DNA of 57,775 nucleotides from an uncultured Ectothiorhodospiraceae bacterium (GTDB lineage: Bacteria; Pseudomonadota; Gammaproteobacteria; UBA6429; Thiohalophilaceae), in the NCBI GenBank assembly GCA_947260005.1, contig CAMYOL010000020.1:1-57775 (forward strand), read 5' to 3'. Made by a program: the position numbers and the translations under genes. The notes beneath the pieces were generated by a model. It did no database searches and was not told the DNA's origin. It worked only from the letters and a program-made list of their open reading frames with translations. Numbering within the stretch: position 1 is the first letter of the stretch; each line of letters starts with the position of its first letter. Of this stretch, positions 1-57,775 are shown in pieces.

Positions 1-1
1 T

Positions 2-337
2 GCAAAGGGATTACGTCCTGAAGTTAAAATGGAACTTGGCAGTAACGAAGCGATTAAACATGCGATTGTTGGTGGGCTTGGTTTATCGGTTATGTCGCTC
101 CATACACTCTTATCTGAAGGTCTCGATGGACCTGTTGCCAACCTGGATGTGGAAGGCTTTCCAATTATGCGCCGTTGGCACATGGTTCACCCGAAAAGCA
201 AGGAGTTATCCTTGGTTGCACGGACATTTCTGGAATTTGCGATTGAATATGAATCAAAAATAACTAAGCGTATGGTAAATATCTTGCCATCACTAAAAAA
301 TCAGATTGATAAGAAAGGGAAAAAACCGAGAAAATAA
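2..337 (+). CDS. cbbR: LysR-family regulator CbbR, C-terminal part (truncated by window edge)
   Basis: The visible 111 residues are the end of a LysR-type effector-binding domain; the reading frame is open from the first bases, so the DNA-binding half lies outside the window. The stretch MELGSNEAIKHAIVGGLGLS is the highly conserved core of CbbR-type regulators, which control Calvin-cycle and carbon-uptake genes in autotrophs. The C-terminal tail is lysine-rich. It is followed on the same strand by the dab/SulP inorganic-carbon operon, a common arrangement in which CbbR or a close relative controls carbon-concentrating genes. The family is well supported; the exact target is inferred from position. 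Confidence 0.85.
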   Translation, partial: AKGLRPEVKMELGSNEAIKHAIVGGLGLSVMSLHTLLSEGLDGPVANLDVEGFPIMRRWHMVHPKSKELSLVARTFLEFAIEYESKITKRMVNILPSLKNQIDKKGKKPRK

Positions 338-512
338 AGGTGATAATTTGATAGGGGAATTTCATATCAACGTATGTTTATACTAATGATAGAGAAATTG
401 TTGTGAAATTTTGGCAAGAACAACAGATAATTCGGACTACAAAGTAAACTGTAAAAAATAAACGAAAACTTGTTGGCTATACAAGTATTTCAGTTTGGAG
501 TCAAAAAAAAAT
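338..512 (+). promoter_or_regulatory. Leader between cbbR and dabB with a LysR-like inverted repeat
   Basis: This is a 175-base AT-rich gap. It contains CTTGT-N7-ACAAG (469-485), an inverted repeat with the dyad size of LysR half-sites, about 27 bases before the dabB ATG. It could be a CbbR contact site or a small mRNA hairpin; its closeness to the start favours neither clearly. GGAG at 497-500 is the likely ribosome-binding site for dabB. No convincing -35/-10 pair was found. Confidence 0.3.
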
Positions 513-2192
513 ATGGAACGGCTCATTATTGTAGTGGCTGTTTTGCCACTTATATCAGCTTTATTAATTCAGTTATTCGCTGGACGCATTGGCCGTGGTA
601 TTGCTCGGCTAAGTGTGGTGTTCACCACACTTAGTTTTATTTTATCTTGTGTGTTATTAGCCTTAGCGCTGATGGGAAGTGAAATTCAAACATTTTCATT
701 AGGCAGTTCTGTCTCTGTTCTGCTATTTGATCCATTAAGCATTCTGCTGGCCACCATCATCCTTGGTATTAGTTTGATCGTGCATTTGTATTCAGTACGA
801 TACATGGCCGAGGAAGCGGCTTATGGTCAATTCTTTGTATTACTTGATTTGATGACTGCTGCCTTGTTGTTCATGGTGCTGGCCGGTGATCTGATTACCC
901 TGGTCATCTCCTGGTATCTGGTTGGTATCGTTCTCTATTTCTTGTTAGGGCAGGATACCCGTAGCCAAACTGCCTATCGTTTTGCTTTCTGGACATTGAT
1001 TACGTATCGAATTGGCGATATACCATTAATCCTTGCTGCTGCCTTATTATATAACGCCTATGATACCTGGTCATTAACCGTGATCTTTGACGCGATTATG
1101 GCAAATCCGGATGCACATCAGGTGCTGGGTTTACCATTAACACAAGTCGTGGCTGGTTTAATCGGATTATCAGCATTTGCCCGTTCGGCACAGTTTCTAT
1201 TACATACATGGTTACCTTACACGATGGATGGGCCGACACCCGTATCGGCATTAATGCACGCTGGTATTGTTAATGCAGGTGGTTTTTTAATTAATCGTTT
1301 TGCCCCTGTTTTTATTCATAGCGGTGATGTGTTGAACTGGATCTTCATTGTGGGATTAGTCACTGCAATATTCGGTTCGTTATTAATGCTCACCCAGAAT
1401 GATATTAAGAAAGCCCTTGGATATTCTACTATGGGTCAGATGGGCTTTATGATTATGGAGTGCGGTGTTGGCGCATTTTCATTAGCCATCTACCATATGT
1501 TTGCTCATGGTATTTTCAAAGGTACTATGTTCCTTTCTGCCGGCGGGGTAATCAATCAAGCGCGTCAGGATGATGGTGTGCCCAAAGATGAACTTTACAC
1601 CTTTGCCGTTGAAAAACAGCCTAATAAGGCAAGTCAACCATGGTTATTAATGGCGGCTGTTACACTGGCTGTACCCTTAGTTATTTTGATATTTTCACAT
1701 CTACTTATTTCTCAGGATTATTTTCATAAGCAAGGTGCCATTGTATTGTTATTCTTTGGTTGGGTAACCGGTGCGCAATTAATTTTTGCTACCTATCGCA
1801 TGCGCGCACAAAATATCTGGCGTCTGGTTGGATTAAGTATCCTATCGTTACTGGTCGTGGTACTGGGTTATGTGTTTATCAGTCATGCATTTGATCTTTT
1901 CCTGTATCCAGATCCTGAGTTCCGTGCACAACTTTACCAGGCGGCAACCATCGACATATTACGTTTTGATGTGTTGGTTGCATTTGTTGCATTGACTGTG
2001 GTTTTAGGCTGGGTCATCACTTACTTTGGAGAGCGAAGCGGTTATCATCGACGTCAGAAGAGCAAACGTCTTTGGTTGAACTTTTATGCTTTGATATCAC
2101 GCGAATTTTATGTCACTGACATATATACACGTTTGACACGCCTTATACTATCTATATCGAGTCGTTTGAATGTTTGGTTGAGGTGGATTTAA
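513..2192 (+). CDS. dabB: DabB, NuoL/MrpA-like membrane subunit of the DAB inorganic-carbon pump
   Basis: A 559-residue polytopic membrane protein of the proton-translocating antiporter family (NuoL/MrpA-like). The family core is visible around residues 225-270, with HTWLPYTMDGPTPVSALMHA and NAGGFLINRFAPVF. DabB partners DabA to drive vectorial CO2 hydration and bicarbonate accumulation using the proton or cation gradient. Complex I and Mrp genes are absent nearby while dabA lies two genes downstream, so a DAB role is preferred over nuoL. The ATG at 513 is chosen because GGAG lies at 497-500; an in-frame TTG at 495 would include that site in the coding region. The stop is one base before the next gene. 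Confidence 0.88.
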   Translation: MERLIIVVAVLPLISALLIQLFAGRIGRGIARLSVVFTTLSFILSCVLLALALMGSEIQTFSLGSSVSVLLFDPLSILLATIILGISLIVHLYSVRYMAEEAAYGQFFVLLDLMTAALLFMVLAGDLITLVISWYLVGIVLYFLLGQDTRSQTAYRFAFWTLITYRIGDIPLILAAALLYNAYDTWSLTVIFDAIMANPDAHQVLGLPLTQVVAGLIGLSAFARSAQFLLHTWLPYTMDGPTPVSALMHAGIVNAGGFLINRFAPVFIHSGDVLNWIFIVGLVTAIFGSLLMLTQNDIKKALGYSTMGQMGFMIMECGVGAFSLAIYHMFAHGIFKGTMFLSAGGVINQARQDDGVPKDELYTFAVEKQPNKASQPWLLMAAVTLAVPLVILIFSHLLISQDYFHKQGAIVLLFFGWVTGAQLIFATYRMRAQNIWRLVGLSILSLLVVVLGYVFISHAFDLFLYPDPEFRAQLYQAATIDILRFDVLVAFVALTVVLGWVITYFGERSGYHRRQKSKRLWLNFYALISREFYVTDIYTRLTRLILSISSRLNVWLRWI

Positions 2193-2193
2193 T

Positions 2194-2955
2194 ATGCCGG
2201 ATTTATTAACCACTCTGCTTGCCGGCATCTTTTTACCACTATTTCCTATGAGCATGGTATTTAATGCCATACTTGATAAGGTTAAATATAACTGGTTGCG
2301 CGCTCTGCTATTTCTAGGGTGGCCTCTCGTTGGTTTGCTGATTTTACAGAATAGCAATCCAGAGATGCCGGACTGGGTGTTAATACTGGCTCTGACTACG
2401 TCTTTTTTGTATGCCTTGCGCATGCTGACTTTACGCGAAGTTAATCAGTGGAGCGGCTTCCTGGCGACTTCATTATGGGGCTTGTTGTGGCTGCCCGTAA
2501 TACAAGGCGTTTCTGCCGAATTATTATATTGGTTTGCGATTAGTATGAGTATACCGCTGGTACTTATGGTATTTCTTAGCGCTGGATTGGAAAAGCGCTT
2601 TGGTGCAGCATATACCGGATTATACGGCGGTTTAGCGCGAACCATTCCACGTTACTCAGGAGTGTTAGTTACTGTCGTAGTTGCTGCGACTGCAACACCA
2701 TTGTTTCCCACCTTTTTTATAATGCTCGACATGGTTGTCGAAACTATATCAAATAAGCCGGTTGCTGCATTGGCTCTGTTGCTTATCTGGTTGCTATGGA
2801 GCTGGGCAGGAGCACGTCTAATCCAGGGTTTGATTGTTGGGAGGGCCAGTAAATTTAAAGTTGTCGATATGAATATAAATGCGATTAGTTTTTATAGCAT
2901 AGTGTTGATTGCTTTGCTGGCTAGCGGTGTTTATCTGAGTGGAGTTATTCTGTGA
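2194..2955 (+). CDS. Polytopic membrane protein of the dab operon (possible extra DAB subunit)
   Basis: A 253-residue, very hydrophobic protein with about seven to eight predicted membrane segments and almost no soluble part. The segment GLARTIPRYSGVLVTVVVAA with TPLFPTFF after it (about residues 149-180) resembles the loop-helix region of NuoM/NuoN/MrpD-type antiporter subunits, suggesting a short antiporter-derived subunit. It starts one base after the dabB stop, and its own stop overlaps the dabA GTG (GTGA), so translation is probably coupled. Minimal described DAB pumps need only dabA and dabB, so this protein may be an accessory membrane subunit. I do not recognise a named family; the antiporter resemblance is by eye. 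Confidence 0.7.
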   Translation: MPDLLTTLLAGIFLPLFPMSMVFNAILDKVKYNWLRALLFLGWPLVGLLILQNSNPEMPDWVLILALTTSFLYALRMLTLREVNQWSGFLATSLWGLLWLPVIQGVSAELLYWFAISMSIPLVLMVFLSAGLEKRFGAAYTGLYGGLARTIPRYSGVLVTVVVAATATPLFPTFFIMLDMVVETISNKPVAALALLLIWLLWSWAGARLIQGLIVGRASKFKVVDMNINAISFYSIVLIALLASGVYLSGVIL

Positions 2956-5900
2956 GTATATCCAAAGGAAGTTTATCTAAAGGACAACGACTCAGCATCC
3001 GTTCCATGGTCTATGTGGCGAGTGAACAGATTCCGTATTTCTGGCCGATGCGCACTTTTATTCACCACAATCCGTTGCATGGTATGGAAGATTTGCCTTT
3101 TGAGCAGGCTGTGCAGGAAGGTAAGCGATTGTTACATGGCCGTGTTTTTCTACGTCGCCCGATTTATCAAATGTATCTACAACAAGGTAAAGTCGATCGT
3201 GACGATCTAACAGAGCAGGTTTCCAATTATGTAGTTAAGCGGGACACTATTCCTGGTATTGATCTGCAGCAATGGTTGATGACGCTATTGACACAAACTG
3301 AACAAAGGGTGGTGTTTAAACACGAAATTACCAGCGTTGAAGATATTCAGGCTAGCGTAAATGGACAGACACTTTCAAAAGATAATACCTTTAGCCCAGA
3401 TGACATCGTACCTCACTTACGTCATGAACTGCTTGGTGATAGACCCGTCTATGACAGCCTGGATGCCTTATATGGTACCGAAATAGCCAATGAACTCGAT
3501 GAACTTGTTATTAAGAGCTGTCTGGACTTTTTTGATGAAGGCCAGTCTGTCTGGTCAATGCCGGGACGCAAACGGGGATTTTTCAGGGCATGGCGTGAAG
3601 TGGCTAATCGCAACATCCGGCTTTATTTACGTGGTATGGACATTAAGGATATTTTAACGGCTGATGATTCACCAGAGGGTATCATCGCGCATGTAATGAA
3701 TACACTCGGTATACCTGAAGATCGTTGGGTTCAATATTTTACTCGTGAATTAGCTCAATTACATGGCTGGACTGGTTTTATTCGCTGGCGCTGGAATACT
3801 AAAAACTATTACTGGAGCAAGACTCACCCGGCTGACCTGATTGATCTGGTTGCCATACGTTTGACCTTTGCGCTGGCATTACTAAGCGAACGACAAGGTG
3901 AACATGGGTTTAAGAATATAACCACAACGGCACCTGCAATTGAAGATGCAATAGTAAACAATACCATGGAAACCTATTTGCGTTATGAGTTGTTCGGTAA
4001 GTCCGTTTTACCGGCCATGGCTAAACGTGTCGAGCAAACATTGGCGCGCGGTAAAGCCGCGCAAATTGAAAAAGTTTTTTATGAATACATTTCTTTTAAA
4101 CGTCAGTACGAAGCTAAAACACAGGCTGATCGCTTAACGACAATAGCTAAGAGAGTTAACCAGCTTGATGCGCTGCGATCATTATCGTTCGACGATTTTA
4201 ATTATTTACTGGATAGTTTGCGCATGTTCGAATTCTGCGAAGGTATGCTTTGGTTGCGTGCCATGGAAGCTCATGCAATTAATAAACTGTTGGCAGGCGT
4301 TAATACTATGCTTCCCGAGCCTCGGGAAAAACGTCCTTTCGTACAGGCAATGTTTTGTATTGATACTCGTTCTGAACGGATTCGTCGTCACCTGGAAAGT
4401 GTTGGTGACTATCAAACCTATGGAATCGCTGGTTTCTTTGGTGTGCCAATGAGTTTTATGGAGCTCGGTAAAGGCAGTGAGATGCATCTTTGTCCGGTCC
4501 TACTGACACCGAAAAACCTGGTGCTGGAAATGACCGTTGCTGATGCTGTTGATGTTCATGCTGTGACCGCACTTGAAAAAGCAATGCACGAACTTAAAGA
4601 ATCTGTTTTCAGTCCATTTGTAACCGTGGAAGCTATTGGTTTATTGTTTGGCTTTGATATGGTCGGCAAGACATTAATGCCGCAAACGTACAATCATTGG
4701 CGCAAACGACTACATAAAAAGAAACATTCCACTCATCTTTTGATTGATAAACTAAGTCGTGAACAAGCCGACTCCATATTAAGAACCGTACAACGTGCCG
4801 TGATTATTATGGCGGTTGAACAGGACTTTGGTCTGGAACCAGAGAGTATCAGTGATGGTATGGTTCGTGAATTGCGCGAAGCGGCGCTGGGTCGACATTC
4901 TGGTGCACCAACACTAGCTAATGTGGCTAATCTGAATAAGAAAAAAGAACAAGAATTTATTTTACGTCTACGTGATACCTACCGTATTGATGCGGCATAT
5001 ACCCAATTGCAAATGGAAAGATTGGGCAGGATAGGCTTTAGTCTGGATGAGCAAGTTGGTTTTGTTAGCCAGGCACTGCAATCCATAGGTTTAGTCAAAG
5101 ATTTCTCGCGCTTTGTTTTGTTATTTGGACATGGTAGTACTTCGGAAAACAACCCGTATGAATCTGCGCTGGATTGTGGGGCCTGTGGTGGCAACCATGG
5201 CCAGGTCAGTGCGCGAGTGCTGGCGCAAATGGCCAATAAAAAAGAAGTCCGCCGCAAGTTACGTAAACAGGGCTTGGAAATTAACGATGATGCCTGGTTT
5301 GTTGGTGCGCATCATAATACAACTACCGATGAACTGGTTTTGTACGATCTTGATCATGTACCTTCTACGCACATCTTCTATATTGATCGATTACGTACCG
5401 GCCTTTTAGCCGCATCGCGCCTATGTGCGCAAGAACGTTTACCGAGCTTGCAAATTAATCCGGGTTCTTCTGAGCCAACAACGGCTTATCGGCAGATTGA
5501 ACGAAATGCTATGGACTGGTCACAGGTACGACCAGAGTGGGGCTTGTCACGCAATGCTTATATTATCATCGGGCGCCGTGATCTTACCAAGGATATGTCA
5601 TTAGATGGTCGGGCGTTCATGCACTCATATGATTATCGTCTTGATTCTAAACAACGATTGTTAGAAAACATCATAACGGGTCCTTTAGTTGTAGCTCAAT
5701 GGATCAACATGGAACACTATTTTTCAACAGTTGATAATGAACGGTTTGGAAGCAGCAGTAAGGTATACCATAATGTTGCCGGGCGTTTTGGTGTTATGAC
5801 CGGTGGATTAAGTGATTTGCGAACCGGTCTGCCGTCACAAACTGTTCTTGATAAAGGTTTACCCTATCATGAACCATTACGATTAATCGCAGTTATAGAA

Positions 5901-6098
5901 GCTCCGTTGAAGCACGTACGTCAGGCTGTAGAAAACGTAATCACAGTTAAGACCCTGGTTGTGAATGACTGGATCCGTTTACTGGTCATTGATCCTGAAA
6001 AACAGGAAGTGTATACCTATGATAGTGGTGAGTGGAATGCAAAACCACTTTCAGATGCAAATGAATTATCCTTAGCGAAGGAGTCAAGCTCAAAATGA
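2952..6098 (+). CDS. dabA: DabA (DUF2309/UPF0753), zinc-dependent carbonic-anhydrase-like subunit of the DAB pump
   Basis: A 1048-residue cytoplasmic protein. DabA proteins hold a zinc site built like a beta-carbonic anhydrase from Cys, Asp, His and Cys. The matching residues are C469 and D471 in FCIDTRSE, H727 in LFGHGS, and C742 in SALDCGACGGNHG; the 15-residue His-Cys spacing equals that of characterised DabA. DabA hydrates CO2 one way when coupled to DabB. It is longer than the roughly 830-residue Halothiobacillus protein but within the family range. The start is GTG overlapping the previous stop, with GGAG at 2941-2944; the end overlaps the next ATG (ATGA). Family assignment is secure. 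Confidence 0.93.
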   Translation: MSISKGSLSKGQRLSIRSMVYVASEQIPYFWPMRTFIHHNPLHGMEDLPFEQAVQEGKRLLHGRVFLRRPIYQMYLQQGKVDRDDLTEQVSNYVVKRDTIPGIDLQQWLMTLLTQTEQRVVFKHEITSVEDIQASVNGQTLSKDNTFSPDDIVPHLRHELLGDRPVYDSLDALYGTEIANELDELVIKSCLDFFDEGQSVWSMPGRKRGFFRAWREVANRNIRLYLRGMDIKDILTADDSPEGIIAHVMNTLGIPEDRWVQYFTRELAQLHGWTGFIRWRWNTKNYYWSKTHPADLIDLVAIRLTFALALLSERQGEHGFKNITTTAPAIEDAIVNNTMETYLRYELFGKSVLPAMAKRVEQTLARGKAAQIEKVFYEYISFKRQYEAKTQADRLTTIAKRVNQLDALRSLSFDDFNYLLDSLRMFEFCEGMLWLRAMEAHAINKLLAGVNTMLPEPREKRPFVQAMFCIDTRSERIRRHLESVGDYQTYGIAGFFGVPMSFMELGKGSEMHLCPVLLTPKNLVLEMTVADAVDVHAVTALEKAMHELKESVFSPFVTVEAIGLLFGFDMVGKTLMPQTYNHWRKRLHKKKHSTHLLIDKLSREQADSILRTVQRAVIIMAVEQDFGLEPESISDGMVRELREAALGRHSGAPTLANVANLNKKKEQEFILRLRDTYRIDAAYTQLQMERLGRIGFSLDEQVGFVSQALQSIGLVKDFSRFVLLFGHGSTSENNPYESALDCGACGGNHGQVSARVLAQMANKKEVRRKLRKQGLEINDDAWFVGAHHNTTTDELVLYDLDHVPSTHIFYIDRLRTGLLAASRLCAQERLPSLQINPGSSEPTTAYRQIERNAMDWSQVRPEWGLSRNAYIIIGRRDLTKDMSLDGRAFMHSYDYRLDSKQRLLENIITGPLVVAQWINMEHYFSTVDNERFGSSSKVYHNVAGRFGVMTGGLSDLRTGLPSQTVLDKGLPYHEPLRLIAVIEAPLKHVRQAVENVITVKTLVVNDWIRLLVIDPEKQEVYTYDSGEWNAKPLSDANELSLAKESSSK

Positions 6099-6421
6099 AT
6101 AAAGTTAACTTCAGCTCAGTAAAAAAACTCGAAATCATCCTTAGTGGTGAGCATCAGGCGTTTGCAACTGACTTGCTCGATCATGCAGGAGTAACGGGTT
6201 ATACCATAATCAATAATCTTTCTGGTAAAGGCCGGCACGGCTTCCATGAGGGGCATCTAATGTTCAATGAGGAAGACGTTTTAATCATGATTATTGCAGT
6301 CGTTCCAGAAGAATTAGTTGAACCCATTCTTGATGGGCTTGAACCGTTTTATAGTGAACATTCCGGTGTTGTGTTTTTATCCGACATTCAAGTAACGCGT
6401 CTTGTGAAATTCAGTAAATAA
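6095..6421 (+). CDS. PII-like signalling protein (SbtB/CPII-type) of the carbon-uptake operon
   Basis: A 108-residue protein with the ferredoxin-like PII pattern: an initial strand (KKLEIILSGE), a central GYTIINNLSGKGRHGFHEG loop typical of PII-like bicarbonate-related proteins, and a second beta-alpha-beta unit. It lacks the classical uridylylated T-loop tyrosine context of GlnB/GlnK. Such proteins bind adenine nucleotides, and some bind bicarbonate, and they regulate bicarbonate transporters. Its position between dabA (ATGA overlap) and a SulP transporter gene suggests it gates one or both transporters. GAAGGAG a little upstream serves as ribosome-binding site. Ligand and partner are inferred. 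Confidence 0.75.
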   Translation: MNKVNFSSVKKLEIILSGEHQAFATDLLDHAGVTGYTIINNLSGKGRHGFHEGHLMFNEEDVLIMIIAVVPEELVEPILDGLEPFYSEHSGVVFLSDIQVTRLVKFSK

Positions 6422-6443
6422 TTTTACACGGTAAATTTAATCA

Positions 6444-8129
6444 ATGCGTATCTTCAATGAAATAAATCTTCAGAATGTCCGGGGTGATATATTTGGAGGA
6501 GTCACTGCAGCTGTTATTGCTTTGCCGATGGCTCTGGCATTTGGTGTGGCCTCAGGCGCTGGAGCTGAAGCTGGTTTATATGGTGCAATCATGGTTGGTT
6601 TATTTGCATCCTTGTTTGGAGGCTCGCCAACGTTAATTTCGGAACCAACTGGTCCGATGACCGTGATATTTACAGCTGTCATCGTAAAGCTCATAGCTTC
6701 TGATCCAGTTAATGGTATGGCAATGGCATTTACTGTCGTGATAATGGCAGGTATTTTCCAGATCCTTTTTGGTGTGATGAAGTTAGGTAAATACGTTACC
6801 TTAATGCCCTATACGGTTGTGTCTGGATTTATGTCAGGGATCGGCATTATCCTTATTATATTGCAATTTGGACCTCTCCTTGGTCAGGCCTCACCTGCAG
6901 GTGGTGTCATTGGTACGCTAGAGAATATTCCAAATTTAATCGCAGGTTTTAAGACATCAGAACTGCTATTAGGCGTTATGACTATCGCGATATTGTTATT
7001 AATGCCAATCAAGCTAAAACGATATCTTCCTCCCCAGTTAATTGCTCTGGTCCTGGGTACCGTTATCTCGGTTATGTTTCTGAGTATGGATGATATACGT
7101 CGTATCGGAGAGATACCAACTGGGTTACCTGAATTTAAAATTCCTGTCTTCTCAAGTGCTGAATGGACAATCATGATCGTAGAGGCCATTGTGCTGGGTA
7201 TGTTGGGTTGTATTGATGCGTTACTAACTTCTGTGGTGGCAGATAGCATGACGCGAACTCGACACAAGTCAGATAAGGAGTTGATTGGACAAGGAATCGG
7301 TAACATGATGTCAGGTTTTTTTGGTGGATTGCCTGGCGCCGGCGCAACCATGGGTACAGTCGTAAGTATACAAGCAGGGGCAAGAACAGCGTTATCTGGT
7401 TTGGTTAGGGCTAGTATACTATTAGTCGTTGTCTTGTGGGCAGCAGGGCTAACATCTGTTATTCCACTTGCCGTACTCTCCGGAATTGCTCTGAAAGTGG
7501 GTATGGATATTATTGACTGGCGTTTCTTAAAGCGTGCCCATATTATCTCCGGAAAAGGCGCCTTCATTACTTATGCGGTTATACTTTTGACTGTTTTTGT
7601 TGATTTGATTGTGGCGGTTGGACTTGGTTTGTTTGTGGCGAATGTCATTACGATTACAAGGCTGTCTAATTTACAGGCGGATGATGTTAAAGCAGTAACC
7701 GATCCAGATATAACTGATATTGAATTATCAAAGCGTGAGAAAGAATTATTAAAAGCAGCAAAAGGTAAGCTAATATTATTTTATCTTCGCGGTACGATGA
7801 TTTTTGGAACCTCTAGAGTTATTTCCAGTAAAAACTCCCAAGTCGAAGGTCGATGCGCGTTAATTATAGATATTACGAATGTTACACATCTTGGTGTTTC
7901 CGCAGCTTTGTCACTAGAAGAGTCAATTCTCGATATGATTCGGGCTGGGCGCTCTGTATACATTGTTGCTAGTGATGGTCAACCTCTGCAGCGTTTAAAT
8001 AAAATGGGTTTGCTACAGAAAATACCAGGTGAGAATGTTGTTGAAAAACGAATAGATGCATTCGAGCATCTACAAAAACTGCAGCAAGATACAGATTTAT
8101 TTAAAGGTTGCGACAAAGTTGTAGCATGA
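6444..8129 (+). CDS. SulP-family anion transporter with C-terminal STAS domain (probable bicarbonate uptake)
   Basis: A 561-residue SulP/SLC26 transporter. The N-terminal transport domain (about 1-410) has the sulfate-transporter signature region near GGVTAAVIALPMALAFGVAS and PTGPMTVIFTAVI, plus the GMLGCIDALLTSVVADSMT and GNMMSGFFGGLPGAGATMGT motifs; a cytoplasmic STAS domain occupies about 435-545. SulP proteins carry sulfate, bicarbonate or other anions, and sequence alone does not decide. The location 22 bases behind a PII-like gene in a dab operon under CbbR argues for bicarbonate. The STAS domain is a plausible docking site for regulation. It is probably the last gene of the operon. Confidence 0.85.
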   Translation: MRIFNEINLQNVRGDIFGGVTAAVIALPMALAFGVASGAGAEAGLYGAIMVGLFASLFGGSPTLISEPTGPMTVIFTAVIVKLIASDPVNGMAMAFTVVIMAGIFQILFGVMKLGKYVTLMPYTVVSGFMSGIGIILIILQFGPLLGQASPAGGVIGTLENIPNLIAGFKTSELLLGVMTIAILLLMPIKLKRYLPPQLIALVLGTVISVMFLSMDDIRRIGEIPTGLPEFKIPVFSSAEWTIMIVEAIVLGMLGCIDALLTSVVADSMTRTRHKSDKELIGQGIGNMMSGFFGGLPGAGATMGTVVSIQAGARTALSGLVRASILLVVVLWAAGLTSVIPLAVLSGIALKVGMDIIDWRFLKRAHIISGKGAFITYAVILLTVFVDLIVAVGLGLFVANVITITRLSNLQADDVKAVTDPDITDIELSKREKELLKAAKGKLILFYLRGTMIFGTSRVISSKNSQVEGRCALIIDITNVTHLGVSAALSLEESILDMIRAGRSVYIVASDGQPLQRLNKMGLLQKIPGENVVEKRIDAFEHLQKLQQDTDLFKGCDKVVA

Positions 8130-8684
8130 ACTTGGTGCGTTAAATAGTCGTCGAGAAATAATACACAAAAACATTAGTAAGTCAGAAGCCTTATGACTAA
8201 TTTAGCACGGTCATAACCTGTCAGGATTAAACCTATTATAGAGTTAACTCGCTTTTTCTCGGTGGTATTCTCTTAAAGAAGGATGGGTTCGTATTTAATT
8301 ATTATTTTCTGATAACTACTTCTGGTTATAGTACGAACAAATATTAATTTTATATTTATGATATTTTAGAATTAGAAGTCGAGATTTCTACATAGACACA
8401 AATCATACCTATTTGCTGGGTTATTCGCTTTATTATTTTTAAAACTTAGCAGTCAAAATAACCTAGTAATTCAGTATAGTAATCGACTTATCAGGATCCG
8501 ATATCAAACTCAGTTCACAAATTTTAAATTAATTTACACATAAATTAAAATTTATGAGATTTTTGCGAACCAAATCTGCTTCACAGCGTTATATATAAGT
8601 AAGATTTAAAAATACAAAAATAAGAGCCGGGGATACCCGGACGATGATGGTGCTTTGAACTTGGCAAAGGCGTGAGGGAAAAGA
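8130..8684. other. AT-rich intergenic region before the multihaem cytochrome gene
   Basis: This is 555 bases without a credible gene on either strand and with many stops in all frames. It is markedly AT-rich. An 8-bp AT stem (8529-8536 with 8541-8548, loop CACA) is present, but it has no T-run and is not a convincing terminator. The last 60 bases are clearly richer in GC and can fold (separate entry). The region probably carries the end of the carbon-uptake transcript and the promoter of the cytochrome gene; no reliable promoter could be picked. Confidence 0.5.
8627..8671 (+). promoter_or_regulatory. Candidate structured 5' leader of the cytochrome mRNA
   Basis: Two hairpins can form just before the cytochrome start. 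The first is CCGGG-GATA-CCCGG (8627-8640), a perfect 5-bp GC stem. The second is GCTTTG (8652-8657) with CAAAGGC (8665-8671), a 5- to 6-bp stem with one bulged base. They are followed by the ribosome-binding site GAGGGA (8674-8679) and the ATG at 8685. The GC-rich block stands out from the AT-rich bases upstream. It does not match a riboswitch class I know; it may be a translational control element or only a stabilising leader. Confidence 0.35.
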
Positions 8685-11609
8685 ATGAAACATAATAAGC
8701 CATACCGAGCACTGATCGGTTGTTTGTATACGTTTGTGTTAATGGTTTTTCTAACCGGGTGCGGTGGCGGAGGCAGTACTCCTTCAGATCCTGATAACCC
8801 TTCTAATGACCCGGTAGCAGGTTTGGCCTTTGCAGACGCCGGCGATATTGTCGCAGTTCGGGTGGGCGAGTTGGCTACCCTGGATGGAAGTGGTTCGACA
8901 ATTACCGAATCAAATACTTTAAACTATAACTGGTCTTTTACCTCAAAGCCGTTCGGCAGCACGACCACATTACAAAACGAAACAACCGCTAATCCCAGCT
9001 TTATCGCCGATGTGGTGGGCACCTACATGATACAACTGGTGGTCAGCTCAGGTGATATTTCCAGTCAGCGCACGATTGCTCAAGTTGAGGTTAGTGAAAG
9101 TGGAAATTTCACCGGACTACGTGTTCATACCTCTTTTCCAGCCAAATGTGCGGACTGTCATGATGGTCGTTTCCTTGACTCCCTGCCACCGTTTGATTCA
9201 GTTCCGGCTAAATCACCCAATCATCCTGCGACGACGAACATGTGTGAGGCATGTCATACCACATTTGGCTTTGATCTAATTCGTTTTGTCGATCATATTG
9301 AAGTCTTTGGAAGTTGTAGTAGCTGCCACAACGGAACAGTGGCTGTAGGTAAATCTGCAACTCATGTTGAGACGAATGCTGAATGCGATAACTGTCACAA
9401 TACGGCCAGTTTTCTCGAGCTGGATTTGAATGGTCGATACGATCACACGGGCATCACGAGTGGCTGCGCGACCTGTCATAACGGCGCAACCGCGATTGGT
9501 AAACATGCAACACATGTCGTTACCAGTGCTGATTGTAGTGTCTGTCATAACACGGACAGTTTCCAGGGTGCTTTACCAGAAGGTCACAATACGTTCACGG
9601 ATAATTGCGCAAGTTGTCATGGTGTCACTGCGACGGGACCCAGTGTGGGGCATCCGGTTACGACGGTTGATTGCGGTATTTGTCATAATGTATCGGGTTT
9701 CAGCCTTGGTGGCGTATTCAATCACCGTGTGGTTGACCCCACAATGCAATCCTGTGAGTCCTGCCACAATGGTAATAATAGTATTAATGCGCGTGGTAAA
9801 TCCGATGCAGTCAATCACCCGGTTACAACATTAGACTGTGGTGTGTGCCATGGGCTTGGCGGGGGTAATTTTGCGAATGCGATTTTTGATCATACCGGTA
9901 TCGTAGATAATTGCGAGTCGTGTCATAACCCAAATGGTAACGGTCAGGTTACCGGACCTAGTAAATCACCTAATCATATGCCGACAATATTAGATTGTAA
10001 TGTATGTCATACCACCGGGACGTTTGCCTTTGGTGTCTTTGATCATGATCCGGTGGTGGTTGCTCCGGTCACCTGTGCATCGTGCCACGATGGTGTCATC
10101 ACAGCAGGTAAACCGGTTAATCACGTTCCAACCACTGAAGATTGCCGGGTCTGTCATCTTGATACGACTACCTTTACTGGAACATTATTTAATCATACCG
10201 GCATTACCAATGGCTGTGCGACCTGTCATGATGGAAATATCGCTCCAGGCGTGACGACGAATCATATACCGACCCAGGATGACTGTAGTGTGTGTCATAC
10301 TGATACGACCAGTCCGGGTGGATTTATGAACTCAACGTTCCTCACCTTGACGCACCCTGGGATTACTACAGGCTGTCAATCCTGTCATACGAGTACTATT
10401 TTACCGGCTGCCAGTAAAGCGGCAAGTCATATACCAACTAATCAGGATTGTAACGTTTGTCATGCTAATGACATGTTCCTGCCTCATTCGTTTAACCACG
10501 TTGGGATAAATAACAATTGTGCTTTATGTCATGACGGCAATTATATTACCGCTGGCGCTAGAGAAAAAACGGCTACGCATATTGCGACCACGGGTGATTG
10601 TTCGGTTTGTCATAACACGACTAATTTTGCAGGTGCCTTTGTCGACCATACCAGCACGACCGTGACGAGCGTTCGTTGCGACTCCTGTCACGATGGGGCG
10701 ATAGCACTTGGTAAACACAATGCTCACCTTCCGACAACCGAGGACTGCGGTCTTTGCCATGTGCCAGGGACATTCGCAACTGCGATTTTCGATCATACGG
10801 GTATTGTTGATAACTGTGCTTCTTGTCACGATGGTATAACGGCCAGAGGTAAACATGCGGCTCATGTACCAACTAATAGTGATTGTAATCAGTGTCACGT
10901 AACAACCGGCTTTTTACCATCAACGTTTGCTCATGTTGGCATCGTGGATAACTGTCAATCCTGTCATGATGGTGTATTAGCGACCGGTAAAACAACAGGC
11001 CATGTTCAGACAACTCAGGATTGTGGTGTTTGTCATACACCGCGCGGATTTATTCCGGCAACATTTGATCACAGTACGGTGACAAACAATACCCGTTGCG
11101 ACTCCTGTCATGGTGTGACCGCGACTGGTAAATCGACGAATCACCTTGCTACCACGCTTGATTGTCGTTCCTGTCATACCACCTCAACCTTTGTTGGCGG
11201 TACCTGGGTGCATGATGCCAGTACTGCGGGTACCTGTGATACCTGTCATATTACCAATGGCGGAGCGACACCCAAACCCACAATTGGTCATATTTCTACC
11301 AATCTACAGTGTGATGCTTGCCATAATACCAATCAATGGGCACCGACTTCCTTCAGCCATGATCCACAAGGTAATTATCCGGGTGATCACAGAAGGGCGT
11401 TAACGTGTTCGGCCTGTCACGGCAATGTTGTAACGACTCCATTTGTGTATCCCAATACACAATATGCACCATTCTGTGCGGCCTGCCATGCGGGTGACTT
11501 CGAACGCAAAGGTGATCATATTGGTGGAGAAAATGGAACGATCCAACAAAATCGTGATTGCAGTGGCGGTGGTCGAGGATGCCACCGAGTTTCGGACAAT
11601 GGTTTTTAA
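8685..11609 (+). CDS. Large lipoprotein multihaem c-type cytochrome, 32 CXXCH motifs, N-terminal PKD-like domain
   Basis: A 974-residue secreted protein. It starts with a lipoprotein signal ending in LTGC (Cys26 lipidated), then a Gly/Ser/Pro linker, a PKD/Ig-like domain (about 45-140), and a haem-rich region to the end. I count 32 CXXCH motifs plus one terminal CX6CH. Haem motifs alternate between a CxSCHDG type and a DCxxCH type in repeated modules of about 46-50 residues, each also holding two conserved His (in GKHxxHxPT and FDHTGI) suited to bis-His ligation. Such proteins move electrons across or beyond the outer membrane. No porin or partner cytochrome is adjacent, so the pathway is unknown. 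The start is supported by GAGGGA six bases upstream. Confidence 0.92.
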   Translation: MKHNKPYRALIGCLYTFVLMVFLTGCGGGGSTPSDPDNPSNDPVAGLAFADAGDIVAVRVGELATLDGSGSTITESNTLNYNWSFTSKPFGSTTTLQNETTANPSFIADVVGTYMIQLVVSSGDISSQRTIAQVEVSESGNFTGLRVHTSFPAKCADCHDGRFLDSLPPFDSVPAKSPNHPATTNMCEACHTTFGFDLIRFVDHIEVFGSCSSCHNGTVAVGKSATHVETNAECDNCHNTASFLELDLNGRYDHTGITSGCATCHNGATAIGKHATHVVTSADCSVCHNTDSFQGALPEGHNTFTDNCASCHGVTATGPSVGHPVTTVDCGICHNVSGFSLGGVFNHRVVDPTMQSCESCHNGNNSINARGKSDAVNHPVTTLDCGVCHGLGGGNFANAIFDHTGIVDNCESCHNPNGNGQVTGPSKSPNHMPTILDCNVCHTTGTFAFGVFDHDPVVVAPVTCASCHDGVITAGKPVNHVPTTEDCRVCHLDTTTFTGTLFNHTGITNGCATCHDGNIAPGVTTNHIPTQDDCSVCHTDTTSPGGFMNSTFLTLTHPGITTGCQSCHTSTILPAASKAASHIPTNQDCNVCHANDMFLPHSFNHVGINNNCALCHDGNYITAGAREKTATHIATTGDCSVCHNTTNFAGAFVDHTSTTVTSVRCDSCHDGAIALGKHNAHLPTTEDCGLCHVPGTFATAIFDHTGIVDNCASCHDGITARGKHAAHVPTNSDCNQCHVTTGFLPSTFAHVGIVDNCQSCHDGVLATGKTTGHVQTTQDCGVCHTPRGFIPATFDHSTVTNNTRCDSCHGVTATGKSTNHLATTLDCRSCHTTSTFVGGTWVHDASTAGTCDTCHITNGGATPKPTIGHISTNLQCDACHNTNQWAPTSFSHDPQGNYPGDHRRALTCSACHGNVVTTPFVYPNTQYAPFCAACHAGDFERKGDHIGGENGTIQQNRDCSGGGRGCHRVSDNGF

Positions 11610-11656
11610 TCAATTGTATTGAACCGATAAGATAGTGTATTGCTTGAAATGTAGTT

Positions 11657-11690
11657 AGTGACGTCACCATGCGATATGGCGGTCGTCACT
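11657..11690 (+). terminator. Strong hairpin after the cytochrome gene (no T-run)
   Basis: AGTGACG (11657-11663) pairs perfectly with CGTCACT (11684-11690), and inside it CCAT (11667-11670) pairs with ATGG (11676-11679). It lies 47 bases after the cytochrome stop. The missing T-run means intrinsic termination is doubtful; it may be a 3'-end stabilising or bidirectional structure, since the mobA remnant converges on it. Confidence 0.4.
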
Positions 11691-11732
11691 GGTTGCTCGT
11701 GTAATCGCTTGTAATTGATGAAACACTATTGA

Positions 11733-12292
11733 TCATGCATATAGTCCTTCTTGTTCAACACGTCGATGATCTTCGAGGGTGTTGATATTGATAAAGGTGT
11801 CAGATGTATGGCTGAAATCGGCCTGTGATACGTTATGCTGTGCATACTATCGATCAATCTTGCGCGCTGTCCACTGCTTAAGAAATTATCCAGGCTGTCT
11901 ACTAAAGACACTGGAATTAATGCGTAAACGGGTTGTAAACGCTGGCCATCATGCGCAACGGCAAGCTCAGCTTTACTATGGTTTAAAGAATATACTAATC
12001 GCCTGACCAGTTCTGATGACAACATTGGACCATCGCACGGTACAGTTATAATGTAAGGTGTGTTCGCCGCATGCAGACCTGCGGAAAAACCAGCCAAAGG
12101 GCCTTGATAGTTCAGTAATTAATCATTCAGTACGGGATAACCATATTGTGCATAGTCCTCATGATTGCGATTAGCATTGATGATGATCGATGCTTCTTGT
12201 GGTTTAATTGCTTTTAACACAATTTCGATCAACGGTTGACCATTGATGTTGACTCGCCCTTTGTCCTTTCCTCCGATCCGTTTACCCATGCC
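11733..12292 (-). pseudogene. mobA: mobA (molybdenum cofactor guanylyltransferase) remnant with several lesions
   Basis: The reverse strand encodes a recognisable MobA: GMGKRIGGKDKGRVNINGQP, then INANRN and YGYPVLND, then GPLAGFSAG and ITVPCDGP, and finally DTFININTLEDHRRVE. MobA attaches GMP to molybdopterin. At least three defects are visible. The N-terminal ILAGG segment is missing where the sequence changes into another gene at about 12292. A TAA stop (12119-12121) interrupts the frame between YPVLND and LLNYQGPLAG. Near 11815-11825 the frame shifts, so the conserved C-terminal FININT lies in a different frame from the middle part, ending at a stop at 11733-11735. It is a pseudogene unless the sequence itself is faulty. 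Confidence 0.85.
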
Positions 12293-12803
12293 ATATGTCA
12301 TTAGCCCAGAGTGTGGTCATGCCTATACGACCATCCGCTGGGATGCCCCGAATTTTCTTAAACGTAAATTACCGTTTAAAGTTGTACATATCATGGAGTT
12401 ATTAGATCAGCTGCGCAGTGAAGGTCGACTGAAAACCAAAGGCAATTTTGATGAAAAAGTGACTTATCATGATCCTTGCAATATCAGTCGACGAGGCGGA
12501 GTGATCAATCAGCCACGCAATTTGTTAAATATGTTTGCGCCGAACTTTGAAGAAATGGATGAACGCGGTGATATGAACTGGTGTTGTGGCGGAGGAGGAG
12601 GTGTTAGCTCCAATGAACGCGCGGAGCCGATGCGATTAAAAGTATTTGATGTAAATAAACGCCAGCTTGATGAACTACAGGCGACAACCATCGTAACTGC
12701 ATGCTCTAATTGCCGACATATGCTTGAAGACGGTCTCGAACTCAATGATCTCGAGCACGAAGTGATTGGTGTTACTGAATTGCTAGCTGAGTATTTGGAG
12801 TAA
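12288..12803 (+). pseudogene. 3' fragment of a DsrK/HdrD-like Fe-S oxidoreductase (CCG domain)
   Basis: About 170 residues are open, beginning abruptly at VISPECGHAYTTIRWD, which in full-length relatives is the middle of the protein. A complete CCG (cysteine-rich) domain follows: Cys in YHDPCN, CC in WCCGGGGGV, and CSNC, with spacing CX34CCX38CXXC, the non-cubane 4Fe-4S pattern of HdrB/HdrD/DsrK proteins. The N-terminal ferredoxin-like part and the start of the first CCG domain are missing. Upstream the sequence turns directly into a truncated mobA on the other strand, so this is a deletion or inversion remnant. An ATG at 12288 exists but has no family support. DsrK-like origin is by similarity to sulfur-oxidiser proteins and is moderately sure. 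Confidence 0.75.
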
Positions 12804-13267
12804 GAGTCATTCGCAGTTAGCTTTGTTTGTGTGCAAAGTACAATTCCAAAAATACAAAATCGACCTTTTATTACAGTAAATTTCCCTACGTTAAGTCATC
12901 ATATTATCTTCTAGTGGATAGCCTAAATAATATTTATCGAATTTAATGAGTGTATTAACAACGAATTACCTGATGTATTAATCTACGTATGCCTATCGTA
13001 TTAATTGTAAGGGCGGATTGTCATTCCCAAATGTTTTTCTCCCAACATATTTAATTATTGCACCAATTTGTTATAAAATTATTATCTAAGGGCTATATTT
13101 GTGCATTAAATACAGAGTTTATCGCCAGGTAATTCTAATAAAATAGAATTATATGGCTGAATTCAATAACTTGTCATACTGTTAGGTTAAATTATAATAT
13201 AGGTACGAAAATTGTATTACCTAATCTATATATTCATAAACTTGGTTTAACTTAAAGGAGAATATTT
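12804..13267. other. AT-rich intergenic region upstream of the SAP-domain gene
   Basis: This is 464 bases with no gene-like frame, no tRNA-like fold and no repeats that I can see. Its only recognisable content is the sigma70-type promoter at 13171-13198 and the ribosome-binding site AAAGGAG just before the next gene. Confidence 0.5.
13171..13198 (+). promoter_or_regulatory. Sigma70-type promoter of the SAP-domain gene
   Basis: TTGTCA (13171-13176), a 16-bp spacer and a perfect TATAAT (13193-13198) lie about 70 bases before the ATG at 13268. The match to consensus is strong. The transcript would have a 5' leader of roughly 60 bases ending in AAAGGAG. Confidence 0.6.
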
Positions 13268-13471
13268 ATGCAAATGCAGGACATTCGAACCATTGCTAAA
13301 GATATTGGTATCAAAACCTCAAGGTTGAGCAAGGTTGACTTGGTGCGATCTATTCAAGTGGCTGAAGGTAACTTTAACTGTTTTGCAACGGCAATTGATG
13401 GTGATTGTGACCAGACAGGTTGTGTTTGGCGCAAAGATTGTTTTGAAGCGGCAAAAAAACAGGCCAGCTAA
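13268..13471 (+). CDS. Small SAP-domain-like protein with a cysteine cluster
   Basis: A 67-residue protein. Residues 1-35 (MQMQDIRTIAKDIGIKTSRL and onward) form a helix-turn-helix SAP/Rho-N-like motif of the kind that binds nucleic acids. The C-terminal part holds four Cys (FNCF, GDCDQTGC, KDC) that could bind a metal. Short proteins of this make-up are common in gammaproteobacteria, usually annotated only as SAP domain-containing. A good ribosome-binding site (AAAGGAG) and a consensus promoter suggest solid expression. It converges with glgA, ending 24 bases away. Function unknown. Confidence 0.8.
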   Translation: MQMQDIRTIAKDIGIKTSRLSKVDLVRSIQVAEGNFNCFATAIDGDCDQTGCVWRKDCFEAAKKQAS

Positions 13472-13495
13472 GTATATTAAATCGTCACCAAAGAA

Positions 13496-14971
13496 TTAGT
13501 CTATTACTGGTTTGTGATTGTCGAGTATTGCCTGTTGATACAGTTGTGTATATTTGCCAGCACTTTTTTCCCATGAAAAGTCCTGTTTCATCGCAATTTT
13601 CATAATTGATGTCCATGTTGAATTGTCAGAAAAATAGCCTAATGCGCGATCTATGGTTTGTAGGAGTGAGGCTTCGGTAACATTTTCCAATATAAAACCA
13701 GTTGCCGTGTTTTGTTCAAGCGTTTCGCTATTAATATCGGTTACAGTATCGTGCAATCCGCCTACCGGGGTAACGATCGGTAAAGTACCGTAGCGCTGAC
13801 TATACATCTGGTTAAGACCACAGGGCTCAAAGCGCGAGGGCATTACAAACACATCTGAACCGGCCTCGATAAGATGGGCTAGCGATTCATCATAGCCGAT
13901 TTGTACGGACACCTGTTTTGGAAACTTTAGTGACGTTTTTTTCAACGCTTGTTCATATGACTTTTCACCACTGCCGAGTATCACCAATTGAACAGGGTGA
14001 TTAATTACTTCAGGAATAATTGAAAGTAATATATCGATGCCTTTTTGCTCGGCAAGGCGACTAACCAGTCCAAGTAATAACACCTTATCATCAACGGGTA
14101 ATGAATAATGAGTTTGCAATGCACGCTTATTGTTAATCTTATCCTTGATGTTATTGCGATTATATTTTTTAGCCAGATGTTCATCAGTACCAGGATTCCA
14201 GGTTTTTATATCGATACCATTGATGATCCCACTTAGCTTGTTAGAACGGTGGAGTAGTAGATCCTGCATACCATGACCAAATTCCGGGGTTTGAATTTCC
14301 TGTGCATATTTTGGACTGACTGTATTAATTCGATCTGCGTAAACCAGGCCACCTTTGATAAACGAAAAGTGGTTATAGTATTCCAATCTTTCGTAATGCC
14401 AGAAATAATCTGTCAGTTGCATTTGCTCAAAAGTATTTCGATCAAATACACCTTGGTATGCGAGATTGTGAATTGTAAATACTGTCGCGGGGCGGGATTT
14501 CTCTTCCTCTAATAATGCAGGTACAAGCCCTGTTTGCCAGTCATTGCAGTGTACGATGTCTGGTTGCCAGTTAAGTCCACATTGATTTAGGGCAATAGAA
14601 CAAATTAATCGACTAAATACCATGAAGCGAAGAGCATTATCTGGCCACGGATCACCGGATTCATCCAGATAGGGATTACCGGGGCGATTAAAGAATTCCG
14701 GGCAGTCAACCAGCCAAACCGGTACCCGTGTGCCGGGTAACGTTGTTTGCATTAATCTAACAGGATAATTTAGAATACTTGTGTCAGCGCATATTTTTGG
14801 TGCGAGCTTCAACTTTTTAAAGACTGACTGATAGGCCGGCATAACGATATGGACGTCATGTCCCATTTTCTTCAATGCATGAGGAAGACTGCCTGCAACA
14901 TCGGCCAACCCGCCTGTTTTTATCAGTGGATATACTTCGCTGCTGCAAAAGAGAATACGTTGCGTCGACAT
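13496..14971 (-). CDS. glgA: Glycogen synthase (ADP-glucose)
   Basis: A 491-residue GT5 glycosyltransferase that adds glucose from ADP-glucose to the growing alpha-1,4-glucan. The N-terminal Rossmann fold opens with ILFCSSEVYPLIKTGGLADV, containing the ADP-glucose-binding KTGGL motif (Lys18). The C-terminal GT-B half has the active-site region SRFEPCGLNQMYSQRYGTLP and the VTPVGGL loop. Length matches bacterial GlgA (about 480). It starts 3 bases after the glgB stop, so the two are co-transcribed as glgB-glgA. No defects seen. Confidence 0.95.
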   Translation of the reverse strand: MSTQRILFCSSEVYPLIKTGGLADVAGSLPHALKKMGHDVHIVMPAYQSVFKKLKLAPKICADTSILNYPVRLMQTTLPGTRVPVWLVDCPEFFNRPGNPYLDESGDPWPDNALRFMVFSRLICSIALNQCGLNWQPDIVHCNDWQTGLVPALLEEEKSRPATVFTIHNLAYQGVFDRNTFEQMQLTDYFWHYERLEYYNHFSFIKGGLVYADRINTVSPKYAQEIQTPEFGHGMQDLLLHRSNKLSGIINGIDIKTWNPGTDEHLAKKYNRNNIKDKINNKRALQTHYSLPVDDKVLLLGLVSRLAEQKGIDILLSIIPEVINHPVQLVILGSGEKSYEQALKKTSLKFPKQVSVQIGYDESLAHLIEAGSDVFVMPSRFEPCGLNQMYSQRYGTLPIVTPVGGLHDTVTDINSETLEQNTATGFILENVTEASLLQTIDRALGYFSDNSTWTSIMKIAMKQDFSWEKSAGKYTQLYQQAILDNHKPVID

Positions 14972-14974
14972 AAG

Positions 14975-17134
14975 TTAACTTTCCGTTAACTCAAGAATAA
15001 TGCTCCCTAATGGGGGTAAAGTAAGCGAAATGGAGTTTTGTCGGTTCATCCACGGAATATTCTCGCTATACAGATTACCGCTATTTCCTGCGTTACTGCC
15101 GGCATAATACTCGGAGTCAGAGTTGAAAATCTCTCGATAAACGCCAGGATAGGGTACGCCGATCCGGTAATCATGCCGTGGAACTGGCGTAAAGTTAAGA
15201 ATGACAAGTACAAAACGGTCACTGGTTTTACGAAGATAGCTAACGACTGACTGTTGAGAGTCATGACAATCAATCCACTCAAACCCATCATGATCAAAAT
15301 CATAATAATGTAGTGCAGAGTCAGTGCGATAAAGTTCGTTTAAATCGGATACCAGTTTTTTAATTCCTTGATGTAATGGGTAGTCAAGTACATACCAATC
15401 CAGGCCAGCATTAAAATCCCATTCATTTCCTTGAGCAAATTCACAGCCCATAAACAAGAGTTTTTTCCCGGGATAGGTAAACATGTATGTGTAAAGTAAT
15501 CTTAAGTTAGCAAAGCGTTGCCATTCATCGCCCGGCATTTTATTCAACATGGATGATTTGCCATGCACAACCTCATCATGTGAGAATGGTAAAATGAAGT
15601 TTTCCGTAAACAAATAAAGTAAACCAAATGTCAATTGGTCATGATGATAAGTGCGATGTACTGGTTCTTTCGAGATATATTCAAGTGAATCATGCATCCA
15701 ACCCATATTCCATTTCATTGAAAATCCAAGGCCACCAATATCAACCGGTCGGGTCACTTGAGGCCAGGCGGTCGATTCTTCGGCCATGATGAGTGTGCCA
15801 GGATGTTCGCTGTGAGTTACCATATTCAGCTCACGTAAAAAATGAATGGCCTCAAGATTTTCGTTTCCGCCGTGGATATTAGGTAACCAATCTTGTTTTT
15901 CTCTAGAGTAATCGAGGTATAACATTGAGGCGACTGCATCGACACGCAGTCCGTCAAGATGAAATTCCTTTAACCAGTAGACGGCACTGCTAATTAAGAA
16001 ATTACGAACCTCATTTCGCCCATAGTTATATATTAAGGTCCCCCAATCAGGATGCTCGCCACGACGCGGATCGTCATGTTCATATAAAGCACTGCCATCA
16101 AAGTAAGCTAATCCGTGTTCATCTTTAGGGAAATGGGCAGGTACCCAGTCCAGAAAAACACCAATATTATTTTGATGGCAGTGATCAACAAAGTAACGAA
16201 AATCGTCGGGTGAACCAAAGCGTGCGGTTGGAGAAAAATATCCAATCGTTTGATAACCCCATGAGGCATCGAGCGGATGCTCGGTTATGGGCAGTAGTTC
16301 TATGTGTGTAAATCCCAATTCTTTTACGTATTCAACAAGCTGATGGGCAAGGTCGCGGTAATTTAGAAATCCTCCATCCTGTTTAAGTTTCCAGGAGCCC
16401 AGGTGAACTTCGTAAACACTCATGGGTTGATGCAGCCATGAGTGTTCCTGACGTAGAGATAACCATTTATCATCTTGCCAGCCATAATTCGATTTGGTTG
16501 TGATTGAACCAGTACGTGGTCGCAATTCACAGGCCTGGGCATAGGGATCAGACTTTTCTTTAACTTCGCCACTATCCCGGTTTCGTAATTCAAACTTGTA
16601 TAATGTGTCAGGCTCTAAACCCGGTATGAATAACTCCCAAACTCCGGAGTTGCCTCGTGAGCGCATCGGATGGGAGCGCCCATCCCATTGATTGAAATCG
16701 CCTATGACACTTACTCGAGCGGCATTGGGCGCCCAGGTAGCAAATTGCACTCCCGAAATTCCTTCTATTTCAGTTAGGTGGGCACCAAGAAAATTATAAG
16801 CATGTAAATGCCTGCCCTCATTAAAAAGGTGTAAATCGTAATCTGTGATAAGCGGAGGGAATACATAGGGGTCATAAAACTCGTGTTTGACTCCCTTATC
16901 ATCAATTCTCTGTAGCTTGTAATATTTTGGTAACGCATTGAATGCACCATGCCATTCAAAGATGTCGCTATTACCAACACGTGTTAGTGCTTGATTTATA
17001 TCTGTTAAGTATAAACTTTTGGTGTGCGGTAAAATGACACGTACAACGGCGACATCATCGTTTTGGTGGTATCCCAGGACATTGAACGGATCATGATGAC
17101 GAGCATCAAGTAGGCGCTGTAAATCGTCTGTCAT
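14975..17134 (-). CDS. glgB: 1,4-alpha-glucan branching enzyme (GH13)
   Basis: Makes the alpha-1,6 branches of glycogen. Domain order is an N-terminal CBM48 pair (about 1-210, with [20 protein letters not shown]), a GH13 barrel, and a C-terminal beta domain. Catalytic regions are clear: [18 protein letters not shown] (nucleophile Asp), the Glu in MAEESTAWP, and [11 protein letters not shown] place the start at the ATG at 17134 (719 residues, [21 protein letters not shown]) because AAAGG lies 8 bases upstream and the N-terminus then resembles other GlgB. An upstream in-frame ATG at 17188 would give 737 residues but has no clear ribosome-binding site. First gene of glgB-glgA. Confidence 0.95.
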
Positions 17135-17188
17135 TACATTTGCCTTTAAGCGAGTATTTTTGTCGGTTATTGTCTTTGATTTGGTCAT

Positions 17189-17565
17189 TTAATAAGTCAT
17201 TTAAATAATATGCATACCCTGCAAATCTTGTGCGCATTTTGAGTACAGGTTTAAATTACATTGAAATGCGGTCAGTATCAATCACTTGTATGTCAAAGTG
17301 GTGTCATAGAAGTTGATTAGGCTATGAGATTACAAATTCGTGCATTAATAAAGTGCGCTATAGTTATAGTATGGTCTATCTTGAAGCGTAAAATAATGTT
17401 TCGTAAACTAGATTTTATGCTGTTACGGTCGTTTTCCGCGTAAAATTGGTGTTAACAGCTTGAAACTATAAAAACACTTTCAATAAGACAAAGATTTTAT
17501 TCTGGCAAGTAACTTGCTAGATTAGTAGATATAACCTCAAATTATTATGTACAAAAGGAAAGTCC
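17189..17565. promoter_or_regulatory. Divergent control region between glgB and glgC
   Basis: About 380 bases separate two divergent glycogen transcription units, so both promoters should lie here. A perfect short inverted repeat GCAAG-TAA-CTTGC (17505-17517) lies about 50 bases before the glgC start and could be an operator or a small hairpin. AAAGGA before 17566 is the glgC ribosome-binding site. No consensus -35/-10 pair was convincing. Confidence 0.35.
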
Positions 17566-18834
17566 GTGCGTCATAGTCGATCTCCTCGTTTTGTAAGTCG
17601 TCTCACACGAGATACCTTAGCCTTGATCATGGCGGGTGGAAGAGGTTCAAGGTTACAACACTTAACGATGTGGCGGGCAAAGCCTTCCGTTCCATTTGGT
17701 GGTAAATTTCGAATTATTGATTTCCCGCTTTCTAATTGTATTAATTCCGGCATTCGTCGTATTGGTGTATTAACTCAATATAAAGCACATTCTCTTATCA
17801 CCCATATCCAGCAAGGGTGGGGCATGTTTCGAGGCGAATTTGGTGAATTTGTCGAGTTATTACCAGCGCAACAGCGAATTGAGACGTCCTGGTATGCGGG
17901 TACGGCGGATGCCATTTTCCAGAATATTGATATTATTCGTAATCATGAACCGCAATATGTATTAGTGTTAGCCGGTGATCACGTATATAAAATGGATTAT
18001 GGTGCCATGCTGGCAGCGCATGCGGACTCTGTGGCGGACATCACAATTGGCTGTATCGAGGTACCAATCGAAGAAGCAAGCGCCTTTGGTGTGATGGGCG
18101 TGGACGAGAACTGGCGTGTAAAGACCTTCACTGAAAAACCTGTAAAGCCAGACTCAGTCCCTGGTGATGAAAAGATGGCGCTCTGTTCAATGGGGATCTA
18201 TATTTTTAACAAGGATTTTTTGATTGAACAACTGATAAAAGATGCGGATATGACGACATCCTCGCATGATTTCGGTAAGGATGTCATTCCGAATATCATT
18301 GAAAAATATCATGCCTATGCTTATTCCTTTCGTGATCCGGTTTCACATAAAAAAGGTTATTGGCGTGACGTGGGGACCATCGATTCGTACTGGGAGGCCA
18401 ATATGGAATTGATCGAGGTTACTCCAGAACTTAATTTATACGATCAAGATTGGCCAATCTGGACTTATCAGGAGCAATTACCGCCCGCCAAGTTTGTTTT
18501 TGATGATGATATTCGACGTGGACAGGCGATCAACTCGATGGTCTCTGGTGGATGTATTATTTCAGGTGCCCGGGTTCGTAATTCAGTGTTGTTTTCTAAT
18601 GTTGAAATCGAATCGTTTGCTGACATTGATGGCGTGCTGGCACTTCCCGAAGTTACTATTGGCGAGCATTGTAAGATTAAACAGGCTGTGATCGATAAAG
18701 GTTGTGAGATTCCGGCTGGGATGGAGATTGGAGTGAATGCTGAAGATGATAAAGCACGCTTTTACGTGTCACCTAAAGGGATCGTGTTAGTGACGCCAGA
18801 AATGTTAGGCCAGGAAATACATCATGTCCGCTGA
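17566..18834 (+). CDS. glgC: Glucose-1-phosphate adenylyltransferase
   Basis: A 422-residue enzyme that makes ADP-glucose from ATP and glucose-1-phosphate, the committed step of glycogen synthesis. The nucleotidyltransferase domain has [13 protein letters not shown], the [11 protein letters not shown] element with the catalytic Lys, [20 protein letters not shown], and [12 protein letters not shown]. The C-terminal third is a left-handed beta-helix typical of GlgC. The start is GTG at 17566 with AAAGGA upstream. It heads a three-gene unit: its 3' end overlaps the next start by 11 bases. Regulation by glycolytic intermediates is a family property, not shown here. Confidence 0.95.
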
Positions 18835-20527
18835 TAAAAAACTTGATGTCGTGCTTTTTTGGCATATGCATCAACCTGAATACAAGGATGTGCGAACGGG
18901 TGAGTATCATCTGCCCTGGACATATCTACATGTCATAAAAGATTATGTCGATATGGCATCCCATTTAGAAGCAAACACAAATGCCAAAGCAGTTGTTAAT
19001 TTCACTCCAACATTATTACTACAGATTGATGATTATGCCAGGCAAATAGAAAGTTATTTTGTTCACGGTAGTGCTATTAAAGATTCGATGCTGGATTCTC
19101 TAAGCCAGATTGTGTTGCCAGCTTCGGTAGAACAAAGGCTGACATTAATTAAACATTGCCTGCGTGCTAATAAAGAGCGATTAATCGATAGATATCCAAA
19201 ATACCAACAATTAGCTGAACATGCAAAATATATCGAGCAGCACCCGGATGCAATTATTTATTTTCATGATCAATATTTAGCAGATTTATTAGTATGGTTT
19301 CATTTAGCCTGGATGGGGGAGACAGTAAAACGCTCTGATTTAAGAATTCGTAAATTAATTGATAAAGGGATGGGATATTCGCTACAAGATAGAAAAGAAT
19401 TGTTGAAAATTATTGGCGAATTATGTTCTGCTGTAATAGGTCGATACCGGAATCTGGCCGAGTTAGGCCAGGTCGAATTATCGGTAACTCCTTTTGCGCA
19501 CCCAATTATGCCCTTGTTATTCGATATCGATACGACACTTGAAGCAATGCCAGAGGCAGAATTACCTAACTGTCGGGAATATCCGGGGGGTAGACAACGT
19601 GTCGACTGGCATATCAAGAAGGGAAATGAAATCTTCGAACATTATTTTGGTTTTAAACCTGAAGGCTGTTGGCCTTCTGAAGGGAGTGTGAGTGAGCAAA
19701 CAATTGATGTTTTAGCGAACAGCGGATTTAAATGGCTGGCGAGCGGCGAAACCGTGTTGCGTAATAGTTTGAATCATGATGATAAAAAACAAAACGAAAA
19801 AACGATTCTTCATCTTCCCTATCAATATAAAGATCGCGGAGCAACCTGTTTTTTTCGTGATGATGGTCTATCCGATTTAATAGGGTTTACCTATGCAACC
19901 TGGCATGCGGATGATGCGGTTGCTAATATGATAAATCACCTGGAAAATATTGCTGAAGCCAGTAAAAATGATGATCGCGCAGTGGTATCTATTATCTTGG
20001 ATGGTGAGAATGCCTGGGAATTTTATCCTGAAAATGGTTATCATTTTTTATCCAGCCTGTATGAGCAACTCAACCACCACCCTAATATCAATCTAACGAC
20101 ATACTCAGAATATCTAAATAAACGTAATACACCGGAAAATTTAAATCGGGTTGTCGCTGGAAGTTGGGTCTATGGTACATTTTCTACCTGGATTGGCAGT
20201 GGCGATAAAAACAGGGGCTGGGACATGTTATGTGAGGCTAAGTGTGGAGTAGATGCAGCCTTGCAACATAAGTCATTTACGACAGACGAAATAGAACAAA
20301 TAGAAATACAGCTGGCTATTTGTGAAGGTTCAGACTGGTTCTGGTGGTTTGGTGATTATAATCCGTCTGAGTCGGTTAGTGACTTTGAATATTTATATCG
20401 TTTGCAACTTTCTCATTTGTATCAGTTGATTGGGGTTACGGCTCCAGAGTCTTTATCAGAGTCGTTCACTCACGGTTGTGGCCAACCCAGTATGGGCGGC
20501 ACGATGCGGCGTGGACAGGAAAATTAG
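18824..20527 (+). CDS. Glycoside hydrolase family 57 protein (amylase/glucanotransferase type)
   Basis: A 567-residue cytoplasmic protein with no signal peptide. The opening [16 protein letters not shown] is the first conserved block of GH57, and [20 protein letters not shown] is a later block. Related family members hydrolyse or transfer alpha-1,4-glucan chains or branch glucans; sequence by eye does not separate these. Its start overlaps glgC and malQ follows 15 bases later, so it takes part in glycogen building or turnover. Ribosome-binding site AGGAAA precedes the ATG. The length is typical of the shorter GH57 group. Confidence 0.85.
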
Positions 20528-20542
20528 TCAGGAATAATATTT

Positions 20543-22027
20543 TTGTTACCAACTGACAAAAAGGCGGTGCACATTCTTCATCAGCGCCGTCGTGCGGGTG
20601 TTTTATTGCATCCAACTTCATTGCCAGGTCCGTACCCTCGTGGATTGATTTGTCATGATGCATATCGTTTTATAGAATTTCTGGCTCAAAGTGGTATGAG
20701 CGTTTGGCAAATGCTACCGTTGGGAGTAACACATCAGGATTTTTCACCCTATCAGGCCCTGTCTGCTCATGCCTGTGAAACTTCAATGATTAGTATTGAT
20801 TGGTTGCAGGATCGTGGCTTACTTAAGGTTGATAATACTGACTCTAACTTCAAAGGCCATGAACAGTGTCTGAGATCCTGTTGGGAATTATTTAAAAGTA
20901 ACAAAAAGTCGTCATTACATAAGCAGTATGAGAGTTTCAATGAACAACAATCGTATTGGCTACAAGATTATTCACTGTTTATGGCGATTCGAGATCAACA
21001 AAAACTAAAGCCGTGGTTCGAATGGTCTGATGATTTACGTGATAGAGACAAAAATGTCATTAAGGCAGCAAAGAAAAAACTATCGTCTGAAATAGATTAT
21101 TATCAATTTACACAGTTTATATTTTTTCAGCAATGGCAAGATCTAAAAAAATATGCAGCTAAACATGATGTGCTGTTGTTTGGCGATTTGCCTATCTATG
21201 TTTCTCATGACAGCGCAGACGTTTGGTTACACCCTGAACTATTTATGTTGGAAAAGGATGGTCGTGCCCGATATGTTGCAGGTGTCCCACCTGACTATTT
21301 TTCCGAAACGGGTCAACGTTGGGGTAATCCTCAATATGACTGGGCTGCAATGCAAAATGATCAATTTGATTGGTGGAAACATCGAATAAAAACTCAAATA
21401 GAATTATTTGATGTCATTAGAGTGGATCATTTTCGTGGATTTGAGGCCTATTGGGAGATAGAGGCAAAAGCGGAGACCGCTATCGATGGACGTTGGGTAA
21501 ATGCCCCAGGCCGAGAATTGTTACAGGCCTTAAATGAAGAGTTTCACGCTTTACCGCTGGTGGCCGAAGATCTCGGTACGATTACCGATGAGGTGATTGA
21601 ATTGCGCGATCAATTTAATCTGCCAGGAATGAAGGTTCTACAATTTGCGTTTGATGGAAATCCGAAAAATATATATTTACCTCCTCATCATGACTTCCAT
21701 TCTGTGATTTATACGGGTACTCATGATAATGACACGACCGTATCATGGTATGAACAATTACCTCAACAAGATCGCGATTATATTTATAACTATCTTAATT
21801 TTGATCTGAATGATCGGATGCCCTGGCCATTAATAAAGTCTGCATTATCATCAGTAGGTTGTTTAGCGGTCTTTCCCCTGCAGGATATCTTAAGCTTAGG
21901 AAAGGGGCATCGAATGAATACGCCTGGCACGACAGAAGACAACTGGCAGTGGCGATTTAACTGGGATCAAATCGACGCAAAACTATCTGATAAATTATCG
22001 TCTCTTTGTCAGCGTTATGATCGTTGA
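20543..22027 (+). CDS. malQ: 4-alpha-glucanotransferase (amylomaltase, GH77)
   Basis: A 494-residue enzyme that disproportionates maltodextrins, releasing glucose and longer chains. GH77 hallmarks are RRAGVLLHPTSLPG at the N-terminus, LFGDLPIYVSHDSADVW, VIRVDHFRGFEAYWEI (nucleophile Asp), VAEDLGTI (acid/base Glu) and the late YTGTHDNDTTVSWY. I take the TTG at 20543, with AGGA about 10 bases upstream; a GTG at 20567 is a possible later start. It follows the GH57 gene closely and converges on glgP with a 3-base gap. It would process short glucans left by phosphorylase. Confidence 0.93.
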   Translation: MLPTDKKAVHILHQRRRAGVLLHPTSLPGPYPRGLICHDAYRFIEFLAQSGMSVWQMLPLGVTHQDFSPYQALSAHACETSMISIDWLQDRGLLKVDNTDSNFKGHEQCLRSCWELFKSNKKSSLHKQYESFNEQQSYWLQDYSLFMAIRDQQKLKPWFEWSDDLRDRDKNVIKAAKKKLSSEIDYYQFTQFIFFQQWQDLKKYAAKHDVLLFGDLPIYVSHDSADVWLHPELFMLEKDGRARYVAGVPPDYFSETGQRWGNPQYDWAAMQNDQFDWWKHRIKTQIELFDVIRVDHFRGFEAYWEIEAKAETAIDGRWVNAPGRELLQALNEEFHALPLVAEDLGTITDEVIELRDQFNLPGMKVLQFAFDGNPKNIYLPPHHDFHSVIYTGTHDNDTTVSWYEQLPQQDRDYIYNYLNFDLNDRMPWPLIKSALSSVGCLAVFPLQDILSLGKGHRMNTPGTTEDNWQWRFNWDQIDAKLSDKLSSLCQRYDR

Positions 22028-22030
22028 AGT

Positions 22031-24583
22031 TTACACCCACATCATGTAACCGAGTTCAAAAGGGTGGCTTAGTAATTCATTATAAGGGTAAATTCGAATC
22101 TTGTAATGATTCAATCCGGGCATATCAGGTTTTAAATCTAATTCAAAGATATGTTGATCATTTTCTTTACCAGTGTAGGTAAAGCTGACGTTTTGCGAGA
22201 CCGTAAAATGCCCATTACTTCCAATGCTACCAACAAGACACTCTACCGCAACATCTGATGGTTCCAGGCCATCCAGGAAAGTGCTTATCCGAATCGAAAG
22301 AGAGGATGTATTTTTTATTTGTTCGATTGGTTCGTCTGTTCGTTTAATGGTAACTTGAGGCCAACATTTTCGAATTTTGTTCTTCCAGTTTGCAAGTTCT
22401 CTGGCTGGTTTAAAATCATCGGTTGCAAAACGAGCTGATTGATTACGAGCCTCTACATAAAACCTGCTGACATAATCTACCATCATTCGTTGTGCATTAA
22501 AGCGGGGGATACATGATTTCATGGAGGCTTTTGACATTTTAACCCAGTTTGTAGAATACCCCTGATTACCCTGATCAAAATAGGTAGGGATTATTTCATT
22601 TTCCAGCAGGTTGAATAAATCGGCTGCCTCTTCGGTATCACGTAAATGGTTATCGATATTTTGAGCATGTGGATGTATGGCCCAACCATTTTTGCCATCA
22701 TAGCCTTCTCCCCACCAACCATCTAATACGCTTAAGTTCATAACGCCATTAATAGCCGCTTTCTGGCCTGATGTTCCACTTGCTTCTAAAGGGTACTCAG
22801 GTGTATTTATCCAGACATCCACGCCAGTGACCAGTTTTCTGGCTAATGACATATCATAACCTTCCAATAGAATAATTTTTCCAAGGAACTCAGGGCGTAA
22901 GGAATATTCATGAATGGTTCGAATTAATTCCTGTCCCGGTACATCGCGGGGATGGGCTTTGCCGGCAAAAATAAAAACCACGGGTCGTTCAGGATCGTTG
23001 ACCAATTTGGCTAACCGTTCTGGATTAGAAAATAACAAGGTGGCACGCTTATAGGTGGCAAACCGACGAGCAAAACCAAATACTAAAACATTAGCTTCAA
23101 ATTGAGCAGTAAATTCAGTTACACGTTTTAACATTGCTTCGCTGAAGCCTGAACGAATATATCTGCGCATCATACGACCATAGATATTACTCATCATCGG
23201 AGTCTTTAATTCTTTACGCAAACTCCAGAAGCGGTGATCAGGTATTTCATCGATACAATCCCAAAATTCCTCACTAAGTAGTTCGTTACGCCATTCGCTG
23301 AAGCGAGTGTCAAACAAATTAACCCATTCCCGCGCGAGAAAAGTAGGCGCATGAACGCCATTGGTAACATACGAGATAGGATTCTCTTCATGTGGTATTT
23401 GTGGCCAGATGTAACCTTCCATACGGGAGGCAACACCACCATGAATTCGGCTTACGCCATTATGAAATCGAGTGCCGCGCATAGCAAGGGAAGTCATATT
23501 AAAACTACCATGGTCACCAGGAGTGGTACCTAACTCCAGAAATGCTTGCATATCGATTTCTAGATCTTTTATATACTCGGCAAAATATTGAGTCATTGTT
23601 TCCTGCTCAAAAATATCATGTCCGGCTGGCACAGGTGTATGTGTTGTAAAAACAGTACCTGCTGAAATTAGTTCAAAAGCGCTATCAAAATCCATCCCTT
23701 GATTTATCTTTTCCCGGCATCGTTCTAAAATCTGGAAGGCGGCGTGGCCCTCATTGATGTGCCATACGGTTGGTTCGATACCCAACGCACGTAAAGTACG
23801 GACGCCTCCAATACCTAATATAATTTCCTGCTGAATTCGGGTACTTTTACCACCTCCGTATAACTGGAAGGTAATCCTGCGATCATCGTCTTCATTTAAC
23901 TCCAGATCACTGTCGAGTAAATATAAAGTTATGTGACCGGCCTTAGCTTGCCAAACCTTTAACATCACCTGGCGATGTTCTATTTCTACGCTGACACATA
24001 ATTCTTCACCGTTTGAGTTCAGGGCAGGTTTAACAGGTAGCTCATCAAAATTGATATCATTGTATTGAGCCATCTGATTGCCATCGCCATCAATTGTTTG
24101 CGTAAAATAACCTTGACGATAGAGTAAACCGACAGCAACAAATGGCACACCCAGATCACTCGCGGCCTTGCAGTGGTCTCCTGCTAATATACCAAGACCA
24201 CCGGAGTAAATCGGAAAACTTTCATGTAATCCAAACTCGGCACAAAAATAGGCAACCAGGTCTTTATCTGAATCCAGGTGCTCTTCAATTTTTGGATTGG
24301 TTATTTTTTCGTGATACGACTGATAAGCTGACATGACTCGATGATATTCTTCCATGAACAAGTGATCCTCGGAAGCTTCATCTAATATGGTTTGAGATAA
24401 TCGGCGTAAAAATACTTTTGGGTTATGATTGCATCTTTCCCACAACTCGGTATCGAGTCGGAAAAATAATCCACGCACACCTCTATCCCAGCTATATAAT
24501 AAGTCTTCGGCAAGAATATCCAGTCCGGCCAATTTTTCCGGTATTGTTGGTCTAATTTCAAGTTTATAAATTGTGCCGTTCAT
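22031..24583 (-). CDS. glgP: Alpha-glucan phosphorylase (GT35)
   Basis: An 850-residue phosphorylase of the shorter archaeal/bacterial alpha-glucan phosphorylase group: it starts with a DUF3417-like segment (about 1-110, RPTIPEKLAGLDILAEDLLY), followed by the GT35 domain. Visible catalytic features are the GGLGILAGDHCKAASDLG loop, WHINEGHAAF, and the pyridoxal-phosphate region around PEYPLEASGTSGQKAAINGV, whose Lys carries PLP. It releases glucose-1-phosphate from glycogen. It lies 26 bases downstream of pgm, which would convert that product to glucose-6-phosphate, so the two form a degradation operon. Confidence 0.94.
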   Translation of the reverse strand: MNGTIYKLEIRPTIPEKLAGLDILAEDLLYSWDRGVRGLFFRLDTELWERCNHNPKVFLRRLSQTILDEASEDHLFMEEYHRVMSAYQSYHEKITNPKIEEHLDSDKDLVAYFCAEFGLHESFPIYSGGLGILAGDHCKAASDLGVPFVAVGLLYRQGYFTQTIDGDGNQMAQYNDINFDELPVKPALNSNGEELCVSVEIEHRQVMLKVWQAKAGHITLYLLDSDLELNEDDDRRITFQLYGGGKSTRIQQEIILGIGGVRTLRALGIEPTVWHINEGHAAFQILERCREKINQGMDFDSAFELISAGTVFTTHTPVPAGHDIFEQETMTQYFAEYIKDLEIDMQAFLELGTTPGDHGSFNMTSLAMRGTRFHNGVSRIHGGVASRMEGYIWPQIPHEENPISYVTNGVHAPTFLAREWVNLFDTRFSEWRNELLSEEFWDCIDEIPDHRFWSLRKELKTPMMSNIYGRMMRRYIRSGFSEAMLKRVTEFTAQFEANVLVFGFARRFATYKRATLLFSNPERLAKLVNDPERPVVFIFAGKAHPRDVPGQELIRTIHEYSLRPEFLGKIILLEGYDMSLARKLVTGVDVWINTPEYPLEASGTSGQKAAINGVMNLSVLDGWWGEGYDGKNGWAIHPHAQNIDNHLRDTEEAADLFNLLENEIIPTYFDQGNQGYSTNWVKMSKASMKSCIPRFNAQRMMVDYVSRFYVEARNQSARFATDDFKPARELANWKNKIRKCWPQVTIKRTDEPIEQIKNTSSLSIRISTFLDGLEPSDVAVECLVGSIGSNGHFTVSQNVSFTYTGKENDQHIFELDLKPDMPGLNHYKIRIYPYNELLSHPFELGYMMWV

Positions 24584-24609
24584 ATCAGCTTATTCATCCC
24601 TATTGTTTT

Positions 24610-26649
<2,040 letters not shown>

Positions 26650-27399
26650 GTGCTGGCATTGGTCCTTAAAATATTGTGGTTAGTATGGTCCTGGTTTGAG
26701 TTAGCCATTTTCACCTTGTTCTTATACCTTTGGGCCTGGTTGCCGACACGACTAACCAGGCCCTATTTTCATCAATTTTTTCGAATCTGGTGTGCAATGT
26801 TTGTACGTGCATTGGGAGTTGACCTTCGTTTACATCAAAAATATCGTAATCCATTACCTAAGCAATTTATTTTAATAGCGAATCATCCCTCTGCATTCGA
26901 AGATGTTGGTATCCCGGCTTTATTTGATGTCTATCCGTTAGCAAAAGAGGGGGTTAAGCGCTGGTGGCTGGCGGGTCGAATAAATGTCGCGGCAGGAACC
27001 ATTTTTGTAAAACGTCAAGATCGTGAATCCAGGCGTGATGCGGTCGAGTTGATGGTCGATAAACTGAAGCAGGGGCATAATATTGCATTATTTCCAGAGG
27101 GGGGGTGTTTAGGCAAGCGTATAAACGATACCTTTCAAGCCGGAGCCTTTGATATCTCGATGCGAACCGGTATTCCAATTATACCTGTATTTTTAAATTA
27201 TGAAGCACAAGACGTATTTGAATGGACGGCACCGCATACGTTATTGGATAAAATGTGGCACTTTATGAGCAGCCCAAATGATCGCGCGAATTTTATCGTC
27301 TATGATGCGATTTCGCCTGAAGGCCAAACGGACAAATTTAAGTTTGCAGAAGAGGTCAGGCAGAAATACCTGATATGGCAAGAAAAATACTTAGACTAA
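26650..27399 (+). CDS. 1-acyl-sn-glycerol-3-phosphate acyltransferase-like (PlsC family)
   Basis: A 249-residue membrane-associated acyltransferase of phospholipid synthesis. A hydrophobic N-terminus (about 1-30) is followed by the catalytic block ANHPSAFEDVGIP (His79), a KRQDRESRRDA segment and the glycerol-phosphate-binding FPEGGCLGKRI block. In the usual HX4D box the acid five residues after His is Glu84 here, with Asp85 next to it, a small departure from the consensus. The start is GTG at 26650. It converges with the thioredoxin-like gene. No operon partner; substrate not determined by sequence. Confidence 0.85.
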   Translation: MLALVLKILWLVWSWFELAIFTLFLYLWAWLPTRLTRPYFHQFFRIWCAMFVRALGVDLRLHQKYRNPLPKQFILIANHPSAFEDVGIPALFDVYPLAKEGVKRWWLAGRINVAAGTIFVKRQDRESRRDAVELMVDKLKQGHNIALFPEGGCLGKRINDTFQAGAFDISMRTGIPIIPVFLNYEAQDVFEWTAPHTLLDKMWHFMSSPNDRANFIVYDAISPEGQTDKFKFAEEVRQKYLIWQEKYLD

Positions 27400-27442
27400 G
27401 CTCAGGTAGGGGTTATTACTTGTCTATTCATCGCTGGTAAGG

Positions 27443-27970
27443 TTAATCAATATCCAGATCCGATAAAAATGACTTGGCACTCGCCAGATTATGGCTTCGC
27501 GGCGAGCCCGTGTCTGTTTCTGATACATCGCCATCACTTTCAAAGACCAACCAGGCAGGAATTGCATTTACTTCTGAACGAATCTCGCGCCAATAGTGTG
27601 ATTCTTCATCAATATAAATTGGTCCACCAATATCGCGCGCCATGTCATAGCCGCCTTTAAAGTTACCCCAGGCTTTTCCTACCACAACAACAAATCCAGT
27701 ATCCTTACGAGTTGCAATCGCATCGTGTACGTAGGGTACAAATCGTTTAGTATTTTTACATGATGGACACCAGGGTGACAGGTAAAGTACCAGGCATCTG
27801 GGTTGATTAAAGCAAGGATGATCCTGGATGGATATTTTGCGTTGCATATATTGCCGAAGCTGCTTGGCTGGAAGCATTTGCTCAGTAAAGGGGACTTGAG
27901 AAGATGTGGACAGATTCATCCAGACCAGAGCCCCAATGAGTGCCACTAAAACGACAACTATAATTTTCAT
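27443..27970 (-). CDS. Membrane-anchored thioredoxin/glutaredoxin-like protein
   Basis: A 175-residue protein with an uncleaved or cleaved N-terminal hydrophobic segment (about 1-19) and a periplasmic thioredoxin-like fold. The redox pair is C68-P-S-C71 in LSPWCPSCKNTKRF, and a cis-Pro loop is visible as VNAIPAWLVFESDG. Two further Cys (C53, C59) lie just before the fold. It could be a periplasmic thiol reductase or oxidase, perhaps serving c-type cytochrome maturation, but the neighbours give no direct support. It converges with the acyltransferase gene. Confidence 0.75.
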   Translation of the reverse strand: MKIIVVVLVALIGALVWMNLSTSSQVPFTEQMLPAKQLRQYMQRKISIQDHPCFNQPRCLVLYLSPWCPSCKNTKRFVPYVHDAIATRKDTGFVVVVGKAWGNFKGGYDMARDIGGPIYIDEESHYWREIRSEVNAIPAWLVFESDGDVSETDTGSPRSHNLASAKSFLSDLDID

Positions 27971-28358
27971 TTGAATACAACAAGCCTACATTCAGTATTA
28001 CTTTTATCGCACAAAAATGGATAACTTAACTAGCTGGTTACTGTAAATGACACGAGTTGAGTCGAAACGTCGTGAAACTAAACGACGTAAAACTAAACAC
28101 CATGCCAATTATTCAATACTATTATATACCGAAATTTTCACACATGACATGGTTAAAATACAACCACTCTTGCCCCGAAATAACTCAAACTGATAGGCCT
28201 TGCGCCTTCTTGGTGCATATGATTAAATGAGCTTATCCTTAAGCTATTGAAATACTTAATTATTATAAGCAGGGTAACGGTGGCATAGCGTTTGCTCAGG
28301 AGTAATAAAAGAATAGTAATACTCAAACTTAATTTCGTAATACTCGAGGAGTGAATCT
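27971..28358 (+). other. Leader region of the guanidine operon
   Basis: This is 388 AT-rich bases before the ABC transporter genes. A 7-bp perfect stem ACGTCGT/ACGACGT (28067-28073 and 28082-28088, 8-base loop) is near the far end. The near end holds a direct repeat described separately. I looked for a guanidine-I (ykkC) or guanidine-II element here and found neither; the riboswitch-like element in this operon lies farther downstream, at 33265-33309. Confidence 0.45.
28300..28345 (+). promoter_or_regulatory. Candidate operator: tandem GTAATACTC boxes upstream of the guanidine operon
   Basis: GTAATACTC occurs at 28316-28324 and again at 28337-28345, exactly 21 bp (two helical turns) apart. 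An imperfect inverted copy, GAGTAAT, is at 28300-28306. The second box ends just before the ribosome-binding site GAGGAG (28347-28352) of the substrate-binding protein gene at 28359. Helically phased repeats this close to the start suit a repressor, plausibly the NikR-like ribbon-helix-helix protein encoded in the operon. Binding is inferred only. Confidence 0.35.
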
Positions 28359-29336
28359 ATGAAGTTATCAATCGGTAAATTTTTTACGAGCCTGGTCGCG
28401 GCTTTTTTATTAACGGGGATAGCCAATGCAGCCGATCCAATTCGAATTGGATACAGTGATTGGCCTGGTTGGGTTGCCTGGGAAGTCGGGATTGAAAAAG
28501 ACTGGTTTAAAGAAGCCGGTGTTGACGTTAAGTTTGAGTGGTTTGACTATGTGGCCTCTATGGATGCGTTTGCTGCAGGCAAGTTAGATGCCGTTTGCAT
28601 GACCAATGGCGACACACTGGTAACAGGTTCAACGGGTGCTAAAAGCGTCATGTTCCTGATGAATGATTATAGCAACGGTAATGATATGGTGATTGGCGCC
28701 CCTGGTATTAAATCAGTCAAAGACCTAAAAGGCAAAAAGGTCGGGGTTGAAATCGGTTTTGTTGGTCATCTGATTTTATTGAATGCATTAAAAGATAATG
28801 GTATGAGTGAAAAAGATGTCGAGCTGGTCAATGTGCCGACCAACGAAACACCACAGGTACTCGCATCTGGCCAGGTATCAGCAATAGTTGCGTGGCAACC
28901 TAATTCAGGTCAGGCATTAAAGTTAGTACCTGGGTCTAAAAAGTTATATAGCAGTGCTGATAAACCGGGTCTCATCTATGACATGCTGGCCGCAAGCCCG
29001 CAAAGTTATTCTGCTCGCAAGGCTGAATATGAAAAAATTTCAAAAGTCTGGTATCGCATTGTAGAGTACATTCAAAACCCAAAAACGCATGATGATGCAA
29101 TTAAGATCATGGCTTCACGCGTTGGTTTAAATCCAAAAGAATATGCTGAGATTGTTAAGGGCACCAAGATCTTAACCTTGAAAGAAGCTAAAAATTTCTT
29201 TAAAGAAGGAGAGGGTTTCAAATCTATATATGGTTCCTCTAAAATCTCGGATGATTTTAATGTTGCTAATAAGGTGTATAAAAAACCTGAGAATATTAAA
29301 TCTTATATCGACACCGCTATTATCAATAAAATGTAA
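28359..29336 (+). CDS. ABC transporter substrate-binding protein (NMT1/SsuA-like), probable guanidine/urea-type uptake
   Basis: A 325-residue periplasmic protein with a Sec signal cleaved after about residue 24 (GIANA-AD). The mature part is an NMT1/SsuA-like periplasmic-binding fold: [17 protein letters not shown], a first hinge at [20 protein letters not shown], and [14 protein letters not shown]. It heads the guanidine operon, ahead of permease and ATPase genes, so it is the capture subunit. Relatives carry nitrate, sulfonates, thiamine precursors or urea-like compounds; guanidine is inferred from the enzymes downstream. A hairpin after this gene may raise its level over the other subunits. 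Ribosome-binding site GAGGAG. Confidence 0.85.
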
Positions 29337-29371
29337 TTCTTTGTGCTATTTTAGAGTATAAAAATTGAATG

Positions 29372-29398
29372 TTATCCCCGCAGTCGTTGCGGGGATAA
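29372..29398 (+). terminator. Perfect 11-bp hairpin between binding-protein and permease genes (attenuator-like)
   Basis: TTATCCCCGCA (29372-29382) and TGCGGGGATAA (29388-29398) pair completely around the loop GTCGT. It lies 36 bases after the binding-protein stop and is not followed by a real T-run (TTAATTGCC). This pattern is typical of a partial terminator or an mRNA-stabilising end that lets the binding protein be made in excess. Confidence 0.55.
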
Positions 29399-29465
29399 TT
29401 AATTGCCAGTTAATCGGTGATCTTCAGTTGACGAAACAATTTTAATTAAATAAGCGATCAACAGT

Positions 29466-30425
29466 ATGTCAGCGCCTTCAAAAATTAAAAGAAAATTTAT
29501 GCAGCATCAGGGTGTGATTCTGGCGATGTTCAGTTTTCTTATTCCTCTGATGATTTGGTCAATTGTCAGTTATGTACCGTTTGTATGGCATCCGAAAGTA
29601 AAAATAACAGTCCCTGGCGAAGTTTCTTATTTTAGTGAAGGTCTGCTTGTTGATAGAGATGTCTTCGAAAGAGAAAAGTCTGATGTGCTTGCTCAAGGTA
29701 AAACGATACCTGAAGGTGTGCCGGCCAATCCGATATATTTTCCAGCTCCCGACGAGGTTGCAACTGCCTTTTATACTGCTTTCGTCACTGAACCTAAACG
29801 ACGAAATGAAAAATGGTTGCATGAAAGTTTATGGGATAGTATTCAGGTTATATTTTGGGGGTTTGTTATCTCGTCTATTTTCGGTGTGCCATTAGGCGTG
29901 TTGATGGGAACCTACCGTGTATTTTCTAAATTAAATGAGCCTTTTATCGAATTTTTTCGTTATTTGCCCGCGCCCGCATTCGGGGCTCTGGCCGTTGCAA
30001 TTTTAGGTATCCATCAGGGACCTAAAATTGCCATTATATTCATCGGAACCTTTTTTCAACAAGTCTTGGTGATTGCAAATACCACACGTAAGCTTGATCC
30101 CATGTTAGTCGAGGCGGCATTAACTCTTGGCGCAAAACGCACATCATTGTTATTTAAAGTGATCATCCCCGGAATTAGCATAAACTTATATCGCGATCTG
30201 AGAATATTGTTAGGGTGGGCATGGACATATTTAATCGTTGCTGAGCTTATCGGTTCAAGTTCGGGTATTACCTGGTTTATTACTCAACAGGCTCGTTATA
30301 AAAATTTCGATAATGTTTATGCGGCGATCATGATGATTGGTATTATTGGCTTATTTAGTGACATCATTCTAGGCTGGTTTGGTAAACGAATGTTCCCCTG
30401 GGAACAGAACAAATCATTGTCTTAA
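29466..30425 (+). CDS. ABC transporter permease (SsuC/TauC-like)
   Basis: A 319-residue inner-membrane protein of the binding-protein-dependent permease family. An N-terminal helix (about 16-40) is followed by a periplasmic insert of about 60 residues and the core transmembrane domain (about 110-310). The coupling EAA loop is visible as [20 protein letters not shown]. It forms the channel for the SsuA-like binding protein upstream and the ATPase 19 bases downstream. The periplasmic insert is longer than in SsuC/TauC. Substrate inferred as guanidine from context. Confidence 0.88.
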
Positions 30426-30444
30426 TAAAATTGTGAAACATAAT

Positions 30445-31362
30445 ATGAATAAACTTGATTTACCCAGTTATCTGGACCAATCTGATGAGGTCAAGGCGCG
30501 TTTTGATAGATTAAAGCAACGCCCGGTCATTCTGGATATTAAAGAGTTTACCAAAATTTTTGAAACACCAACTGAGGATGTTGTTGCGGTTAAAGATTTA
30601 AATTTTAAAACCTACCGGCGGGAATTTGTATGTGTCATCGGACCTTCTGGATGTGGTAAATCAACTTTAATTAGAACACTTGCTGGATTAGAGACGAAAA
30701 CGTCTGGACAGGTATTACTTGATGGTGAAGAAATCGATGGGCCTGGACCGGAACGTGGTATGGTATTTCAGGGGTATACATTATTTCCATGGCTATCTGT
30801 TAAACGTAATGTCATGTTTGGTCTTGAAATAGCGGGACATGGTAAGAGTCCTGCGGAAGAAGAAGCATTACAATGGATTGATCTGGTTGGCCTTAGTAAA
30901 TTTACGAATGCCTATCCACATCAACTATCCGGCGGCATGAAACAAAGAGTGGCAATTGCCAGAGCTCTGGCAAATAAACCTCGTATACTCTTAATGGATG
31001 AACCTTTCGGGGCGCTTGATGCACAAACTCGAGCAAAAATGCAGGCGTACTTATTAGACATCTGGCGTAATATTGATGTGACAATAATATTTATTACTCA
31101 TGATTTAGACGAGGCTGTCTATCTGGCGGATCGGGTATTAGTCTTAAAGGCTCACCCAGGAGAAGTACAAGAAATAGTTGAGGTGCCAGTACCGCGACCT
31201 CGTTCTCCAGAACAATTCTTAAGTCCTGAATTTTTAGCAACCAAAGCACGATTAGAAGAACTTATTCATCCTCCTGGAGACCCCGATCCTGAGTTGCCCG
31301 GTGATCATATGAATATGATGAATATGGTGCCAGTTAATGATGAAGTCGACAAAGTAGAGTAA
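30445..31362 (+). CDS. ABC transporter ATP-binding protein
   Basis: A 305-residue ATPase of the nitrate/sulfonate/taurine group. All motifs are present: Walker [11 protein letters not shown]-loop [10 protein letters not shown], signature [15 protein letters not shown], Walker [13 protein letters not shown] and the switch His in FITHDLDEA. The C-terminus ends in a Met/Asn-rich tail ([13 protein letters not shown]) of unknown role. I place the start at the ATG at 30445; upstream in-frame codons reach 30379 but overlap the permease gene and have no family support. Powers the transporter encoded just upstream. Confidence 0.92.
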
Positions 31363-31371
31363 GTTGATTAA

Positions 31372-31833
31372 ATGGATATTGCAACGAAATCAGATATATC
31401 ACGAATCAGTATTTCATTGCCCACCAGGGTACTAACTGAATTTGATAAAATGCTTGTTGAGCGTGGTTTTGATAGTCGTTCTCAAGCGATTTCAGAGCTG
31501 GTCAGTATCCAGGTTGCGGAACATAAGAAGGACATGGGTAATGAGATTATGGCTGGAACGATCAACCTGGTATACGTACATTCGACTCCAGGGCTGATCA
31601 ATAGATTAAGTGATATTCAACATGAACATATCGACGAGGTTATTAGCTCATTGCATATAAACTTAATAGACTCACAAACTTTGGAAGTCATTTTGGTGCA
31701 GGGGCCTGCTAAGACATTGAAACTAATTGCTGATAAAATGTTGTCTTGTCGTGGCGTTATGTCTGGGAAACTATTGATTTCGGCGGCGATAATGCCACAA
31801 TTGCATCCTATGACCGTGCTGGGTTCAAATTAA
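31372..31833 (+). CDS. NikR-family ribbon-helix-helix regulator lacking two nickel ligands
   Basis: A 153-residue NikR-type repressor. Residues 10-50 form the ribbon-helix-helix DNA-binding domain (SRISISLPTRVLTEFDKMLV); residues about 60-140 form the ACT-like domain. Aligned without gaps to E. coli NikR, His76 and His87 are kept (His84, His95), but His89 is Asn97 and Cys95 is Thr103. The canonical square-planar nickel site is therefore broken, and the protein probably senses something else or uses another site. It lies 9 bases after the ATPase gene and inside the guanidine operon, so autoregulation of this operon is likely. A C-terminal extension of about 15 residues is present. Confidence 0.82.
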   Translation: MDIATKSDISRISISLPTRVLTEFDKMLVERGFDSRSQAISELVSIQVAEHKKDMGNEIMAGTINLVYVHSTPGLINRLSDIQHEHIDEVISSLHINLIDSQTLEVILVQGPAKTLKLIADKMLSCRGVMSGKLLISAAIMPQLHPMTVLGSN

Positions 31834-31845
31834 GATTAAATAATT

Positions 31846-32589
31846 ATGATTAAAGTAAAAACTTCTTCAAGTAATATATTATATGCAGATACTATCAATG
31901 GTGCATGCCATTGGTCTATGCGTATGCGCAGAGGGACCACATTACGTTTAAAAGATATTGAGGGTGGTGCCAATGTGGGTATGTTATTTTATAACCCTGA
32001 AAACTTACTTGAACGATATAATGCGCCCGATACTTTAAAGTGTCAGCATACTTTCAAAATTACAAAAGGCCACTGTTTGTACTCAGATATGGGACGTATA
32101 TTTTGTTCCGTTGTTAATGATGCTGCTGGTTGGCATGAAACGGTTTGTGGCAATACTACCAAATCCATGATCACTGAAAAATGGGGCGACCACTCTTATC
32201 AGGACTACCGTAATGACTGGTATAAGAATGGTTACGATAGTTTTTTGGTTGAGTTGGCAAAATACGGATTAGGGAAAAAAGATATGGCGGCTAACTTAAA
32301 TTTGTTTAGCCGGGTAGAAACAGATGATCAAGGTAACCTGAATTATATTCAAAACCATTCTAAAGCAGGCGATAGTATCGAGTTGAGATTTGAAATGGAT
32401 ACATTGGTTCTATTACATACTTGTCCGCATCCACTTAATACGGAAACTAACTACCCTAAAAAAGCCATTCAGTATGAAATATTTGTTTCTGATCCAGTAA
32501 AAGACGATGACATGTGTATGAACTCCTGTGATGAAAATGTACGTGGATTTGAAAATAACCGGATTTACCATCTCGGTCTGGGAAGTTAA
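31846..32589 (+). CDS. DUF1989 protein UAAP1, putative carboxyguanidine deiminase subunit
   Basis: A 247-residue DUF1989 protein of the urea carboxylase-associated type (UAAP1), recognised by RMRRGTTLRLKDIEGGANVG, NPENLLERYNAPDTLKCQHT, DMGRIFCSVVNDAAGWHETVCG, and the YKNGYDSFLVELAKYGLGKKD block. Together with the next protein it is known to form a carboxyguanidine deiminase (CgdAB), which converts carboxyguanidine to allophanate plus ammonia. Conserved Cys and His residues (HETVCG, HTCPHPLN) suit metal binding. It sits 12 bases after the NikR-like gene. Which of the two proteins is CgdA I cannot assign with certainty. Confidence 0.85.
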   Translation: MIKVKTSSSNILYADTINGACHWSMRMRRGTTLRLKDIEGGANVGMLFYNPENLLERYNAPDTLKCQHTFKITKGHCLYSDMGRIFCSVVNDAAGWHETVCGNTTKSMITEKWGDHSYQDYRNDWYKNGYDSFLVELAKYGLGKKDMAANLNLFSRVETDDQGNLNYIQNHSKAGDSIELRFEMDTLVLLHTCPHPLNTETNYPKKAIQYEIFVSDPVKDDDMCMNSCDENVRGFENNRIYHLGLGS

Positions 32590-32595
32590 CGATGA

Positions 32596-33246
32596 GTGAG
32601 ATTTATTGTGATTAGAGAAAGCAAGCTAAAATCTGATCAAGCAGTTTTTCGTGAAGTGGTCGCTGCGGGTGATTATTTTATGCGTCAGGTCAATGAAGGT
32701 CAGACTGTCAGAATACTGGACCTGGAAGGAAATCAGGCTGCAGATACCTTATTCTATTCAGCTAAAGATCCAACTGAGCGATATAGTGCTATGGATACTA
32801 TTCGTGAGCAAGGTAATGTATATCTTACGACTGATTCAATTTTGATGTCTAATGAATGTAACCCTATGCTTGATATAGTGGCTGATACCTGTGGTCGGCA
32901 TGATACCTTAGGTGGGGCTTGTGCGACTGAAAGTAATACTGTTCGTTATGCACTAGAAAAAAAATGTATGCATGCCTGTCGAGATAGCTGGTTGTTAGCT
33001 GTGGCAGAAAATGAGCAGTTTGCTATGAGCAAGCGTGATATAACACATAATATTAATTTTTTTATGAATGTACCCATTACTTCGGACGGTGGATTGACAT
33101 TTGAGGATGGTATATCGGCACCAGGTAAATACGTTGAACTTAAAGCAAGAATGGACGTAATCGTATTAGTTTCTAATTGTCCACAATTGAATAATCCTTG
33201 TAATGGTTATGATCCAACCCCGGTAGAAATATTAATCTGGGATTAA
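32596..33246 (+). CDS. DUF1989 protein UAAP2, putative carboxyguanidine deiminase subunit
   Basis: A 216-residue DUF1989 protein, paralogous to the preceding one. Typical UAAP2 blocks are [63 protein letters not shown] and [20 protein letters not shown]. It is the expected second subunit of the CgdAB deiminase. The start is uncertain: GTG at 32596 is used, and a GTG at 32608 is also possible. After its stop comes the guanidine-II-like element and then the carboxylase gene, so the deiminase lies upstream of the riboswitch-controlled part. Confidence 0.87.
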
Positions 33247-33264
33247 CATATTCTTTTTTGTCTT

Positions 33265-33309
33265 CGGGACGACCCGCTCGACAAACGTATTACGATGGGA
33301 CGACCCATC
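33265..33309 (+). promoter_or_regulatory. Guanidine-II (mini-ykkC) riboswitch-like element
   Basis: The 10-mer GGGACGACCC occurs twice, at 33266-33275 and 33297-33306. Each copy folds into a hairpin with an ACGA tetraloop closed by three G-C pairs. The first stem extends to C265-G276 (numbered within 33xxx, 4 bp), the second to GATGGG/CCCATC (33294-33299 with 33304-33309, 6 bp), with a 17-base linker. Two short hairpins with ACGR loops are the defining architecture of the guanidine-II riboswitch, in which each loop binds guanidinium. Its place directly before a guanidine carboxylase gene agrees with that ligand. No strong ribosome-binding site is visible after the second hairpin, so the switching mechanism is unclear. 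Confidence 0.8.
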
Positions 33310-33333
33310 ACATGTATGAAACGTTACAAGCAT

Positions 33334-36300
33334 ATGTTTAGTAAAGTTTTAATAGCCAATCGTGGTGCTATCGCCACTCGAATTATTCGTACACTTTATG
33401 AAATGGGTGTCCAGTCGGTGGCCATATTCAGTGAGTCAGATGCGGAATCCCTCCATGTATCACAAGCAACCGAATCCTATTCGTTAGGCGACGGTCTGGC
33501 TGCCGATACTTATTTAAACCAGGATAAAATCTTCTCTATCATCGAACAAAGCGGTGCTGAAGCGGTTCACCCAGGATATGGTTTTTTAAGTGAAAATCCT
33601 GAATTTGTAAATCGTTGTGAACAAAATGGTATTGCTTTTATCGGGCCGACAGCTGATCAAATGCGTGCCTTTGGCTTGAAACATAGCGCACGTGAATTAG
33701 CTCAGAAAAACAACATGCCCTTATTACCAGGCAGCGATTTGATTGATAATGTTAGTGAAGCCGTTGCCGTCGCTGATAAAATAGGCTATCCACTCATGCT
33801 TAAAAGTACTGCTGGCGGCGGTGGTATTGGAATGCAATTGTGCTGGAACCAGCAGGAATTAAATAACGCATTTGATTCAGTGCGAAGATTAAGCGCAAAT
33901 AACTTTTCTAACGATGGTGTTTTTTTAGAAAAATTTGTTGAGCATGCACGTCATATCGAGGTTCAAATATTTGGTGATGGAAAAGGGGATGCGATTGCAT
34001 TGGGGGAACGAGATTGTTCTACGCAACGTCGAAATCAAAAAGTTATTGAAGAGACGCCAGCTCCAAATATTCCAGAACATGTGCGTATAGAGCTTCAAAG
34101 CAAGGCAATTGATTTGGTTTCAGCGATTCATTATCGAAACGCAGGTACCGTTGAATATGTTTATGATCAGGAAACGGACCAGTTTTATTTTTTAGAAGTT
34201 AATACCCGATTACAAGTAGAACATGGAGTCACTGAAGAAGTTTATGGAGTAGATCTTGTTAAATGGATGATAGAGTTGTCAGCGGGTGAAATGTCAAGCT
34301 TGCCGGGTAATTTGCAAGCCTATGGTCATGCGATACAGGCCAGATTATATGCTGAAGATCCAAATAAAGACTTTCAACCGTCATCAGGATTATTAAGTCA
34401 GGTGGAATTTCCCATAACTGATGGCTTACGAATCGATAGCTGGATTTCTACCGGAATCGAGGTGTCACCGTATTTTGATCCAATGCTGGCTAAGGTTGTT
34501 GTTAAATCTGATACGCGTGAGCAAGCCATTTCAGATCTTCATACCGCACTAACTAATATTAAAATATATGGTATAGAAATAAATGCTCAGTATGTACAGC
34601 AAATTCTGGAGACGGTGGTATTTGAAGAAGGTCGAATTTTTACCCGCTTTTTAAATGAATTTGACTACCTCCCCAATACGGTTGATGTCATTAACGCGGG
34701 TACAATGACGACCATTCAGGATTATCCTGGCCGTACAGGTTATTGGGATGTTGGCGTACCTCCATCCGGCCCGTTTGATAGCCTGTCATTCCAATATGCG
34801 AACCAAATCCTGGAAAACAAGCCAGATGCCGCGGGTTTGGAAATCACCCTGAATGGTCCAACTCTGAGATTTAATTGTACAACCCAAATCGCACTTACGG
34901 GTGCGAAAATGGCAGCGTATTTAGATAATCAACCAATATCATTTTGGCAGGTTATTGATGTTGAGCCTGGACAGGTTCTTACTATTAACAAAGTTGAAGA
35001 GTATGGTGCGCGTGCTTATCTCGCGATAAAAGACGGATTTGTTTGCCCTGATTATCTACAATCAAAATCAACTTTTACTTTAGGGCAGTTTGGTGGTCAT
35101 GTTGGGCGTGCACTTCGAACGGGTGATGTCCTGCATATACCTTTATCGCAACGACAAGTTGTATCAAATCCATTTCCAGTAGAGCTTACTCCAGAAATAA
35201 GAGACCATTGGGAATTACAAGTTATGTATGGTCCGCATGGTGCCCCCGACTTTTTTACTGAGCATGACATAAAAATATTTTTCGAAGCAGAATGGGAAGT
35301 TCATTATAACTCGAGTCGTACTGGTGTCCGCTTGGTAGGACCAAAACCTCATTGGGCCAGAACTGATGGCGGTGAAGCAGGTATGCATCCTTCCAATATA
35401 CATGATAATGCTTATGCCATCGGCACGGTAGATTTTACTGGCGATATGCCTGTGATACTTGGTCCCGATGGTCCGTCTCTAGGTGGATTTGTTTGCCCGG
35501 TTACAGTGATATCTGCAGATCTGTGGAAGCTCGGACAACTAAAGGCCGGTGACAAAATACGGTTTGTACCAGTTGATTTAAAGTTGGCCACAAAGAAAGA
35601 AAAAAAACAAATGAGCATGATCGAATCACTTGTTTATGCAGATACTAGTATAAAATCTGTTAATTTAGATTCTATTATCGCTGCTTCTCCGATCATTAAA
35701 AAAATCGATAAAGATGCCAAAGGCCCGCAAATAGTCTACAGACCTGCAGGTGATAAATATTTACTAATTGAATATGGTCCATTAGTGCTGGATATTGAAT
35801 TACGTTTTCGTGTCCATGCGGTGTATTTATTACTCCAGGAAAAAAATATTGCGGGCGTGCTCGATTTAACTCCAGGTATTCGTTCTTTACAGATTCATTA
35901 CAATAATCACAAAATTGCACTTAATGACCTTCTGGCCATTCTCGAAGAGCTAGAAAAAAACATTGATAATGATGCAGAGTTAACCGTTTCTGCGAGAATT
36001 GTGCATTTACCCTTAAGTTGGGATGATGAAGCCTGTCATCAGGCAATCGAAAAATACATGCAGTCAGTACGTAGTGACGCCCCCTGGTGCCCAAGTAATA
36101 TCGAATTTATTCGTCGAATTAATGGCCTGGACAGTATCGATGATGTAAAAGAAATTGTATTTAATGCTAAGTACTTGGTAATGGGGCTTGGTGATGTTTA
36201 TTTGGGTGCTCCCGTTGCAACGCCGATAGATCCTCGACACAGACTCGTGACAACAAAATATAACCCAGCCCGCACCTGGACAGCCGAAAACTCGGTTGGT

Positions 36301-36942
36301 ATTGGCGGCTCGTATTTGTGTGTCTATGGAATGGAAGGGCCAGGTGGTTATCAATTTATTGGTCGTACACTGCAAATGTGGAATCGATATAAAACGACAA
36401 AAGAGTTTACCAAGCCATGGCTGTTACGATTTTTTGATCAAATTCAATTCTATGAAATTACATCTGAAGAGTTAAAGCAAATTCGAAAAGATTTCCCAAA
36501 TGGACACTACCCCTTAAAAATCGAAGAAATAGAATTTAAACTATCAGAATATAAAAATTTTTTATTAAAACATTCCGAATCTATAGGTGAATTCTCTGAC
36601 GCCAGAAAAAAAGCCTTTGATGATGAGTTGCAACGCTGGATTGCGTCTGGACAAATAAATTATGATTCTGAACAAGATTTGGATGCGGAGATATTAGATG
36701 AGGAATTCTTACCTGATAATGGCATCGTAATACAAAGTAGCGTAGCAGGTAGTGTCTGGGAGATTCTAGTTGAACCCGGTGAACAAGTAGAGATAGGCCA
36801 GCCACTAGTAATTTTAGAATCCATGAAAATGGAAATTACAATTAAATCTACACATAACGGAACGGTCTATGATATTAGTAGACACAAAGGAAGTCAGGTC
36901 GGGGCAGGTCAGGGTCTGTTAGTGATTCAGGAAAATATATAA
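33334..36942 (+). CDS. Biotin-dependent guanidine (urea-type) carboxylase
   Basis: About 1202 residues in the domain order of urea carboxylase: biotin carboxylase with ATP-grasp (about 1-450, starting MFSKVLIANRGAIATRIIRT, with STAGGGGIGMQ and the QVEHGVTEEVYG region), a KipA/AHS2 carboxyltransferase part (about 470-770), a KipI/AHS1 part (about 800-1020) and a C-terminal biotinyl domain with ESMKMEI. Urea and guanidine carboxylases share this layout. Guanidine is preferred because both deiminase subunits (UAAP1/2) and a guanidine-II-like element adjoin it. The product carboxyguanidine goes to CgdAB. The start is set at ATG 33334; in-frame ATGs at 33316 and 33295 are less likely, and the latter lies inside the riboswitch hairpin. 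Confidence 0.87.
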   Translation: MFSKVLIANRGAIATRIIRTLYEMGVQSVAIFSESDAESLHVSQATESYSLGDGLAADTYLNQDKIFSIIEQSGAEAVHPGYGFLSENPEFVNRCEQNGIAFIGPTADQMRAFGLKHSARELAQKNNMPLLPGSDLIDNVSEAVAVADKIGYPLMLKSTAGGGGIGMQLCWNQQELNNAFDSVRRLSANNFSNDGVFLEKFVEHARHIEVQIFGDGKGDAIALGERDCSTQRRNQKVIEETPAPNIPEHVRIELQSKAIDLVSAIHYRNAGTVEYVYDQETDQFYFLEVNTRLQVEHGVTEEVYGVDLVKWMIELSAGEMSSLPGNLQAYGHAIQARLYAEDPNKDFQPSSGLLSQVEFPITDGLRIDSWISTGIEVSPYFDPMLAKVVVKSDTREQAISDLHTALTNIKIYGIEINAQYVQQILETVVFEEGRIFTRFLNEFDYLPNTVDVINAGTMTTIQDYPGRTGYWDVGVPPSGPFDSLSFQYANQILENKPDAAGLEITLNGPTLRFNCTTQIALTGAKMAAYLDNQPISFWQVIDVEPGQVLTINKVEEYGARAYLAIKDGFVCPDYLQSKSTFTLGQFGGHVGRALRTGDVLHIPLSQRQVVSNPFPVELTPEIRDHWELQVMYGPHGAPDFFTEHDIKIFFEAEWEVHYNSSRTGVRLVGPKPHWARTDGGEAGMHPSNIHDNAYAIGTVDFTGDMPVILGPDGPSLGGFVCPVTVISADLWKLGQLKAGDKIRFVPVDLKLATKKEKKQMSMIESLVYADTSIKSVNLDSIIAASPIIKKIDKDAKGPQIVYRPAGDKYLLIEYGPLVLDIELRFRVHAVYLLLQEKNIAGVLDLTPGIRSLQIHYNNHKIALNDLLAILEELEKNIDNDAELTVSARIVHLPLSWDDEACHQAIEKYMQSVRSDAPWCPSNIEFIRRINGLDSIDDVKEIVFNAKYLVMGLGDVYLGAPVATPIDPRHRLVTTKYNPARTWTAENSVGIGGSYLCVYGMEGPGGYQFIGRTLQMWNRYKTTKEFTKPWLLRFFDQIQFYEITSEELKQIRKDFPNGHYPLKIEEIEFKLSEYKNFLLKHSESIGEFSDARKKAFDDELQRWIASGQINYDSEQDLDAEILDEEFLPDNGIVIQSSVAGSVWEILVEPGEQVEIGQPLVILESMKMEITIKSTHNGTVYDISRHKGSQVGAGQGLLVIQENI

Positions 36943-36944
36943 TT

Positions 36945-38762
36945 ATGAATATTTCTTTATTGGCTTTACGCGAAGCTTACTCAACAGGCGAGTTGTCGCC
37001 TAGAGCGTTGGTTAATTCAATTTTAAATAAATGCGAGAATCATCTTGAACACAATATCTGGATTCATCGTTTGTCTAAGGAGGAATTAGAACCCTATTTG
37101 AAACGACTAGAGCAGTCAGATCCAGAAGATTTACCTTTATATGGAATTCCGTTTGCAATTAAAGATAATATAGACTTACAAGATATTCCAACGACCGCGG
37201 GCTGTCTTGAATATAAATACACACCGACGAAATCGGCATATGTGGTCGAGGCGTTAATTAAAGCCGGTGCCATTCCGATTGGTAAAACTAATATGGATCA
37301 GTTCGCAACCGGTTTGGTTGGTGTCCGTTCTCCCGAACCCTGGGGACCATGTCGAAATGCGTTTAATAAAGACTATATTTCTGGTGGTTCCAGTTCAGGA
37401 TCAGCCGTGGCGGTTTCACTTGGTCTGGTGTCCTTTTCTTTAGGAACGGATACAGCAGGCTCAGGTCGCGTGCCAGCGGCATTAAATAATATTGTAGGAT
37501 TAAAACCCTCTAAAGGATTACTGAGTATGACGGGGGTGGTGCCTGCCTGCCGAAGCCTGGACTGTGTCAGTATTTTTGCATTAACGGCGTCAGACGCGAA
37601 TCAGGTGCTCAGTGTGTCAGCCAATTATGATGAACAGGATCAATATGCCAGAGAATGTGAATTCTCAAATAATCAACGTCATTTCGGTAATGTTACTGAT
37701 AAATTTATCTTTGCCGTTCCTACAGAAGATAAGCTTGAGTTTTTCGGTGATACCTCAGCAAAAGATCTATTTGAAAAAAGTATCAAGCAGCTTGAACAAT
37801 GTGGTGGAGTAAAAAAAGAAATTGACTTTAATTGTTTTCTTGCCGCTGCACGATTGCTTTATGAAGGTCCCTGGGTAGCCGAACGTTATGTCGCTATCGA
37901 AGAATTAATTAATAATAACCCTGGTGCACTGTTACCCGTGATTAATACCATTATTGGCGGGGGACGTGAAAAAACAGCCAGTGATGCATTTAAATCAGAA
38001 TATAAAATGCAACGTTACCGCCAGCAAGCTAAGTCAATCTTGTCAGCTGTTGATTTCTTAGTTACACCGACGATAGGAACAACCTACACTATTAAAGAGG
38101 TTGAAGATGATCCCATTGCTTTAAACAGCAATCTGGGTTACTACACCAATTACATGAACTTATTGGATTGTTGTAGCGTTGCGATACCATGTGGCCAATT
38201 AGAAAATGGATTGCCGTTTGGTCTCAGCTTGAACCACTTGGCTCAATCTGATCGAAAATTACTGTCCTATGCTAATAAATTCCAACACCTGTTTTCGTTA
38301 CCACTCGGTGCGATGGATTTATCGATATCAGATTGCGATATTGATCAGAATGAACTCCCGGTTATTACCGCATCAGAGAAAACATCAATTGTGGTGTGTG
38401 GTGCGCATCTTGAAGGACTACCGTTAAACTGGCAGTTGATGGAGCGGGGTGGTTATCTCGAATATAAAACAACCACCTCGAAAAAATATCGTATGTATGC
38501 CCTTGAGGGTGGTCCTCCATATCGACCAGGTTTGATTCGTGATAGTCAAAACGGCGAAGAGATCGAGGTCGAGGTGTGGTCCATCCCAACAAAAGAATTT
38601 GGCAGCTTTGTTGCAAATATTCCTGCGCCTTTAGGTATAGGCAAAGTGGAGTTATTAAATGGGGAGTGGCTCAGTGGTTTTATCTGTGAAGGTCACGCAG
38701 TTGTCTCTGCGACTGACATTAGTGAATTTCGAAGCTGGCGAAAATATATACAAAATAAGTAA
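36945..38762 (+). CDS. atzF: Allophanate hydrolase
   Basis: A 605-residue protein: an N-terminal amidase-signature domain (about 1-440) with the Ser-cisSer-Lys set in IPFAIKDNIDL, ISGGSSSGSAVAV and GTDTAGSGRVPAALNNIVGLKPS, plus a C-terminal domain (about 470-600) seen in bacterial allophanate hydrolases (GAHLEGLPLNWQLMERGG, YALEGGPPYRPGL). It splits allophanate into ammonia and CO2, the last step of guanidine or urea breakdown. It starts 2 bases after the carboxylase stop. Length is typical of AtzF. It ends the operon before a good intrinsic terminator. Confidence 0.93.
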   Translation: MNISLLALREAYSTGELSPRALVNSILNKCENHLEHNIWIHRLSKEELEPYLKRLEQSDPEDLPLYGIPFAIKDNIDLQDIPTTAGCLEYKYTPTKSAYVVEALIKAGAIPIGKTNMDQFATGLVGVRSPEPWGPCRNAFNKDYISGGSSSGSAVAVSLGLVSFSLGTDTAGSGRVPAALNNIVGLKPSKGLLSMTGVVPACRSLDCVSIFALTASDANQVLSVSANYDEQDQYARECEFSNNQRHFGNVTDKFIFAVPTEDKLEFFGDTSAKDLFEKSIKQLEQCGGVKKEIDFNCFLAAARLLYEGPWVAERYVAIEELINNNPGALLPVINTIIGGGREKTASDAFKSEYKMQRYRQQAKSILSAVDFLVTPTIGTTYTIKEVEDDPIALNSNLGYYTNYMNLLDCCSVAIPCGQLENGLPFGLSLNHLAQSDRKLLSYANKFQHLFSLPLGAMDLSISDCDIDQNELPVITASEKTSIVVCGAHLEGLPLNWQLMERGGYLEYKTTTSKKYRMYALEGGPPYRPGLIRDSQNGEEIEVEVWSIPTKEFGSFVANIPAPLGIGKVELLNGEWLSGFICEGHAVVSATDISEFRSWRKYIQNK

Positions 38763-38896
38763 CTATTCAAGCTGAGAGTATGTTAGAATTGCGCCGATTA
38801 ATATCCTATGTGTATTTATTATAGGTAATATAATCAAAAAGTTAGAGCGGTTATTTAAATTAAATATTAAGTAATGCTCTTGAATCGAATTGTTAA

Positions 38897-38929
38897 ACGG
38901 GTTCATATATATAGTGAGCCCGTTTTTTT
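38897..38929 (+). terminator. Intrinsic terminator ending the guanidine operon
   Basis: ACGGGTTCA (38897-38905) pairs with TGAGCCCGT (38915-38923) with one G-U pair, around a 9-base AT loop, and a run of seven T follows (38923-38929). It lies about 135 bases after atzF and 26 bases before typA, separating the two transcripts unless it is only partly efficient. Confidence 0.82.
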
Positions 38930-38954
38930 ATGTACATAGATTTGGAAAAGACAG

Positions 38955-40778
38955 ATGCATACGATTGATAAACTCAGAAACATCGCCATTATTGCCCATG
39001 TTGATCATGGTAAAACCACGCTCGTCGATCAACTTTTACAACAGTCAGGCACCTTAGGTGATCGCGCCGATGCCCCTGAACGGTTAATGGATTCGAATGA
39101 TCTGGAAAAAGAACGTGGTATCACAATATTAGCTAAAAATACCGCGCTAGACTGGCAAGATTATCATATTAATATCGTGGATACGCCTGGGCATGCTGAC
39201 TTTGGTGGCGAAGTCGAGCGTGTATTGTCGATGGTAGATTCTGTTTTATTATTAGTCGATGCCGTTGATGGTCCAATGCCGCAAACGCGATTCGTCACGC
39301 AAAAAGCATTTGCCTTAGGATTAAAACCAATTGTCGTAGTGAATAAAATTGATCGACCGAGTGCTCGTCCGGATTGGGTGGTCGATCAAACGTTTGATCT
39401 GTTTGATCGTCTGGGTGCAACGGATGAGCAACTCGATTTCCCTGTCGTTTTTGCTTCAGCATTAGGTGGGTATGCGAGCTTGGATTCTGATGCACGTGAA
39501 GGTGACATGACGCCGTTGTTTGAAACGATTGCCACACATGTCCGAGCGCCGGATGTTGATGTCGATGGTCCATTCCAGATGCAGGTGACTGCGTTAGATT
39601 ATAATAGTTATGTCGGTGTCATTGGTGTTGGACGAATTAATCGCGGTAAAATAAAAGCCAACTCTCCTGTTACGATTATGGATCGAGAAGGAAAAACCCG
39701 TAATGCGCGTGTATTACAATTGTTTGGTTTTTCTGGCCTCGAACGAGTTGACGCTGAGGAAGCCCAGGCAGGTGATATCATTGCTTTTACGGGTGTCGAT
39801 CCTTTAAATATTTCTGATACGTTATGTGATGTATCTCAAGTTGAAATGTTACCGCCCTTAACGGTTGATGAGCCAACCATCTCGATGACCTTCCAGGTAA
39901 ATACATCTCCTTTTGCTGGTAAAGACGGTAAATTTGTTACCTCAAGACAAGTACGTGAACGTCTTGAACGCGAATTAATACATAACGTAGCATTACGTGT
40001 GGAAGACACAGAAGATCCGGATAAATTAAAAGTCTCCGGTCGTGGTGAGTTGCATTTGTCAATCCTGATTGAAAATATGCGTCGTGAAGGTTATGAACTG
40101 GGTGTATCACGACCAGAGGTCATTATTAAAGAAATAGATGGTGAACTGTGTGAGCCCTATGAGCAAGTGACGGTCGATGTTGAGACTGAACACCAGGGCA
40201 CCGTAATTGAAAAATTAAGTGAACGTGGTGGTGATTTACAAAATATTGAACCTGATGGTAAAGGCCGGGTTAAAGTTGACTACATCATGCCTGCGCGGGG
40301 TCTGATTGGTTTTCGTACCGAATTTCTTACCGCGACACAAGGCACTGGGTTAATCTATACTATTTTTGATCGTTATGGTCCAGTTAAGAAAGGTAATTAT
40401 GGGCAGCGTATCAACGGTGTAATGATTTCCAATGGATCAGGCAAGTCTCTCGGATTCGCTTTATTTAACCTGCAAGATAGAGGACGCCTGATATTGGGGC
40501 CGGGTACTGAAGTCTATGAAGGCATGATTGTTGGTATTCATTCAAGAGAAAATGATCTGGTTGTAAATCCGCTTAAAGCGAAACAGCTTACCAATATTCG
40601 TGCAGCAGGTACGGATGAAAATATTATCCTGACCCCACCGATCAAACTAACCTTAGAACAAGCATTAGAATTTATCGATGACGATGAATTGGTCGAAGTG
40701 ACTCCCAATAATATTCGAATTCGTAAAAAATTCTTAAAGGAACATGAAAGAAAACGTGCATCCAGAGAAGCCAGCTAA
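38955..40778 (+). CDS. typA: Translational GTPase TypA/BipA
   Basis: A 607-residue ribosome-associated GTPase of the elongation-factor group, involved in ribosome assembly and stress adaptation. G motifs are complete: G1 [10 protein letters not shown]2 with RGITI, G3 [11 protein letters not shown]4 [13 protein letters not shown]-like domains II, III and V follow, and the C-terminal domain has the typical [20 protein letters not shown] and [20 protein letters not shown]. Length matches E. coli BipA. Single gene with terminators on both sides. Confidence 0.96.
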
Positions 40779-40804
40779 AACATATTATTAATAAGGATAA
40801 TAAA

Positions 40805-40830
40805 TCCTGGTTTGCTTTTGCAAGCCAGGA
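40805..40830 (+). terminator. Hairpin after typA
   Basis: TCCTGGTTTGC pairs with GCAAGCCAGGA (40805-40815 and 40820-40830) around TTTT, with a single G-U pair. It starts 27 bases after the typA stop. The bases after it (AATCTCATAATTTAT) are only moderately T-rich, so it is a probable but weak intrinsic terminator. Confidence 0.6.
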
Positions 40831-41385
40831 AATCTCATAATTTATCCAAATTCAGTATTTTAAATTTCCAACTTTTTAGTTTAGATTACCAAATTACACA
40901 TAAAATCCATCCCCCTCCCCAAACTTAAATTAGCATTTAAGAGATGTAGTTCAGCGCCGATACCCAATATAGGCTGTTTGGAAGTACCATTTCGATTAAA
41001 TAAAACAAAACAAGTTAGTGCCGGTGTTAAAGTTGGTTAAGGCTGTTGTTAGACCGATTTTTAGCGGAAATTGATATTCAATGTTGACTACATGATTGTT
41101 GCTATGGAAATTCATAGAAAAATTGCTAATTAGACGGGGCTCGTTGGTGTACAGAAATCAGCCGATATTGCTTCTCTTTGTTACTGAAAAATCAGCTTTG
41201 ATGGAAGAGGGCCTGAATAAATTGGAATAATTTTTTAGTTGTTTGAAATAGAGTAAATCAACCCTAATCTCGAGATACAGTAAATTTGGTCTAACTTAAT
41301 TCAGTATTGACTGATGCTATTAACACATCTGAACTCGATGAGTGTAGGTGATGGTATTGTTAACAGAAATAAATATGAGGTGTTT
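40831..41385. other. Intergenic region with a possible decayed reading frame on the minus strand
   Basis: About 550 AT-rich bases. On the minus strand, ending at a TAA complementary to 40881-40883, an open stretch of roughly 55 codons reads PTLTPALTCFVLFNRN and further on ILGIGAELHLLNANLSLGRG, which has the alternating look of an outer-membrane barrel strand pair. It has no start, and further barrel-like sequence (VNIEYQFPLKIGLTTALTN) continues upstream in another frame, so it may be the tail of a decayed gene. Nothing else is recognised; the promoter of the next operon should be near the right end. Confidence 0.25.
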
Positions 41386-41688
41386 ATGAGTTTGCAAAAA
41401 CAAATGTCATCAGATAACAGTACGATGACAATCAGGATTAACGGGATGTTTGATCTATCCGTGCAAGGTGAATTTCGTGAAGCCTATGAAAGTGAACAGG
41501 GTACACAAAAATTTGTGCTGGATATGAAAGGTACCGAATACATGGATAGTGCGGCATTTGGTATGTTGTTGGTGTTTCGAGATCACGTCGGTGGTGATTC
41601 AGCTGATATTCTGATCCAAAATGCCAATGATGATATAAAGAAATCCTTTGCTATGCTTCAATTTGACCGTATGTTTAAAATTTCATAG
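41386..41688 (+). CDS. STAS-domain anti-sigma factor antagonist (HsbA/SpoIIAA-like)
   Basis: A 100-residue single STAS domain. The phosphorylation segment is EYMDSAAFGMLLVF, with Ser55 at the position phosphorylated in SpoIIAA. Such proteins bind an anti-sigma factor or another partner when dephosphorylated. The next gene, 2 bases away, encodes a protein with both a PP2C phosphatase and a kinase-like ATPase, the right tools to reset this serine. The pair matches the HsbA-HsbR arrangement of Pseudomonas and CrsA-CrsR of Shewanella. I use the ATG at 41386, preceded by GAGG; an upstream in-frame start at 41314 is unsupported. Confidence 0.82.
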   Translation: MSLQKQMSSDNSTMTIRINGMFDLSVQGEFREAYESEQGTQKFVLDMKGTEYMDSAAFGMLLVFRDHVGGDSADILIQNANDDIKKSFAMLQFDRMFKIS

Positions 41689-41690
41689 TA

Positions 41691-43427
41691 TTGAAAGCTA
41701 ACGCGAACATAGCACCGGATGAATTTCGTGCAAATCAGAAAATTCTAATTGTTGATGATAATTATCTTGATCTAAATATTGCTGTTGAGTTGGTTAAAAG
41801 CGAAGGTTATCAAGCAATATCCGCAACAAATGGTTTGGACGCAATTAGTATGTTTGATAAAGAAAAGCCCAGCATGGTTATCCTGGATGTGCTACTGGGT
41901 GGCATGAATGGCTATGAAGTTTCAAGAGCTATTACTAACTTAGCTAAAGATAATTTTATTCCTATACTCTTTGTTACTTCGCTGGATACGGTTGAGGCTA
42001 AAGTCAAGTGTCACGATCACGGTGGCGTTGATTTGCTAACTAAGCCATTTAACAATACTATTCTTAAGTCAAAGATACAAACATTTGTTTCGCTTTCAGT
42101 CTTGTATGATTCTAATAATTTTCAACGAAAAGAACTGGAGTATCATAATAAACAGTTAAAACAAAACTATGAAGTTGCGAGCAATGTTTTTGATAAGGTG
42201 ATGCATAGTGATGTATTAAACTCTGAATCGATAAAGTATTCATTGTCTCCAATTACCATATTTAATGGTGATATATTGATGGCGGCATTTCGTCCATGCG
42301 GTCAACTCCAGGTCATGCTTGGTGATTTCACTGGTCATGGTATTTCTGCAGCAATTGGAGCTATACCAGTTGCTGATATTTTTTACGGTATGACGGAAAA
42401 GGGGTTTGGAGTTTCAGAAATATTACAAGAAGTTAATGCGAAAATGCTAAGGATATTGCCGAGGGGATTGTTTTTAGCGGCTTGCTTTATAGAGTTTGAT
42501 ATTGAATCAGGTAAATTAACATTGTGGAATGCGGGATTGCCTGACGGTCTCATATACAATAACTGCAAAAAAAAAGTAACGGAGAAATTTTCCTCCAGGA
42601 ATTATCCATTGGGTGTTTCTAAAGATGTTTTAGTTACGAATACAATCGAAAGTTATTGTGTTAAAAAAGATGACAGGTTAATTTTGTTTACTGATGGTGT
42701 AATTGAAGCTCGAAATAATAAAAGAGAATTGTATGGGCTTGATCGAGTTATTGAGGATATCAAAAACTGCAAGTCCGAATGGTTAATTGATTGCTTGCAA
42801 GAAAAAATTACGCTTTTTTCGGAAGGTGAACAACAAACTGATGATACGACACTATTTGAAATCGATTTTGGGAAAACTGCTAAACCAATAGATGCAAATA
42901 AAAATAATGTTTACCCTGTACCTTTATTAAATTCCAGCTGGAAATTAGAATATATATTCGGCGCATGTATACTAAAAGTTTTAGATCCTATACCTGGCTT
43001 AATACAAACTATTATGGATATGCAGAAACTACAAAAGCATAAGCAGGATGTTTTTATCATTATACGTGAATTATTTATGAATGCACTTGATCATGGACTT
43101 TTAAAGTTAAGTTCAGGATTAAAACAAGGTGCCCAAGGGTTTTCAAATTATTTACAAGAGAGGCAACATAGATTAGCTAAACTAGAACAGGGTAATATAA
43201 AAATTAATATTGAACACGATGGTGATTCCGCTGGAGGCGTTCTGGGCGTGATTATAGAAGATACCGGTGATGGGTTTGATAGCGAGCAGATAACTAGTCA
43301 ACTTGTTTCTAATACTCAAAATCACGGTCGTGGCATATTTATGGTGGATACGATTTGTGAATCACTGTCTTATAATAAGACTGGTAATCGCGTTCATGCC
43401 ATATACCATTGGTCTATTCCCGACTAA
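41691..43427 (+). CDS. Response regulator with PP2C phosphatase and HATPase anti-sigma kinase domains (HsbR-like)
   Basis: A 578-residue cytoplasmic signalling protein. Domains: receiver (about 15-135, acidic D22/D23, phosphoacceptor D66, Lys118), a coiled linker, a SpoIIE-type PP2C phosphatase (about 190-390, GDFTGHGISAAIG and LFTDGVIEARN), and a C-terminal GHKL ATPase (about 430-575, ELFMNALDHG, EDTGDGFD, NHGRGIFM). It should switch phosphorylation of the STAS protein encoded directly upstream in response to a sensor kinase not found here. The start is TTG at 41691 right after the STAS stop. Outputs in relatives are FlgM or RpoS control; here the target is unknown. Confidence 0.86.
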   Translation: MKANANIAPDEFRANQKILIVDDNYLDLNIAVELVKSEGYQAISATNGLDAISMFDKEKPSMVILDVLLGGMNGYEVSRAITNLAKDNFIPILFVTSLDTVEAKVKCHDHGGVDLLTKPFNNTILKSKIQTFVSLSVLYDSNNFQRKELEYHNKQLKQNYEVASNVFDKVMHSDVLNSESIKYSLSPITIFNGDILMAAFRPCGQLQVMLGDFTGHGISAAIGAIPVADIFYGMTEKGFGVSEILQEVNAKMLRILPRGLFLAACFIEFDIESGKLTLWNAGLPDGLIYNNCKKKVTEKFSSRNYPLGVSKDVLVTNTIESYCVKKDDRLILFTDGVIEARNNKRELYGLDRVIEDIKNCKSEWLIDCLQEKITLFSEGEQQTDDTTLFEIDFGKTAKPIDANKNNVYPVPLLNSSWKLEYIFGACILKVLDPIPGLIQTIMDMQKLQKHKQDVFIIIRELFMNALDHGLLKLSSGLKQGAQGFSNYLQERQHRLAKLEQGNIKINIEHDGDSAGGVLGVIIEDTGDGFDSEQITSQLVSNTQNHGRGIFMVDTICESLSYNKTGNRVHAIYHWSIPD

Positions 43428-43456
43428 CTTATTGATTATCTTAATTTATGTAGCAG

Positions 43457-43484
43457 TTGCTATAAAATGATATTTTGTTATATT
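43457..43484 (+). promoter_or_regulatory. Promoter of the tetR-efflux operon
   Basis: TTGCTA (43457-43462), a 16-bp spacer and TATATT (43479-43484). The -10 element lies within the left arm of the palindrome at 43478-43513, so a bound TetR protein would block RNA polymerase. Transcription would begin about 25 bases before the tetR ATG, giving a very short leader. Confidence 0.5.
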
Positions 43485-43513
43485 ACTAACTGACTAGTCA
43501 GTTAGTAATATAA
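43478..43513. promoter_or_regulatory. 36-bp perfect palindrome: TetR-family operator
   Basis: The left arm TTATATTACTAACTGACT (43478-43495) is followed with no spacer by its exact reverse complement (43496-43513). The centre, ACTGACT-AGTCAGT, is typical of operators bound by TetR-family efflux regulators. It ends 3 bases before the tetR ATG and covers the -10 element, so it would give tight autorepression. In RNA the same bases could fold a long hairpin that hides the start codon region. Confidence 0.85.
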
Positions 43514-43516
43514 ATA

Positions 43517-44158
43517 ATGAGTGTTAATGAAACAGAAAATAGTCGATGGCGACGTCGTAAAGAATCCCGTCCTGGTGAGATCATTGAAGCCGCTTTAGAG
43601 CTATTTGTCGCTAATGGTTTTAGTGCTACTCGCCTGGACGAGGTGGCAAAACTGGCCGGAGTTTCTAAAGGAACGGTCTACCTTTATTTTGATAGCAAAG
43701 AAGATTTATTTCGTGCTGTTGTTCAACAAATAATCATTCCCGAGATAGAAAAGGCAGAACAAAAGGCAGCTCAGTTTCAGGGGAGTCAGCGTGACTTATT
43801 AATGATGTTGATGATGACCTGGTGGAACATTATCGGTAAAACCCGATTAGCTGGGATACCTAAACTGATGATTTCTGAAGCGGCAAATTTTCCAGAATTA
43901 GCAGAATTTTATCTTGAAAAAGTTGTCAGTCGAGCAAGGAATATAATAAAAAAAGGAATTGCCGTGGGGATTCAAACGGGTGAATTTAAACCTTCTGACC
44001 CGGTTATCACAACTCGATTATTAATGGCACCAATGCTATTTGCCGTTATCTGGGAAAAATCATTAGCCCCATATGACCAAGAGAAATATGATCTGGATGA
44101 TTATCTTGAACTACATCTGAGTACATTTTTTGAAGGGATTAGCACAAATAATGTTTAA
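43517..44158 (+). CDS. TetR-family transcriptional regulator of the efflux operon
   Basis: A 213-residue regulator. The N-terminal DNA-binding domain is clear: EIIEAALELFVANGFSATRL, DEVAKLAGVSKGTVYLYFDS, KEDLFRAVV. The C-terminal part (about 90-205) is a ligand-binding domain of the TetR_C type and has no recognisable ligand. It is the first gene of a three-gene operon with TolC-like and RND genes, and its ATG follows a 36-bp palindrome, so autorepression lifted by an efflux substrate is the likely logic. Its end overlaps the next start by 8 bases. Confidence 0.9.
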   Translation: MSVNETENSRWRRRKESRPGEIIEAALELFVANGFSATRLDEVAKLAGVSKGTVYLYFDSKEDLFRAVVQQIIIPEIEKAEQKAAQFQGSQRDLLMMLMMTWWNIIGKTRLAGIPKLMISEAANFPELAEFYLEKVVSRARNIIKKGIAVGIQTGEFKPSDPVITTRLLMAPMLFAVIWEKSLAPYDQEKYDLDDYLELHLSTFFEGISTNNV

Positions 44159-45605
44159 TTCAAGGTCTCTTAAAATCTTCTTATCTCTGACTTTTGCCTG
44201 CTTTTTTATAACGAACGGGTATGCAAAGCAAATTGATGTCCTTAGTTTGGACGATGTAGTTAAACGAATATTAAAGCAATATCCGAGTATTGAGGTTGCA
44301 CGAATTGAAGTTGAGCAAGCCAGACAAGAATATGCAAAAATTCAAAGTCAGTTAGGCTGGGTATTTTCTGCAAGTACCGGCGTTGCTCGTGATGTTGCGG
44401 CGTTTGATGTTCCTAGTGATCAATTTCATGCTAATGTTAATTTTTCAAGTTTAAATAAATCAGGTTCTAGAATAGAAATAACAGGAAATTATACTTACGA
44501 AGACAGTGATACCTCAGTTATTCCGTCATTATTAAACCCGTCAGAAAGAGCTCGGCTCGATCTTAATTATCGAATTCCTTTTGCGCAAGGTAGTGATAAT
44601 CCGAATTATACTGAGGGTTTGGAGTTAGCGAAGGCTGGGTACGACTCAACTCTTGCGGATAAAATTAACCAAACTGATGCGCTAATTGGTCTTACCGCAA
44701 ATCTTTTTTATGATGCGGCCGCCACCATTGCTCGAATTGATGATGCTAATGCATCGATCAAACGTTCTCTCAGATTACTTCAATTTGTTGAAAAAAATAA
44801 ATCTCTTGGTTTAGTCGAGAAAAAGGATTATTTAGACGCCAGAGCATTGTATTTAAACAGAATTGCAGAGCGAGATAATCTTTTGGTGATCTGGAGCCGG
44901 CAGCGCTCAGAACTGAACAGGTTGATTGGGTATAAGTCAAGTTTTGAGTTTTTACCAAGCACGGACATAATTGACAAAACTCTTGTACGAGATGATGTGT
45001 TACAACGAGCCTATGAGGTATCTCCAGTGCTGCAGCTTCAAAATGCTCAACTAAAACGGGCAGAATCAGAAATCACGCTCGCGATTGATGCTAAAAAAGA
45101 TCTTCTCGACCTGGTGTTGTCAGTAGGTGCGCGGAACACAACTGGTGATACATCCCTTGGTAATGTGTCAAATGATGAGTTAGCGGGTGGGGCGAGACTT
45201 GAATATCGATTTTCATTCGATCAAAGAGGTTTTGACGCAGATCTTTATCAAAAAATTCTACAAAAGGAATCAGTTGAAGAAGAAATTGCCAGGGTTAAAA
45301 CTCAAATAGATTATGACATTGATAGCTTATTGGAACAAATTAAGAGAAGCCAAACCTCAATTAAAAGTATTAAAAAGAGGCTTGCTGTTGAAAAAGAAAA
45401 AGTTGCAGAGGCCTTTGAACGGTATAAAACCGGGCGTTCAAACACTAACGAGTTAATAGACAATGAAACCGCTTTGTTTGCAAGCAGTCTGCTTTATAGA
45501 ACGCGTAAAATTGAGTTGTCTAGAATGTATACGGATTTGGATTTAATGTTAGGAGAACTCTGGAATAGTAATGTTTTGATTTCTCGTGATCAGGGTACAG
45601 AGTAA
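44151..45605 (+). CDS. TolC-family outer-membrane efflux protein
   Basis: A 484-residue outer-membrane channel of the OEP family. A Sec signal covers about residues 1-26 (FFITNGYA-KQ), followed by two long alpha-helical OEP repeats (VVKRILKQYPSIEVARIEVEQARQ and EVSPVLQLQNAQLKRAESEI at their starts) and beta-strand segments between. It forms the exit duct for the RND pump encoded 5 bases downstream. The ATG at 44151 overlaps tetR, with AAGGGA upstream; an in-frame TTG at 44130 is less likely. The usual periplasmic adaptor gene is absent. Confidence 0.87.
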   Translation: MFNSRSLKIFLSLTFACFFITNGYAKQIDVLSLDDVVKRILKQYPSIEVARIEVEQARQEYAKIQSQLGWVFSASTGVARDVAAFDVPSDQFHANVNFSSLNKSGSRIEITGNYTYEDSDTSVIPSLLNPSERARLDLNYRIPFAQGSDNPNYTEGLELAKAGYDSTLADKINQTDALIGLTANLFYDAAATIARIDDANASIKRSLRLLQFVEKNKSLGLVEKKDYLDARALYLNRIAERDNLLVIWSRQRSELNRLIGYKSSFEFLPSTDIIDKTLVRDDVLQRAYEVSPVLQLQNAQLKRAESEITLAIDAKKDLLDLVLSVGARNTTGDTSLGNVSNDELAGGARLEYRFSFDQRGFDADLYQKILQKESVEEEIARVKTQIDYDIDSLLEQIKRSQTSIKSIKKRLAVEKEKVAEAFERYKTGRSNTNELIDNETALFASSLLYRTRKIELSRMYTDLDLMLGELWNSNVLISRDQGTE

Positions 45606-45610
45606 ATACT

Positions 45611-48600
45611 ATGATGGCAATTATAAAATTCATGGTTGAAAAGGGGCTGGTAGTCTCATTGATTTCTGTGTTTATCCTGGCTCTAGGGGTTTTTGCGATA
45701 CTGAAAATGAATCGAGAAGCCTTTCCAAATGTAAATCTCGATGTAATTCAAATAAGTGTTGCTCAGCCTGGTGCGTCACCTCAAGAAATTGAACGTCTTA
45801 TTGTCATTCCGATTGAACAAGAACTGAAAATATTAAATGGAATTGATAAAATGACTTCAGTCTCATTTCCTGGTTCGGCGAGAATAACATTGGAGCTCGA
45901 TCCGGATGCCTCTAACCGTGATCAGATTACAAATGAAGTGCAGTTAGCCATCGATAGGGCACGGCTTCCATCTGATTTACCTAACAAACCTTATGTATTA
46001 GAGATTGATGCGCGGGTATTCCCTGTGATTCAACTTGCGTTTTCTGCTCCCTTTGATGAAGTTAAATTAAAGCAAATAAGTAGCAAAATTGAAGATGATC
46101 TATTGAGAATAAAAGGTGTCGGCCGCGTACAGATACAAGGTGATCGGAAAGAAGAAATAAGAGTTACTGTTAAACCGGAGATGTTAAAAAAACATCGAGT
46201 TACTATTGGAGACATATCTAAAATACTAACAAAATGGAATGTCAATGTTTCTGGTGGTGGTATTGATACTGAGCAGGGCCAGAAAACGGTGCGTATTGTC
46301 GGTGAATATGAAAATGCTGGTGATGTAGCAAATTTGGTTTTGCGTTCGAATCAAGCTGGTCAAAACTTGATGTTAAAAGACGTTGCTGACGTCAAGCAGA
46401 CATTAATCAAAGCAGAGACTTATCATGATGTTAGTGGTAAGCCTGCTATACACATGGTTGCGATGAAGTTGGAAGATGCGGATATTATTAATACAGTTAA
46501 TGATATTAAGGCCTATATAGAAACCGTGCCAGCAAAGTATGGTGAGAGTATCGAAGTTGATTCATTCAATGATTTCTCTAAGATAGCGAAACTCCGTCTT
46601 GGTGTTTTGACAAATAACGGACTGGTTGGTGCCTTTTTAGTATTGTTTACATTAGTAATATTTTTGCGCCCATCAGTTGCCATTTCCACAACAATCGGTA
46701 TACCCATCGTGTTTTTAATGGGTTTATTTACCTTGCATATGTTAGGCATAACCTTGAATCTGATTTCTATGATGGCATTCATTATGGTATTGGGAATGTT
46801 GGTTGATGATGCGATTATATTAGGTGAAAACATTACCTTCCATATGGAGCAGGGGATGCCTCCAAACCAGGCGGCTGTGGTCGGTGCAAAAGAGTTGATG
46901 GGCCCTGTTACGACAACAATATTAACGACCGTGGTTGCTTTTGTCCCCTTACTTTTCCTTTCTGGTATTATAGGGAAATTCATTGTTGCAATTCCGATTG
47001 TGGTGATTTTACTGTTAATTCTTTCCTGGTTAGAATCTTTTCTTATTTTACCAAATCACGTCGTCCATTTAACAAATCCTAAAAAAATAGTCGGGGAACG
47101 ACCATGGTTGAAATGGTTGGAGGATAAGTATGCTTCAGTATTGGAATTTACTTTAAACCATCATTGGTTAATGGTTATCTTTTCAATTATTCTATTGGCT
47201 GGTTCATTCTGGTTTGCCAAAAATGTTATGCGCTTCCAGCTATTTCCACCAGTTGGTATCGAACAATATATTGTTCGTGCTACAGCAGAGCCAGGAACCA
47301 GTCTTGAAGAAATGCGTGAGCGACTTATTAAAGTGGAAAAATCAATTCGTTCATCAGTAGATGAAAAGTATATTGATGCGACCTTAATTACTACTGGCCA
47401 GACAGCTGTTGACGCAGGCGATCCGTTAATTCAAATTGGTAGTCGGTTTGGACAGATCAGGGTTATCTATATACCTTACACATTACGTCCAGAACATGAT
47501 GCAATAAATGATATGTTTTTATTAAAGAAAAAGTTGGTGGTAGAATACCCGGATTTAAAATTTGCCTTCCAGGAAATGCAACCTGGCCCACCAACGGGAC
47601 GCGCACTGCAAGTCGAGATTATAGGTGAAAACTACGATGTGGGTGAAGCTGTTGCGTCACATTTAATGGATTACTTGAAAAGTGTCGACGGTGTAACAAC
47701 GATCGAAAGTGATATGATGCCGGGTGATGCGGAAATCAGAATAAATTTTGATCGAACTATGGCCGCTTATGCCGGAATTGACCTGGCTACAGCCGGGAGT
47801 CATATTCGAGCTGCGGTTGACGGTTTACGCGTTGCAACGACTCGCTGGGGTACTGATGAAGTTGATATCACTATTCGCTTTCCCGAAACATCTTACCAGC
47901 AACAATTGAAACAACTCCAGGAGTTACAGATACCTAACGATCGTGGTGGAATGATTACCATGGATAAAGTAGCAAATTTTTATGAGCATGAAGGATTTAC
48001 TAATATCCGACATAAGGATAATCAACGAGTAATAAGTGTGTTGGCGAATATTGACTCACGAATCATTACCAGTAATGAATTAAATACCATGGTCGAAAAG
48101 AATCAATCCGATTGGTTAACCGAAGAGAATAAGAAACGGGTTTCAATTAACTATGGTGGTGAAAATGAAAAAAATCAGGAATCGATAATCGATCTGTTAT
48201 TTGCTTTTTCTTTTGCATTACTGGCAGTGTTTTTTATTCTATCTGTGCAGTTTAATAATTTGGGCTATCCAATCGTAGTCATGCTGGCGATTCCTTTTGG
48301 TGCAATTGGTGTTATTTTCAGTTTTTATTTACATGACCTATTTTGGAAACCAATGCCATTATCGTTTATGTCAACATTGGGTATTGTTGCACTAACGGGT
48401 GTGGTTGTTAATAGTTCGCTTATTTTGCTGGTTTTTATTCAAAGAAAAATAAAGGAAGGGATGGTCATGCGTGATGCCATCGTTTATGCATGTCGCAGAC
48501 GATTGAGAGCTGTTTTATTGACTGCAATCACGACTATTGTTGGTTTGTTACCGACTGCATATGGATGGGGTGGGTTGGATCCGTTTGTTTCATCAATGGC

Positions 48601-48721
48601 TCTGGCATTATCCTGGGGACTCATATTTGCTACTTTAATTACGCTAATAGTGATACCGGCTATTTTTATGGCAGGATCAGATATTTTTTCGCTAAAGCGA
48701 ACTAAAGTATTAAATGACTAG
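45611..48721 (+). CDS. RND efflux pump inner-membrane transporter
   Basis: A 1036-residue AcrB/HAE1-like pump with the usual 12 membrane helices and two large periplasmic loops. The proton-relay Asp pair is present in helix 4 (D399-D400, GMLVDDAIILGENI). The helix-10 position that is Lys940 in AcrB is Asn934 (GVVVNSSLILL), as in a broad sub-branch of RND proteins that lack this Lys. It drives proton-coupled export through the TolC-like protein upstream, but no adaptor is encoded here. Its stop overlaps the stop of the convergent FHA gene. Confidence 0.9.
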   Translation: MMAIIKFMVEKGLVVSLISVFILALGVFAILKMNREAFPNVNLDVIQISVAQPGASPQEIERLIVIPIEQELKILNGIDKMTSVSFPGSARITLELDPDASNRDQITNEVQLAIDRARLPSDLPNKPYVLEIDARVFPVIQLAFSAPFDEVKLKQISSKIEDDLLRIKGVGRVQIQGDRKEEIRVTVKPEMLKKHRVTIGDISKILTKWNVNVSGGGIDTEQGQKTVRIVGEYENAGDVANLVLRSNQAGQNLMLKDVADVKQTLIKAETYHDVSGKPAIHMVAMKLEDADIINTVNDIKAYIETVPAKYGESIEVDSFNDFSKIAKLRLGVLTNNGLVGAFLVLFTLVIFLRPSVAISTTIGIPIVFLMGLFTLHMLGITLNLISMMAFIMVLGMLVDDAIILGENITFHMEQGMPPNQAAVVGAKELMGPVTTTILTTVVAFVPLLFLSGIIGKFIVAIPIVVILLLILSWLESFLILPNHVVHLTNPKKIVGERPWLKWLEDKYASVLEFTLNHHWLMVIFSIILLAGSFWFAKNVMRFQLFPPVGIEQYIVRATAEPGTSLEEMRERLIKVEKSIRSSVDEKYIDATLITTGQTAVDAGDPLIQIGSRFGQIRVIYIPYTLRPEHDAINDMFLLKKKLVVEYPDLKFAFQEMQPGPPTGRALQVEIIGENYDVGEAVASHLMDYLKSVDGVTTIESDMMPGDAEIRINFDRTMAAYAGIDLATAGSHIRAAVDGLRVATTRWGTDEVDITIRFPETSYQQQLKQLQELQIPNDRGGMITMDKVANFYEHEGFTNIRHKDNQRVISVLANIDSRIITSNELNTMVEKNQSDWLTEENKKRVSINYGGENEKNQESIIDLLFAFSFALLAVFFILSVQFNNLGYPIVVMLAIPFGAIGVIFSFYLHDLFWKPMPLSFMSTLGIVALTGVVVNSSLILLVFIQRKIKEGMVMRDAIVYACRRRLRAVLLTAITTIVGLLPTAYGWGGLDPFVSSMALALSWGLIFATLITLIVIPAIFMAGSDIFSLKRTKVLND

Positions 48722-49386
48722 TTGATATAAAAAAACTCCATTTGCGTACCAACCAGTTCAATTACATCATGATCTTTAAGAACATGTGAGTCGCTCTCTA
48801 TTTGGGAGCCATTTACACTAGGTATATCATTGGAGCGACGTAGTTTAGTATTTTTAATGGATGATATTGAATAACCATCTGATGTCCTTGCGATCATGGC
48901 CATTTTAATTCCATTAAAACCTAAAGTATTAAAAGGTTTCCGTAGTTCAAGCACTTTTGTTTTGAGTGGACCATTCAGTATTTTTACTGCGGCGAGAGGT
49001 TCTCCTTTGGCATCTGTTGGCTTGGGAGGGTTGGTTTGCATGATTTGCGTATCTTCGATTTCAGCCCGTAAAAACATAGTCGGCTCGTAATCATCATCTT
49101 CGTTCTCAAAATAAGTGAACTGGTAATTTCCTATTTGTACAACATCACCATGTTGAAGCACTGATTTAGAGACCCGACCACCATTCAAGAGAGTACCATT
49201 TGTACTGCCTAGATCATCGACATAAACTTTCTCGCTAACCAGGGTGATTAAGGCATGGCGACCACTCACAGTTAAGTCATTTAGCTGAATATCATTCCCA
49301 TGTTTCCTTCCGACACTAATACTATCTTTATCAACCATGAATTCACGAATGATAGCACCATCTAGAGTCATAATAAGTTTAGACAT
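48718..49386 (-). CDS. FHA-domain protein, last gene of the kinase/pilus-ATPase operon
   Basis: A 222-residue protein. An N-terminal FHA domain (about 20-95) has the phosphothreonine-binding set: GRKHGNDI, the Ser/His of VSGRHALI, and GSTNGTLLNG. A second, FHA-like but degenerate unit lies at the C-terminus (about 160-220, RTSDGYSISSI, PSVNGSQI, HDVIELVG). FHA domains read Ser/Thr-kinase phosphorylation, and a Ser/Thr kinase is encoded three genes upstream in the same operon, with two PilT-type ATPases between. It probably links kinase output to the pilus motor. It overlaps the convergent RND gene by 4 bases. Confidence 0.88.
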   Translation of the reverse strand: MSKLIMTLDGAIIREFMVDKDSISVGRKHGNDIQLNDLTVSGRHALITLVSEKVYVDDLGSTNGTLLNGGRVSKSVLQHGDVVQIGNYQFTYFENEDDDYEPTMFLRAEIEDTQIMQTNPPKPTDAKGEPLAAVKILNGPLKTKVLELRKPFNTLGFNGIKMAMIARTSDGYSISSIKNTKLRRSNDIPSVNGSQIESDSHVLKDHDVIELVGTQMEFFYIN

Positions 49387-49412
49387 ATTTTAGTACCCAA
49401 TTTATATTATTA

Positions 49413-50528
49413 TCAATTTATACTTACTGATTCGGAAGAATCAGTCGCAGACTCATTTTCTACGACTTCTTTATCTTCAAGTAAGGGCTCAAAATCTGCC
49501 TTAACGCGAGATTTAAAGTAAGCTTCTTCGGGAGCAATAATATTGGCATCAATCAGTCTCATTAAAGCAGTGTCCATACGCTGCATACCGACCATGCCAC
49601 CACTTTGAATCACGTTTTCTATCTGATCAATTTTTCCTTCACGAATCAGATTCGACACGGCTGCATTATTAATTAATATTTCCAGAGCGGGAACACGTCC
49701 TTTATTATCGATCTTGCGTACCAGTTGTTGTGATATAACACCAACTAATGATGTCGATAACATCGTCCTAACATAAGGTTCTTCACCGGCCGGAAAAGCA
49801 TTAATAATCCGATCAACCGAAGCAGCTGCTCCATTGGTATGTAATGTAGCTAGTACAAGAATTCCCATCTCAGCTGCAGTAAGGGCAAGATGAATAGTTT
49901 CTCTGTCACGCATTTCACCGACTAGAATAACATCAGGATCCTCTCGTAAGGCAGAGAGTAGTGCCTTTGAAAATGAGGGGGTATGGGTTCCTATTTCACG
50001 TTGACTGAATAAACATTTTTTAGTTTCGTGTACAAATTCAACCGGATCTTCAATGGTAATAATATGACCATGGCGTTCTTCATTTATGAAGTCGACCATT
50101 CCCGATAGAGTAGTTGATTTACCTGAACCGGTCGGACCGGTAACTAAAATAAGTCCTTTTCGATGTCGGGTTAAATTTTTCAGAACTGGAGGAAGACCTA
50201 GTTGATTTAATGAAGTAATTTTTGTCGGGATGGTTCTAAATACGGCTCCCAAGCCACCTAAATGTTGGAATACATTCACACGGAACCGGGCCGTTTCACT
50301 AAATTCATATGAAAAATCGGTATTACCCTTTTCTTTGAATTCAGGAAGACATTGCTCAGGTATAAGTTGATATACAAGCTCATAGACATCATCAGCAGTC
50401 AGCTCACGGTATTTAACTGCATAAGCAATACCATGCATGCGAATGCGTGGCGGGTTGCCCGCAACAAGGTGAAGGTCAGAGCCATTCTGAGCCAATACAA
50501 GATCCAAAAATGTGTGTATACGCTGCAT
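49413..50528 (-). CDS. PilT/PilU-family pilus retraction ATPase (second copy)
   Basis: A 371-residue type II/IV secretion-type ATPase of the PilT/PilU group. Motifs: Walker A GPTGSGKSTT, the Asp-box region ITIEDPVEFVH, Walker B region EDPDVILVGEMRDRETI, His-box LATLHTNGAAASVDRII, and the PAGEEPYVRTMLS segment. A C-terminal tail rich in acidic and Ser residues (ENESATDSSESVSIN) extends beyond the ATPase core and could be a phosphorylation target. It begins 2 bases after the stop of the paralogous upstream gene. PilU is a possible name, but classification by eye is not safe. Confidence 0.88.
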   Translation of the reverse strand: MQRIHTFLDLVLAQNGSDLHLVAGNPPRIRMHGIAYAVKYRELTADDVYELVYQLIPEQCLPEFKEKGNTDFSYEFSETARFRVNVFQHLGGLGAVFRTIPTKITSLNQLGLPPVLKNLTRHRKGLILVTGPTGSGKSTTLSGMVDFINEERHGHIITIEDPVEFVHETKKCLFSQREIGTHTPSFSKALLSALREDPDVILVGEMRDRETIHLALTAAEMGILVLATLHTNGAAASVDRIINAFPAGEEPYVRTMLSTSLVGVISQQLVRKIDNKGRVPALEILINNAAVSNLIREGKIDQIENVIQSGGMVGMQRMDTALMRLIDANIIAPEEAYFKSRVKADFEPLLEDKEVVENESATDSSESVSIN

Positions 50529-50530
50529 AA

Positions 50531-51628
50531 TCAGGTGATCGCCAGGTTGACTTGAGGTAAGAGATCGGGGTTAGCAACGAATCGTTGAAATAATTTTTTA
50601 TCAGCGGCATGCAAATAGGCATCATCTGGATCGACTTCTTTATTCTTAACCGCTTCAAGCAGTGCATGATCTAATAATTGCATACCTGAATCACGACTTG
50701 TCTGCATGATCGATGGAATTTGAAATAGTTTATTGGTAACTATTAAATTCGAAATAGCAGGGTTGTTGATCATAATCTCAAGCACGGCATTTCTATGTCG
50801 ACCGTCAGCAGATCGGATCAGTTTTTGGCTGATAACTGCATTGAGGTGTTGAGCTAAAAATGATTTAGCTAATGTTTTTTGTTCTGTCGGCATCGCATCA
50901 ATAATTCGGTCAAGACTTTTAACCGCACTCGTTGTATGCAGTGTGCCTAAAACGAGATGTCCTGTTTCTGCAGCAGTCATCGCCATTGAAATAGTTTCGG
51001 TGTCGCGTAATTCGCCAACCAGAATAATATCAGGATCTTCGCGAAGAGCAGAGCGTAAACCTTCTATAAAGCTCTCGACATGCATGCCTACAGAACGTTG
51101 AATGACTAATGACTGCTTGCTTTTGTGTACATATTCAATCGGGTCTTCAAGTGTAATAATGTTGAAACGACGATTACGATTCAGCCAGTCGATCATGGCG
51201 GCTAAAGTTGTAGATTTACCTGTACCAGTTGCTCCTGTGACTAATATTAATCCCTGCGTTGCATGCAGAAACTTTTCAATAACTGGGGGCAAACCTAGAT
51301 CTTCAAAGCTGGGAATTTTGGGGGCGATGGCTCGGAACGAAGCACCTATTCCAGTTACCTTATGGAACATATTTACCCTGAAACGTCCAACTTCCTCATC
51401 TTCATAAGAAAAATCCAGGTCCTGCCGACTGTCGAATTGTTCTATTTGTACAGGATTCAGAATTTCTCTCAGCAAATCGGAGATTTCGTTATCCGATAAG
51501 TCACGATATTTGATCGGCGATAAATCACCATGTAGGCGTACTAATGGTGGTGAGCCGACCGCAAAATGTATATCAGAACCACCTTGTTGTCGGCCAAGTT
51601 TTAAAAATGCATTTATTCTGGCGCTCAT
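50531..51628 (-). CDS. PilT-family pilus retraction ATPase (first copy)
   Basis: A 365-residue hexameric ATPase of the PilT family that depolymerises type IV pili. Motifs: Walker A GATGTGKSTT, ITLEDPIEYVH, Walker B region EDPDIILVGELRDTETI, His-box LGTLHTTSAVKSLDRIID. The usual C-terminal PilT AIRNLIRE motif is not seen; the corresponding segment reads NPAISNLIVTNKLFQIPSIM. The paralogous ATPase follows directly, and the kinase gene abuts upstream with no gap. No pilin or pilus assembly gene is in the window, so the pilus it serves is encoded elsewhere. Confidence 0.88.
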   Translation of the reverse strand: MSARINAFLKLGRQQGGSDIHFAVGSPPLVRLHGDLSPIKYRDLSDNEISDLLREILNPVQIEQFDSRQDLDFSYEDEEVGRFRVNMFHKVTGIGASFRAIAPKIPSFEDLGLPPVIEKFLHATQGLILVTGATGTGKSTTLAAMIDWLNRNRRFNIITLEDPIEYVHKSKQSLVIQRSVGMHVESFIEGLRSALREDPDIILVGELRDTETISMAMTAAETGHLVLGTLHTTSAVKSLDRIIDAMPTEQKTLAKSFLAQHLNAVISQKLIRSADGRHRNAVLEIMINNPAISNLIVTNKLFQIPSIMQTSRDSGMQLLDHALLEAVKNKEVDPDDAYLHAADKKLFQRFVANPDLLPQVNLAIT

Positions 51629-53998
51629 TTAATCAGACTCCGAATGAGAAATTTCACCCAGTGCTGCGGACAATTCTTCAGCGGTCTGGTAACGATCATC
51701 AGGATTGAGTGACATGGTTTTCATAATCACATCGCTAAGTTCATTGGATATTTTTGGGTTGGCTTTACTTGCCGGAACCGCCTTACCTTCAACGTGTTGA
51801 AAGAGTGTGGCCAGATGGTCTTCACCTTTGTAAGGTGAACGGCCAACGAAAATTTCATATAAAAGGATTCCTAGACTGTATATATCAGTCCTTTGGTCAA
51901 TAGTGCGCGCTCTTACCTGTTCTGGTGCCATATACGTTGGTGTTCCAACTAATATTCCTGTTTTGGTTATTCGAGAATCAGCTGAACTCGCCGCGGCGGC
52001 GAGTCCGAAGTCGACGATCTTTACCTCATCATTACTATTAACCAAAATATTGGCGGGTTTTAAGTCTCGGTGTACCACGTCTTGCTTATGTGCAAACCCG
52101 ACCCCCTCGCAAATTTGTTTAAAGGTATTAATCGTTCGTTCAACTGAAGGGTTTTTGTTGGTTTTCATTTCAAAAGCAAGTGAGTGACTTTCAAAATATT
52201 CCATTGAAATTGCGTATGTGTTTCCGAAGGTGATAAAGTCATAAATTCGGATTATTTTTTCATGCGTTATTTTTCGAGCGTAACGTAATTCATGAATAAA
52301 ACGTTGTATAATATTCTCATCCGATGACATATGAGCATTTAAGAATTTCATAATTATCTGGTCACTGACCATCATATCTTCAACCAATACAACAATCCCG
52401 AAAGCACCTTTGCCAATATGTTTTACGACTTTATATCGGTTGGCGATAATGTATCCGGGTGTGATTTTAGATGCATCCAGTATATGGGCAACTTCGGTTG
52501 TGTTTTCAGATTCCGATAAATCGAGAATGCCGGCGCTGGTATCCTCTGGTTTTTTTGTTGGCAGTTCAGTGTTTGCCATTGTAGGCATGCTGGACCCAGA
52601 TGAGCTTATTTGTTGAGTGGATGCAGCTTCATTCATTATCTTGGATCCAATATCCTCAAGTGACGTATTTTGGTCCATATTTTCGGTTTTCGCGAATTCA
52701 CTGATTGCTAAAAGCATTTCCTTTCGCACTTCTCCGTTTGCTTGATTCGCTTTTTCCATTAATTGCGGGACACAATCCTGTCCCGCAATAGTAATGATGG
52801 ACTTTACAATAATATGAGCCGATTCAGCATATTTGTCGATGGCTTTGAATAATTCCGGCACCGCGCGTTGATCGCCCATTTGTGTAAGTGCATCAATGGC
52901 TCGTTCACGCACCCACCAGTCATCGTCATCCAAGGCCTGAACCAGATAAAAATAGGCGCGCTCGTCTTTGACTGAATTTAATATCTCAATTGCCGTTCGG
53001 CGTAAAAATTCATCTTTATCACTTAATAATGAAATTACCGCTTCAACCACACGTGGTCCCCCGATTGTACCGAGCGCGTCAGCCGCGCGCACACGTACCC
53101 ACCAGTCAGCGTCTCGCATAGCAATAAGTAAATTCTTAATCGCACGTGGGTCGGCTACTTCGTTTAGGACTTCAACTGCAGCGCGACGAACATATTCCGA
53201 ATCATCATTTAAAACTTCAATCAGATATCCGACCGTATCAGGATCCTGGATCTTGACCAACGCCTCGATTGCCTTGGCCTGAACTTTCATGTCAGCATCG
53301 CGTAGCAGTGGACAAATACGTGCGGCAGACACTTGCATGTTTAAATTGCTAATACCCTCGAGGGCATGTTGACGGACAAGTTTGTTTGAATCTGTTAACG
53401 AACGAATTAAAACACTGCGGACAGACTCATTATTAAACTGAGATAAAATCTTAAGAGTTTGTATTCGAACCGAGACATCTGCGTCGTCAGCATATTTAAG
53501 CAAATAGGGGACGACATCCGGAGTGGCGACCGCATGTATTAAATGAAAAGCCAGATTTCGTTTATTTTTATCCTGAGTTTCCAGCAGAGCGGTTACTTTG
53601 CGGAGATTTAAGTGTGATTTTTTCATCCCCAGGATCTGTAATAAAAGTTTTTTCGGTATTTCCGGATCGTCAAGTAGTTTTAACAGACTGTTTGGATCGT
53701 AGGTATTACTGGTAGCAAGAATTTTTGCAATACTGGCCACTAAATGTCGATCAGGTTCGGCTAAAGCATCAATAAAATCATGCAGAGATTTGTTATCAAG
53801 TAATTTAACTAACAGGCTTTCTATTGTCTTATTGCCAGGGGAGTCGAGTAGTGCGTCGATAAGTTTGGGTACTGCAGCACGACCGATATGCTTAATTTTT
53901 GAATGCGCAGCAATGAATTCAGGATCCTTCGGGTTTTCTGAATCCAGAAGCGCATCAATTGCTTTATTTATTTTGAAACCGTCTAACAGGCTCATCAT
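51629..53998 (-). CDS. HEAT-repeat protein fused to a Ser/Thr protein kinase
   Basis: A 789-residue two-part protein. Residues about 1-440 are HEAT/PBS-lyase-like repeats of roughly 31 residues (for example DSEYVRRAAVEVLNEVADPR, DDWWVRERAIDALTQMGDQR), a scaffold for protein binding. A Ser-rich linker (about 440-515) leads to a complete Hanks-type kinase (522-785): glycine loop IGKGAFGIV, Lys551 in IIMKFL, HRDLKPAN, DFG and MAPEQV. All catalytic residues are present, so it should be active. No membrane segment or sensor domain is seen; the HEAT part may sense or dock a partner. It abuts the PilT gene and an FHA gene follows in the operon. Confidence 0.92.
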   Translation of the reverse strand: MMSLLDGFKINKAIDALLDSENPKDPEFIAAHSKIKHIGRAAVPKLIDALLDSPGNKTIESLLVKLLDNKSLHDFIDALAEPDRHLVASIAKILATSNTYDPNSLLKLLDDPEIPKKLLLQILGMKKSHLNLRKVTALLETQDKNKRNLAFHLIHAVATPDVVPYLLKYADDADVSVRIQTLKILSQFNNESVRSVLIRSLTDSNKLVRQHALEGISNLNMQVSAARICPLLRDADMKVQAKAIEALVKIQDPDTVGYLIEVLNDDSEYVRRAAVEVLNEVADPRAIKNLLIAMRDADWWVRVRAADALGTIGGPRVVEAVISLLSDKDEFLRRTAIEILNSVKDERAYFYLVQALDDDDWWVRERAIDALTQMGDQRAVPELFKAIDKYAESAHIIVKSIITIAGQDCVPQLMEKANQANGEVRKEMLLAISEFAKTENMDQNTSLEDIGSKIMNEAASTQQISSSGSSMPTMANTELPTKKPEDTSAGILDLSESENTTEVAHILDASKITPGYIIANRYKVVKHIGKGAFGIVVLVEDMMVSDQIIMKFLNAHMSSDENIIQRFIHELRYARKITHEKIIRIYDFITFGNTYAISMEYFESHSLAFEMKTNKNPSVERTINTFKQICEGVGFAHKQDVVHRDLKPANILVNSNDEVKIVDFGLAAAASSADSRITKTGILVGTPTYMAPEQVRARTIDQRTDIYSLGILLYEIFVGRSPYKGEDHLATLFQHVEGKAVPASKANPKISNELSDVIMKTMSLNPDDRYQTAEELSAALGEISHSESD

Positions 53999-54009
53999 TT
54001 TATTTTTAT

Positions 54010-54498
54010 TTAAACTCGTTGGCTGCTTAAGTTGCTGGTCACTTGAATGATGTAAGATTTATTAATCATGCAGACTTGATCTGCGGTAGTGTGAAGTCTT
54101 ACAAATCGTTCCTGTCCCTGGTTTAAATAATCGTATAAACGAGAGCGATCATTTGGTAATACTTCGATGATTTCACCGTCAATCACGGAGCCATCCATAA
54201 GATGGGCGATGCAGGGTAAAGTAGTGTATTTAGAATCGTCGGGTTTGCTGCCTTCATATTCAACCCTCACTATCGAGGCACGATTGTAAAAACGAAGCTC
54301 ATCTGGCTTTTCGCGTTGTAACACTAAAAATGGAGAAGTATCATTTAACACATATGAAGGATCTTCCCGACTGCCATCATCTTCACCAATCGTGACAAAA
54401 ATAGAGCCCGTCACGAGTCCTTCAGGGTGCACCCACATATTTACCTGACGAAGTGCTTTAGCTATTTTAAGTGGTTTATTTCCCACCACTTCCTCCAT
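54010..54498 (-). CDS. Conserved protein of unknown function heading the kinase/PilT operon
   Basis: A 162-residue soluble protein with no signal peptide or membrane segment. The predicted strands RFYNRASIVRVEYEG and CIAHLMDGSVIDGEIIEVLPNDRSRLYDYLNQG resemble small beta-barrel modules that appear in proteins of kinase or pilus operons (DUF6812-like), though I do not recognise a named function. It is the first gene of the five-gene minus-strand operon, 11 bases before the HEAT-kinase gene, so a role in that pathway is likely. Start ATG at 54498. Confidence 0.65.
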   Translation of the reverse strand: MEEVVGNKPLKIAKALRQVNMWVHPEGLVTGSIFVTIGEDDGSREDPSYVLNDTSPFLVLQREKPDELRFYNRASIVRVEYEGSKPDDSKYTTLPCIAHLMDGSVIDGEIIEVLPNDRSRLYDYLNQGQERFVRLHTTADQVCMINKSYIIQVTSNLSSQRV

Positions 54499-54652
54499 TA
54501 TTACAATTTACAGATCTAATAAGTATATATAGAAAATAATCATCTGCGAACGACAAATGCTTGTTCTTGCAGATAATTTTACATTAATACACAATAATAT
54601 TAAGTGAATAAAAAGTAAACATATTACTGAGTTAGTGCTCTGGATCGAGCAT

Positions 54653-55132
54653 TCAGATAATACGACCACCACGTACAAAGCGTTTACGCCAGTAGGGAGA
54701 GTCCAGTTCGCCAATGGACACTTTTTTGCCTGAAGATGGCGCATGAACGAACTGGTTATTGCCTAAATAGATCCCAACATGTGAAATTTTACGACGGTGA
54801 ATGCGAAAAAATAACAGGTCGCCACGGCGGATTGATTTTTTTGATACGGGTTTGCTGGCTTTATATTGTGCACTCGATGTTCTAGGCAGCGTTATCCCGA
54901 CTTGAAGGTAACTGAAATAAACCAATCCGCTACAGTCGAAGCCAGTTTTAGGTGTATTTCCACCATAACGATACTGTACGCCTATCATTGATTTAGCAAT
55001 GCTAATGACTTGTTCAGGCGTTGCACCAGAGCGATTATCCGGTTTTACTGGCGTTCTGGTTGTGCTGCTGCAGCCCATCAAATTGGCAAAGAAAAAGGAA
55101 CAAACGAGAAAGCTTGTGAATTTATTCAGCAT
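54653..55132 (-). CDS. NlpC/P60-family peptidoglycan endopeptidase lipoprotein
   Basis: A 159-residue outer-membrane lipoprotein with a lipobox LMGC (Cys21). The NlpC/P60 domain (about 40-150) has the full triad: Cys in KTGFDCSGLVYFSY, His in ISHVGIYLGNN and the polar His in QFVHAPSSGKK. It cuts cell-wall peptide crosslinks, as in the Spr/MepS and YafL group. It is monocistronic, with 150 bases separating it from the kinase operon. The basic C-terminus (WRKRFVRGGRII) is typical of the family. Confidence 0.9.
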   Translation of the reverse strand: MLNKFTSFLVCSFFFANLMGCSSTTRTPVKPDNRSGATPEQVISIAKSMIGVQYRYGGNTPKTGFDCSGLVYFSYLQVGITLPRTSSAQYKASKPVSKKSIRRGDLLFFRIHRRKISHVGIYLGNNQFVHAPSSGKKVSIGELDSPYWRKRFVRGGRII

Positions 55133-55333
55133 ATTAGTTGTCTCGGTTTCACCGTTTAAAAGTTTATCTATACTCTATGAATATCATAATAATTCTAGTA
55201 AATACAACAAGTAAAGCTAGTTAATTAAAGTTATTTACGAAATAAATTGCGTGATATTGATCTCATAAAAGCATATTAATACTATAGTCATATGCGAATC
55301 TGGCGATAAATCAACCAAGTATGAGATACTATT

Positions 55334-55765
55334 ATGTTAGAACATATCACACATACCGCCAATTCTATCTATGCACGGGCTGTTTCGCCGTCACAGGAAG
55401 GATTATTACGCACAGAACAACAGCATAATATAACTGAAAAACCTCAGACAGCGGTTAAAAACGAGCAGGCTGAACAGATTCGTCAGGATCATAAGGTTCA
55501 GGATAGACGTGAAGAACGCCGAGAATTAGCCAGATATCGGGCGAATAATGAGCACCCGACAAATTCCTCAAAACATGCACAAAGCCAGGCAAGTCAACTT
55601 GCCGATAAATTACTAGAATCAGTTCGACAATCCCGGCAGGAACGAGTCAAGGTAGAGCGCTTTAAAGCGGCCAGTGAGTCTGTCAGTCAGCAGTCGAGAT
55701 TGAACCGCACCTATCAACCAACGAGCCCAGTTGAACACCCACGATTTGTAGATGAGATAGCCTAA
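55334..55765 (+). CDS. Hydrophilic protein of unknown function
   Basis: A 143-residue protein, very rich in Gln, Arg, Glu and Ser, predicted to be largely helical or disordered (QDRREERRELARYRANNE; QASQLADKLLESVRQSRQER). No signal peptide, membrane segment, Cys or known motif. It starts at an ATG at 55334 after an AT-rich leader without a strong ribosome-binding site. The coding frame is open without an overlapping competitor and its composition is protein-like, so a real gene is probable. Neighbours (NlpC/P60 lipoprotein, malate dehydrogenase) do not suggest a role. Confidence 0.55.
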   Translation: MLEHITHTANSIYARAVSPSQEGLLRTEQQHNITEKPQTAVKNEQAEQIRQDHKVQDRREERRELARYRANNEHPTNSSKHAQSQASQLADKLLESVRQSRQERVKVERFKAASESVSQQSRLNRTYQPTSPVEHPRFVDEIA

Positions 55766-55845
55766 ACGTTTATCTTAGAGTTGAAAGTAATGAGAGGAAA
55801 TATGCTGTTAGCTAAGTTAATTACAGCTAACTAGCTGTCGAAGAC

Positions 55846-56766
55846 TTATTCCATGTTCGATATATGTTCAGCAATTTCATCAGCAGAGAACCGTAACTGG
55901 TCAAGTTCCTCCTGATTCAGTGGAAGTTCAATAATTTTAGTGACACCACTACCACCTAATACAGTAGGTGTTCCCAGGGCAATTCCCTGATAACCATACT
56001 CACCTTTTAACACGGCCACGCAAGGTAAGATATGGTTGCGGTCGTTAACTATCGCATCGAGCATTGTGACGACAGACGCTGCGGCTGCTATACATCCGCT
56101 AACTCCTTTATAACTGACAATTTCGCCGCCTGCTTTGCGAGTTTGTTGTACCAATTGCTGGATTTGATCGGTATCCAGGAACACGTCGATTGGAATGCCG
56201 TTAATGCGAGAAAAACGTGGTAATGGCACCATGCTATCGCCGTGACCACCAATAACTAATGCAGAAATCTCCTTGACGGCAAAACCAGTTTTACTGCCTA
56301 TTAAACTCGCCATTCTTGCAGAATCGAGAATGCAGGACAGTCCAAGGACACGACTCCGAGGCCATCCGGTAAGTTTCCAGGCGTAATAAGTTAAAATATC
56401 GACTGGATTTGTCACGATAATTAAATACGCTTCGGGGGCATAACGAAGAATATTATCTATGATTTCGGTTAGGATTGTTTTGTTCTGTGCGAGTAAATCG
56501 AGTCTTGACATCCCGGGTTTGCGCGATACCCCAGCGGTTATAACCACAATATCGGCATTATGCATGGATTGATAGTCACCGCTACCAAATATTATCGACT
56601 TTGACTCGAACAATGGCAGAGCATGCTGTATGTCGAGAGCGATCCCCTTGGCATAGTCTGCACTGCGCCCAATGAGCACGATGTCACTACAAAAATTCTC
56701 ACGCGCCAGTTGTTGTGCCGTAGATTGACCAACTTGTCCGGTTCCGATTATGGCTATTTTTTTCAT
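55846..56766 (-). CDS. mdh: Malate dehydrogenase (LDH-like type)
   Basis: A 306-residue NAD-dependent dehydrogenase. The Rossmann loop is IGTGQVGQ; the substrate loop reads VSRKPGMSRLDLL, in which Arg (not Gln) at the discriminating position indicates malate rather than lactate. The catalytic His is in VIGGHGDSMVPL, with an Arg/Asp pair in LGLSCILDSARM. It interconverts malate and oxaloacetate in the TCA cycle. It stands alone on the minus strand. Naming as mdh rests on the discriminating Arg. Confidence 0.88.
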   Translation of the reverse strand: MKKIAIIGTGQVGQSTAQQLARENFCSDIVLIGRSADYAKGIALDIQHALPLFESKSIIFGSGDYQSMHNADIVVITAGVSRKPGMSRLDLLAQNKTILTEIIDNILRYAPEAYLIIVTNPVDILTYYAWKLTGWPRSRVLGLSCILDSARMASLIGSKTGFAVKEISALVIGGHGDSMVPLPRFSRINGIPIDVFLDTDQIQQLVQQTRKAGGEIVSYKGVSGCIAAAASVVTMLDAIVNDRNHILPCVAVLKGEYGYQGIALGTPTVLGGSGVTKIIELPLNQEELDQLRFSADEIAEHISNME

Positions 56767-56928
56767 TAAATATTCCGTGGTATTCCTGGAGATTTATTGT
56801 CCTAATTTAGTTTATTTTTCGAGTTGAAACAATTTTCTTTCTCATAGCTGTGAATGCGTGCGTAATTCATAAAATAGGTTAAGATATGCCTTATAGTAAA
56901 ACTTAGTATTAACCTCAAGGGCAAATTT

Positions 56929-57504
56929 ATGGATCTCGGTTTATTAATTGTTATTGCTATCATTGTCGTTATCATTTTCTACACGATCATCGTTTATAAC
57001 GGCTTGGTCAGTTTAAAGCACAACGTCTCTAAGGCCTGGTCAAATATTGATGTTTTGTTAAAGCAACGTCACGATGAATTACCAAAACTAGTTGAAGTTT
57101 GTAAGCAGTATAAGAATTTTGAGCAAGATACCCTGGAGCGAGTTATCAAAGCACGTTCTGCGGTGATGAGTGCGCGGCAGCATGAAGATATGGGTGCTTT
57201 AGGCGCAGCTGAATCGCAATTACGTTTGGGATTGGGTAATTTATTTGCCCTGGCAGAAAATTATCCAGAGCTTAAAGCGAACTCGAACTTTCAACAACTT
57301 CAATCACGTATCTCGCAATTAGAAAATAGTATCGCTGATCGTCGTGAAGTTTATAATGAAAGTGTGAATCTGAATAATGTCCGTATTGAGCAATTTCCTG
57401 ATGTCATTATTGCCCGCATGTTTGCATTTAGAGACTTTTCATTGTTAGAGTTTAGTGATGCTGAAATACAGGATGTGGATATAAAGTCGCTATTTAATAG
57501 TTAA
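56929..57504 (+). CDS. lemA: LemA-family membrane protein
   Basis: A 191-residue protein with one N-terminal membrane helix (about 4-25) and a long helical cytoplasmic or periplasmic domain. The family block YNGLVSLKHNVSKAWSNIDVLLKQRHDELPKLVEVCKQY is complete, followed by the NFQQLQSRISQLENSIADRRE helix. Function is not established for the family. The next gene, 16 bases on, encodes a GIDE-type membrane protein, the usual partner of LemA in gammaproteobacteria. Complete and normal in length. Confidence 0.92.
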   Translation: MDLGLLIVIAIIVVIIFYTIIVYNGLVSLKHNVSKAWSNIDVLLKQRHDELPKLVEVCKQYKNFEQDTLERVIKARSAVMSARQHEDMGALGAAESQLRLGLGNLFALAENYPELKANSNFQQLQSRISQLENSIADRREVYNESVNLNNVRIEQFPDVIIARMFAFRDFSLLEFSDAEIQDVDIKSLFNS

Positions 57505-57520
57505 TTCACTGGACTTAGTT

Positions 57521-57775
57521 ATGTCGGAATTCGACTCGTGGGAAAGCATGGCTCGCAGTTCAGGCTCGGACGATTTTTGGGTATGGTTTTCTATATTATT
57601 TCTTATCGGATTGGCTTGCGGCTTTGGTATTTTTTATTTTGTACGTCGTGCCCGTATTATTCAAAATACACCAACTTCCAAGATACGGTCTGCTCCACAA
57701 GGTTATGTTGAACTGATAGGGCATCTTAAGTATCTGGGTCAACAACCCATTGTTGCCCCCTTAACGGGAATAGCT
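57521..57775 (+). CDS. GIDE-type (E3 ligase-like) membrane protein, N-terminal part, cut by window edge
   Basis: The first 85 residues run to the window end without a stop. A membrane helix (about 19-42) is followed by SAPQGYVELIGHLKYLGQQPIVAPLTGIA, the opening of the GIDE domain found in bacterial homologues of mitochondrial E3 ligase MAPL, but without the RING domain in bacteria. It typically sits downstream of lemA, as here. The activity of bacterial members is unknown. Confidence 0.8.
   Translation, partial: MSEFDSWESMARSSGSDDFWVWFSILFLIGLACGFGIFYFVRRARIIQNTPTSKIRSAPQGYVELIGHLKYLGQQPIVAPLTGIA

Follow-up and report, generated by a model that had tools for sequence, protein, structure and literature searches.

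The double hairpin that precedes the guanidine carboxylase gene gca in the window (the whole 57,775-nucleotide stretch of DNA analysed here) is quite probably an ordinary guanidine-II ON switch for gca–atzF, placed behind an operon head where a NikR relative with a degenerate nickel site replaces the guanidine-I riboswitch; the ligands and the repression by the NikR relative are predictions from sequence. According to a published account, slightly over half of guanidine-II riboswitches precede efflux pumps, and the remainder precede enzymes such as carboxylases (PMC5486947).

Operon genes and substrate

All genes of the operon lie on the forward strand. The first three encode a transporter of type A, consisting of an ABC transporter substrate-binding protein (28359–29336; NMT1 Pfam and SsuA-family matches), a permease (29466–30425; PF00528) and an ATPase (30445–31362; PF00005). 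They are followed by the gene for the NikR homologue (31372–31833; PF08753) and by cgdA (31846–32589) and cgdB (32596–33246), which encode the carboxyguanidine deiminase subunits UAAP1 (TIGR03425, 333 bits; cutoff 206) and UAAP2 (TIGR03424, 340 bits; cutoff 285). The guanidine carboxylase gene gca (33334–36942; TIGR02712, 1832 bits) starts 24 nt past hairpin P2 of the element, and its homologues align from the Met at 33334. The last gene is atzF, for allophanate hydrolase (36945–38762; TIGR02713, 755 bits). A hairpin with a long T run at 38833–38937, past atzF, surfaced as a sub-threshold L20_leader match and is likely the operon terminator.

Asp700 of the carboxylase aligns with Asn1330 of urea amidolyase chain 5i8i, which we take to be the Kluyveromyces lactis enzyme. 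An Asp at this K. lactis position is described as a mark of guanidine carboxylases (PMC11410670). Asp700, the TIGR02712 match and the scores of CgdA and CgdB above the UAAP1 and UAAP2 cutoffs together make guanidine a well-supported predicted substrate of the pathway, and the proposal of an earlier note on this DNA that the substrate is guanidine rather than urea is supported by Asp700. With gca, a guanidine-handling gene thus lies directly downstream of the element. The window gca is 83% identical to that of G002, 80% to that of G003, 66% to that of the congener G001 and 63–68% to those of other genera of the family; this pattern (G001:C24 versus G002:C455 and G003:C14) suggests that lineages have exchanged the operon.

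A guanidine-II aptamer in the gca leader

The sequence GGGACGACCC is present twice in the window, at 33266–33275 and 33297–33306, with no third copy on either strand, and the two copies were reproduced by none of 100 dinucleotide shuffles. They belong to hairpins P1 (CGGG-ACGA-CCCG, 33265–33276) and P2 (GATGGG-ACGA-CCCATC, 33294–33309), whose ACGA loops (33269–33272 and 33300–33303) are of the ACGR kind. The 17-nt linker between them (33277–33293) falls within the range of 7–40 nt given for guanidine-II (PMC7544219). Both hairpins are contained in the minimum free energy (MFE) fold (−25 kcal/mol), and equally good folding was obtained in 2 of 200 shuffles (z −2.63). The coordinates and the fold confirmed what the earlier note had described, namely a double hairpin of two copies with ACGA loops and a 17-base linker.

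The guanidine-II model RF01068 aligned over its whole length with 33261–33308, scoring 28.7 bits (E 2.9e-4, 201 nt scanned). This score misses the gathering score of 32, which is a curators' cutoff and not a structural feature, and because of it a scan of the entire window at gathering level gave no match. The covariance-model check suggested earlier therefore returned a full-length match, but one below the gathering level. The low score is due to the short P1, which has four core pairs versus eight in the model. In the MFE fold, an outer helix (UUUGUC/GACAAA, 6 bp, 33257–33262 with 33280–33285) extends P1 to 33257–33285 across an internal loop of 2 + 3 bases, and the sequences of the congeners G002 and G003 allow the same pairing. 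The elements before gca in the relatives G034, G017 and G001 pass the gathering score. Searched across the whole genome, the window element had an E-value of 0.0013, and the sole other match at E ≤ 10 was a 14-base fragment (E 5.5); 33265–33309 is the only credible guanidine-II copy in the genome. Judged by its letters, the element is a genuine guanidine-II aptamer in the gca leader, with predicted ligand binding.

Guanidine-II commonly precedes gca

We surveyed 58 genomes including the one under study, 15 of which carry the long guanidine-carboxylase type (that of G006 is split over two contigs). Fourteen of these 15 operons, those of the congeners G001, G002 and G003 among them, have guanidine-II directly upstream of gca; in G022 it was recognised by sequence alone, being absent from the Rfam search listing. 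The exception is G008, where no guanidine-II was found in a cgdB–gca gap of about 30 nt. Both loops are intact in the window's own genome, G002 and G003, and the stems are fully paired in the former and nearly so in the other two. In L066 (G006) and L052 (G055), the P2 loop of the element upstream of gca reads ACGC and departs from the ACGR consensus.

To this sample were added 80 named loci found via CgdB (the top 80 among at least 545) and five gca operons found via the NikR homologue. Among the resulting 94 operons with a gca start, we counted those having two GACGNC loops 20–60 nt apart and no more than 140 nt from that start, and no pairing was asked for except the closing G and C; G201 was left out, its contig C87 agreeing with L068 (JANTGD010000087.1) in length and gene positions. 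Two such loops precede gca in at least 69 of the 94 operons, a sample that includes the best 80 of at least 545 loci. The figure is a lower bound because the loop-anchored count misses G230. Rfam detected guanidine-II before gca in G183, G165, G230 and G002, where simple regular expressions had missed it, and the idea that more distant NikR operons lack the element proved wrong for G183, G165 and G230.

The stems were compared over 62 distinct hairpin pairs. At pairs 2–5, standard pairing was seen for P1 in 232 of 248 cells (1000 shuffles: mean 142, maximum 166) and for P2 in 239 of 248 (mean 197.7, maximum 208), the significance of both figures being overstated because the sequences are related. 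The occurrence of GC, CG, AT and TA at single stem positions leaves little doubt that the apparent covariation is real. Assignment to the guanidine-II (mini-ykkC) class, as the earlier note had it, is thus supported by the full-model RF01068 match, the conserved loops and the covariation.

Gene order supports the earlier statement that the element follows the transporter, the regulator and both deiminase genes, and the comparison with relatives that it had called for gave the 14 of 15 operons above. The accompanying view that an internal placement is unusual was not borne out. Guanidine-II inside the operon before gca occupies its usual position, one that is also in print, and rarity of this site was rejected by the 94-operon count, with its best 80 of at least 545 loci. 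In other operons of the sample, two guanidine-II-like loops precede cgdA (for example L079, L088, L106 and L128, with Azospirillum among them), and this position was confirmed by Rfam in L126.

Further guanidine-II elements were noticed on the way. In Alcanivorax and relatives (L073, L075, L077, L087, L089 and L103), a guanidine-II-like double hairpin was found by script before gca; the available text of one paper mentions Alcanivorax guanidine-II only before a SugE-like gene (PMC9788540). Two more elements, L033:1444–1491 (G034:C35; 39.8 bits) and G165:C43:64308–64355 (L192; 38.6 bits), each stand before an open reading frame (ORF) for a membrane protein of the FA_desaturase family (PF00487). 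The ORF after it belongs to the metallo-beta-lactamase family in G034 and is xylose-isomerase-like in G165. We know of no guanidine-controlled oxygenase of the FA_desaturase kind.

The operon head carries a NikR homologue and no guanidine-I

A search for guanidine-I (RF00442) in 27–39 kb of the window gave no match at E 10, and none was found at E 0.1 in the window's own genome and its three congeners (completeness 86 percent for G002 and 70 percent for G003). The departure from the known arrangement, unremarked in the earlier note, is a head without guanidine-I and with a NikR homologue instead. Guanidine-I was found in 8 of the 58 genomes, each time on the same contig as the gca operon and, in G006, on the strand opposite to gca.

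We tallied the heads of the 15 gca operons of the 58 genomes and of the 80 named loci, using Rfam to detect guanidine-I in the relatives and a motif script for the named loci (with an Rfam check in 8 of 80). Among the 87 visible heads, drawn in part from the top 80 of at least 545 loci, 81 have guanidine-I only and six the NikR homologue only; none has both and none has neither (Fisher p 2e-9, with shared ancestry uncorrected). The eight loci of the 95 outside this count comprise six cut by a contig end (G002, G006a, L109, L091, L072 and G007) together with L127 and L144, where neither guanidine-I (Rfam) nor NikR was found in the 8–9 kb before cgdA. Including these two, the same sample gives 81 guanidine-I, six NikR, none with both and two with neither; L127 has guanidine-I before a separate downstream transporter, and L144 is without gca. 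G006b, which lacks cgdA and cgdB, was not counted, and G002 was not scored as NikR-type, its contig starting within cgdB.

A change of transporter as the cause of the guanidine-I loss was rejected, as both transporter types occur with either head. L126 and L129 combine the type A transporter with guanidine-I (91.1 and 88.3 bits, Rfam) and have no NikR. Conversely, G515, G542, G738 and G734, from another class of the phylum, combine the type B transporter with the NikR homologue and show no guanidine-I over the cut-off anywhere in the genome; their binding proteins are 56–59 percent identical to that of G019 (type B) and 30–32 percent to that of the window. In G696, which has the NikR homologue and gca, the stretch read showed no transporter. 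Of the seven NikR-clade genomes of the first set, one has guanidine-I over the cut-off (G251, on another contig, before a separate cgdA–cgdB–gca–atzF), as does one of eight further ones (G754, also on another contig).

The 18 NikR-type operons with gca divide by their guanidine-II. The element precedes gca in ten (G000, G001, G003, G007, G017, G034, G183, G165, G230 and G087), and none was found there in eight (G201, which equals L068, L091, G123, G515, G542, G738, G696 and G734); the cgdB–gca spacing is below 50 nt in L091 and G201.

A NikR clade with a degenerate nickel site

The product of 31372–31833 is a NikR homologue by the models, matching PF08753 (E 1.9e-23) and PRK04460 (118.4 bits, cutoff 105), and it aligns over residues 9–138 with the solved NikR 2bj1. 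We take 2bj1 and 1q5v to be the NikR proteins of Pyrococcus horikoshii and Escherichia coli. At the four nickel-ligand columns, the window protein has His, His, Asn and Thr rather than His, His, His and Cys. The nickel-site Cys95 is lost in 22 of 22 homologues of the window kind (Thr, Ile or Ser instead), while all four ligands are kept in 14 of 14 other NikR hits (E ≤ 1e-25) and in 2bj1. A branch with support 100/99 places the 20 full-length homologues together on one side; finer tree order was not used because the program warned of long branches. In a class sample of 369 genomes, proteins of the window kind scored 121.8–289 bits (the 121.8 being a fragment, from G087) and other NikRs 103–116 bits.

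The neighbourhoods of these homologues vary. Creatininase-family and glutamine-synthetase-like ORFs, lacking in the window, were seen by eye between the ATPase and the NikR homologue in L046 (G034), L065 (G007), L182 (G183), L183 (G165), L184 (G123) and L202 (G745); Pfam confirmed the creatininase in L046 and L202 and the glutamine synthetase in L202. In L203 (G425), the NikR homologue is divergent from a type A transporter, beyond which lie cgdA and cgdB; a strong guanidine-II (46.6 bits) precedes cgdA there, and the stretch ends ahead of any gca. In L185 (G251) and L202 (G745), a transporter, a glutamine-synthetase-like gene and the NikR homologue stand behind the operator-like repeat described below, with no carboxylase in the stretch read; the gca set of G251 lies on another contig, under guanidine-I. 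Since no gca accompanies the homologue in the stretches read of G251 and G745, a different guanidino compound may be its ligand.

Head promoter and operator-like repeat

An NtrC-like site (TGCGCCTTCTTGGTGCA, 28201–28217) and a sigma54-like −24/−12 promoter (TGGCATAGCGTTTGCT, 28281–28296), both on the forward strand, were found upstream of the operon with regular expressions for what we take to be the NtrC and sigma54 consensus sequences. Eleven NikR-type heads were read (in G230 the first gene found is the permease); like sites occur in six of the 11 for NtrC and in ten for sigma54. Sites resembling sigma54 promoters were found for 24 of 68 guanidine-I heads too, so this promoter type is common to both kinds of head.

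Between the promoter and the first gene, 15 nt before its start codon, lies an operator-like repeat, GTAATAC-N14-GTAATAC (28316–28343, forward strand), whose exact match is unique in 3.71 Mb. The form GTAWTAC-N14-GTAWTAC is present at 14 of 14 positions in eight of the 11 heads (G000, G001, G003, G017, G034, G183, G165 and G251), at 13 in G201 and at 12 in G123 and G230, beginning 39–43 nt before the first start codon. It was first noticed in five of the heads and in G201; G183, G165, G123, G251 and G230 are independent, and three of them are perfect. Among eight further NikR-clade stretches, G745 has a perfect repeat before the binding-protein gene, and 13 of 14 positions match in G425 (between the divergent transporter and nikR) and in G738 and G696 (just before nikR); no repeat at 13 of 14 or better was found in the stretches of G754, G515, G542 and G734. 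The best scores in the 68 guanidine-I heads range from 8 to 12, with a single 12.

Within the window's own genome, the repeat is not enriched at up to two mismatches (86 matches versus 102 for the reversed control). Exact repeats occur in 10 of the 58 genomes, in five of these at the head of the operon, and the reversed control occurs in three genomes. Six exact copies elsewhere were checked with the operon proteins, which gave one nearby match, an ATPase at 37 percent. Additional copies in G165 stand before cgdA and before a divergent binding-protein gene (13 of 14 each), and a further one, with all 14 of 14, lies ahead of gca, upstream of guanidine-II; G123 has an additional copy before cgdA (13 of 14).

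The repeat starts 19 nt past the sigma54-like site in the window and 4–7 nt past it in G001, G017 and G034. It would therefore lie over or just after the expected transcription start, and a tetramer bound there would block it. The spacing of the two half-sites, about two turns of the helix, would fit a tetramer like that of NikR.

What the head protein may sense

On these grounds we propose, with the balance about even, that the members of the NikR clade without a nickel site are guanidine-sensing repressors of guanidine-utilisation operons, which would replace guanidine-I at the head while guanidine-II is kept in ten of 18 operons. A different signal, such as nitrogen status or another compound (2-oxoglutarate, glutamine, creatinine or methylguanidine), is possible but doubtful, and would give the homologue a job that differs from that of guanidine-I. 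The creatininase-family and glutamine-synthetase-like neighbours of the clade speak for it, as do G251 and G745, with a homologue but no gca in the stretch read, and the guanidine-I on another contig in G251 and G754. Such a signal leaves the absence of the homologue from all 81 guanidine-I operons without a clear reason, and NikR without guanidine-I occurs with both transporter types.

An ordinary nickel repressor that entered the operon by chance, leaving the head to NtrC and sigma54 alone, is improbable. The PRK04460 score over the cutoff and the sigma54-like sites in ten of 11 heads speak for this reading, but Cys95 is lost in 22 of 22 homologues, the clade is separate (100/99), most heads share the operator-like repeat, and the homologue is never found with guanidine-I in one operon. 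In addition, we know of no nickel enzyme in the carboxylase pathway, which also counts against a nickel repressor.

Output step at gca

Hybridisation with the 16S tail gave −0.8 kcal/mol at the gca start versus −11.2 kcal/mol at the first gene. The Shine–Dalgarno is weak in many relatives as well, averaging −4.4 kcal/mol over 61 with a guanidine-II found by regular expression. Because the gca start has almost no Shine–Dalgarno, unmasking of this sequence is not an obvious mechanism here, and start-codon accessibility or coupling with Rho may be the output route instead. Inspection by eye revealed no conserved alternative pairing between the aptamer and the gca start.

We regard it as a tentative option that guanidine-II acts on transcript survival, through Rho-dependent termination or decay of untranslated gca, and not on Shine–Dalgarno access; the gca start without a Shine–Dalgarno and the length of the operon, in which 5 kb separate the switch and the promoter, would fit this, although coupling of translation to Rho is general and compatible with translational control. 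That the double hairpin is a decayed, non-functional guanidine-II remnant is very unlikely: against a score under the Rfam gathering level, a P1 core of just 4 bp and virtually no Shine–Dalgarno to control stand the intact loops in the window's own genome, G002 and G003 with stems paired throughout or nearly so, the element at the same place in at least 69 of 94 operons (with the best 80 of at least 545 loci included), and the extra outer helix that can stabilise P1.

Proposed mechanism

For the ON switch behind a NikR-type head, the following sequence of events can be envisaged. Upon nitrogen shortage, NtrC would fire the sigma54 promoter. The NikR homologue, as a putative repressor, would most likely bind the repeat at 28316–28343 and keep the operon silent as long as its ligand, guanidine or a close relative of it, is absent. 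In the gca leader, guanidinium would bind the two ACGA loops and lock P1 and P2 in a kissing pair, and this binding would raise the expression of gca and of the closely following atzF. Guanidinium would thus act a second time at the gca leader, such that the ATP-consuming carboxylase would be made only with its substrate at hand. The parts and their conservation come from the data; all binding, the direction of control and the targets of the NikR homologue are what we infer.

If correct, this scheme would provide a guanidine-responsive transcription factor and a case of RNA and protein sensors exchanging at one control point. In the open-access literature searched, with subscription papers and preprints outside it, no guanidine-sensing transcription factor was found. 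The mutual exclusion of guanidine-I and the NikR relative makes the latter a testable candidate for a guanidine-sensing protein, and the two kinds of head form a natural experiment in which RNA-based and protein-based regulation of a single pathway can be compared. An annotation that rests on a NikR model is no reason to assume nickel control when the gene lies next to guanidine genes.

Comparison with known systems

The riboswitch itself is one more member of a well-described arrangement. In Vreelandella boliviensis, guanidine-I is reported at the operon head and guanidine-II between cgdB and gca, with in-line probing and KD values for guanidine-II of 93 µM for guanidine and 83 µM for methylguanidine (PMC12508155). 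The window shares with V. boliviensis the riboswitch class, the cgdB–gca position and the pathway genes. It has neither the guanidine-I head nor the mgdH and mgdL that stand between gca and atzF in that species, but has the NikR homologue.

According to a review, the operons of Raoultella, Erwinia and Klebsiella have guanidine-I at their head and guanidine-II ahead of the carboxylase gene (PMC12186494). As in the window, importer and deiminase genes come first in these operons, followed by guanidine-II, carboxylase and hydrolase; guanidine-I controls the importer and deiminase genes there, whereas the window is without it.

The window protein resembles the NikR repressors 2bj1 and 1q5v in length and, by sequence, in its NikR_C domain. 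It differs from them in its nickel-site residues, which are His-His-Asn-Thr in place of His-His-His-Cys, in the half-site GTAWTAC, and in the location of its gene, which is not beside nickel genes.
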